Source: a virus. From it: 27,325 nt of DNA. The notes under the pieces are model-generated. The model was not told where the DNA came from. It saw nothing but the letters and a program-made list of their open reading frames with translations, and ran no database searches. A program made the translations under genes and the position numbers. The first letter of the stretch is position 1; each line of letters begins with the position of its first letter. Location of the stretch: IMG/VR virus record IMGVR_UViG_3300023215_002132, positions 1 through 27,325 of that record; one strand, given 5' to 3'. Shown here one piece after another: positions 1 to 27,325 of the stretch.

Positions 1-93
1 GAAAGTATTGACAATCTGGATATCGCTGATATCATGAGTCTTATTCAAGGAATGGAAGAGTTTTATGAGAAAACCGATAATAACAAGCCCTAA
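1..93 (+). CDS. C-terminal end of a truncated upstream gene
   Basis: Frame 1 is open from the window edge to a TAA at 91-93 and encodes the last 30 residues of a protein, ending in EFYEKTDNNKP. It is acidic and not recognisable. Its end overlaps the start of the next gene by 29 bases, a tight arrangement typical of phage operons, which supports it being a real coding tail. No function can be given from so short a piece. Confidence 0.55.
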   Translation, partial: ESIDNLDIADIMSLIQGMEEFYEKTDNNKP

Positions 94-1189
94 AAAACGC
101 CGAAGGAAATCATCGCCGCGGCGGCGCGGCGCCATGGGTATTTCTCTTTCCGGCAGTTATAGAAAATTTGTTGAACTATTTCATTATGAAGTAGATAACA
201 AAGAGTGTGCTTCTATTATCAACGGCTGGGTTAAAAAAAATTACAATAAAAAAACTGCCCAAGCAATTCTAAAAAATGTTGAGTGGCGTTGGAATAAAAA
301 CCACGTTGCGGCGCATTGTTATTGGATAGAGCAGAACGACGTCGACCCTGCAGAAGAAAGTTCTGTTAAATGGATGCACAACTTTTTTGCTGATCTTACA
401 GAAAAAGGCAAAACTATTATTGCTAAGGAAAAGAAAAAAAACAAAGTTAAAAATAATATATACAAGTTTACGATTCAAGAGCATATGCGAGAGCAGCTTA
501 ATGAAATTATAGGGCAGCTTGAAATCTGGCTTGATAATCAGCCAAGTAAAGATATTCCTAAGTTTTTTGATTGGTTTAAAACAACAAATGTTGCTCAGGC
601 GCATATTGGTAAAATTCGTAGTTACTACGAGCCGATATTTGCAGAGTATAAAGAGCTATTAAGTAAAGATTGCCACCCGGATCTTAAAGAGTGCTATAAC
701 CATTTAAATAAAATAGATATTAAAACATATATTACCTTCTTTGAAGCGATGTTTGTAGACCTTGGTGCGTATACTAATCTTAAAAAAGCATCAAGAAAAA
801 CCCGGGTCCGTAAGGCACCTAGCAGAGAAAAGTTGGTATCAAAGTTAAAATACAAGCTGAGCGAAGATCGTTATAAGATTGTTAGCATTAATCCTATTGA
901 TATTTTAGATGCCACAGAATTGTGGGTTTTTAATACCAAAAATCGTAAACTAGGAAAATATTTTGCAACAAAAAACTTTCAATTTGCAGTCAAGGGTACA
1001 ACTTTGTTAAATTTTAACACAACCAAAAGCGTACAAAAAACTGTACGTAAGCCCAAAGAAAAACTCGCTGAATTTAACAATGTAGGTAAAGTTGCTTTGC
1101 GTAAATTTCTAAGCGGAATTAAAGCAACTGAAACTAAACTTAATGGAAGGTTAAATCAGCACATTGTTTTGCTCAGAGTTTCTAAATAA
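65..1189 (+). CDS. Conserved hypothetical protein, marine T4-like phage type
   Basis: A 374-residue soluble protein with no signal peptide or membrane segment. Residues 1-22 are very basic (RRRK, RRR) and are encoded by an unusually GC-rich patch (about 105-136) in an otherwise AT-rich genome. The middle is helical and lysine-rich. The C-terminal 120 residues (around SINPIDILDATELWVFNTK and SVQKTVRKP) resemble, from memory, a conserved protein of unknown role in marine T4-like phages. It lies directly before the neck gene and so may be a virion or assembly protein, but this is inference. The ATG at 65 has an AAGGA/GGAAGAG ribosome site just upstream. A later ATG at 134 would remove the basic tail and cannot be excluded. 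Confidence 0.85.
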   Translation: MRKPIITSPKKRRRKSSPRRRGAMGISLSGSYRKFVELFHYEVDNKECASIINGWVKKNYNKKTAQAILKNVEWRWNKNHVAAHCYWIEQNDVDPAEESSVKWMHNFFADLTEKGKTIIAKEKKKNKVKNNIYKFTIQEHMREQLNEIIGQLEIWLDNQPSKDIPKFFDWFKTTNVAQAHIGKIRSYYEPIFAEYKELLSKDCHPDLKECYNHLNKIDIKTYITFFEAMFVDLGAYTNLKKASRKTRVRKAPSREKLVSKLKYKLSEDRYKIVSINPIDILDATELWVFNTKNRKLGKYFATKNFQFAVKGTTLLNFNTTKSVQKTVRKPKEKLAEFNNVGKVALRKFLSGIKATETKLNGRLNQHIVLLRVSK

Positions 1190-1192
1190 AAA

Positions 1193-1200
1193 ATAAATAC
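1193..1200 (+). promoter_or_regulatory. T4-type late promoter before gp13
   Basis: ATAAATAC lies in the intergenic gap, four bases after the stop of the preceding gene and 22 bases before the ATG at 1223. It matches the T4 late promoter core TATAAATA, read by gp55-bound host polymerase. An AAAGGAAA ribosome site follows between promoter and start, so this unit has a normal short leader. Assignment is by motif and position only. Confidence 0.7.
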
Positions 1201-1222
1201 AAATACAAAAGGAAACTCTTAA

Positions 1223-1981
1223 ATGGCTACAAATGTCACAACACTAAAAAACGATATTAAAGATTATATTTACTTACGCTTAGGCGGCGAGATGATTGAT
1301 GTTGAGCTCGATCCAGAGCATTACACAAACTCTATTAATCAAGCGTTTCGACGATATCGTCAGCGAGCACAAAACAGTGTAGAGAGCAGTTACCTGTTTC
1401 TTGATATTGTAGCAAACCAACAAGAATATGTGCTTCCTGACGAAGTTGAGACAGTGCGCCAAGTTTTTAGGCGCAGTGTAGGAAGTGGAAGTGCCGACAC
1501 CGGAACACAATTCGAGCCATTTGAAGCAGCATTTGTAAACACATATCTATTACAGGCCGGAAGAGTTGGTGGTCAAGCCACATACGAAATGTATTATCAG
1601 TACCAAGAAATTAGTGCAAGATTATTTGGTGGGTGGATTAATTTCGATTGGAATCCTGTAACAAACACTGTTACGCTTTTACGGAAATTTAGTGCTGATG
1701 GCGAAACTATGGTGCTTTGGGTTTACAACAAAAAAACAGATCAAGTGTTGCTCTCGGATCGCCACACACAACCATGGATACAAGACTATGCGTTAGCACT
1801 AGCAAAATATACACTGGGCGAAGCAAGATCTAAGTTCTCAACAATTGCCGGTCCACAAGGCGGAACCTCAATGAACGGCGATACACTTAAAGCAGAAGCA
1901 CAAGCAGAAATAATGACATTAGACGAAGAACTTAAAAATTATGTGGATGGGAGCGATCCGCTCAGTTTCTTGATCGCCTAA
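1223..1981 (+). CDS. 13: Neck protein gp13-like (head-tail connector)
   Basis: A 252-residue homologue of the T4 neck protein gp13, which with gp14 closes the filled head and makes the tail docking site. Family-like segments are the N-terminal LKNDIKDYIYLRLGGEMIDV, the tyrosine-rich middle (YEMYYQYQEI), WVYNKKT, a segment around EARSKFSTIAGPQGG, and the C-terminal NYVDGSDPLSFLIA. T4 gp13 is longer (about 309 residues), but marine T4-like versions are nearer this length. The start at 1223 follows a late promoter and a GGAAA ribosome site. No gp14 or gp15 is next to it here, so the neck genes are not kept together as in T4. Family assignment is from remembered similarity. Confidence 0.75.
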   Translation: MATNVTTLKNDIKDYIYLRLGGEMIDVELDPEHYTNSINQAFRRYRQRAQNSVESSYLFLDIVANQQEYVLPDEVETVRQVFRRSVGSGSADTGTQFEPFEAAFVNTYLLQAGRVGGQATYEMYYQYQEISARLFGGWINFDWNPVTNTVTLLRKFSADGETMVLWVYNKKTDQVLLSDRHTQPWIQDYALALAKYTLGEARSKFSTIAGPQGGTSMNGDTLKAEAQAEIMTLDEELKNYVDGSDPLSFLIA

Positions 1982-2006
1982 TATATATTTTTTATATGAA
2001 ACAAAT

Positions 2007-2624
2007 ATGCTTGTTGGTTTAATTGGCCTTATAAATTCTGGCAAGAGCACTGTTGGTGATATACTAATAGAGCAAGGCTTTATGCATGAAAGTTTTGCTA
2101 ATAGCCTTAAAGATACTGCTGCAAGTATTTTTAATTGGGACAGAACTATGCTCGAAGGCAACACATCAGCTAGTAGAGCATGGCGAGAAACCGAAGACGA
2201 GTGGTGGTGCACGAGGTTAAGAATACCAAATTTTACTCCACGAATGGCTCTGCAGATTTTAGGCACTGATATTCTTCGAAACCACTTTCATGCTGATATC
2301 TGGGTCCTTAGTATAGAGGCTCGTATTAAAAATATAAAGAAAAATGTTGTTATAACTGACATAAGATTTCCAAATGAGGTTAGAGTTATACGCAAATTAG
2401 GTGGTAAAATAGTGCGTATAAAAAGAGGCGAGGACCCAGACTGGTTTAGTCTTGCAACAAGTGATTCTAAGTCAATGCCTATGATATATCCTGACATACA
2501 TGCTAGTGAATATAGTTGGGCTGCAACAAAGCCAGATTATTTAATTAATAACGAAGGCACTATTGAAAATTTGAGAAATGTAGTTAATGATCTTCTAGAA
2601 GATCTCCGTGTACCCAACCAGTAA
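2007..2624 (+). CDS. 1: Deoxynucleoside monophosphate kinase (T4 gp1-like)
   Basis: A 205-residue P-loop kinase that would phosphorylate dNMPs to dNDPs for phage DNA synthesis. The Walker A loop GLINSGKST is at residues 7-15, at the extreme N terminus as expected. Downstream features fit the T4 gp1 family: RMALQILGTDILR (about 75-87), VVITDIRFPNEV (about 112-123) and the basic VRIKRG segment. The ATG at 2007 has no clear ribosome site. The next start would delete the P-loop, so this one is kept. It sits between structural genes rather than with the nucleotide metabolism genes. Its 3' end overlaps the convergent HNH-like gene by 41 bases. Confidence 0.85.
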   Translation: MLVGLIGLINSGKSTVGDILIEQGFMHESFANSLKDTAASIFNWDRTMLEGNTSASRAWRETEDEWWCTRLRIPNFTPRMALQILGTDILRNHFHADIWVLSIEARIKNIKKNVVITDIRFPNEVRVIRKLGGKIVRIKRGEDPDWFSLATSDSKSMPMIYPDIHASEYSWAATKPDYLINNEGTIENLRNVVNDLLEDLRVPNQ

Positions 2625-2925
2625 TACTTAATTCATAATTACAATTGAGGCAAACAGTTTTTAAATTTTTAATATTAATATTTTCTTGATTTTCGTCTAT
2701 ATGAAACACAACTAACTGTCCTTGTGTTGTTGGTGCGAATTCACATTTTTCACATAACTTTTTTAACCTGTAACCAGCAAGATACCATCTAGGTGTTATT
2801 GCTGGTTTTTTGTTAATTTTTTTTCTTTTACACGTCTCACACAGTTTTCTATAGTAAACTTTTTTGTTTAAATAATAGTTAACTGCTCTAGGATTAATTT
2901 TGCATTGACTACATAATGGGCGCAT
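2584..2925 (-). CDS. Small Cys-rich HNH-like nuclease-family protein
   Basis: A 113-residue protein with four CxxC pairs (CSQC, CETC, CEKC, CLNC) that probably bind two zinc ions. The second half looks like an HNH fold: FHIDENQENINIKNLK followed by VCLNC. In a standard HNH nuclease a His normally follows the last CxxC, but here the sequence is CNY, so catalysis is doubtful. Similar short proteins occur in many marine T4-like phages. It is the only leftward gene in the structural block, and its tail overlaps the dNMP kinase gene. A late-promoter motif on the minus strand ends four bases before its start. It could be a homing-endonuclease relative or a zinc-ribbon regulator. Confidence 0.75.
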   Translation of the reverse strand: MRPLCSQCKINPRAVNYYLNKKVYYRKLCETCKRKKINKKPAITPRWYLAGYRLKKLCEKCEFAPTTQGQLVVFHIDENQENINIKNLKTVCLNCNYELSITGWVHGDLLEDH

Positions 2926-2929
2926 ATAG

Positions 2930-2937
2930 ATATTTAT
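2930..2937 (-). promoter_or_regulatory. Late promoter of the leftward HNH-like gene
   Basis: On the minus strand the sequence reads ATAAATAT, then CTAT, then the ATG at 2925. With T4-like geometry, where transcription starts about five bases after the core, the mRNA would begin at the A of the start codon. No Shine-Dalgarno sequence could be present. The same spacing occurs at the homing endonuclease gene at 14165. Confidence 0.55.
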
Positions 2938-3026
2938 TTTAGCAATTGCTATATAGCGACCCTTTAAGAGCCCTTTAAATGGCCTCTTGTACTGTTTAAT
3001 AAACTGATATATTTTATGACTAATTG

Positions 3027-3034
3027 ATAAATAT
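3027..3034 (+). promoter_or_regulatory. Late promoter before the tail sheath gene
   Basis: GATAAATATA lies 30 bases before the sheath ATG at 3065, followed by an AAAGGA ribosome site at about 3051-3056. The 139-base gap between the leftward HNH-like gene and the sheath gene holds this motif, the divergent late motif, and a short direct repeat of CCCTTTAA at 2960 and 2971. Nothing else is recognised there. Confidence 0.6.
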
Positions 3035-3064
3035 AAAAAAGAACTTGTTTAAAGGAATAAAAAT

Positions 3065-6000
3065 ATGGCAACTTTAGTATCACCTGGTGTAAGTGTTACA
3101 GTTATTGATGAGAGTCAATATGTTCCCGCAGCTACTGGAACAGTAGCAGCATTAATTGTAGCAACAGCACAAGATAAAAATCAAGGAGGCAGTACTACGG
3201 CCACTGCCGCAGGAACTACCGCAGCAAACGCAGGAAAGACTTACCTTATTGGAAGTCAAAGAGAACTTACAAATACATTTGGCACGCCAACATTTTACCA
3301 ATCAGCTGGAGGGTCCGCTATTCATGGTTACGAAATTAATGAATATGGGCTTATGGCAGCATATAGTTTACTTGGCGTAAGTAACAGATGTTACATTACA
3401 AGAGCAGATATTGATTTAGCAGAGCTAGTTTCAAGCGCGGGGCGGCCAACAGGAGCGCCAGCTAACAACACTATTTGGTTAGATACAAGTACAGATACAC
3501 GCTGGGGTGCTTTTGAATGGAGTAAAAGTGCTGGTACATTTACTAACAAGGTTCCAACAGTTATTACAAGCACAAGTGATTTATCAGGCGGTGTTCCTAA
3601 AACTAGCATTGGTGCAATTGGTGATTATGCAGTAGTTGCTACAAATATTAGTAACCCGGTCTATTATAAAAACCGTAGCAACGCCTGGGTATTAGTTGGT
3701 AGCAATAGTTGGCAAATTGCGTGGCCAACCATTGCAGGCACACTTGCAAGCCCAACGCTTGTTAATGGCAACACAATTACAATTAACGGAACTACAGTTA
3801 CGCTAAGTGGAACAACTGTTTCAGCACTTGCTACAAGTATTAACAGTGCAAGTGTTACTGGTGTTACAGCGGCAGCAATTGATAATAAGATTGAAATTTA
3901 TGCTACGAGTTTAGCAACTAGTGACGGATCAACTGTTGATGGTAAAATAATTCTTGCTAATGCCAGCGGCACCATATTAACAGTTACAGGGCTTACAGCT
4001 GGTACATATGCTTGCCCACTATTACAGCAAAGCGCACATTACACTGTTCCAGAATGGAAGACAACAGATACAACTCCACGTCCAAGTGGCAGCATTTGGA
4101 CTAAAATAACAGCAAGTAACCTTGGCGCATTATTTGACATAAGTGTTTACAGTACATCATCTTCTGTATTTACAGGAGTAACAACAAACCTTTATGAAAA
4201 TGATCAAACTGCAAATAAGAGTCTTGATGTAACAGGTGGTAAGGCAATTGCAGGAGGTAGTTATTATATACAGTTTGATGTTACAGAAAATAACACAGCA
4301 ACATACAAGTTGTTTAAGCGTTACGCAACAGGTACGCTAGATGTTACTGGTACAGTCACCACCGCCGCGTTAACAGCAAGCAACACATTTACTATTAGTA
4401 CAAGCGTTGCTAACAGTACTACATTGTCAACTGCTGTAACAGTTACACTAAGTGGCACAACATTAACAACACTAGCTAGTGACATCAATGCTGCTAATGT
4501 ATCTAATGTTAGCGCAGCTATTGCTACAAGTGGCGCGTTAGTAATTAGCAATGGCTTAGGTGGTGTTATTGTCCTTAAGGAAACAGCAGGAACACCGCTA
4601 ACAACGGCTGGTATTACTACTAACATTGCAACAGGTCAAGTTCGTGCCGGCAATAGTAGCGATCTAATTCTAAGCAATTGGATTGCTCCAACTTATACAG
4701 CAAGTAGTACATCGCCGTCAGCTGATCCAACTAACATGAGGTACTGGTATCACACCGGCACAGAAGCTGATATTATGGTTCATGATGGTACAATATGGAA
4801 AGGCTACACAAATGTAACTAATGATGCACGCGGATTTAATCTAAGTAACACAGATCCAGATGGCGTTATTTTTAGTGCAACTGAGCCAACTGTACAAAGC
4901 GACGACAGTGCACTAGTAACTGGTGACCTTTGGATCGATACAGGTGACTTGGAAAACTACCCAAAACTTTATCGATACCAAACAGTTAGCAGCGAAAACA
5001 AGTGGGTTTTAATAGATAATACAGACCAAACAACCGAGGATGGTATTTTGTTCGCAGATGCTCGCTTTATAGGAGATACAACAACAGATGTTGTAACAGG
5101 TACAATTTCAACAACAATAAGCTTATTGACTAGTGATGTTGTTGATATTGACAAGCCATCTCCTACGCTTTATCCACGCGGTATGCTACTGTTTAATACA
5201 CGTCGAAGTTCATACAATGTAAAACGGTTCCGCTCAAATTATTTTAGCAGAACTAATTTCGCTGATACTTCTGTTTATCCAACACTTCCAACAGAAAAGG
5301 ATGCATGGGTATCAACAAGTGGCAACAAGAACGACGGGTCACCATATATGGGCAGAAAGGCTGTTCGACAGGTTGTTTCAGCAGCAATGAAATCTGCAAT
5401 TGATGCAAGCACAGAGTTACGTGAAGATTCGCGAGACTTTAACATTATTGCGGCGCCTGGCTATCCAGAGCTAATTGCTAATATGGTTAGCCTAAATAAT
5501 GATCGCCAAAATACAGCATTTGTTGTCGGCGATTCGCCATTGCGGTTAGCAGCAACTAGTACAGAGATTCAGAACTGGGCATCAAATGCAGCCGTTGCTA
5601 CAGATAACGGTGATGACGCATTGATTACAAGTGATATTTACCTTGGTGTATTTTATCCAGCGGGTAGTACTACAGACCTATCGGGTAACACTATTGTTGT
5701 TCCTTCAAGTCATGCTGTTCTACGCATGATCAGCAGAAGCGATGATCAAAGTTTTCCATGGTTTGCTCCTGCAGGTACGCGAAGAGGAATAATTGATAAT
5801 ATAAGCAGCATTGGTTACATTAACGCCGCAACAGGTGAGTTTACAGTGGACAATACTAGAGAGAGTCTACGGGATACACTTTATACTAATCGAATCAACC
5901 CAATTGCGTTCTTTACAGGCAGTGGTATACTTGGGTACGGCAATAAAACACGCGCATCATCTTCAAGTGCTCTAAATAGAATTAATGTATCCAGGCTTGT

Positions 6001-6316
6001 TGTTTATCTACGCAAAATAATAAAACAGATTGGGCTTGCATATGTGTTTGAGCCAAACGATAAGATTACACGAGACGAGCTTAAAGAAAATATTGAGCAA
6101 ACAATGAATGATCTTGTTGCTAAGCGCGGCCTTTATGATTTCTTGGTTGTTTGTGACGAATCAAATAACACAACAACTAGGATAGATCGTAATGAACTAT
6201 ATGTTGACATTGCAATTGAGCCTACAAAGGCTGCTGAATTTATCTACATTCCAGTTCGTTTAAAGAATACGGGCGAAATAGCAAGTGGTAATGTAGCGGC
6301 TACACAAGCAATTTAA
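3065..6316 (+). CDS. 18: Contractile tail sheath protein (gp18), enlarged
   Basis: A 1083-residue tail sheath subunit; T4 gp18 is 659. The N terminus (SPGVSVTVIDESQYVP) and the C-terminal third from about residue 703 (around FPWFAPAGTRRG, INPIAFFTGSGI, NVSRLVVYLRKIIKQ and VDIAIEPTKAAEFIYIPVRL) are typical of T4-type sheaths. They form the rigid core and the handshake arms that polymerise around the tube. Between them, residues about 115-700 are a Thr/Ser/Ala/Gly-rich insertion with two copies of a beta-rich module (cores near 245 and 460) and several tryptophan-centred segments (near 136, 342, 575 and 621). These probably project from the sheath surface. A strong terminator follows. The start is supported by the late promoter and AAAGGA. 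Confidence 0.93.
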   Translation: MATLVSPGVSVTVIDESQYVPAATGTVAALIVATAQDKNQGGSTTATAAGTTAANAGKTYLIGSQRELTNTFGTPTFYQSAGGSAIHGYEINEYGLMAAYSLLGVSNRCYITRADIDLAELVSSAGRPTGAPANNTIWLDTSTDTRWGAFEWSKSAGTFTNKVPTVITSTSDLSGGVPKTSIGAIGDYAVVATNISNPVYYKNRSNAWVLVGSNSWQIAWPTIAGTLASPTLVNGNTITINGTTVTLSGTTVSALATSINSASVTGVTAAAIDNKIEIYATSLATSDGSTVDGKIILANASGTILTVTGLTAGTYACPLLQQSAHYTVPEWKTTDTTPRPSGSIWTKITASNLGALFDISVYSTSSSVFTGVTTNLYENDQTANKSLDVTGGKAIAGGSYYIQFDVTENNTATYKLFKRYATGTLDVTGTVTTAALTASNTFTISTSVANSTTLSTAVTVTLSGTTLTTLASDINAANVSNVSAAIATSGALVISNGLGGVIVLKETAGTPLTTAGITTNIATGQVRAGNSSDLILSNWIAPTYTASSTSPSADPTNMRYWYHTGTEADIMVHDGTIWKGYTNVTNDARGFNLSNTDPDGVIFSATEPTVQSDDSALVTGDLWIDTGDLENYPKLYRYQTVSSENKWVLIDNTDQTTEDGILFADARFIGDTTTDVVTGTISTTISLLTSDVVDIDKPSPTLYPRGMLLFNTRRSSYNVKRFRSNYFSRTNFADTSVYPTLPTEKDAWVSTSGNKNDGSPYMGRKAVRQVVSAAMKSAIDASTELREDSRDFNIIAAPGYPELIANMVSLNNDRQNTAFVVGDSPLRLAATSTEIQNWASNAAVATDNGDDALITSDIYLGVFYPAGSTTDLSGNTIVVPSSHAVLRMISRSDDQSFPWFAPAGTRRGIIDNISSIGYINAATGEFTVDNTRESLRDTLYTNRINPIAFFTGSGILGYGNKTRASSSSALNRINVSRLVVYLRKIIKQIGLAYVFEPNDKITRDELKENIEQTMNDLVAKRGLYDFLVVCDESNNTTTRIDRNELYVDIAIEPTKAAEFIYIPVRLKNTGEIASGNVAATQAI
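3746..4018 (+). repeat. Sheath insertion module, copy 1 (approximate limits)
   Basis: Codes for about residues 228-318 of the sheath. The core at about 245-280 (VTLSGTTVSALATSINSA) is repeated 215 residues later. The two copies also match closely in DNA near their cores, for example GTTACGCTAAGTGGAACAAC against the copy at 4442. The fold looks all-beta and Thr/Ser-rich. Boundaries are estimated by eye. Confidence 0.55.
4391..4663 (+). repeat. Sheath insertion module, copy 2 (approximate limits)
   Basis: Second copy of the module, about residues 443-533, with core VTLSGTTLTTLASDINAA at about 460-477. It keeps the pattern of a beta strand, SGTT turn, short Ala-rich helix and IxxANV-like strand seen in copy 1. 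The surrounding sequence is more diverged, which fits an older internal duplication. Confidence 0.55.
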
Positions 6317-6337
6317 TAATATTATCAAATAAAAAAT

Positions 6338-6371
6338 AAAAATAGGGGGTAGCAAATACCCCCTATTTTTT
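6338..6371 (+). terminator. Rho-independent terminator after gp18
   Basis: A 13-bp perfect stem (AAAAATAGGGGGT at 6338-6350 pairing with ACCCCCTATTTTT at 6358-6370) with a 7-base loop and a T-run built into the 3' arm. It lies 21 bases after the sheath stop codon and insulates the sheath from the tube gene, which has its own late promoter. Confidence 0.9.
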
Positions 6372-6383
6372 GTGTCAAAACTA

Positions 6384-6392
6384 TATAAATAC
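6384..6392 (+). promoter_or_regulatory. Late promoter before the tail tube gene
   Basis: TATAAATAC is an exact extended T4 late promoter, placed between the sheath terminator and the tube ATG at 6425. A strong AAAGGAG ribosome site at about 6408-6414 follows. Separate promoter control would allow the tube to be made in its own ratio to the sheath. Confidence 0.8.
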
Positions 6393-6424
6393 TAATAACA
6401 AATTAAAAAAGGAGTTCGACAACA

Positions 6425-7042
6425 ATGTCAGTTTCATCACTCACCAGATTTACGGTACCACTAGACAGTGACCAATCAGCAAGCTCGCAAGGCTTGTTAA
6501 TGCCCAAACTCAAATACCGCTTTAGAGCATTTTTTGAGAATTTTGGTGTGTCAACTCCTCGTACAGAACTAACTAAGCAGGTTATGGATATCACACGCCC
6601 ATCTGTTTCATTTGAAGAAATAGAGATTCCTATTTACAATTCAAGAGTATTCTTAGCAGGAAAATATGCTTGGGAACAGGTAACAATTAATTTTAGAGAC
6701 GATGTTAATGGTTCAGTAAGTAGATTAATTGGCGAACAAATTCAGAAGCAATTTGATTTCTTTGAGCAAGCAAGTGCAGCCGCAGGCATTGACTATAAAT
6801 TTATTACGCGGTTTGAAATCTTAGATGGTGGTAACGCTGCTAGTACACCTAATGTCCTCGAGACATGGGAACTATATGGTTGTTTCCTTGTAAATGTTAA
6901 CTACAACGATTTAAACTATGCGACAAACGAACCCGTAACAATTACCGCGGCAATCCGCTTTGACAATGCACTCCAAACACCAATTGGTGATGGTGTTGGT
7001 GCTACAGTAGCAAGGGCAGTTGGCCAAACAGTAACCGGTTAA
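6425..7042 (+). CDS. 19: Tail tube protein (gp19)
   Basis: A 205-residue homologue of T4 gp19, the subunit of the inner tail tube through which DNA passes. Family-like features are the N-terminal LMPKLKYRFRAFFENFG, then TRPSVSFEEIEIPIYNSRVF, the aromatic KYAWEQVTINFRDD strand, and the C-terminal WELYGCFLVNVNYNDLNY and ITAAIRFDNA. The length is close to T4's 163 plus a short C-terminal tail. It is preceded by its own late promoter and strong ribosome site, as expected for an abundant protein. The next gene follows after 18 bases with an AGGAGGT site. Confidence 0.9.
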   Translation: MSVSSLTRFTVPLDSDQSASSQGLLMPKLKYRFRAFFENFGVSTPRTELTKQVMDITRPSVSFEEIEIPIYNSRVFLAGKYAWEQVTINFRDDVNGSVSRLIGEQIQKQFDFFEQASAAAGIDYKFITRFEILDGGNAASTPNVLETWELYGCFLVNVNYNDLNYATNEPVTITAAIRFDNALQTPIGDGVGATVARAVGQTVTG

Positions 7043-7060
7043 TAGGAGGTATAACACTCC

Positions 7061-8437
7061 GTGGCCAGCGTTAACAGCATACTTTCAGCTTTATCTAAAG
7101 GCGACAATGTGCGTGATTACCAGCACGGTGCTCGCCTTTTCGTTGATAATAACTACGAATTACAGCCACGATACTCTAATCTTTTTCATGTGGTTTTTAA
7201 CCTTACTGCACAAGCAGCAGGATATTTTAACGGTGTTGAAAAGCTAGAAATAAACATGCTTGTAAAAAGCATCGATTTGCCTAGTTTTAATATTGATACT
7301 CAAACACATAACCAATACAATAGAGAAGTACACAGTCAACATAAAATTCATTACAACCCTGTTAATGTTACATTTCATGATGATCAAAAAGATTTAATTA
7401 GAAGTTTCTTGTACACATATGCAAATTTTTATTACAATGATAGTAAATACGACCTTGTGAGCGGGGCATACAGCACAAATGATCGTTATGGTGGTCGTAA
7501 GGACAACCAATGGGGTATGTCAACAGGAAACGGAAGATTTTTTAAAGATATTAGGGTTTATAGCATGTTACAAAAACGGTTTGCTGAATATATTCTAATA
7601 AATCCCATGATTACTAATTTCGGCCATGATTCTCATGCTTATACTAACACTAGCCTTATGCAGCACACAATGCAGATTCAGTATGAAACCGTAAAATATG
7701 CTACTGGCTTTATTAATAATATTAATCCAAAAGGTTTTGGTATTATACATTATGACAAAACGCCAAGTCCACTTGGCAAAGGCACCCCCAATAGTATTTT
7801 CTTTGGTGGTGGGCTTATTGACGCTGCTAATGTTATTTCGCGTGACTTAGCTGCTGGAAATGTAATAGGTGCTATTGTAAAAGGCGGTATTATTTTTAAT
7901 CAAACTAAAGATATTGATTTGGGGGATGCGTTGTTTAAGGACTTACAAAGAGCTACAAGTAAAATATTACGCGGTCAAAATCCACTTGCTGATATAATTG
8001 TTCCGAATATCTTTGGAAAAGGAAGTAGAGCTGCACAAAGTACTGCTAGCAGGTCTGTCGACAGAACAGTAATACCTAACGATACAGGAAGAATTACTAG
8101 CAATAATGATAGTGTGTTTAATAAGCAATTTTTTAAGACTAAAACCACTACTATTAAAAAAGGAAATAGTACTTGGATTAATCCTGATTTAGTTAGTTCG
8201 CCCGCTGCACGTAATTCAATAAGTAACTTTACTGAACAAATTGGTAGTGTAATATTAGCTGGGTCTAAACTTAGGTCTAGGGCACAAAGAGATCTAAGAA
8301 TACAAGATATTGGAAATCAGTTAAGTGCAGACTCCGCCAATGAGAAACTTAAAAAAGAACGAAATGATCTTATTTTGCGTAGACAATTAGAAGTTGGAAA
8401 GCCATGGGTTAACCCTGATACAGGTAAGGTAGAATGA
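7061..8437 (+). CDS. Tail tube/baseplate-associated structural protein
   Basis: A 458-residue protein starting with GTG; the start is fixed by the strong AGGAGGT site at 7044-7050, ten bases upstream. Residues 1 to about 235 form a conserved-looking domain (DYQHGARLFVDNNYELQPRY, MLVKSIDLPSFNID, NPVNVTFHDDQ, GFGIIHYDKTPSPLG) that recalls tube-fold proteins of marine T4-like phages. The phrase LVKSIDLPSF followed by an aromatic NxTFHDD strand also recalls gp19 and gp54. The C-terminal half is Asn/Ser/Lys-rich and probably flexible. It may be a tube-initiator or tube-cap component (T4 gp54 or gp48 role), but I cannot choose. The following ATG overlaps its stop (ATGA). Confidence 0.7.
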   Translation: MASVNSILSALSKGDNVRDYQHGARLFVDNNYELQPRYSNLFHVVFNLTAQAAGYFNGVEKLEINMLVKSIDLPSFNIDTQTHNQYNREVHSQHKIHYNPVNVTFHDDQKDLIRSFLYTYANFYYNDSKYDLVSGAYSTNDRYGGRKDNQWGMSTGNGRFFKDIRVYSMLQKRFAEYILINPMITNFGHDSHAYTNTSLMQHTMQIQYETVKYATGFINNINPKGFGIIHYDKTPSPLGKGTPNSIFFGGGLIDAANVISRDLAAGNVIGAIVKGGIIFNQTKDIDLGDALFKDLQRATSKILRGQNPLADIIVPNIFGKGSRAAQSTASRSVDRTVIPNDTGRITSNNDSVFNKQFFKTKTTTIKKGNSTWINPDLVSSPAARNSISNFTEQIGSVILAGSKLRSRAQRDLRIQDIGNQLSADSANEKLKKERNDLILRRQLEVGKPWVNPDTGKVE

Positions 8438-8808
8438 CAACACAAGACACTTCACTTCCTCTTACTAATCCTCAAGACGACATAGACTTAAGAGTTAGAG
8501 AATATTTTGAAACATATTTTTCTACTCCAGCAACATTTACTGATAACGACTATGAATTAGTAAAAAGTTTTTTTGTATCAAGAACAGATAATATGGATGC
8601 TGCTGCTGCTCTTACTGCGGCTGTTTTAGATGCTACTAGCAAGCTTGGCCTTTACACTGCAGATATAATTGAACAATTTAAAAACAGTAGCAATCTTACT
8701 ACAGCAGTTCCATTATTTCTAAATTTAACACGCAAGGGTACTAGTTTACTAGGTTATATTAATGAACGCAAAGTGCCAGAAAATATTAAAAGACAAATAG
8801 GTATATAA
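8434..8808 (+). CDS. Small conserved phage protein of unknown function
   Basis: A 124-residue acidic, helical protein translated from an ATGA overlap with the preceding gene, suggesting translational coupling. The first 35 residues are polar; then ELVKSFFVSRTDNMDAAAALT and the C-terminal LNLTRKGTSLLGYINERKVP form likely helices. Its placement (a short acidic protein between a tube-like gene and gp4) and pattern, with FETYFSTPATFT near the start, match a conserved short protein I recall from marine T4-like phages. No motif gives a function. A role in tail or head assembly is only suggested by position. Confidence 0.75.
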   Translation: MTTQDTSLPLTNPQDDIDLRVREYFETYFSTPATFTDNDYELVKSFFVSRTDNMDAAAALTAAVLDATSKLGLYTADIIEQFKNSSNLTTAVPLFLNLTRKGTSLLGYINERKVPENIKRQIGI

Positions 8809-8809
8809 C

Positions 8810-9244
8810 ATGGCTAAGTATGCTCAAGGTATATACGAGTTACTTAATCCTAAGAAGTATGCTGGCAACAAGAGACCTTATTATAGAAGTTCGTGGGAAA
8901 ATGCGTTTATGCGTTTCTGCGATAACCATCCAGGCATTATTAACTGGGCAAGCGAAGCAGTGCAAATACCTTACCGAAATCCACTTACTGGTAAACAAAC
9001 TATATATGTGCCAGACTTTTTTATTACATACCAGGACAAGAAAGGCCGTAAGCGAGCTGAACTAATAGAAATTAAACCCAATAGTCAAACAAGATTAACA
9101 GAACGCACAAGCAAACGTGATAAACTTGCTATCGCTATAAACCATGCAAAGTGGGAAGCCGCTGCAAAGTGGTGTAGACTAAAGGGTGTTACATTTAGAG
9201 TAGTAACAGAAGATGATATTTTTCATAAAGGAAAAAGACGTTAA
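8810..9244 (+). CDS. 4: Head completion protein (gp4/gp50-like)
   Basis: A 144-residue homologue of T4 gp4, required to finish the DNA-filled head before tail joining. It has a PD-(D/E)xK nuclease-like arrangement: E30 in SSWENAF, D69 in VPDFF, and E87/K89 in LIEIKP. This fits the idea that gp4 trims or processes DNA at the portal. The length is near T4 gp4 (150). The one-base gap to the upstream stop and 11 bases to the next ATG place it in a tightly coupled late operon. Confidence 0.88.
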   Translation: MAKYAQGIYELLNPKKYAGNKRPYYRSSWENAFMRFCDNHPGIINWASEAVQIPYRNPLTGKQTIYVPDFFITYQDKKGRKRAELIEIKPNSQTRLTERTSKRDKLAIAINHAKWEAAAKWCRLKGVTFRVVTEDDIFHKGKRR

Positions 9245-9255
9245 TAAGTATTAAC

Positions 9256-10104
9256 ATGCTAAAAGACTGCACTTGGTTGCATATAGAACCAACCACACGT
9301 TGTAACGCATGGTGTCCTAGTTGCCCACGCAATAAACAAGGATTTGGATTAGCTGATTTTGTAGTTGAAGATCTTGACGTAAAAACTTTCCAAGCTACAA
9401 TTAATAAATTACCAGCTATAAAAACCGTTCAGATGTGTGGTAATCTAGGTGATCCATGTGCAGCAAAAAATATTAATAAATTATTACAAGTTGTAGTTGA
9501 TAATAAATCTATCACTAGATTGCAAATTCATACCAACGGAAGTCTACGTAAGCCAAGTTGGTGGAGTGGTCTTGTTGAAAAATTCTCATATTTAAACCAG
9601 TTTGATATAATTTTTGCTCTCGACGGCTTAGAAGATACACATAGTATATACAGACAAGCAACAAACTGGAATTCAATTATCAAAAATGCACAGGCGTTTA
9701 TAGATTCGGGTGGTAGCGCAGTATGGCAATTTATACCATTCGCGCATAATGAACATCAAATAATGGATTGCATGCAATTAAGTCAAAAATTAGGTTTTAG
9801 CAGGTTTGAGTTTATACGTGATGCAAGGTATAAAAAAGAAAGCAGGCATTGGCAAACTGGTAATCTAATTGATATTAAACCATGGAAGGAAGATAGCAGA
9901 TTTAGCAGATGGGCTATTAACTCTAAGGATTATGTTAAAAGAAGTAATTGTATGCACCTTGAGATTCCGAGTGTATTTTTAAGTGCTAGTGGTATTATCT
10001 CGCCATGTTGTTATATGAGCGGTACACCATTGAATGGAATAAGTATTAACAATGAATTTAATAATAAAACATACAGAAATGTTTGCTTAAAAAACTGCGG
10101 GTAA
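9256..10104 (+). CDS. Radical SAM enzyme with SPASM/twitch-like C terminus
   Basis: A 282-residue radical S-adenosylmethionine enzyme. The N-terminal IEPTTRCNAWCPSC gives the [4Fe-4S] site CxxxCxxC (C16, C20, C23). GNLGDP at about 63-68 fits the SAM-binding GGEP-like position, followed by a barrel-like series (LQIHTNG, IIFALDG). The C terminus has C232-x13-G246-x4-C251 and a final C277-x3-C281, the pattern of a SPASM/twitch auxiliary-cluster domain, but short and ending right after the last Cys. Such domains usually act on peptide or protein substrates. The candidate target is unknown: no small precursor peptide is seen nearby. It lies between gp4 and gp16, with near-identical spacers (TAAGTATTAACATG) on both sides. 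Confidence 0.9.
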   Translation: MLKDCTWLHIEPTTRCNAWCPSCPRNKQGFGLADFVVEDLDVKTFQATINKLPAIKTVQMCGNLGDPCAAKNINKLLQVVVDNKSITRLQIHTNGSLRKPSWWSGLVEKFSYLNQFDIIFALDGLEDTHSIYRQATNWNSIIKNAQAFIDSGGSAVWQFIPFAHNEHQIMDCMQLSQKLGFSRFEFIRDARYKKESRHWQTGNLIDIKPWKEDSRFSRWAINSKDYVKRSNCMHLEIPSVFLSASGIISPCCYMSGTPLNGISINNEFNNKTYRNVCLKNCG

Positions 10105-10112
10105 GTATTAAC

Positions 10113-10586
10113 ATGACAAAAAAATTAGAAGACCTATTTGATCTTGCTGACGCTTCAGAGGAAGAACAAGAAGAATCCGAAACTAGCGAAATAGTTGTAA
10201 AAAAACTAGAAGCTACACTCAAAGATGTAGACAAGGTTGATGCTGCTTTGCCAACAGTTCGTGATTTAGAAACAAGCGACCAGGAATTAGACGAGATCGC
10301 CGAAACTGCTAAAAATACATTTAATGATTTAATGGATCTAGGTATGAATGTTGAAGCACGATATTCTGGCGATGTGTTTAACAATGCTAGTCGCATGCTT
10401 GAGACTGCACTAACAGCAAAAATAAACAAAATAAACAAAAAGCTTAAAATGGTGGAACTCCAAATTAAAAAAGCACAATTAGATCTTAGACAACAACAAA
10501 GTGGGCACGAAATCGCCGCTGAGGGAGACGGAATTGTTATTGATCGTAACGCTTTGTTGCAAGAAATTTTAAATAAAAAAGAATAA
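10113..10586 (+). CDS. 16: Small terminase subunit (gp16-like)
   Basis: A 157-residue protein. An earlier in-frame ATG at 10083 lies inside the radical SAM gene, so the ATG at 10113 (MTKKLEDLFDLAD) is preferred. It has an acidic N-terminal segment (DASEEEQEESE), then a helical core (TFNDLMDLGMNVEARYSG, ASRMLETALTAKINKINKKL) that reads as a long coiled coil, then a polar tail. This is the architecture of T4 gp16 (164 residues), which recognises phage DNA and stimulates the large terminase ATPase. The large subunit lies about 2.6 kb downstream instead of adjacent as in T4. Confidence 0.72.
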   Translation: MTKKLEDLFDLADASEEEQEESETSEIVVKKLEATLKDVDKVDAALPTVRDLETSDQELDEIAETAKNTFNDLMDLGMNVEARYSGDVFNNASRMLETALTAKINKINKKLKMVELQIKKAQLDLRQQQSGHEIAAEGDGIVIDRNALLQEILNKKE

Positions 10587-10590
10587 ATAC
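10583..10590 (+). promoter_or_regulatory. Late promoter overlapping the gp16 stop codon
   Basis: ATAAATAC includes the TAA stop of gp16 (10584-10586) and ends 21 bases before the ATG at 10612. It matches the late core used elsewhere in the window. There is no good ribosome site in the short leader (TATATTATATTGGATTC). Confidence 0.7.
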
Positions 10591-10611
10591 TATATTATAT
10601 TGGATTCAAAA

Positions 10612-11112
10612 ATGAAAACTTTTAAGACATATCTTACGGAAAATGAACGCACATATAACTTTAGAATTAAAATGGCAAACATGCCTGAGAAAGAAGTACT
10701 AGATACGCTAGAAACTGCTCTTGAGAAGTATGAATTAAAAAGCATAAGCAAACCCAAGAAAACACCAATACAAGAGCATCCAATGGACTTTCAGACATTA
10801 AATAACGCCGAAGTTTATATTATGGATGTGGAATTTTCTTATCCATCTACAGCAGATCAGCTTTACCACTATATTAGTAAAGTAGTCGGTGTGCCAGAAA
10901 GTCATCTTGTTGTTATTAATAAAGATCACCCGGAAGAAATTGCTAGGGAAGAAAAAGTTAAAGAATCTGGTGAAGAGTATACGTCAAAACTAGAGGACAG
11001 TGAATATAAAGACGGCAAAAATGTAAAAGCAGAAGAGCATTATGGTGATAAGTATAACGAAACTATGCTTAAGGAATTAGAAACTCGCAAGTACGAGTTT
11101 GCAAAGGAATAG
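10612..11112 (+). CDS. Hypothetical protein with capsid-targeting-like N terminus
   Basis: A 166-residue protein; a TTG-started version from 10600 is possible but the ATG at 10612 is better placed after the late promoter. The N terminus MKTFKTYLTE closely resembles the T4 internal-protein capsid-targeting sequence MKTYQEFIAE, which gp21 protease removes after (I/L)xE. Here LTE10 would be the cleavage site. Residues about 50-110 (EVYIMDVEFSYPSTADQLYH, VVGVPESHLVVIN) look like a small alpha/beta domain. The last 50 are highly charged. It could be a packaged internal protein or a prohead core component; the targeting signal is inferred from resemblance only. Confidence 0.7.
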   Translation: MKTFKTYLTENERTYNFRIKMANMPEKEVLDTLETALEKYELKSISKPKKTPIQEHPMDFQTLNNAEVYIMDVEFSYPSTADQLYHYISKVVGVPESHLVVINKDHPEEIAREEKVKESGEEYTSKLEDSEYKDGKNVKAEEHYGDKYNETMLKELETRKYEFAKE

Positions 11113-11116
11113 AACA

Positions 11117-11203
11117 ATGCATATGATTGATGTTTTAGATAAACTGAAGGAAATTCAGGAAAATTATGACAACGAGGACATTCAGCGAAGGCATTTCTCA
11201 TAG
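11117..11203 (+). pseudogene. 5' fragment of a frame-disrupted gene
   Basis: ATG at 11117 with a good AAAGGA site at 11103-11108 opens a frame that reads MHMIDVLDKLKEIQENYDNE and stops at 11201-11203. It looks like a genuine phage N terminus. Removing one base of the GG at 11190-11191 joins it to the next frame (11166-11630). It contains IQE at residues 13-15, compatible with a prohead-protease site. I read it as the start of a single gene broken by an indel. Confidence 0.5.
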
Positions 11204-11630
11204 TTGTGCTACACATTTTACACACGAAAAATTTGGAGAAGGCACAGTTATTCACGGCGAGCATACATTAAGTGAAGGCGGTGAAGTTAGTCATTATGAT
11301 GCTAAGTTTGTAAAAGAAGATGGCTCACCATTTATTGTTCGTAATATTCCTGTAGCAAATATGCATGAGACTGTTGTAGTAGAGCACAGTCACCAGCCGA
11401 ATAAGAGAAAGAGGGCTCAGCTGTATCTAGGAAAGTTTGACGAAGAAGTAGTTGACGAGGGCCATACCTCACCTGAGCTGCTGAGCTACATGAGCCAGAA
11501 ATGGAAGAGTTTTACGACGATCTGTATGAGTATTTCACGCAGGATATTGAGGGTGGAATGCCATATGGTACAGCAAAAGGAAGAACGGGCGATCCATATG
11601 ACTATATTAGTAATGAACTTGATAATATAG
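11166..11630 (+). CDS. Middle segment of disrupted acidic phage protein (KOW-like)
   Basis: The coding-looking part runs from about SHSCATHFTHEKFGEGTVIH to VVDEGHTSPE (about 11194-11477). It resembles a small beta-barrel phage domain with the phrases KFGEGTVI, SHYDAKFV and IPVANM, followed by a His/Lys-rich linker. Residues after about 104 are out-of-frame translation of the next ORF and are not real protein. The ATG at 11166 could serve as an independent start (CAGGA five bases upstream), but the in-frame continuation from 11117 via a one-base shift seems more natural. Adding one G near 11477 (GAG to GAGG) joins it to 11501-12280 as EGHTSPEAAELHEPEMEE. Confidence 0.5.
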   Translation: MTTRTFSEGISHSCATHFTHEKFGEGTVIHGEHTLSEGGEVSHYDAKFVKEDGSPFIVRNIPVANMHETVVVEHSHQPNKRKRAQLYLGKFDEEVVDEGHTSPELLSYMSQKWKSFTTICMSISRRILRVECHMVQQKEERAIHMTILVMNLII

Positions 11631-12280
11631 ATAACTCATATGCAGTTGGTGAAAATACAGTTGAAGAAGTTCATGAGGAAGTAAATGATGAACTAGCAGA
11701 TATTATTAAACTTGCTGGGCGTAACAGCGTATTAGGGCTAAGTCAGAATACTATTATTGCTGAAAGTACAGAGCTTAGCGAAGAAGACGAGCTTGAAGAA
11801 GGACAAAGTTTAGCACAGAAAGCAGCTTTCGAAAAGATGATTGCCGCTAAAAATGGTAATAAAGTAGAAGCGGATTCTGATTCCGATGATGCTGATAAAG
11901 ATAAAGAAGCACTAAAAGACTCAGTTGATGAAGACTGTAACTATCGCGAAGAAGCAATAGAAGAAACAGTTGAAGTTCCTTTAAGTGAACTAGCAGATCT
12001 TTTGCGTCTAGCTGGTTACGAAAATTATGAAGAAAAACTTTCTGAGTACGAAAATGAACCAGAAGAAGAGTACTTTGATGTAGAACATCAACTTATTGGT
12101 TTAGCAGGCGGATTAAACCGTCCAAAAATTATGCATCCAACAGTAGCCGGTGGTGATAATCCAATGGCAGTTATTCCTGTTAAGGTAGATGAAGAAGAAG
12201 ATATGGTTGAGAAAATATATCAAAACTACCGAAGTTTTGTTGATGAAGCAATGCAAGAACAGTGCTCGACTAATAAATAA
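11501..12280 (+). CDS. Acidic phage protein, 3' segment, with LAG motifs
   Basis: A 259-residue very acidic protein. The frame is open from just after a TGA at 11474-11476, so coding probably extends upstream of this ATG (AAELHEPEMEEFYDDLYEYF). Residues 1-40 contain EYFTQDIEGGMPYGTAKGRT, a phrase I associate with marine T4-like phage proteins. Two copies of a short amphipathic motif follow: ELADIIKLAG (about 67-76) and ELADLLRLAG (about 161-170). The tail includes IMHPTVAGGDNPMAVIPV. Acid-rich composition and location between gp16 and gp17 fit a scaffold, prohead core or internal protein; function is unknown. Probably the 3' part of one gene starting at 11117. Confidence 0.7.
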   Translation: MEEFYDDLYEYFTQDIEGGMPYGTAKGRTGDPYDYISNELDNIDNSYAVGENTVEEVHEEVNDELADIIKLAGRNSVLGLSQNTIIAESTELSEEDELEEGQSLAQKAAFEKMIAAKNGNKVEADSDSDDADKDKEALKDSVDEDCNYREEAIEETVEVPLSELADLLRLAGYENYEEKLSEYENEPEEEYFDVEHQLIGLAGGLNRPKIMHPTVAGGDNPMAVIPVKVDEEEDMVEKIYQNYRSFVDEAMQEQCSTNK

Positions 12281-12296
12281 TAATGAACTAGTTTTA

Positions 12297-12327
12297 GAAA
12301 AGGGTTACTTTTAAAGTAACCTTTTTT
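12297..12327 (+). terminator. Rho-independent terminator before the SOD gene
   Basis: GGTTACTT at 12303-12310 pairs with AAGTAACC at 12314-12321 around a 3-base loop, followed by six T at 12322-12327. An upstream A-run can extend pairing with the T-run. It ends the preceding operon just before the late promoter of the SOD gene. Confidence 0.85.
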
Positions 12328-12344
12328 CTTGCCTAAAATTTTCA

Positions 12345-12352
12345 ATAAATAC
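12345..12352 (+). promoter_or_regulatory. Late promoter of the SOD cassette, leaderless geometry
   Basis: ATAAATAC followed by six bases (AGTGCT) and the ATG at 12359. With transcription starting about five bases after the core, the leader would be about two bases and could hold no ribosome site. This promoter rules out the longer TTG-started reading from 12329, which would run through it. Confidence 0.7.
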
Positions 12353-12358
12353 AGTGCT

Positions 12359-12940
12359 ATGGATATAAGAACTATATTAGACACGCTTGAATATATTCAA
12401 ACTGATCAGAAACAAATTCTGATGGAAGGAAAATATACTCAAGCTAAATTACCTTATAAGCGAACAGCGTTAAGCCCTGTAATGTCAAAGGAAACATTAG
12501 ATTATCATTATGGTAAATTGCATAAAGCATATGTTAACAAAGCGAACAAGGGCGAGGGCGGAGATTTTCAAGTTGCTGGGGCTTTTTTACACAATTTATT
12601 TTTTCCACAACTAAAATCCCCAATTGGTGCAGTTAGTAATCCAAGCGGCCCATCAAAGGAATTAATTGAAAACAAACACGATTCTTTTAATAATTTTAAA
12701 AAAGCTTTTACTGAAGCTGCAATGAGTATTCAAGGATCTGGTTGGGTTTATATGAATACAAGCGGAAATATTAAAATTATTAAGAATCATAAAGTAGTAA
12801 ATAACATTGCCTTGCTTGTCGACTGGTGGGAACACGCATGGGTATTAGATTACAAGCATGATAAAGAGAAATACCTTGATAATATGTGGAAGATTATCAA
12901 TTGGGATATCGTTAATAACCGGATAAATGGAGTTAGCTAA
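12359..12940 (+). CDS. Fe/Mn-family superoxide dismutase with N-terminal extension
   Basis: A 193-residue protein. Residues about 31-190 are an iron/manganese superoxide dismutase, converting superoxide to O2 and H2O2. Ligands are H50 (ETLDYHYGK), H78 (GAFLHNLFF), D155 and H159 (VDWWEHAWVLDY); the gateway Tyr is Y58. GSGWVYM (126-132) and NWDIVNNRI are also family-typical. The position of the FeSOD outer-sphere Gln is G74, and the MnSOD Gln seems replaced by H144, so metal choice is unclear. The first about 26 residues are an extra segment ending QILME|GK, a match to the (I/L)xE prohead-protease site, suggesting a capsid-targeting propeptide (inference). It has its own late promoter and is flanked by terminators. 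Confidence 0.92.
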   Translation: MDIRTILDTLEYIQTDQKQILMEGKYTQAKLPYKRTALSPVMSKETLDYHYGKLHKAYVNKANKGEGGDFQVAGAFLHNLFFPQLKSPIGAVSNPSGPSKELIENKHDSFNNFKKAFTEAAMSIQGSGWVYMNTSGNIKIIKNHKVVNNIALLVDWWEHAWVLDYKHDKEKYLDNMWKIINWDIVNNRINGVS

Positions 12941-13134
12941 TGTTAAAATATATGAATAAAATTACAAAACTAGTAGACTGGATCAAGGCTCGCTTTGCAG
13001 AGCGTACTAGCTGGGATGGTGGCGTTGTTATAGGAGTTAGCTTGTTTGCACTAGCAGCAAGTCCATTTGTTAAATGGGTAGCTATTGCAGGTATTGTGTA
13101 TGGCGCATTTACAATTATCAAACAAGAAGATTAA
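12940..13134 (+). CDS. Small membrane protein, two transmembrane segments
   Basis: A 64-residue protein translated from a TAATG overlap with the SOD stop and a GGAG site at 12929-12932, so it is coupled to SOD. A basic N-terminal helix (KLVDWIKARFAER) is followed by two hydrophobic stretches (GGVVIGVSLFALAASPF about 27-43 and WVAIAGIVYGAFTII about 46-60) and a short KQED tail. It probably sits in the host inner membrane. Size and hydrophobicity could suit a holin-like protein, but two-segment small proteins are common in phages, so I leave the function open. Confidence 0.8.
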   Translation: MLKYMNKITKLVDWIKARFAERTSWDGGVVIGVSLFALAASPFVKWVAIAGIVYGAFTIIKQED

Positions 13135-13137
13135 ATT

Positions 13138-13183
13138 AAATAGAGTGTAGTATTACTATGCGTGCATATTGCACTCTATTTTT
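13138..13183 (+). terminator. Terminator after the SOD cassette
   Basis: AAATAGAGTG at 13138-13147 pairs with CACTCTATTT at 13172-13181, followed by T residues. The 24-base loop is itself structured (TAGTATTACTA forms a small inverted repeat, and GTGCATATTGCAC can pair). It closes the SOD and membrane-protein unit. The remaining bases to the terminase start at 13220 hold no clear promoter. Confidence 0.75.
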
Positions 13184-13219
13184 GTTCAATAAGATTAGCA
13201 TGATATTCGAGATATTTAA

Positions 13220-14137
13220 ATGAAATCACTTGATGGTGTAGTAATTAAAAAGGCAAATCGCCAAGAACACTTTACGCATGATCAAATTAATGCGTTTTCA
13301 AAGTGTGCTGACCCCAAAACAGGTGTATTCTATTTTCTAGACAATTATTTTAATATCCAGCACCCAATTCGGGGAAGATTGATATATAAAGCATATCCGT
13401 TTCAATTGGAACTTTTACACACTTATCACAATCATAGGTTTAATATTAATATGTTGCCTCGACAAACAGGCAAGACTACCACAGCATCTGGATACTTGTT
13501 GTGGCGCGCCATGTTTATACCTGATAGTACTATTTTAATTGCTGCTCACAAATATAGTGGCGCTCAAGAAATTATGCAGCGTATAAGGTATGCATATGAA
13601 TTGTGCCCAAACTTTATACGCGCTGGTGTAACAAGTTATAACAGAGGTAGTATCGAATTTGAAAACGGTTCACGCATAATAGCACAAGCTACAACAGAAA
13701 ATACAGGACGTGGTCTAAGTATTAGTATATTGTATTGTGATGAGTTTGCATTTGTGCGTTCAAGCATTGCTAAAGAGTTTTGGACTAGTATTTCGCCAAC
13801 CTTAGCAACAGGTGGACAAGCAATTATAACAAGTACTCCTAACAGTGACGAAGATCAATTTGCTCTTATATGGCGGGACGCAAATAAGTGCATTGATGAG
13901 CACGGTGACGAAACAGATATTGGTGTAAATGGCTTTAAAGCATTTCGCGCTTATTGGCATGAACACCCAGATAGAAATGAGCAGTGGAAAAAAGAGGAAA
14001 TAGGTCGTATTGGCGAAGAGCGTTTTAGGCGAGAGCACGACTGCTTAAGTGGTGATTCAAAAATAACTATCAAATTACAAACCGGCGAAATAAAATTAGT
14101 AACTATTAATGAACTAAAAAATTTATTGAGTTTATAA
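13220..14137 (+). CDS. 17: Large terminase gp17, N-terminal half fused to N-intein
   Basis: Residues 1-274 are the ATPase half of the T4-type packaging motor: Walker A LPRQTGKTT (79-87), Walker B ILYCDE (170-175) and coupling motif TSTPN (204-208), ending RFRREHD. Residue 275 is Cys and begins a 31-residue N-intein (CLSGDSKITI...NLLSL) that ends at a stop. The nuclease half is encoded separately from 14835. Functional gp17 therefore needs trans-splicing of the two polypeptides to join ...RREHD to CEFLIYDE..., giving about 521 residues. Start ATG 13220 has only a weak ribosome site (GAG). T4 gp17 is 610 residues; marine T4-like versions are shorter. Confidence 0.93.
   Translation: MKSLDGVVIKKANRQEHFTHDQINAFSKCADPKTGVFYFLDNYFNIQHPIRGRLIYKAYPFQLELLHTYHNHRFNINMLPRQTGKTTTASGYLLWRAMFIPDSTILIAAHKYSGAQEIMQRIRYAYELCPNFIRAGVTSYNRGSIEFENGSRIIAQATTENTGRGLSISILYCDEFAFVRSSIAKEFWTSISPTLATGGQAIITSTPNSDEDQFALIWRDANKCIDEHGDETDIGVNGFKAFRAYWHEHPDRNEQWKKEEIGRIGEERFRREHDCLSGDSKITIKLQTGEIKLVTINELKNLLSL
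14042..14134 (+). other. N-intein fragment (IntN), 31 residues
   Basis: Codes for the N-terminal splicing block: Cys1 with CLSGDSKITI (block A) and an amphipathic stretch ending in LKNLLSL. Most natural split inteins have N-fragments near 90-100 residues. This one is as short as those of the atypically split terminase inteins (AceL-TerL type) and lacks block B, which is instead on the C-fragment. Confidence 0.88.
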
Positions 14138-14152
14138 TTTACGATGAGATAG

Positions 14153-14160
14153 ATAAATAT
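14153..14160 (+). promoter_or_regulatory. Late promoter of the homing endonuclease gene
   Basis: ATAAATAT is followed by GCTT and the ATG at 14165, exactly the spacing seen before the other HNH-like gene at 2925. The predicted transcript would begin at or next to the start codon. An in-frame ATG at 14159 overlaps the promoter itself and is therefore less likely. Confidence 0.55.
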
Positions 14161-14164
14161 GCTT

Positions 14165-14851
14165 ATGCAAAAACATAAACATCATATTATACCAAAGCAT
14201 GCCGGCGGCACTGATTCTCTTGAAAATTTAGTTAAGTTAACAATCGAAGAACACGCGGAGGCACATAAGGTTTTGTATAAAGAATATAACCGATGGCAAG
14301 ATAGGGTTGCTTGGTTAAGTTTGGCAGGTATAATGAAAGACTCGGAACGCATTTATGAAATAGTAAAAAATTCAAATCGAGGAAATCCGTCGGGTTATAA
14401 ACATTCTGATGAAATAAAAAAACAGTTATCAGAATTAAAAATAGGTAAAAAAAATCCTATGTATAACAAACCCGCACACAATAGAGGTATTAAAAGGCCC
14501 GGCATTGGTGGTCGTAAAAAAGGAACGAAATGGTCGGAAGAAGAGCACCGGATACATAAAAAGATAAGGAGCAGGCCGGGCTATTATGATTATTTACAAG
14601 ACCCATCCCGGTGTAAAAAGATTAGTAATTCACGCAAAGGTAAAATAGGTGCTGCTGCTGGAAAAACTTGGTATAACAATGGCGAAAAAGAGTTATATGC
14701 TTTTAAATGTCCAGCTGGATTTATTAAAGGAAGAAAAAAACGTAAAAATTATAATAAAAAAGGATTGCTGTGGTATAATAATGGCAGTATTAATCGACAA
14801 TTTAAAGAAGGTTATGAGTTAAAGGAGTTTGTGCGTGGTAGAATTAATTAA
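14165..14851 (+). CDS. HNH homing endonuclease inserted within the split terminase
   Basis: A 228-residue basic protein (an ATG six bases earlier is possible). The N terminus KHHIIPKHAGGTDSLENLVK with LTIEEHAEAH is an HNH nuclease motif of the type common in phage homing endonucleases. HSDEIKKQLSELKIGKKNP (about 78-96) resembles a NUMOD3 DNA-binding repeat. The C terminus repeats a WYNNG segment twice (TWYNNGEKELY and LWYNNGSINRQF), likely further DNA-binding modules. It is free-standing, between the two terminase halves, and overlaps the C-intein start by 17 bases. It would spread the whole intein-endonuclease insertion into intein-less gp17 genes. Confidence 0.88.
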   Translation: MQKHKHHIIPKHAGGTDSLENLVKLTIEEHAEAHKVLYKEYNRWQDRVAWLSLAGIMKDSERIYEIVKNSNRGNPSGYKHSDEIKKQLSELKIGKKNPMYNKPAHNRGIKRPGIGGRKKGTKWSEEEHRIHKKIRSRPGYYDYLQDPSRCKKISNSRKGKIGAAAGKTWYNNGEKELYAFKCPAGFIKGRKKRKNYNKKGLLWYNNGSINRQFKEGYELKEFVRGRIN

Positions 14852-15167
14852 AAATTATAAAAATATTCAAGTTTTAACTGATTTGGGCTGGAGTAATTTT
14901 AAAGGTTTATTATGTAAAGGCGCTAAGAAAACCTTAAGGGTTAACACGAATTTAGAAGAAATTATATGTACTCCAAACCATGAGTTTTTTTTAGAAGGAT
15001 TTAAGAAAATTAAAGCAGAAGACTTAACGAGTAATACTAAAATAATTAGTAGTAACGGTATTGTAAATGTAATTGATATTGTATTTAATAAAGATGAAGA
15101 AGTATATGATTTATGCGAAGTAGAAAAAAATCACCGTTTTTATGCGAATAATTTATTAGTCTCAAAT
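14835..15167 (+). other. C-intein fragment (IntC), 111 residues
   Basis: Carries splicing blocks B, F and G. Block B is TPNHEFFL, with the conserved Thr and His; block F is VYDLCEVEKNHRFYANNL; block G is VSN followed by Cys+1. The last Asn is the cyclising residue. The usual preceding His is Ser, a known but uncommon variation. The C-intein is long because the split falls before block B. Confidence 0.88.
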
Positions 15168-15911
15168 TGTGAATTTCTTATCTATGATGAAACATTAATT
15201 GATAGCATGGTGTTAAGCAATATGCGAGGTCGCGATACTTTGTTTAGGCAAGGTACAGTGCGCTGGTTTAAGAAGCCTACACAAGGCAAATGTTACATAA
15301 TAGCATTAGACCCTAGTCTGGGTACGGGCGGCGACCCAGCAGCAATACAAGTATTTGATGTACCCAGCATGGAACAAGTAGCAGAATGGCAGCATAATAA
15401 AACACCTATACCCCAGCAAGTACAAATACTAATGAATATTTGTAAGTACATAAACGAAGAAACAAAAGAAGAAAATAATATCTATTATAGCGTTGAAAAC
15501 AATACTTTAGGCGAGGCTGCATTAGTTAGCATAGCAGATATAGGAGAAGAAAATATACCAGGAACATTCATAAGTGAAAGCAAGCGATCACATGGCAATA
15601 GCAGATTATTTAGAAAAGGATTCAATACTACTCAACGTGTTAAACTGTCGACTTGTGCAAAACTAAAAACATTAGTCGAAACAGGAAAAATGACTATTAA
15701 TAGCAAAAACCTTATAAGTGAATTTAAAACTTTTATTGCTAACGGCGCTAGTTATTCAGCTAAGTTGGGCGAAACAGACGATCTAGTAATGAGTACAGTT
15801 TTAGTAATTCGTATAGCAAACGAACTTAAAAATTATGTCCTAGAACTCGACATGCAAATTAGAGACACACATGACTACGATATCTCTCCTATGCCTTTTG
15901 TTGTATTTTAA
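14835..15911 (+). CDS. 17: C-intein fused to large terminase gp17 nuclease half
   Basis: GTG at 14835 is chosen because AAGGAG at 14822-14827 lies seven bases upstream; an in-frame TTG at 14829 is closer to it. Residues 1-111 are the C-intein (block B TPNHEFFL at 46-53; block F EVEKNHRFYANNLLVSN ending at Asn111). The C-extein starts with Cys (codon 15168-15170) as CEFLIYDE, a junction that fits the conserved CEF segment of gp17. The remaining 247 residues hold the RNase H-like nuclease, with IIALDPSLGTGGDPA (first acidic residue D48 of the extein), YSVENN and GETDDLVMS. The penultimate intein residue is Ser, not His. Confidence 0.92.
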   Translation: MVELIKNYKNIQVLTDLGWSNFKGLLCKGAKKTLRVNTNLEEIICTPNHEFFLEGFKKIKAEDLTSNTKIISSNGIVNVIDIVFNKDEEVYDLCEVEKNHRFYANNLLVSNCEFLIYDETLIDSMVLSNMRGRDTLFRQGTVRWFKKPTQGKCYIIALDPSLGTGGDPAAIQVFDVPSMEQVAEWQHNKTPIPQQVQILMNICKYINEETKEENNIYYSVENNTLGEAALVSIADIGEENIPGTFISESKRSHGNSRLFRKGFNTTQRVKLSTCAKLKTLVETGKMTINSKNLISEFKTFIANGASYSAKLGETDDLVMSTVLVIRIANELKNYVLELDMQIRDTHDYDISPMPFVVF

Positions 15912-15918
15912 TAAATAC
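15911..15918 (+). promoter_or_regulatory. Late promoter overlapping gp17 stop, leaderless geometry
   Basis: ATAAATAC begins on the last base of the terminase TAA stop (15909-15911), then six bases (ACTATA), then the ATG at 15925. The predicted leader is about two bases. No Shine-Dalgarno sequence lies upstream of this start. Confidence 0.7.
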
Positions 15919-15924
15919 ACTATA

Positions 15925-18591
15925 ATGAGTAATTTAGTATCAGAAGATCTTTTTGAAAAACTTAGAGGCCGATTTTCTAACCTAACGTTAGGACGAGAGG
16001 ACGGAGTAGAAACCTTGCGTCCTCAAGAAGCAACATTTTTTGAGTTTGATTACAAGCATAAAGGAAAAGAACTAGGTAGTGTAGTTATTAGTCTAGTAGA
16101 TGAAGGGGCATTAAAAGTTTATTTTAGCACTCATATGTTAGATGAAGTAGAGCAAAATGCACGTAAGGATTGGTATATATTTCTTAAAGATATGAGCAGG
16201 TTTGCTAGCCGTAATATGCTTAATTACGAAGCGAAAAACATTACTAAAGAGAGACTAGACAAGAAAGATTATTTATTTTTAACTAATCGAAACAAATCAG
16301 AGGAAGAACTCGCTATGGAAAGCAAACTATATGGAAGTAAGCAAAAAAGTTATCAAAATTTAAATGGAGCAAAAATTATTGTTCAGCATACTAATACTGT
16401 TGACGAAGAAAAAATGGGCTCGCGAGGAAGAAATATTAAAGCTATCTATATTGAGAATAGTCAAGGCGAGCGTTTTCGTTTCGAAAACAATTATTTACCA
16501 GGTGCACGTGCAATGGCAATGCATATTAGTAACGGCGGGTGGCCAAATGACGATCATGGCAAGCACATTGGTGAAATTATGAAAGAAATGACAGATCTTA
16601 AGCATTTTGTTCGCGCAGTTAAGCGCGATGATTATATAGCAGAAGCTGCACAGAAAATAATTGAAACTGCAAGAAATCATTATAATGAACTTAAAAATAC
16701 ATTGCAAAGTATTAGTAGACAACGAGGCTATACTAATTACCTCGAAAATTTTGTGCCAAGTATAACCGAAGTAGACGAGAACGATGTAAACGATATTAAG
16801 CAACAGTTAACACGTGAAGTCTTTGATGACAGGTTAAATGATAGTTTAACAGCCGTTAGTAGGGCAATAAAACTAAATGAAAAGAAAAAAGGCATGTTTC
16901 ATGATTATGACACATGGCTACGATCTGCTAAGAGTGTAGGCGCAGAAGTTGAAGGTGATGTTAGAAGTTCTAAGGCTATTAGACACCGTAAAGAAATTGG
17001 ACATTGGACTCAGGATGCTGAAGACTTAGAAGGAACAAAAGTCGCAAGTGGTATTGAAAAACCAGGTTACGGCGAGATTGGCTTGGACACAGGGGATCGT
17101 GCCGAAACTTCAGAGCGCGAATTTGAATTGCCACAATCGCTTGAATTAGCACCAGGTGATGACACAATTACTGGAATGAAGTTTGCCGATAAATCAGCAT
17201 TGATTACAGCTATTCTATTAGACATCGCAGATAGAGCAAGAGATGACGAAGTTTCAATATTTGCAGGTAATATAGCAGATAAAATATCAAGTGTCGGCAT
17301 ACCATTTGGGCAAGAAGCAGATGACCCCGACTTTACATCAGATATGAAAAAAGCTATTGCATTATCTAATATGTATGTTAAGCAAATAAAAAATGAAAGC
17401 GTTGAAGAAAAAAGTAATACTACTAATACAGAAGAAACTGACCCAAACACAGACAACGACATGTTTAAAGCATATGAATCACAAATGAATTTAATTGCTG
17501 AAGGTACATGGACAATACCAGACAAGTTGTCCACTGTTAGCAAATTGCAAGAACTTGTTAGTCAACATTTCGCTGTTGGAATCGATGCGGAAAATGTTAC
17601 TAGTGCACTATATGATATAATTGGCGATGATAGTCTTTTTGATGCACTTGGTGTTGCATTTGACGAAGAAGGGCCCGACGTAGACGCTCGCCCGATTATT
17701 AAAGATTGGCTTGAAAAATTTATTAGCCAAATGGTAAGGCAATCTCGTTTGGACCCTGAAGTTATAACGGCTCTTAAGAATATAGACTATGGTGATATGG
17801 CAGCAGAAGAGCCGGAAGAAGACATACCTGCGTATGAGAGTGAACACAACGAAAGTATTCCCGAGGAAGAAATCGCAGCGGATCGGCACCGCGGCGCACC
17901 GGTTAATCGCCACAGTAATGCGGCAGTAGAAGCAACTGAAATCGACGCTCGTGAGTCAGATGATGAGGAAGTTGTTGATAAGCTTGCTGAAGAAGATGCA
18001 TATAAAGATCAGGTGTTATACATTGGTACGCATTATGAAGGCCGTAGTGGTGGGAAAACTTGGGTTGCTAAAATGAGAGCCAAAGATTTAGTAAGATTAA
18101 GTGAAAGTGATGACCCTGGATATGATTTTGCAGATAATGCCGATGAGTATCCTTTCAAAGGCAATAACAAGGCCATATCTGGAGCAATTGCATGGATTTC
18201 ATCTGGTGAATTTAAAGGAGCGGTGCATGAGGCATTGAAATCTGGTTACGCAGAATACGAAGATGAAGAAACAGTTCATGTATTAACTAAATCCGCCAAA
18301 GAAGCAAAGACAAAAGTATTAGAATTATGGCATCGTAGTGATGATTACGGTGATGGTGATGAAGAACAGCGCGCCGCGGCGGTGTTGCGAACATGGGATG
18401 ATGAAGAAGCTGGGGAAAACGAAAGCATTGAACATCTCAAAAAGATGGCGGGTATAGGATCGGGCGCTCGTAGCAATCATGGTATCTATGAAGGCGAACA
18501 AGGTTATCAGATTACTCCCCGAAGCATTGTTGCAAGGCAAATGCGTAAACTACAGGATATTGCAAAGCTTGATAAATTAGAATCCGCTTAA
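15925..18591 (+). CDS. Large conserved phage protein, probably structural
   Basis: An 888-residue protein; the in-frame ATG at 15871 lies inside gp17 and before the late promoter, so 15925 (MSNLVSEDLFEKLRGRF) is used. Residues about 1-250 form an apparently folded domain (AIYIENSQGERFRFENNYLPGARAMAMHISNGG). The next part is helical and polar, followed by a long acidic middle and tail. Near the end is IEHLKKMAGIGSG, like the LAG motifs in the 11501 gene. I recall similar large proteins of unknown function in marine T4-like phages. Size, late promoter and placement beside gp17 suggest a virion component. No enzymatic motif is seen. The C terminus is basic (RQMRKLQDIAKLDK). Confidence 0.78.
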   Translation: MSNLVSEDLFEKLRGRFSNLTLGREDGVETLRPQEATFFEFDYKHKGKELGSVVISLVDEGALKVYFSTHMLDEVEQNARKDWYIFLKDMSRFASRNMLNYEAKNITKERLDKKDYLFLTNRNKSEEELAMESKLYGSKQKSYQNLNGAKIIVQHTNTVDEEKMGSRGRNIKAIYIENSQGERFRFENNYLPGARAMAMHISNGGWPNDDHGKHIGEIMKEMTDLKHFVRAVKRDDYIAEAAQKIIETARNHYNELKNTLQSISRQRGYTNYLENFVPSITEVDENDVNDIKQQLTREVFDDRLNDSLTAVSRAIKLNEKKKGMFHDYDTWLRSAKSVGAEVEGDVRSSKAIRHRKEIGHWTQDAEDLEGTKVASGIEKPGYGEIGLDTGDRAETSEREFELPQSLELAPGDDTITGMKFADKSALITAILLDIADRARDDEVSIFAGNIADKISSVGIPFGQEADDPDFTSDMKKAIALSNMYVKQIKNESVEEKSNTTNTEETDPNTDNDMFKAYESQMNLIAEGTWTIPDKLSTVSKLQELVSQHFAVGIDAENVTSALYDIIGDDSLFDALGVAFDEEGPDVDARPIIKDWLEKFISQMVRQSRLDPEVITALKNIDYGDMAAEEPEEDIPAYESEHNESIPEEEIAADRHRGAPVNRHSNAAVEATEIDARESDDEEVVDKLAEEDAYKDQVLYIGTHYEGRSGGKTWVAKMRAKDLVRLSESDDPGYDFADNADEYPFKGNNKAISGAIAWISSGEFKGAVHEALKSGYAEYEDEETVHVLTKSAKEAKTKVLELWHRSDDYGDGDEEQRAAAVLRTWDDEEAGENESIEHLKKMAGIGSGARSNHGIYEGEQGYQITPRSIVARQMRKLQDIAKLDKLESA

Positions 18592-18644
18592 GAACATGAG
18601 CGTATTTAAAAAACTACAAAAGTAAAAAAATTCTAACTTTTTTA

Positions 18645-18673
18645 TTGACCTACTAAATATAATGTAGTATACT
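18645..18673 (+). promoter_or_regulatory. Sigma70-type promoter of gp32
   Basis: TTGACC at 18645-18650, a 17-base spacer, and TATACT at 18668-18673 make a near-consensus host sigma70 promoter. The predicted start is near 18680, giving a leader of about 70 bases to the gp32 ATG. It is the only strong host-type promoter found in the window and separates the early recombination block from the late block. Confidence 0.8.
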
Positions 18674-18693
18674 ATTAATAATGTAGTGTATAT

Positions 18694-18713
18694 AGGCACA
18701 TACAGGCACATAC
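18694..18713 (+). repeat. Tandem 10-base repeat in the gp32 leader
   Basis: AGGCACATAC occurs twice in a row in the untranslated leader of gp32. Just upstream, ATAATGTAGT also occurs twice, 20 bases apart (18659 and 18679), across the promoter. T4 gp32 represses its own translation by binding its leader, so repeats here could be control sites, though no pseudoknot is obvious by eye. Confidence 0.5.
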
Positions 18714-18749
18714 AACGGCTAAAAATTAGGCATAAAGGAGATAGGCAAA

Positions 18750-19709
18750 ATGGCATCTTTAGCAGAAATACGCGAAAAACTTAAGGCACAAGAAACTCGA
18801 TCAGAGCGTGTAAGCGGCGGCGATAACGCAATCTTTCCACATTGGAATATACAAGAAGGGACCACAGCAACGCTGAGGTTCTTACCTGATGGCAATACAG
18901 ACAATACCTTTTTCTGGGTAGAACGTCTTATGCTTCGTTTACCCTTTAGCGGTATTAAAGGAGATATGAGCAGTAAGCCTGTAGTAGTTCAGGTTCCTTG
19001 CGTGGAAATGTGGAATATTCCTTGTCCGGTTCTCACTGAGGTTCGTACATGGTTTAAGGACTCTTCACTTGAAGATATGGGTCGCAAATATTGGAAGAAA
19101 CGGTCATACATTTTCCAGGGTTTTGTTACAGGTAATCCACTAAATGAAGATACACTTCCAGAAAATCCAATTCGTAGGTTTGTAATTTCACCAAGCATCT
19201 TTACACTTATTAAGGATGCTTTGATGGATCCGGATATTCAGGAACTACCAATAGACTACGAAAATGGGCTAGACTTCCGTGTAACTAAAACAACAAAAGG
19301 ACAGTATGCAGATTATTCAACGTCAAAGTGGGCTAGGAAGGAATCAGCATTAACCGAGGTTCAGAAGGCGGCAATTGATACATACGGACTGTTTAATCTT
19401 AGTGATTACTTGCCCAAGAAACCTGATCAGGTTGCACTTGGAGTTATTAAGGCTATGTTTGACTCTAGTGTTGATGGGGAACCTTATGATGCAGAGAAAT
19501 TTGCACAGTATTACCGCCCATATGGTGTTGACAAGCCAAATGGTTCTTTATTTACACCAGTAACACCCAAGACGGAAACAACTGTTAAAGAAGAAATCGT
19601 TGTAAAAGTAATCCCAAAAGCAACACCAGTTGAAACGTCAAAAACAGAGTCTAGCGGAAAGTCGGCAGAGGATATTTTGGCGATGATTCGTTCGCGGCAA
19701 AAGGCATAA
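18750..19709 (+). CDS. 32: Single-stranded DNA-binding protein (gp32)
   Basis: A 319-residue homologue of T4 gp32, which coats ssDNA in replication and recombination and works with UvsX/UvsY. Family-like features are the N-terminal cooperativity segment (SLAEIREKLKAQ), the OB-fold region (ATLRFLPDGN, FFWVERLMLRLPFSGIKG, KYWKKRSYIFQGFV, ENPIRRFVI), SKWARKESALTE, then a flexible Thr/Lys-rich linker and a short C terminus (SAEDILAMIRSRQKA). The T4 zinc site has His and three Cys. Here only two nearby Cys (VPCVEMWNIPCP) are clear, so zinc binding may be reduced or altered. AAAGGAG at 18734-18740 supports the start. It is followed by a strong terminator. Confidence 0.92.
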   Translation: MASLAEIREKLKAQETRSERVSGGDNAIFPHWNIQEGTTATLRFLPDGNTDNTFFWVERLMLRLPFSGIKGDMSSKPVVVQVPCVEMWNIPCPVLTEVRTWFKDSSLEDMGRKYWKKRSYIFQGFVTGNPLNEDTLPENPIRRFVISPSIFTLIKDALMDPDIQELPIDYENGLDFRVTKTTKGQYADYSTSKWARKESALTEVQKAAIDTYGLFNLSDYLPKKPDQVALGVIKAMFDSSVDGEPYDAEKFAQYYRPYGVDKPNGSLFTPVTPKTETTVKEEIVVKVIPKATPVETSKTESSGKSAEDILAMIRSRQKA

Positions 19710-19721
19710 TATAATTAGAGT

Positions 19722-19757
19722 TGGGGAGGGGTTGACGTCAACCCCTCCCCATTCTTT
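19722..19757 (+). terminator. Strong terminator after gp32
   Basis: A perfect 14-bp GC-rich inverted repeat: GGGGAGGGGTTGAC at 19723-19736 followed directly by its complement at 19737-19750, then ATTCTTTT. The centre GACGTC would open to a small loop. It separates gp32, which is needed in large amounts, from uvsX. Confidence 0.9.
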
Positions 19758-19797
19758 TATAATTAATATTTATTACATCTAAACAAAGGATAAAAAT

Positions 19798-20826
19798 ATG
19801 GTAAAACCCTTTGACGTAAGTAAGTTCCGCAAGGATATAACAAAATCAATAGATGGCCTTGGTTTAGGATTTCATGACCCAACCGATTGGATCTCAACAG
19901 GCAATTACGCACTAAATTACCTTATTTCCGGAGACTTTTATAAAGGTGTTCCGTTAGGCAAGGTTAGTATTTTTGCTGGTGAATCCGGCGCAGGAAAAAG
20001 TTATTTTGCTAGTGCTAACGTTGTAAAATCAGCGCAAGAACAAGATATTTTTGTGGTGTTGATTGATAGTGAAAACGCTCTCGATGAAACATGGTTACAA
20101 GCCCTGGGCGTAGACACTAGCGAAGACAAATTGCTTAAACTTAGCATGAGTATGGTCGATGATGTTGCTAAAACTATTAGCACATTTATGAAAGACTATA
20201 AAACAATGTCAGAGGAAGACCGTCCTAAGGTATTGTTTGTTATTGATAGCTTAGGCATGTTGCTTACACCCACAGATGTTGATCAATTTGAAAGAGGTGA
20301 CATGAAAGGTGACCTAGGTCGCAAAGCCAAATCTTTAACTGCACTAGTTCGCAATTGTGTAAACATGTTCGGCAGTTATAATGTTGGCATGGTATGTACT
20401 AACCATACATATGCAAGTCAAGATATGTTTAATCCTGATGATAAAATTAGTGGAGGGCAAGGGTTTATCTATGCAAGTAGTATTGTTATTGCTATGAAAA
20501 GGCTTAAACTTAAAGAGGATAAGGAAGGCAATAAAATAAGTGATGTAAGTGGTATTAGAGCCGCATGCAAGGTTATGAAAACACGTTATGCAAAGCCATT
20601 TGAGGGTGTGCAAGTTAAGATTCCATATGATTCAGGAATGGATCCGTATAGCGGGCTTATTGATATGTTTGAAAAACAGGGGTTATTGGTTAAACAAGGC
20701 AACCGTTTAAAATATGTTACCACAACAGGAGAAGAGATAATAGAGTTCCGAAAAAAGTGGACGGCAGATAAACTTGAAGTTATAATGCAAGAAGTTTCTT
20801 TAGATTTGATAAGTAAATCCAAATAA
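19798..20826 (+). CDS. uvsX: UvsX, RecA-like recombinase
   Basis: A 342-residue phage RecA/UvsX strand-exchange protein. Walker A is GESGAGKS (61-68), Walker B VLFVIDSLGML (about 144-154), and the L2-like region is FNPDDKISGGQGFIYASSIV. These fit the T4 family, but the protein is shorter than T4 UvsX (391). It pairs with gp32 upstream and the UvsY-like protein downstream in recombination-dependent replication and repair. An AAAGGA site lies a few bases before the ATG. No promoter was recognised in the 88-base gap after the gp32 terminator. Confidence 0.93.
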   Translation: MVKPFDVSKFRKDITKSIDGLGLGFHDPTDWISTGNYALNYLISGDFYKGVPLGKVSIFAGESGAGKSYFASANVVKSAQEQDIFVVLIDSENALDETWLQALGVDTSEDKLLKLSMSMVDDVAKTISTFMKDYKTMSEEDRPKVLFVIDSLGMLLTPTDVDQFERGDMKGDLGRKAKSLTALVRNCVNMFGSYNVGMVCTNHTYASQDMFNPDDKISGGQGFIYASSIVIAMKRLKLKEDKEGNKISDVSGIRAACKVMKTRYAKPFEGVQVKIPYDSGMDPYSGLIDMFEKQGLLVKQGNRLKYVTTTGEEIIEFRKKWTADKLEVIMQEVSLDLISKSK

Positions 20827-20870
20827 CAACTGACGAGAAAGTTGTTAATAACTATGAGGATTAGAAATAT

Positions 20871-21101
20871 ATGGATGAAGTTGAACTCTTATCAGAAGTT
20901 TGGGGTATACTTAAAGAATATATTAAGGATAAACAACAAGCAATAGACCATTTAATATCAACGCTAGTAGACAAAGGGTTAACAGACGAAACAATAGAAG
21001 AATTAAGAGGTATTGATAAACACTTAGATAAAGCACTAGAAGAATATGTAGATAACGATATAAATCTAGAAGATTATAATAACGAAGACGAAGATTGGTA
21101 A
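20871..21101 (+). CDS. Small acidic conserved protein after uvsX
   Basis: A 76-residue acidic helical protein (MDEVELLSEVWGILKEYIKD at the N terminus, NNEDEDW at the C terminus). Small proteins beginning MDEVxLLSE occur next to uvsX in T4-like marine phages as far as I recall. No catalytic motif is present. Its place between uvsX and the UvsY-like gene suggests an accessory role in recombination or replication, which is inference. Confidence 0.75.
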   Translation: MDEVELLSEVWGILKEYIKDKQQAIDHLISTLVDKGLTDETIEELRGIDKHLDKALEEYVDNDINLEDYNNEDEDW

Positions 21102-21113
21102 ATAGGCTACTTA

Positions 21114-21569
21114 ATGACCTGGTACAGTAAAGTTACAGAAAATTTGAGCAATATACCTGATTTTATTAATCATTTTGAAAAAGAGCTTCTAGAAGCTCGT
21201 AAAGATGTTGGGCTTTACGGTAATGTTGAAAAAAACATTATTGCACTTCCTGGTATCACAGAGATACGATTTAATCAATTGCAAGAAGTGGAAGCAGTGC
21301 TTAACCATTTAAATATACAATTACGTAAAATACGTCGAAAACATTTTGTTAAGTACCTTGAAAATTATGCAAGAGCTCTTACTAGTCGTGATGCAGAAAA
21401 ATATGTCGACGGTGAAGATGAAGTAGTTGATTTTGAAACAATAATTAACGAAGTTGCATTGGTGAGAAACAAGTGGCTTGGCATAATGAAAGGGTTAGAT
21501 AGTAAGCAGTGGATGGCCGGCCATGTTGTTAAATTAAGAACGGCTGGAATGGAAGATGTCTCTGTCTAG
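21114..21569 (+). CDS. uvsY: UvsY-like recombination mediator
   Basis: A 151-residue helical protein. T4 UvsY (137 residues) helps load UvsX onto gp32-coated ssDNA. Family-like segments here are the basic helix IQLRKIRRKHFVKYLENYAR (70-89), the segment ALTSRDAEKYVDGEDEVVDF, and the C-terminal IMKGLDSKQWMAGHVVKLR. Length, composition and position directly after uvsX all agree. The similarity is from memory, so the symbol is probable rather than certain. The ATG at 21114 is 12 bases after the previous stop and has no strong ribosome site. Confidence 0.68.
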   Translation: MTWYSKVTENLSNIPDFINHFEKELLEARKDVGLYGNVEKNIIALPGITEIRFNQLQEVEAVLNHLNIQLRKIRRKHFVKYLENYARALTSRDAEKYVDGEDEVVDFETIINEVALVRNKWLGIMKGLDSKQWMAGHVVKLRTAGMEDVSV

Positions 21570-21593
21570 AAAACTAGTAATGTTATCAATATA

Positions 21594-22352
21594 ATGTTTT
21601 CAACACCAAAAGAAAGTCACAAACATAGTTTAGAAACATTGAATATACTAGACGGCTTTATTGATTTTAAGTGTAGTATAAATGACTTATTAGATATAGG
21701 GTGTGGAAAATGCTACGACTTAAGTTGGTGGGTAAATATAAACGACGGAGATTTAAAAAACCCGCAACCGCTTAATATTAAATGTGTTGGCTTAGATATT
21801 ATCAAGCCGAGTAACAAAGAAAGTATGCATGAAAATATTTATTTTGTTGAGCACGATTTTAATAGCACAGATAGGCTTCCATTTAGTGATAGAAAATTTG
21901 ATGTAGTATGGTGTCATGATGTATTACAGTATGCACATAATCCATTAAAGCTATTGGGTGCAATTAATTATCAGATGGCTACCAATAGTATGCTCTATAT
22001 TTGCGTTCCTAGCACAGTAAATGTATTGCATGGTAAATTTCATAATTATACTTTTAGCAAGTATTATAGTACTTTTACTATGACACAGTTAATTTATTTA
22101 CTCGCATTAAATGGATTTGATTGCAAGAACGGTTATTTTAAGAAAAATGCTTACGAAGATATAATACAAATAGTTACATATAAAAATACAGAACCATATG
22201 ATTATGGTAGTAGCTGGTATAATTTATTAGAAGAAAATGTATTTTCTGACAATATATCTAAGATAATTTCTTCTAAAGGATATCTTACCGACAACGGTTT
22301 AGTAACTACGTGGTTGGACGGTGAGGTATATGATTATAGGTATCATAGTTAG
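21594..22352 (+). CDS. Class I SAM-dependent methyltransferase
   Basis: A 252-residue Rossmann-fold methyltransferase: motif I LLDIGCGKC (about 32-40), motif II VGLDI (65-69), a DF segment at 88-89 (EHDFNSTDRLPF), and FDVVWCHDVLQYAHNP (about 102-117), the small-molecule methyltransferase pattern. The substrate is unknown. It begins the accessory block that also holds glycosyltransferase-like genes, so a sugar substrate is possible (inference). Its end abuts the convergent gene at 22353 with no gap. There is no target-recognition domain, so it is unlikely to be a DNA methylase. Confidence 0.85.
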   Translation: MFSTPKESHKHSLETLNILDGFIDFKCSINDLLDIGCGKCYDLSWWVNINDGDLKNPQPLNIKCVGLDIIKPSNKESMHENIYFVEHDFNSTDRLPFSDRKFDVVWCHDVLQYAHNPLKLLGAINYQMATNSMLYICVPSTVNVLHGKFHNYTFSKYYSTFTMTQLIYLLALNGFDCKNGYFKKNAYEDIIQIVTYKNTEPYDYGSSWYNLLEENVFSDNISKIISSKGYLTDNGLVTTWLDGEVYDYRYHS

Positions 22353-23213
22353 TTAAAGTTTGGTCCTTATTCTTTTCCACTGTACTTCAATTTCGTCAGC
22401 AAACCATTCAATATAGCTCATGCGACATAACCAATCATAACGATCCGGACGCCGCAAATTATCGATGCTTGGGCTGCCGACATCGTACGAGACGCTATGC
22501 TCACTAACTATAGCTGGTACTCCGTTCAGCACACTAGTTAATCCAGCATTGCTACTGTAACTATAAACGCAATAAGTGTGTTTTAGCTGATCTTCAAAAT
22601 CAAAACTATCGTAAGTGTTGTGTACTTGCTTAGCTATGTTCCACTCACAATCTTGTTGCTTAAACCATTCAGAGTTTGTAACAGGAAAATGTATATTTTC
22701 TCTAAATCTAGGATGACTACGCAACACAATGGGCTTGTTTGTGTGCGTACGAATTTCTTCTACAGTTTGCTTATAATAAGTTTCCATATTAGGCATATGT
22801 TCCCATTGTAAACTATGCGCGTGTTGTCCTGCAACAACTATATATTCACCATCCTCGCGCCAATTGACAATTAAATCTAAACCAAATAATTTTAGTCTGC
22901 TGTCATCATAACCATGGTCGAGAGCAAAGTCAGCATCTCTGTTAATTCCATTAATACCAAGTTTCCAAGATTTGTTTCGTACTAACCCCCCAACTTCAAT
23001 TACTATTACAGGTTTATTCTGTGCTCTATAATAGTCCCATACTTGTTTATTGCCGGACATACGTCCAAACCAGAGAACACTCCATATAAGAGCAGCATCT
23101 GCGTTCATATTGTTTTCAACTAACTCATCTGTTTTCTTTATAGCACTAAGTACTCGCGTGTAAACTAGATCATTATTAGTTGGAAGATTATTTGGAAAGT
23201 GTGAAATTTTCAT
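22353..23213 (-). CDS. Capsule-synthesis/GT-B-like glycosyltransferase family protein
   Basis: A 286-residue leftward gene. Two conserved-looking spots suggest a GT-B fold of the KpsC/KpsS-like capsule class: IVLRSHPRF (163-170) and YSSNAGLTSVLNGVPAI (219-235), where such enzymes hold a sugar-nucleotide phosphate. IVVAGQHAHSLQW lies between the halves. The length is shorter than typical capsule synthases. It would act in the cytoplasm, on host surface sugars or a phage glycan; no direct evidence tells which. The ATG at 23213 has no ribosome site. A GTAAATAC late motif is on the minus strand 30 bases upstream. Confidence 0.7.
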   Translation of the reverse strand: MKISHFPNNLPTNNDLVYTRVLSAIKKTDELVENNMNADAALIWSVLWFGRMSGNKQVWDYYRAQNKPVIVIEVGGLVRNKSWKLGINGINRDADFALDHGYDDSRLKLFGLDLIVNWREDGEYIVVAGQHAHSLQWEHMPNMETYYKQTVEEIRTHTNKPIVLRSHPRFRENIHFPVTNSEWFKQQDCEWNIAKQVHNTYDSFDFEDQLKHTYCVYSYSSNAGLTSVLNGVPAIVSEHSVSYDVGSPSIDNLRRPDRYDWLCRMSYIEWFADEIEVQWKRIRTKL

Positions 23214-23251
23214 ATAAATACTGATAATATGTGTATATTATCGGTATTTAC
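23214..23251. promoter_or_regulatory. Face-to-face late promoters in an imperfect palindrome
   Basis: Plus strand: ATAAATAC at 23214-23221 fires right, seven bases before the ATG at 23229. Minus strand: GTAAATAC (23251 down to 23244) fires left toward the gene starting at 23213. Between them GATAATAT (23223-23230) and ATATTATC (23235-23242) pair perfectly around GTGT, so the whole region is an inverted repeat covering the rightward start codon. Confidence 0.6.
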
Positions 23252-24113
23252 CACGTGGCACACGCCCGGGTATAAAAAGTACGGAAAAGAGTTTATCAAT
23301 AATTATCTGTATAATTGGCCCGGACAAGTACATTTAACAATTTACGCAGAAGATCACGAACCCGATTCTTTTAATGCAGATAATATTACAGTATTAGACC
23401 AACGAATAACGCTGCCGGAGTTAAAGGCATGGCAAGAACGTCATAAAGATAACCCCCATGCTAACGGGTGGAATAAAGATAAAACAAAGAAAAGTTTTCT
23501 TTGGGACGCTAGTCGCTTTGCTAATAAAACGTTTGCAGTTTGGCACTTTGCAAAATATACAAACGCTGATGTTATGATTTGGTGCGACGGCGATGTGAAA
23601 ACACATACACTCATGCCAGTTGAATTCTTACATAGCATTGCTCCTAATAAAAATCAACTAGCAACATATTTAGGCCGTAATACTTGGCCTGAGTGTGGAT
23701 GGATGATGTTTAACAGACACCATTCTCAGTTTAAAGACTTTATGGAATACTGGGAGAATATTTATACTAGTGATGATATTTTTAATCACATTGAGTATCA
23801 CGATAGCTTTATTTTTGGTGAGATAGTTAACGAATTTAAAAAGCGAGGCGTAAAGTTTAGAAATCTAGGCGGCGATGATCAGGGTGGCCACATCTTTATT
23901 AACAGTGAGCTTGGTGCATACATGGATCATCTAAAAGGGTTTAGAAAAGAGGTAGGTAAAAGTTTAATAGGAGATGTTACAGGAAAATTCAAACATCATG
24001 ATAACAAGTGGTGGCAGGATATGCAAGACATTACTAAACAAGGAATACGTGCAGCAAAGTTAAAAAAACCGTACGAATATGATGCACAGGAATTAAAATC
24101 GAAATCAAAATGA
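23229..24113 (+). CDS. Glycosyltransferase-like protein (GT-A, DxD)
   Basis: A 294-residue soluble protein. MIWCDGDVKTH (116-126) contains a DxD-type metal/sugar-nucleotide motif (D120, D122) preceded by hydrophobic strands, as in GT-A glycosyltransferases. LSVFTTWHT at the N terminus begins a Rossmann-like half, and WMMFNRHHSQF and EYHDSFIFGEI resemble acceptor-side elements. Related proteins occur in marine T4-like phages. The C-terminal tail is basic (RAAKLKKPYEYDAQELKSKSK, about 274-294). It overlaps the next gene by four bases (ATGA). The acceptor is unknown; DNA, virion protein and host glycan are all possible. Confidence 0.75.
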   Translation: MCILSVFTTWHTPGYKKYGKEFINNYLYNWPGQVHLTIYAEDHEPDSFNADNITVLDQRITLPELKAWQERHKDNPHANGWNKDKTKKSFLWDASRFANKTFAVWHFAKYTNADVMIWCDGDVKTHTLMPVEFLHSIAPNKNQLATYLGRNTWPECGWMMFNRHHSQFKDFMEYWENIYTSDDIFNHIEYHDSFIFGEIVNEFKKRGVKFRNLGGDDQGGHIFINSELGAYMDHLKGFRKEVGKSLIGDVTGKFKHHDNKWWQDMQDITKQGIRAAKLKKPYEYDAQELKSKSK

Positions 24114-24883
24114 GTAATACTATCAGCGTAATACAAAATATAAAGACTACTTTCAGTAACCCATTTCCTCATGTTACCGTTGACGATGCGCTCCCGGATA
24201 GTATTTACAACGAGTTAGAAGCTACGTTTCCTGCCGAACTAGTGTGTAGCACGCAACCCCATGACGGCGGTATTACGTATCGTTATAAAGCAAATCCTGC
24301 GTTAATTAATGGATTTTTGCCCAGCATATGGCAAGAGTTTTTTGAATACCATACAAGTAGCGAATATTTTAGAGGATGCATTAGTTTGTTTGAGGCGTCA
24401 ATTGAAAAATACTACCCACATCTATTAGAGGATTTATATAATAAACCGGTTAGTATTAGAGACATAGATGACTCAGGGCATTTTGTTACAGATTGTCAGT
24501 TTGTTATACATGAGCCCGTAGCAGAAACAAGTACAAGTAGAACTCCTCATGTTGATAACCCAGTGGAAATATATGCTGGATTGCTTTATATGCGTAGGCC
24601 AGAAGACGAAAGCACTGGAGGAAATTTTACAATACACGAAACTACAGGAGAAATTACAGAAGTAAATAAAACATTAGGACGACAAGTAGATAACAGTTTA
24701 CACCAACCTATTAAACAAATTCCGTATAAACGTAATGTATTTTGCATGTTCTTAAATGTTAAGGGTAGTGTACACAGTGTTACGCCTCGTATAGGCGCCA
24801 CTGAACGTAGATACAGCATTAATATTATTGGTGAGTTTAATAAAACAGGACGCATGTGGAAGGTTAAAGAACTTAAAAGTTAA
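24110..24883 (+). CDS. 2-oxoglutarate/Fe(II)-dependent oxygenase
   Basis: A 257-residue jelly-roll dioxygenase. The iron triad is H147-x-D149 (RTPHVDN) and H222 (GSVHSVTPR), with R233/R234 in ERRYSINI as the 2-oxoglutarate-binding position. The order and spacing match the prolyl-hydroxylase-like family found widely in marine phages. It would hydroxylate a protein, sugar or nucleic acid using O2. Start and stop overlap both neighbours by a few bases, so it is cotranslated with the glycosyltransferase-like gene and the kinase-like/methyltransferase fusion, suggesting a shared pathway. Confidence 0.88.
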   Translation: MSNTISVIQNIKTTFSNPFPHVTVDDALPDSIYNELEATFPAELVCSTQPHDGGITYRYKANPALINGFLPSIWQEFFEYHTSSEYFRGCISLFEASIEKYYPHLLEDLYNKPVSIRDIDDSGHFVTDCQFVIHEPVAETSTSRTPHVDNPVEIYAGLLYMRRPEDESTGGNFTIHETTGEITEVNKTLGRQVDNSLHQPIKQIPYKRNVFCMFLNVKGSVHSVTPRIGATERRYSINIIGEFNKTGRMWKVKELKS

Positions 24884-26181
24884 TGTTTGAAAGGTATACT
24901 GGAAAAACCGGTACAACTTATATTGATCATGAGCTAGGGTTAGTTTTTAAGTGGTACGATAGCCGAAATAACCCAGTTAAGTCGAATAGAGGTAGTTATG
25001 AAGCAAGTTTTCAAAGAGAAATAACTTGTTTACAAAGGCTTAGTGGCAAATTAGGGTTCCCGAATCTAGTCAATATCGACGAGGATGATTTAGTAATAGT
25101 TATGAAATACTGTGGGCCAAGCTTGTGGACAGCGTGGCCAAATTATGATCTTAAATCTTTACTCCCGCAAGTAAAAACTATTATTAATACACTGAAAGAA
25201 AATAACATAGGCTACCACCATCACAGGCTACAAGAATCACCTAAAGTTACAAACAATAATCCATTTAAGGGCAACGACAGTAGGGTTAAATATTGGTTTA
25301 GCCTTAAGAATTTTTGTGTACAAGATAATGTGCTATCATTAATAGACTTTGATCTTGCAATGCCATATAATAGTTATAATGAAAAATATTGCTTACCGGA
25401 ACTAAAATCGCTTTATTTAGATAAGCCTTATGATTACGACGTATTGTATAGCGTTATCGAAAGAAGTTTTTTAAATCCCGAAGTTAGTTTTAAATACGAT
25501 GTGCTTAATATTATTATACTAAAAGTAGAAAGGATGAAATTTGCTAAACATTTTAATAAAAAGTGGGAGAACAATCTAGCTGGTTATGTTGACATAGTCA
25601 AGGAGACGCTAATGCTAATGAAGAAGGTAGGAGAAAAAGAAATAAATGCATGGCGTAGTTATCAAAAAAGATTCGATTCGAGTGATACTTCAACAAGACT
25701 GAAAACCTTTCGTTTATTAGACTACGTAAACAAAGAGTCTAAAGTTTTGGATATTGGTTGTAATGATGGTTTTTTTGGCCTTAAGCTAGCACAACATGTA
25801 AGCGAATACTTAGGTATAGAACCTTTTGTCAACACACCAAAAGAACATCCTAGTAACTGCACTTATATTAAAAAAGATTTTAAGGACTTTCTTCAGGATA
25901 ACACTGAAATGTATGACTGCTTACTAAGCCTAGCAGTTACTATACAGATTCATGAATTTAATAGCAAAACACTTAAACAAATTGCTTGTAACTATTGTAG
26001 TTTGCTTAATCCAAACGGCGTTTTAGTGTATGAAAGTCATAAACAAACAAGTAGAAAACGCAACCAAGAACATCACAAGCAAATGGTAGACGCATTATTA
26101 GCTAATGGGTTTAAAGAGGTTATGCAAGGTGTTAGTTCCAGGCCGGGCCGTTTATTTGCTATTTTTAAAAAAGTTTCGTAA
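24883..26181 (+). CDS. Kinase-like domain fused to a SAM methyltransferase
   Basis: A 432-residue two-domain protein. Residues 1 to about 250 resemble a eukaryotic-like or aminoglycoside-type kinase: beta3 Lys K23 (LVFKWY), alphaC Glu E46 (FQREITCL), hinge VIVMKYCGPSLW, and DFG-like LIDFDLA (153-159). The catalytic loop is degenerate: HHHRL at 112-116 has no HRD Asp, and LKNFCV supplies an Asn without the Asp five residues before, so it may be a pseudokinase. Residues about 260-432 are a class I methyltransferase (VLDIGCNDGFFG at 288-299, YLGIEPF, LNPNGVLVYESH). Its neighbours suggest modification of a sugar or lipid. Confidence 0.78.
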   Translation: MFERYTGKTGTTYIDHELGLVFKWYDSRNNPVKSNRGSYEASFQREITCLQRLSGKLGFPNLVNIDEDDLVIVMKYCGPSLWTAWPNYDLKSLLPQVKTIINTLKENNIGYHHHRLQESPKVTNNNPFKGNDSRVKYWFSLKNFCVQDNVLSLIDFDLAMPYNSYNEKYCLPELKSLYLDKPYDYDVLYSVIERSFLNPEVSFKYDVLNIIILKVERMKFAKHFNKKWENNLAGYVDIVKETLMLMKKVGEKEINAWRSYQKRFDSSDTSTRLKTFRLLDYVNKESKVLDIGCNDGFFGLKLAQHVSEYLGIEPFVNTPKEHPSNCTYIKKDFKDFLQDNTEMYDCLLSLAVTIQIHEFNSKTLKQIACNYCSLLNPNGVLVYESHKQTSRKRNQEHHKQMVDALLANGFKEVMQGVSSRPGRLFAIFKKVS

Positions 26182-27065
26182 TGTTAGAAAAATACAATCA
26201 GCTAGTTGTTAGATTAAGTAAGTCGGATGACTATGCAGACACTTATAGCTTAGTGTTCGATCTAATGTTAAATAGCTTTACTCCTAAGTGGATAGATAGA
26301 TACTTGCATTCTCAACAGAGGCAAGACGTAATTAGCGAGCCATGGGCATTTTATAATTGCAATGATGCATGGAGTGTGGATTATACATGTAATTTTTTAA
26401 ACAAACACATAGATATATGTAATAGTATTGTTCCTAGTATGTTTGAAAGAAAAATATCCACAGCATTAGAACAGGACACTTTAAATCAGATACATAGTGT
26501 GTTTGAAGAATACCATGGACAGTTAGATCAATGGTTAGAAAATAATTTATTCAAGCAACCAAAGGGAGATAGACTAAGGAAGAGTCTCAGTCATATCAAT
26601 CAAACAGTACACAGATTAGAAGGTGCTAATAATAACAAGCCAAAATTGCGTGTAGTTTACTTTGAAATACCAAAAACAGAAACATTTACTGAACAAGACT
26701 ATGCGCTTTTTACAACCAGTGTAGATTTTGGCGGTGTATACATACTATATGCAGATGTTGGTAAAAACCTAGAAAGTCTGGCATATGATCAAGATGAACA
26801 TCATCATGATTTTGTTCCGAATTTACATTATAGCGTAGATTTTGTAATAAGATTATACAATGATAATGGTGTGCAAAAACGTCAACGTGTCTACGAGTAT
26901 CTACTAGAAAACTTGTCGTATTTTGTAGAAAAAGGTTATACACAGTTCGATCCTAGGCTTACCGTGGGAGCAATTAAACTTGCACAATTACAATATGAGA
27001 ATAAACAAGCAGTGCTTGATACAATATGTAACTACGACAATATTCAATCAGTTTTTATTATTTGA
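26181..27065 (+). CDS. Conserved hypothetical protein of the accessory block
   Basis: A 294-residue soluble protein starting on the last base of the previous stop (TAATG). The first 150 residues are helical with several Trp (PKWIDRYLHSQQR, ISEPWAFYNC, LDQWLENNLF). The second half (RVVYFEIPKTETFTEQDYAL, FGGVYILYADVGKN, HYSVDFVIRLYN) alternates beta and alpha and could be a small Rossmann-like fold. I recall similar proteins in marine T4-like phages but cannot give a function. Tight coupling to the fusion gene argues for a common pathway. Confidence 0.72.
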   Translation: MLEKYNQLVVRLSKSDDYADTYSLVFDLMLNSFTPKWIDRYLHSQQRQDVISEPWAFYNCNDAWSVDYTCNFLNKHIDICNSIVPSMFERKISTALEQDTLNQIHSVFEEYHGQLDQWLENNLFKQPKGDRLRKSLSHINQTVHRLEGANNNKPKLRVVYFEIPKTETFTEQDYALFTTSVDFGGVYILYADVGKNLESLAYDQDEHHHDFVPNLHYSVDFVIRLYNDNGVQKRQRVYEYLLENLSYFVEKGYTQFDPRLTVGAIKLAQLQYENKQAVLDTICNYDNIQSVFII

Positions 27066-27073
27066 GGATATCT

Positions 27074-27325
27074 ATGGCTTTTAATAACATAATGCAGCTA
27101 GCAACAGCTCATATAACAAAATATTTGTCACCAAATCCAACGGTTATTGAGTGGGGCAACCAGCGTTTCCGTTATAATATATTTTGGGTAGAAAAGTGTG
27201 CTAAGGTTTCGGGTAAAACTATTCGAAAACCAGTTAAGCATGTTTGGGATTATTTTGAGGATCTTGGGTTTAGTAATTATGCTGCTATAGATATTAATGA
27301 ACACCTCAAAGCAATACCAATGGAT
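27074..27325 (+). CDS. N-terminal part of a probable methyltransferase-like protein
   Basis: ATG at 27074, preceded by TGAGGA about ten bases upstream, opens a frame to the window edge (84 codons, no stop). VIEWGNQRFRYN (about 27-38) and YFEDLGFSNYAAIDINE (about 62-78), followed by an AIPMD segment, resemble the motif I and II spacing of a methyltransferase-like family that reads E-x-GNQ and SLD-x-N. The family call is tentative because only the first third is visible. It continues the accessory operon. Confidence 0.6.
   Translation, partial: MAFNNIMQLATAHITKYLSPNPTVIEWGNQRFRYNIFWVEKCAKVSGKTIRKPVKHVWDYFEDLGFSNYAAIDINEHLKAIPMD

Follow-up and report, generated by a model that had tools for sequence, protein, structure and literature searches.

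The virus record IMGVR_UViG_3300023215_002132 (27,325 bases), analysed here at its full length and called the window, carries the gene of an Fe/Mn superoxide dismutase (SOD) that has an intact enzyme core preceded by a short leader that ends in a prohead-protease cut motif. This motif is conserved in the SODs of related phages and the protease itself is encoded in phages of this group. From this we infer that the window SOD is an internal protein of the T4 style that is targeted to the capsid, trimmed by a gp21-type protease and probably ejected with the DNA to the benefit of the phage, a reading to which we assign a probability of roughly 0.77. That the SOD is packaged and trimmed by the protease had been proposed in a preliminary description of this DNA, and the sequence comparisons reported below support it. 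The mechanism would be that the Fe/Mn SOD is made as a precursor whose short disordered leader works in the manner of the capsid targeting sequence (CTS) of T4 internal proteins and attaches the SOD to the prohead core. Cleavage behind LME (residue 23) by a gp21-type protease would yield an SOD of normal length in the mature head. The SOD would then probably be ejected into the cell together with the DNA, and it would remove superoxide in the host cell or inside the head. The leader-bearing SOD is common to the window phage and over a hundred relatives.

The SOD gene and its enzyme core

The SOD open reading frame is uninterrupted from its ATG at 12359 to the stop codon that ends at 12940 (Table 1). 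Both Pfam domains scored above the cut-off, Sod_Fe_N over residues 25-64 (E 2e-13, 50.8 bits) and Sod_Fe_C over residues 96-188 (E 2e-23, 82.8 bits), and no family in PHROGs matched the window SOD. The metal ligands H50, H78, D155 and H159 do not vary across 40 aligned phage SODs, and they align as His-His-Asp-His with those of solved SODs. Gly74 and His144 are also invariant in the phage core and by our reading are second-sphere positions. An AlphaFold model, built from an alignment without the SOD of phage PA5oct, had a pLDDT of 88 overall and of about 90-98 across most of the core, and Foldseek recovered the SOD fold (E about 3e-14) with archaeal and bacterial SODs as the top PDB matches (TM 0.73-0.81). 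Because the metal ligands are invariant, the core is modelled with confidence and the PDB matches are SODs, the window SOD is likely to be enzymatically active. It has the fold, the ligands and most core positions in common with the cellular Fe/Mn SODs (E. coli SodB, 1isa; Bacteroides SodFM2, 8avl; Aeropyrum, 3ak1) but differs from them in having a leader and in a core that is about 20 residues shorter in the alpha-hairpin than in solved SODs.

Table 1. Coordinates of the SOD gene and of associated features in the window
Feature	Position	Strand	Remarks
Virion structural protein gene, phrog_14802	10612..11112	+	CTS-like leader MKTFKTYLTE↓N
Terminator-like hairpin 5' of SOD gene	12303..12321		GGTTACTTTTAAAGTAACC; on the + strand then TTTTTTCT
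T4-late-promoter-like AATAAATA	12344..12351	+	Directly upstream of SOD start
SOD precursor, 193 aa	12359..12940	+	Pfam Sod_Fe_N and Sod_Fe_C, PDB matches
N-terminal leader, residues 1-23, MDIRTILDTLEYIQTDQKQILME	12359..12427	+	Proposed capsid-targeting propeptide
Proposed prohead-protease site LME↓G, residues 21-24	12419..12430	+	Cut between 12427 and 12428
Predicted mature SOD, G24 to S193	12428..12937	+	Ligands, Foldseek SOD fold

The leader and the proposed cut site

The preliminary description had noted an extra N-terminal piece that ends ILME↓G (the arrow marks the cut), and this is what we found: the Pfam domains begin at residue 25, the leader has 23 residues and the junction with the core reads MDIRTILDTLEYIQTDQKQILME↓GKYTQAK-LPY. 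The match to the T4 gp21 rule that had been claimed for this site also stands, as LME↓G conforms to the published L/I-x-E (PMC9026906). The proposed cut lies 7 residues ahead of LPY. The nearest cellular SODs, in which the leader is absent, likewise have 7 residues ahead of LPY (e.g. MAFELPALPY), and in 21 of the 22 matched cellular SOD reading frames the ATG is exactly 7 residues before LPY, the one remaining (L231) being mis-anchored. Thus, cleavage would release an almost exact SOD, as had been predicted. Residues 1-19 of the model have a pLDDT below 50 and are predicted to be disordered, and together with the confidently modelled core this places the cut site at a boundary between order and disorder. 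In the window the cut falls at residue 23, 7 residues farther from the initiating Met than in the relative L006 (residue 16). When the window leader was compared with that of L004, 5 of the 8 changed codons were nonsynonymous, which would fit a loosely constrained propeptide and is also compatible with weak selection.

The hairpin upstream of the gene was scored on the - strand, and its palindrome and T-run could work on the + strand too. On the + strand of the window, 6 of the 7 matches to the late-promoter-like motif [TAC]ATAAATA touch intergenic gaps, which make up 5.8% of the sequence (P about 1e-6). The motif is also found close 5' of the SOD gene in L004, L006 and L010, but it lies within 70 nt of the gene in only 29 of 95 family members and therefore the hairpin and AATAAATA suggest late expression of the SOD for the window only.

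Conservation of the cut motif in phage SODs

The preliminary description had named conservation of the LxE site in relatives as a check on its reading. A first sample gave 95 unique leaders and an enlarged sample of 236 phage SODs gave 142. The relaxed motif, [ILMFV]xE, was present in 141 of the 142 and the strict motif, [ILMF]xE↓[AGS], in 123, so that the site is kept. When the enlarged sample was grouped into 21 roughly independent clusters at 70% core identity, the strict motif was found in 15 clusters (binomial P about 7e-13) and the relaxed motif in 20. Among the 95 leaders of the first sample, [ILM]xE[AGS] occurred in 85, compared to a mean of 7.9 and a maximum of 17 in 2000 shuffles of the residues within the leaders, and the N-terminal background for this motif in three SOD-bearing phage genomes was 67 of 871 genes (about 8%). 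In the same 95 leaders P1 is Glu without exception and P3 is L in 76, I in 14, M in 4 and F in 1, while the remaining leader positions have high entropy; P1' is mainly G, A or S, with E, Q, D, T or V in some leaders. The distance from the cut to the core in phage SODs is mostly 9-12 residues. A leader with the motif is seemingly missing in three SODs, those of L293 (MNKQLVL), L295 and Vibrio phage 2.275.O, and a scan returned no relatives of the leaderless Vibrio SOD. The phage of L293 and Vibrio phage 2.275.O encode an S77 protease in spite of their leaderless SODs, and thus packaging is either not universal or has been lost there.

The T4 precedent and the prohead protease

In T4, gp21 cleaves after the Glu of L/I-x-E, and N-terminal propeptides of 7-65 residues come off the proteins of the mature virion (PMC9026906; PMC9958956). 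The 10-residue propeptide of IPIII is the CTS and is enough to bring foreign proteins into the head (PMC9026906; PMC9958956), with residues 4 and 7 serving targeting and residues 8 and 10 processing (PMC9026906). This bears out the earlier statement that T4 internal proteins enter the capsid by way of an N-terminal peptide. Alt is trimmed at both ends, and on ejection the internal proteins and Alt leave the head with the DNA (PMC9026906). The targeting residues of IPIII, at positions 4 and 7, are not evident in the window leader. When the SOD leader of G005 (L064), MKNFSHFIEE, was compared by eye with the T4 CTS, which we take to be MKTYQEFIAE, it matched at position 4 (F for Y) and at positions 7, 8 and 10.

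The window is a 27-kb fragment that does not include a gp21 gene, and the presence of the protease was judged from related SOD phages. G001, G002, G003, G005, PA5oct and Vibrio phage 2.275.O each have both Peptidase_S77 (gp21) and gp23. S77 was also present in 6 of 10 further SOD-bearing records, including all 4 of those over 300 kb. Taken together, every one of the six SOD-bearing IMG/VR records longer than 300 kb that entered the search has S77. The SOD-bearing records in which S77 was not found are shorter, none exceeding 217 kb, and are possibly incomplete. Candidate sites in gp23 are LTE↓A at 56 in G005 and LSE↓S at 41 in G003.

The phage SODs are thus like T4 IPI, IPII and IPIII in having a short propeptide that ends in L/I-x-E followed by a small residue, in phages with gp21 and gp23. 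They are unlike them in that the cargo would be a metalloenzyme and not a small basic protein, the leaders show more variety and in many cases greater length, and packaging is here proposed from sequence. With Alt they would share the presence of an enzyme in the head, from which a short propeptide is trimmed, and the cut at both ends of Alt has its counterpart in the SOD of L020 described below. However, Alt is another enzyme, and its packaging is proven whereas that of the SOD is proposed.

SODs of PA5oct and other cultured phages

In Pseudomonas phage PA5oct the SOD orthologue is gp223, with 39% identity over query residues 2-183 and the leader MNDSIKKYISIAE↓A (site IAE↓A), and the GenBank record of PA5oct carries an ESI-MS/MS note on gp223. 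The list of MS-flagged proteins was taken from the annotation tables. N-terminal sites, counted with N also permitted at P1' and with the first ATG as the start of unflagged reading frames, were found in 13 of 86 flagged compared to 8 of 170 unflagged proteins of at least 100 aa (p 0.007). The flag is also on ribonucleotide reductase, thymidylate synthase and DNA ligase, and because enzymes that are not part of the virion are flagged too it is no proof of packaging. The PA5oct protein labelled head maturation protease, gp212 (NC_071039.1, 180349-181020), is a ClpP by Pfam, and the true S77 protease is gp331 at 84157-84588. The SodB proteins of MIJ3 and Callisto are orthologous to gp223 and the other phage SODs. 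The SODs of PA5oct, MIJ3 and Callisto are annotated as hypothetical protein or SodB, and packaging or processing is mentioned in none of the records examined. The MIJ3 virion MS paper, which covers four abundant proteins only, does not mention superoxide, and neither do the jumbo-phage reviews examined. In agreement with the preliminary description, which knew of no virion-packaged Fe/Mn SOD, our searches found none in the literature covered, most subscription papers being outside that coverage.

An SOD within a large polypeptide

In L020 the SOD domain lies within a reading frame of 1097 aa, with FIVE↓AKEK (571) before it and PLAE↓GKSP (745) after it, and cleavage at these two sites would release the SOD domain at both ends. 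Additional candidate sites are at 8 and 421. The domain at 422-570 is found again in other large phage proteins that have no SOD. Its assignment as an ADP-ribosyltransferase (ART) was rejected, as the model had a pLDDT of 67 and no PDB match was below E 0.001. The top matches include Tpt1/KptA and DarT, presumably both of the ART superfamily, at E 0.2-0.6 alongside unrelated folds at similar E, and therefore an ART fold is suggestive only. L020 resembles the polyvalent proteins (Iyer et al. 2017, PMC5512222) in joining the SOD and other domains in one polypeptide, which is likely to be delivered with the DNA. Unlike that class, the multidomain form with SOD is found in one phage only, and the window SOD has a single domain whereas polyvalent proteins are multidomain. 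Superoxide is not mentioned in the polyvalent-protein paper (PMC5512222). A group of large multidomain phage proteins without SOD (L216-L224) shares an LYHAT domain; a P-loop-like motif is seen in L216, L219 and L224, and several members of the group have a Lys-rich GKSPHKKGTKKYKKHMAAMHANM C-terminus.

Alternative explanations

The SOD could be an ordinary cytoplasmic enzyme, with a leader that serves solubility, partner binding or regulated degradation and is never cut. We consider this unlikely. Phage SODs without a leader (L002, L293, L295) indicate that an SOD can serve in the cytoplasm, and the PA5oct MS list contains non-virion enzymes, but a cytoplasmic role leaves unexplained why L/I-x-E with a small residue after it is conserved on an otherwise variable leader, why the spacing to the core is that of cellular SODs and why the L020 SOD has motifs on both its sides. 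It is very improbable that the leader is an artefact of the gene start and that translation really begins at M22 (ATG 12422), giving the normal SOD MEGKYTQAKLPY, even though this in-frame ATG is exactly at the normal SOD start position and neither ATG has a clear Shine-Dalgarno sequence ahead of it. In L004 and L005 (82% identical) the codon is CTG, for Leu, which argues against a start there; the leader upstream of it stays in frame, and in almost all relatives the leader is present but has no Met close to the site. That the LxE match arose by chance would be conceivable for a single gene, with about 8% of phage genes matching near the N-terminus, but at the level of the family it is refuted by the cluster counts given above and is hardly credible.

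A different possibility, which we find rather doubtful, is that packaging and cutting do occur but the SOD acts inside the particle, in protecting DNA or capsid or in storing metal, and not in the host. The processing and packaging evidence would be the same as for our preferred reading, and superoxide and photochemical stress occur in surface water. A sealed head, however, would probably expose the SOD to little superoxide. By analogy with T4, whose internal proteins and Alt leave the head together with the DNA (PMC9026906), ejection is likelier than a role confined to the head.

Wider cargo

That many T4-type and jumbo phages, mostly aquatic, pack a trimmed SOD in the head and inject it, so that it protects the host from oxidative damage or blunts an oxidative defence before phage genes are expressed, is in our judgement an even bet. 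If true, phages would carry an antioxidant enzyme as pre-made cargo, and superoxide would be important during the first few minutes of an infection, or inside the particle, a point that is rarely considered. The leader rule would also be a simple predictor of head-packaged proteins in uncultured T4-type phages, and thereby their packaged proteome becomes testable.

In the 363-kb phage G001 (L115-L133), 27 of 243 genes have an N-terminal LxE[AGS] compared to 10 with the motif in an internal stretch of the protein, a difference of about 2.7-fold. Among the genes with an N-terminal site are those of a peptide deformylase, a cytidylyltransferase-like protein and a DUF6267 protein, which may be further packaged cargo. 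Leader genes clustered weakly round the SOD gene in G001 (P 0.047) and did not cluster in G003 or G005, and clustering was left out of the argument.

The source phage and the gene neighbourhood

The window comes from a T4-type marine phage, with a gp17 terminase, a gp4-type head-closure protein and a head-tail adaptor as T4-type markers. Other genes look like gp18, gp32 and UvsX from their translations, with part of the backing from syntenic relatives. The SOD gene is flanked by structural and packaging genes, in the order phrog_14802 virion protein (10612), reading frames at 11166 and 11501, SOD, a 64-aa gene and gp17, and the order around the SOD gene is the same in L004, L005, L006 and L007 as far as the records reach. 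Homologues of the phrog_14802 protein start MKTLKDYLTE↓S and MKSLKDYLTE↓S. A late-promoter-like motif is found at 10582, upstream of the phrog_14802 gene. The two reading frames within 11166-12280 are in different frames and the corresponding segments of L004 share one frame, which would reflect either a frameshift or a sequencing error.

At 13220-15911 the window has a fractured gene for the gp17 terminase. Its N-terminal part ends REHD↓CLSGDSKITIK, with the arrow at the start of an intein, and is followed by a homing endonuclease gene (phrog_655) at 14159-14851. In the C-terminal part (14829-15911) the other intein half ends LLVSN↓CEFLIYDET. The gp17 of relatives L005 and L006 has an uninterrupted REHDCEF at this place. 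Read from these junctions, the interruption is a split intein with the endonuclease between its halves, and fractured genes of the split-intein and endonuclease type have already been published. At 21594-27065 a methyltransferase-like gene is followed by a run of genes without a PHROGs match, some of which, from their translations, look like enzymes that modify sugars or small molecules.

What the first reader, a model, noticed from the sequence alone, without database searches (positions are those of the whole stretch)
13220..15911. Large terminase encoded by a fractured gene: split intein plus HNH endonuclease
The ATPase half of gp17 ends RREHD and is followed by a 31-residue N-intein. A free-standing HNH gene comes next; then a 111-residue C-intein is joined to CEFLIYDE and the nuclease half. 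The very short N-fragment and long C-fragment match the atypically split AceL-TerL-type inteins known in terminases, not the common 90+35 residue split. The phage motor would depend on trans-splicing. A physically intact insertion with its endonuclease and both exteins, in genomic context, is valuable. The precedent means the class is not new, but this member may be.
Basis: partly seen in the sequence, partly recalled or inferred. Interest (0 to 1): 0.85.

Follow-up and report, generated by a model that had tools for sequence, protein, structure and literature searches.

The report
Split-intein phage terminase with self-regulating nuclease
A virus gene for the DNA-packaging motor is broken in two by a mobile DNA-cutting gene and is probably rejoined at the protein level by a split intein; the cutting gene also carries, at its own promoter, a copy of the DNA site it probably cuts, which looks like a self-regulating switch.

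Summary
The terminase ATPase half (274 aa, ...RREHD) carries a 31-aa N-intein. A free-standing HNH gene follows. A 111-aa C-intein is then fused to the nuclease half (247 aa, CEFLIYDE...). Intein-less alleles at ~90% identity join exactly at RREHD|CEF, giving 521 aa. The C-intein folds like VidaL and matches Cat-TerL by profile. This is a new member of the known atypically split TerL inteins in a 'fractured gene' layout. About 40 distinct viral inserts exist at or within one codon of this site. The same fracture holds HNH, GIY-YIG or DUF7487 endonucleases, or none. In several pairs the insert is far more alike than the flanking terminase, so the whole unit moves. New here: between N-intein and HNH gene lies a ~23-bp copy of the first codons of the C-terminal terminase half, abutting a T4-type late promoter 5 nt before the HNH ATG. 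It is conserved in most HNH loci, occurs upstream of two free-standing HNH genes beside intein-less terminases, and is absent with other endonuclease families. It resembles the homing-site-mimic operators of T4 intron endonucleases (I-TevI). I read it as an autorepressor operator travelling with the nuclease gene. No biochemistry was done.

The parts
13220..14041 (+). TerL N-extein (ATPase half, 274 aa, ends RREHD)
   Evidence: Pfam Terminase_6N 2.7e-18, PHROG TerL 1e-66, T4 gp17 8.5e-33
14042..14134 (+). N-intein, 31 aa, Cys1 (stop 14135-14137)
   Evidence: Homologous N-inteins in L025, L054, L056 (55-60%) and others; absent in the intein-less alleles L001/L002
14128..14150 (+). Copy (mimic) of the C-extein start, GAGTTTATAATTTACGATGAGAT, reads EFIIYDEI out of frame; proposed operator
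   Evidence: 16/22 to own C-extein start, next best in terL 13/22; degenerate site pattern matches the window only here and at 15171; conserved in relatives
14152..14159 (+). T4-type late-promoter-like motif GATAAATA, 5 nt before HNH ATG 14165
   Evidence: 8 of 9 plus-strand NATAAATA in the window lie within 35 nt upstream of gene starts, p=4e-11; 4-5 nt spacing in 26/26 loci
14165..14851 (+). Free-standing HNH/NUMOD3 homing endonuclease gene (228 aa)
   Evidence: PHROG 655 homing endonuclease 1.5e-22, Pfam HNH and NUMOD3; dN/dS about 0.1 among relatives
14835..15167 (+). C-intein, 111 aa (GTG start; possible TTG at 14829), ends SN before Cys+1
   Evidence: VidaL 2.6e-5, CatC by profile 1e-14, AF2 model top PDB match VidaL
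15168..15911 (+). TerL C-extein (nuclease half, 247 aa) with stop
   Evidence: Pfam Terminase_6C 8e-6, PHROG TerL 1e-46, RB49-like/T4 TerL nuclease domain 1.3e-15

Best explanation
A composite mobile element inside the large terminase gene of a jumbo-type tailed phage. The two terminase halves are translated separately and joined by protein trans-splicing through an atypically split intein (31+111 aa) into a 521-aa motor protein (inferred, about 95%). The unit N-intein + HNH gene + C-intein moves between phages as a block (shown comparatively in relatives, not for the window's own copy); the likely driver is the HNH endonuclease cutting intein-less terL near the REHx|CEFxIxDET junction (inferred, about 85%). 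The HNH gene carries its own control cassette: a ~23-bp copy of the C-extein side of the presumed target, abutting a T4-type late promoter 5 nt before its start codon. The copy is best read as an operator (about 60%): the NUMOD3/C-terminal DNA-binding part of the HNH protein would bind it as it binds the target, cut it poorly because the N-extein half-site is missing, and so shut off its own late promoter, as I-TevI does. The copy belongs to the nuclease gene and not to the intein, since two free-standing HNH genes next to intein-less terL carry it too.
For: Exact extein joining in intein-less alleles; intein fold and profile; purifying selection on all parts. Mobility: insert against extein identity 92/71% (L087-L088), 96/68-73% (L122-L128), 99.5/87-91% (L105-L106). 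Mimic: in 21 of 28 HNH loci the C-extein start is the single best match of the spacer in that phage's own terL; diverges less than HEG 4-fold sites in 321/325 pairs; own-target tracking, permutation p 0.002-0.05; kept when the nuclease domain is GIY-YIG on the same NUMOD3/C-terminal part (L105/L106); absent with DUF7487 and T4-phage GIY-YIG genes; present at free-standing HNH genes L152, L218. Late-promoter motif. Precedent I-TevI/II/III operators (PMC2988022).
Against: No binding, cleavage, transcription or splicing data. The mimic is weak in L103, L151, L153, L145, and L088 matches its own target only 13/22. For the window alone the local-alignment p is 0.10. Own-target tracking is marginal (p 0.05) once relatives are strictly merged. 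The HNH cleavage site is unknown. The window's insert has no close copy, so its own recent mobility is not shown.
Confidence: 0.75

Rival explanations
1. The mimic is an old scar: target sequence left when the HNH gene first landed beside or inside terL, with no present function; the rest of the explanation stands.
For: Homing genes often sit beside their targets; some mimics are decayed (L153, L145, L151).
Against: It changes more slowly than neutral sites of the adjacent gene (321/325 pairs); fixed position against promoter and ATG; a different sequence with the same layout in L155, at a tmRNA target.
Confidence: 0.2
2. The mimic is a recombination handle: short homology to the cut target that lets the HNH gene capture, or be captured by, a terL locus, which helped free-standing genes enter inteins.
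For: It copies the side of the target next to the insertion; free-standing L152 and L218 have it beside intein-less terL.
Against: Invasion through the mimic alone would leave out the N-intein and break terL; the inserts already have long extein homology on both sides; it does not explain the fixed promoter spacing.
Confidence: 0.13
3. The interruption is removed at RNA level (self-splicing intron), not by protein splicing.
For: Introns with HNH genes are common in phages, and terL of ICP1 is RNA-spliced (PMC10448857).
Against: No Rfam intron; N- and C-intein under purifying selection, with intein motifs and fold.
Confidence: 0.02
4. Assembly artefact or dead relic: the fractured gene does not make a working terminase.
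For: Single metagenomic contig of 27 kb; no second copy of this exact insert found.
Against: Same layout in about 40 distinct inserts including two isolate genomes, intact frames and catalytic residues.
Confidence: 0.03

Closest known systems
Atypically split TerL inteins (AceL-TerL, GOS-TerL, Cat-TerL; VidaL structure 6VGV)
   Same: In the large terminase; short N-intein (25-37 aa) and long C-intein (104-115 aa); Cys1, Cys+1 in most; profile and fold matches
   Different: Only 24-28% identical to solved members; carries an HNH gene with target mimic; residues before the cut are E-H-D. Extein residues of AceL were not compared here
Fractured genes with split inteins and free-standing endonucleases (Dassa et al. 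2009; MIJ3 DNA polymerase, PMC6892783)
   Same: Gene broken by split intein with an endonuclease gene between the halves (MIJ3: HNH in PolB)
   Different: Terminase here; HNH rather than the EDxHD-type of Dassa (family recalled, paper not held); other loci at the same site use DUF7487 or GIY-YIG genes
T4 intron endonucleases I-TevI, I-TevII, I-TevIII with homing-site-like operators (PMC2988022)
   Same: Copy of the homing site at the late promoter of the endonuclease's own gene, without a good cleavage site; 15/20 identity for I-TevI, 16/22 here (18-19/22 in L025, L087)
   Different: Split intein or free-standing gene rather than group I intron; mimic abuts rather than overlaps the promoter motif; binding not tested
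Split terL of Providencia phage PSTRCR_127 and Serratia phage 92A1
   Same: terL split by intein halves with an endonuclease gene between them that overlaps the C-half by 14 nt
   Different: GIY-YIG endonuclease annotated as hypothetical; no mimic; insertion one codon upstream

Membership tests
Atypically split TerL intein | Inserted in terL with short N-intein and long C-intein | tested here: met
   31 and 111 aa
Atypically split TerL intein | HINT fold related to VidaL/Cat-TerL | tested here: met
   Profile E=1e-14 to CatC, fold TMq 0.83 to VidaL
Atypically split TerL intein | Catalytic residues Cys1, block B TxxH, C-terminal Asn, Cys+1 | tested here: met
   Sequence and alignment A3; penultimate residue is Ser, not His
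Atypically split TerL intein | Exteins rejoin seamlessly to an intact TerL | tested here: met
   Intein-less L001/L002
Atypically split TerL intein | Trans-splicing activity | not testable with these tools
   Needs co-expression
Fractured gene with free-standing homing endonuclease | Two separate ORFs with an endonuclease gene between the intein halves | tested here: met
Fractured gene with free-standing homing endonuclease | Unit is mobile between intein-less alleles | tested here: inconclusive
   Shown in relatives by insert/extein identity contrast; no close copy of the window's insert
HNH homing endonuclease | HNH motif and DNA-binding repeats | tested here: met
   Pfam HNH 8e-5, NUMOD3 2e-6, PHROG 655 1.5e-22
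HNH homing endonuclease | Cleaves the intein-less allele | not testable with these tools
   Needs purified protein
I-TevI-type autorepressor | Homing-site-like sequence at the promoter of the endonuclease's own gene | tested here: met
I-TevI-type autorepressor | Endonuclease binds the operator, cuts it poorly and represses the promoter | not testable with these tools
   Not filed as a member; claimed only as 'works like'

The most novel reading that the evidence does not exclude
This family of HNH homing genes, both split-intein and free-standing, carries a compact cassette [copy of own target half-site][late promoter][5 nt][ATG] that follows the nuclease gene between loci and partly tracks its target: an autorepressor operator of the I-TevI kind outside group I introns, and a readable clue to the target of an uncharacterised homing endonuclease.
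Probability: 0.55. Interest if true: 0.68.

Novelty: new variant of a known kind. Interest (0 to 1): 0.58.

Why it matters
Split TerL inteins are protein-engineering tools known mostly from metagenomic fragments. Here are about 40 inserts in genomic context, with intein-less alleles, nuclease-free and re-fused states, three endonuclease classes at one fracture, and free-standing HNH neighbours; together they lay out plausible steps by which a gene becomes fractured. The target mimic is new as far as the held literature shows, would make endonuclease targets predictable from sequence, and can be tested with one gel shift. How free-standing endonucleases become coupled to intron- or intein-like elements (collaborative homing) is an open question.

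Tried and rejected
RNA intron: no Rfam hit. Chance resemblance of the spacer: rejected across loci, although single-locus local-alignment p-values alone are often weak (window p=0.10). Mimic formed anew at each insertion: rejected, since L087, L088 and L094 share one mimic while their exteins differ and free-standing genes carry it. Mimic read as protein by frameshift: that frame is closed a few codons upstream. A wider look at other HNH genes for copies of neighbouring sequence gave one clear case (L155), otherwise noise. AF2 of the HNH protein was poor (pTM 0.32) and not used. Dassa 2009 and Bonocora and Shub 2009 are not held in the library, so statements on them rest on memory or on citing papers.

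Full report
Observation. The ATPase half of TerL (13220-14041...FRREHD) is followed in frame by a 31-residue N-intein and a stop at 14135. An HNH gene follows, then a 111-residue C-intein (GTG 14835) fused to the nuclease half (CEFLIYDE..., 15168-15911). TerL identity is solid. The window is an IMG/VR contig; among isolates its TerL is nearest to jumbo phages Phosso, Atu_ph07 and the PA5oct group.

Junction. Two IMG/VR contigs (L001, L002) carry an intein-less terL about 90% identical in protein sequence. In both, N-extein residue 274 is followed directly by C-extein residue 1.

Intein. The C-intein has a block B TPNH, the VYDLCEVEKNHRFYANN motif and a terminal Asn before Cys+1. It matches VidaL by phmmer (E=2.6e-5), Cat-TerL by profile (E=1e-14), and VidaL by fold (AF2 pLDDT 94.3; TMq 0.83, rmsd 1.4). 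N-intein, HNH and C-intein are under purifying selection among the relatives L025, L054 and L056 (dN/dS about 0.2-0.4, 0.1 and 0.2-0.3).

How common. Scans of viral contigs with the C-half, C-intein and HNH proteins gave about 40 distinct inserts at this terL site, counting the two isolate loci one codon away. The same fracture holds an HNH gene in most; DUF7487-type genes in L023, L122, L128, L131 and L133; GIY-YIG genes in the T4-like isolates Providencia PSTRCR_127 and Serratia 92A1; and a GIY-YIG domain on the same NUMOD3/C-terminal part in L105/L106. No nuclease gene is left in L021, L103/L107 (HNH deleted, 3' relic) and L119 (relic), and L110 is a contiguous intein. The class is therefore known and the window is one of many members. 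The Providencia/Serratia inteins sit one codon upstream relative to the window (EH|CAEF against EHD|CEF).

Mobility. In several pairs the insert is far more conserved than the flanking terminase: L087/L088 92% against 71%, L122/L128 96% against 73/68%, L105/L106 99.5% against 87/91%, L146/L147 92% against 75/73%. The whole fractured unit therefore moves horizontally. A short co-converted tract in the exteins shows only in L105/L106. For the window's own insert no close copy was found, so its mobility is inferred from kin.

The target mimic. Overlapping the end of the N-intein and its stop, in another frame, the window reads EFIIYDEI (14128-14150), like the C-extein start EFLIYDET. A degenerate pattern of that site, with up to 3 mismatches, matches the 27-kb window only at these two places. 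In 21 of 28 HNH loci the C-extein start is the single best match of the spacer anywhere in that phage's own terL (window 16/22, next best 13; L087 19/22). The mimic differs less than 4-fold sites of the adjacent HNH gene in 321 of 325 pairs (pairs are not independent). It partly tracks its own target: IFDE/VFDE, VYDE, IND and Pro/Leu-codon variants co-occur. A permutation test gives p of 0.002 to 0.05, depending on how strictly relatives are merged. It is not seen with DUF7487 or T4-phage GIY-YIG genes.

The promoter. The mimic is followed by an ATAAATA-like motif and, 4-5 nt later, the HNH ATG in 26 of 26 loci. In the window 8 of 9 such motifs on the plus strand lie within 35 nt upstream of gene starts (p=4e-11). 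The motif thus behaves like a T4-type late promoter in this phage, and the HNH message may be nearly leaderless (inference).

The cassette belongs to the nuclease gene. L152 and L218 have an intein-less terL followed immediately by a free-standing HNH gene with the same mimic and motif in the short spacer. Their own terL site is diverged (CEFVQDEETL) and matches the mimic no better than chance, while the L152 mimic is 19/22 identical to targets of other phages. That fits a host gene resistant to its own endonuclease. L155, a related HNH gene beside a tmRNA gene, carries a 19/20 copy of tmRNA sequence in the same position.

Mechanism. The T4 endonucleases I-TevI, II and III have homing-site-like sequences at their own promoters; I-TevI binds its operator as tightly as its target, cuts it about 100-fold less, and represses its late promoter (PMC2988022). 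The anatomy here is the same: only the C-extein half of the target is copied, without the N-extein half, next to a late promoter. I infer an autorepressor. Shown: sequence, conservation, placement, mobility of kin. Inferred: splicing, cleavage, binding, repression.

Verdict. The nuclease-linked target mimic, and the series from free-standing gene to fractured gene to nuclease loss, make the locus a new variant worth bench tests.

Noticed in passing
window 12359-12940: A gene with both Fe/Mn superoxide dismutase domains (Sod_Fe_C 2e-23, Sod_Fe_N 3e-13) lies two genes upstream of the terminase, an unusual cargo for a phage; its likely ATG (12359) follows a late-promoter-like AATAAATA.
   Followed up: partly
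L021/L022 2258-5738: terL is broken at two sites: a split intein with a DUF559/REase-like gene right after the Walker A region, and a second, nuclease-free split intein at the window's site; trans-splicing of three pieces would be needed.
   Followed up: partly
L240 1082-1723; similar breaks near residue 172 in L090, L091, L098, L101, L154: A further terL interruption near residue 172 (ILYC|DE, Walker B) that begins like an N-intein (CLDGETTTVQIRDKK...) in L240, beside the window-type insert.
   Followed up: no
L155 3951-4733: HNH gene beside a (permuted-type) tmRNA gene, with a near-identical 20-nt copy of tmRNA sequence in front of its ATAAATA motif; L243 has similar tmRNA-like sequence upstream.
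   Followed up: partly
L103, L107, L110, L119: Decay series at the same site: HNH deleted with 3' relic but split kept (L103/L107), nuclease relic (L119), and a contiguous intein in one frame (L110).
   Followed up: partly
L105/L106 3223-4017: Nuclease-domain swap: a GIY-YIG domain on the NUMOD3/C-terminal part otherwise attached to HNH, with the mimic kept.
   Followed up: partly
L081 2789-3502; L082 2792-3502: Isolate phages Providencia PSTRCR_127 and Serratia 92A1 have split-intein terL with a GIY-YIG gene annotated only as hypothetical; possible culturable models.
   Followed up: partly
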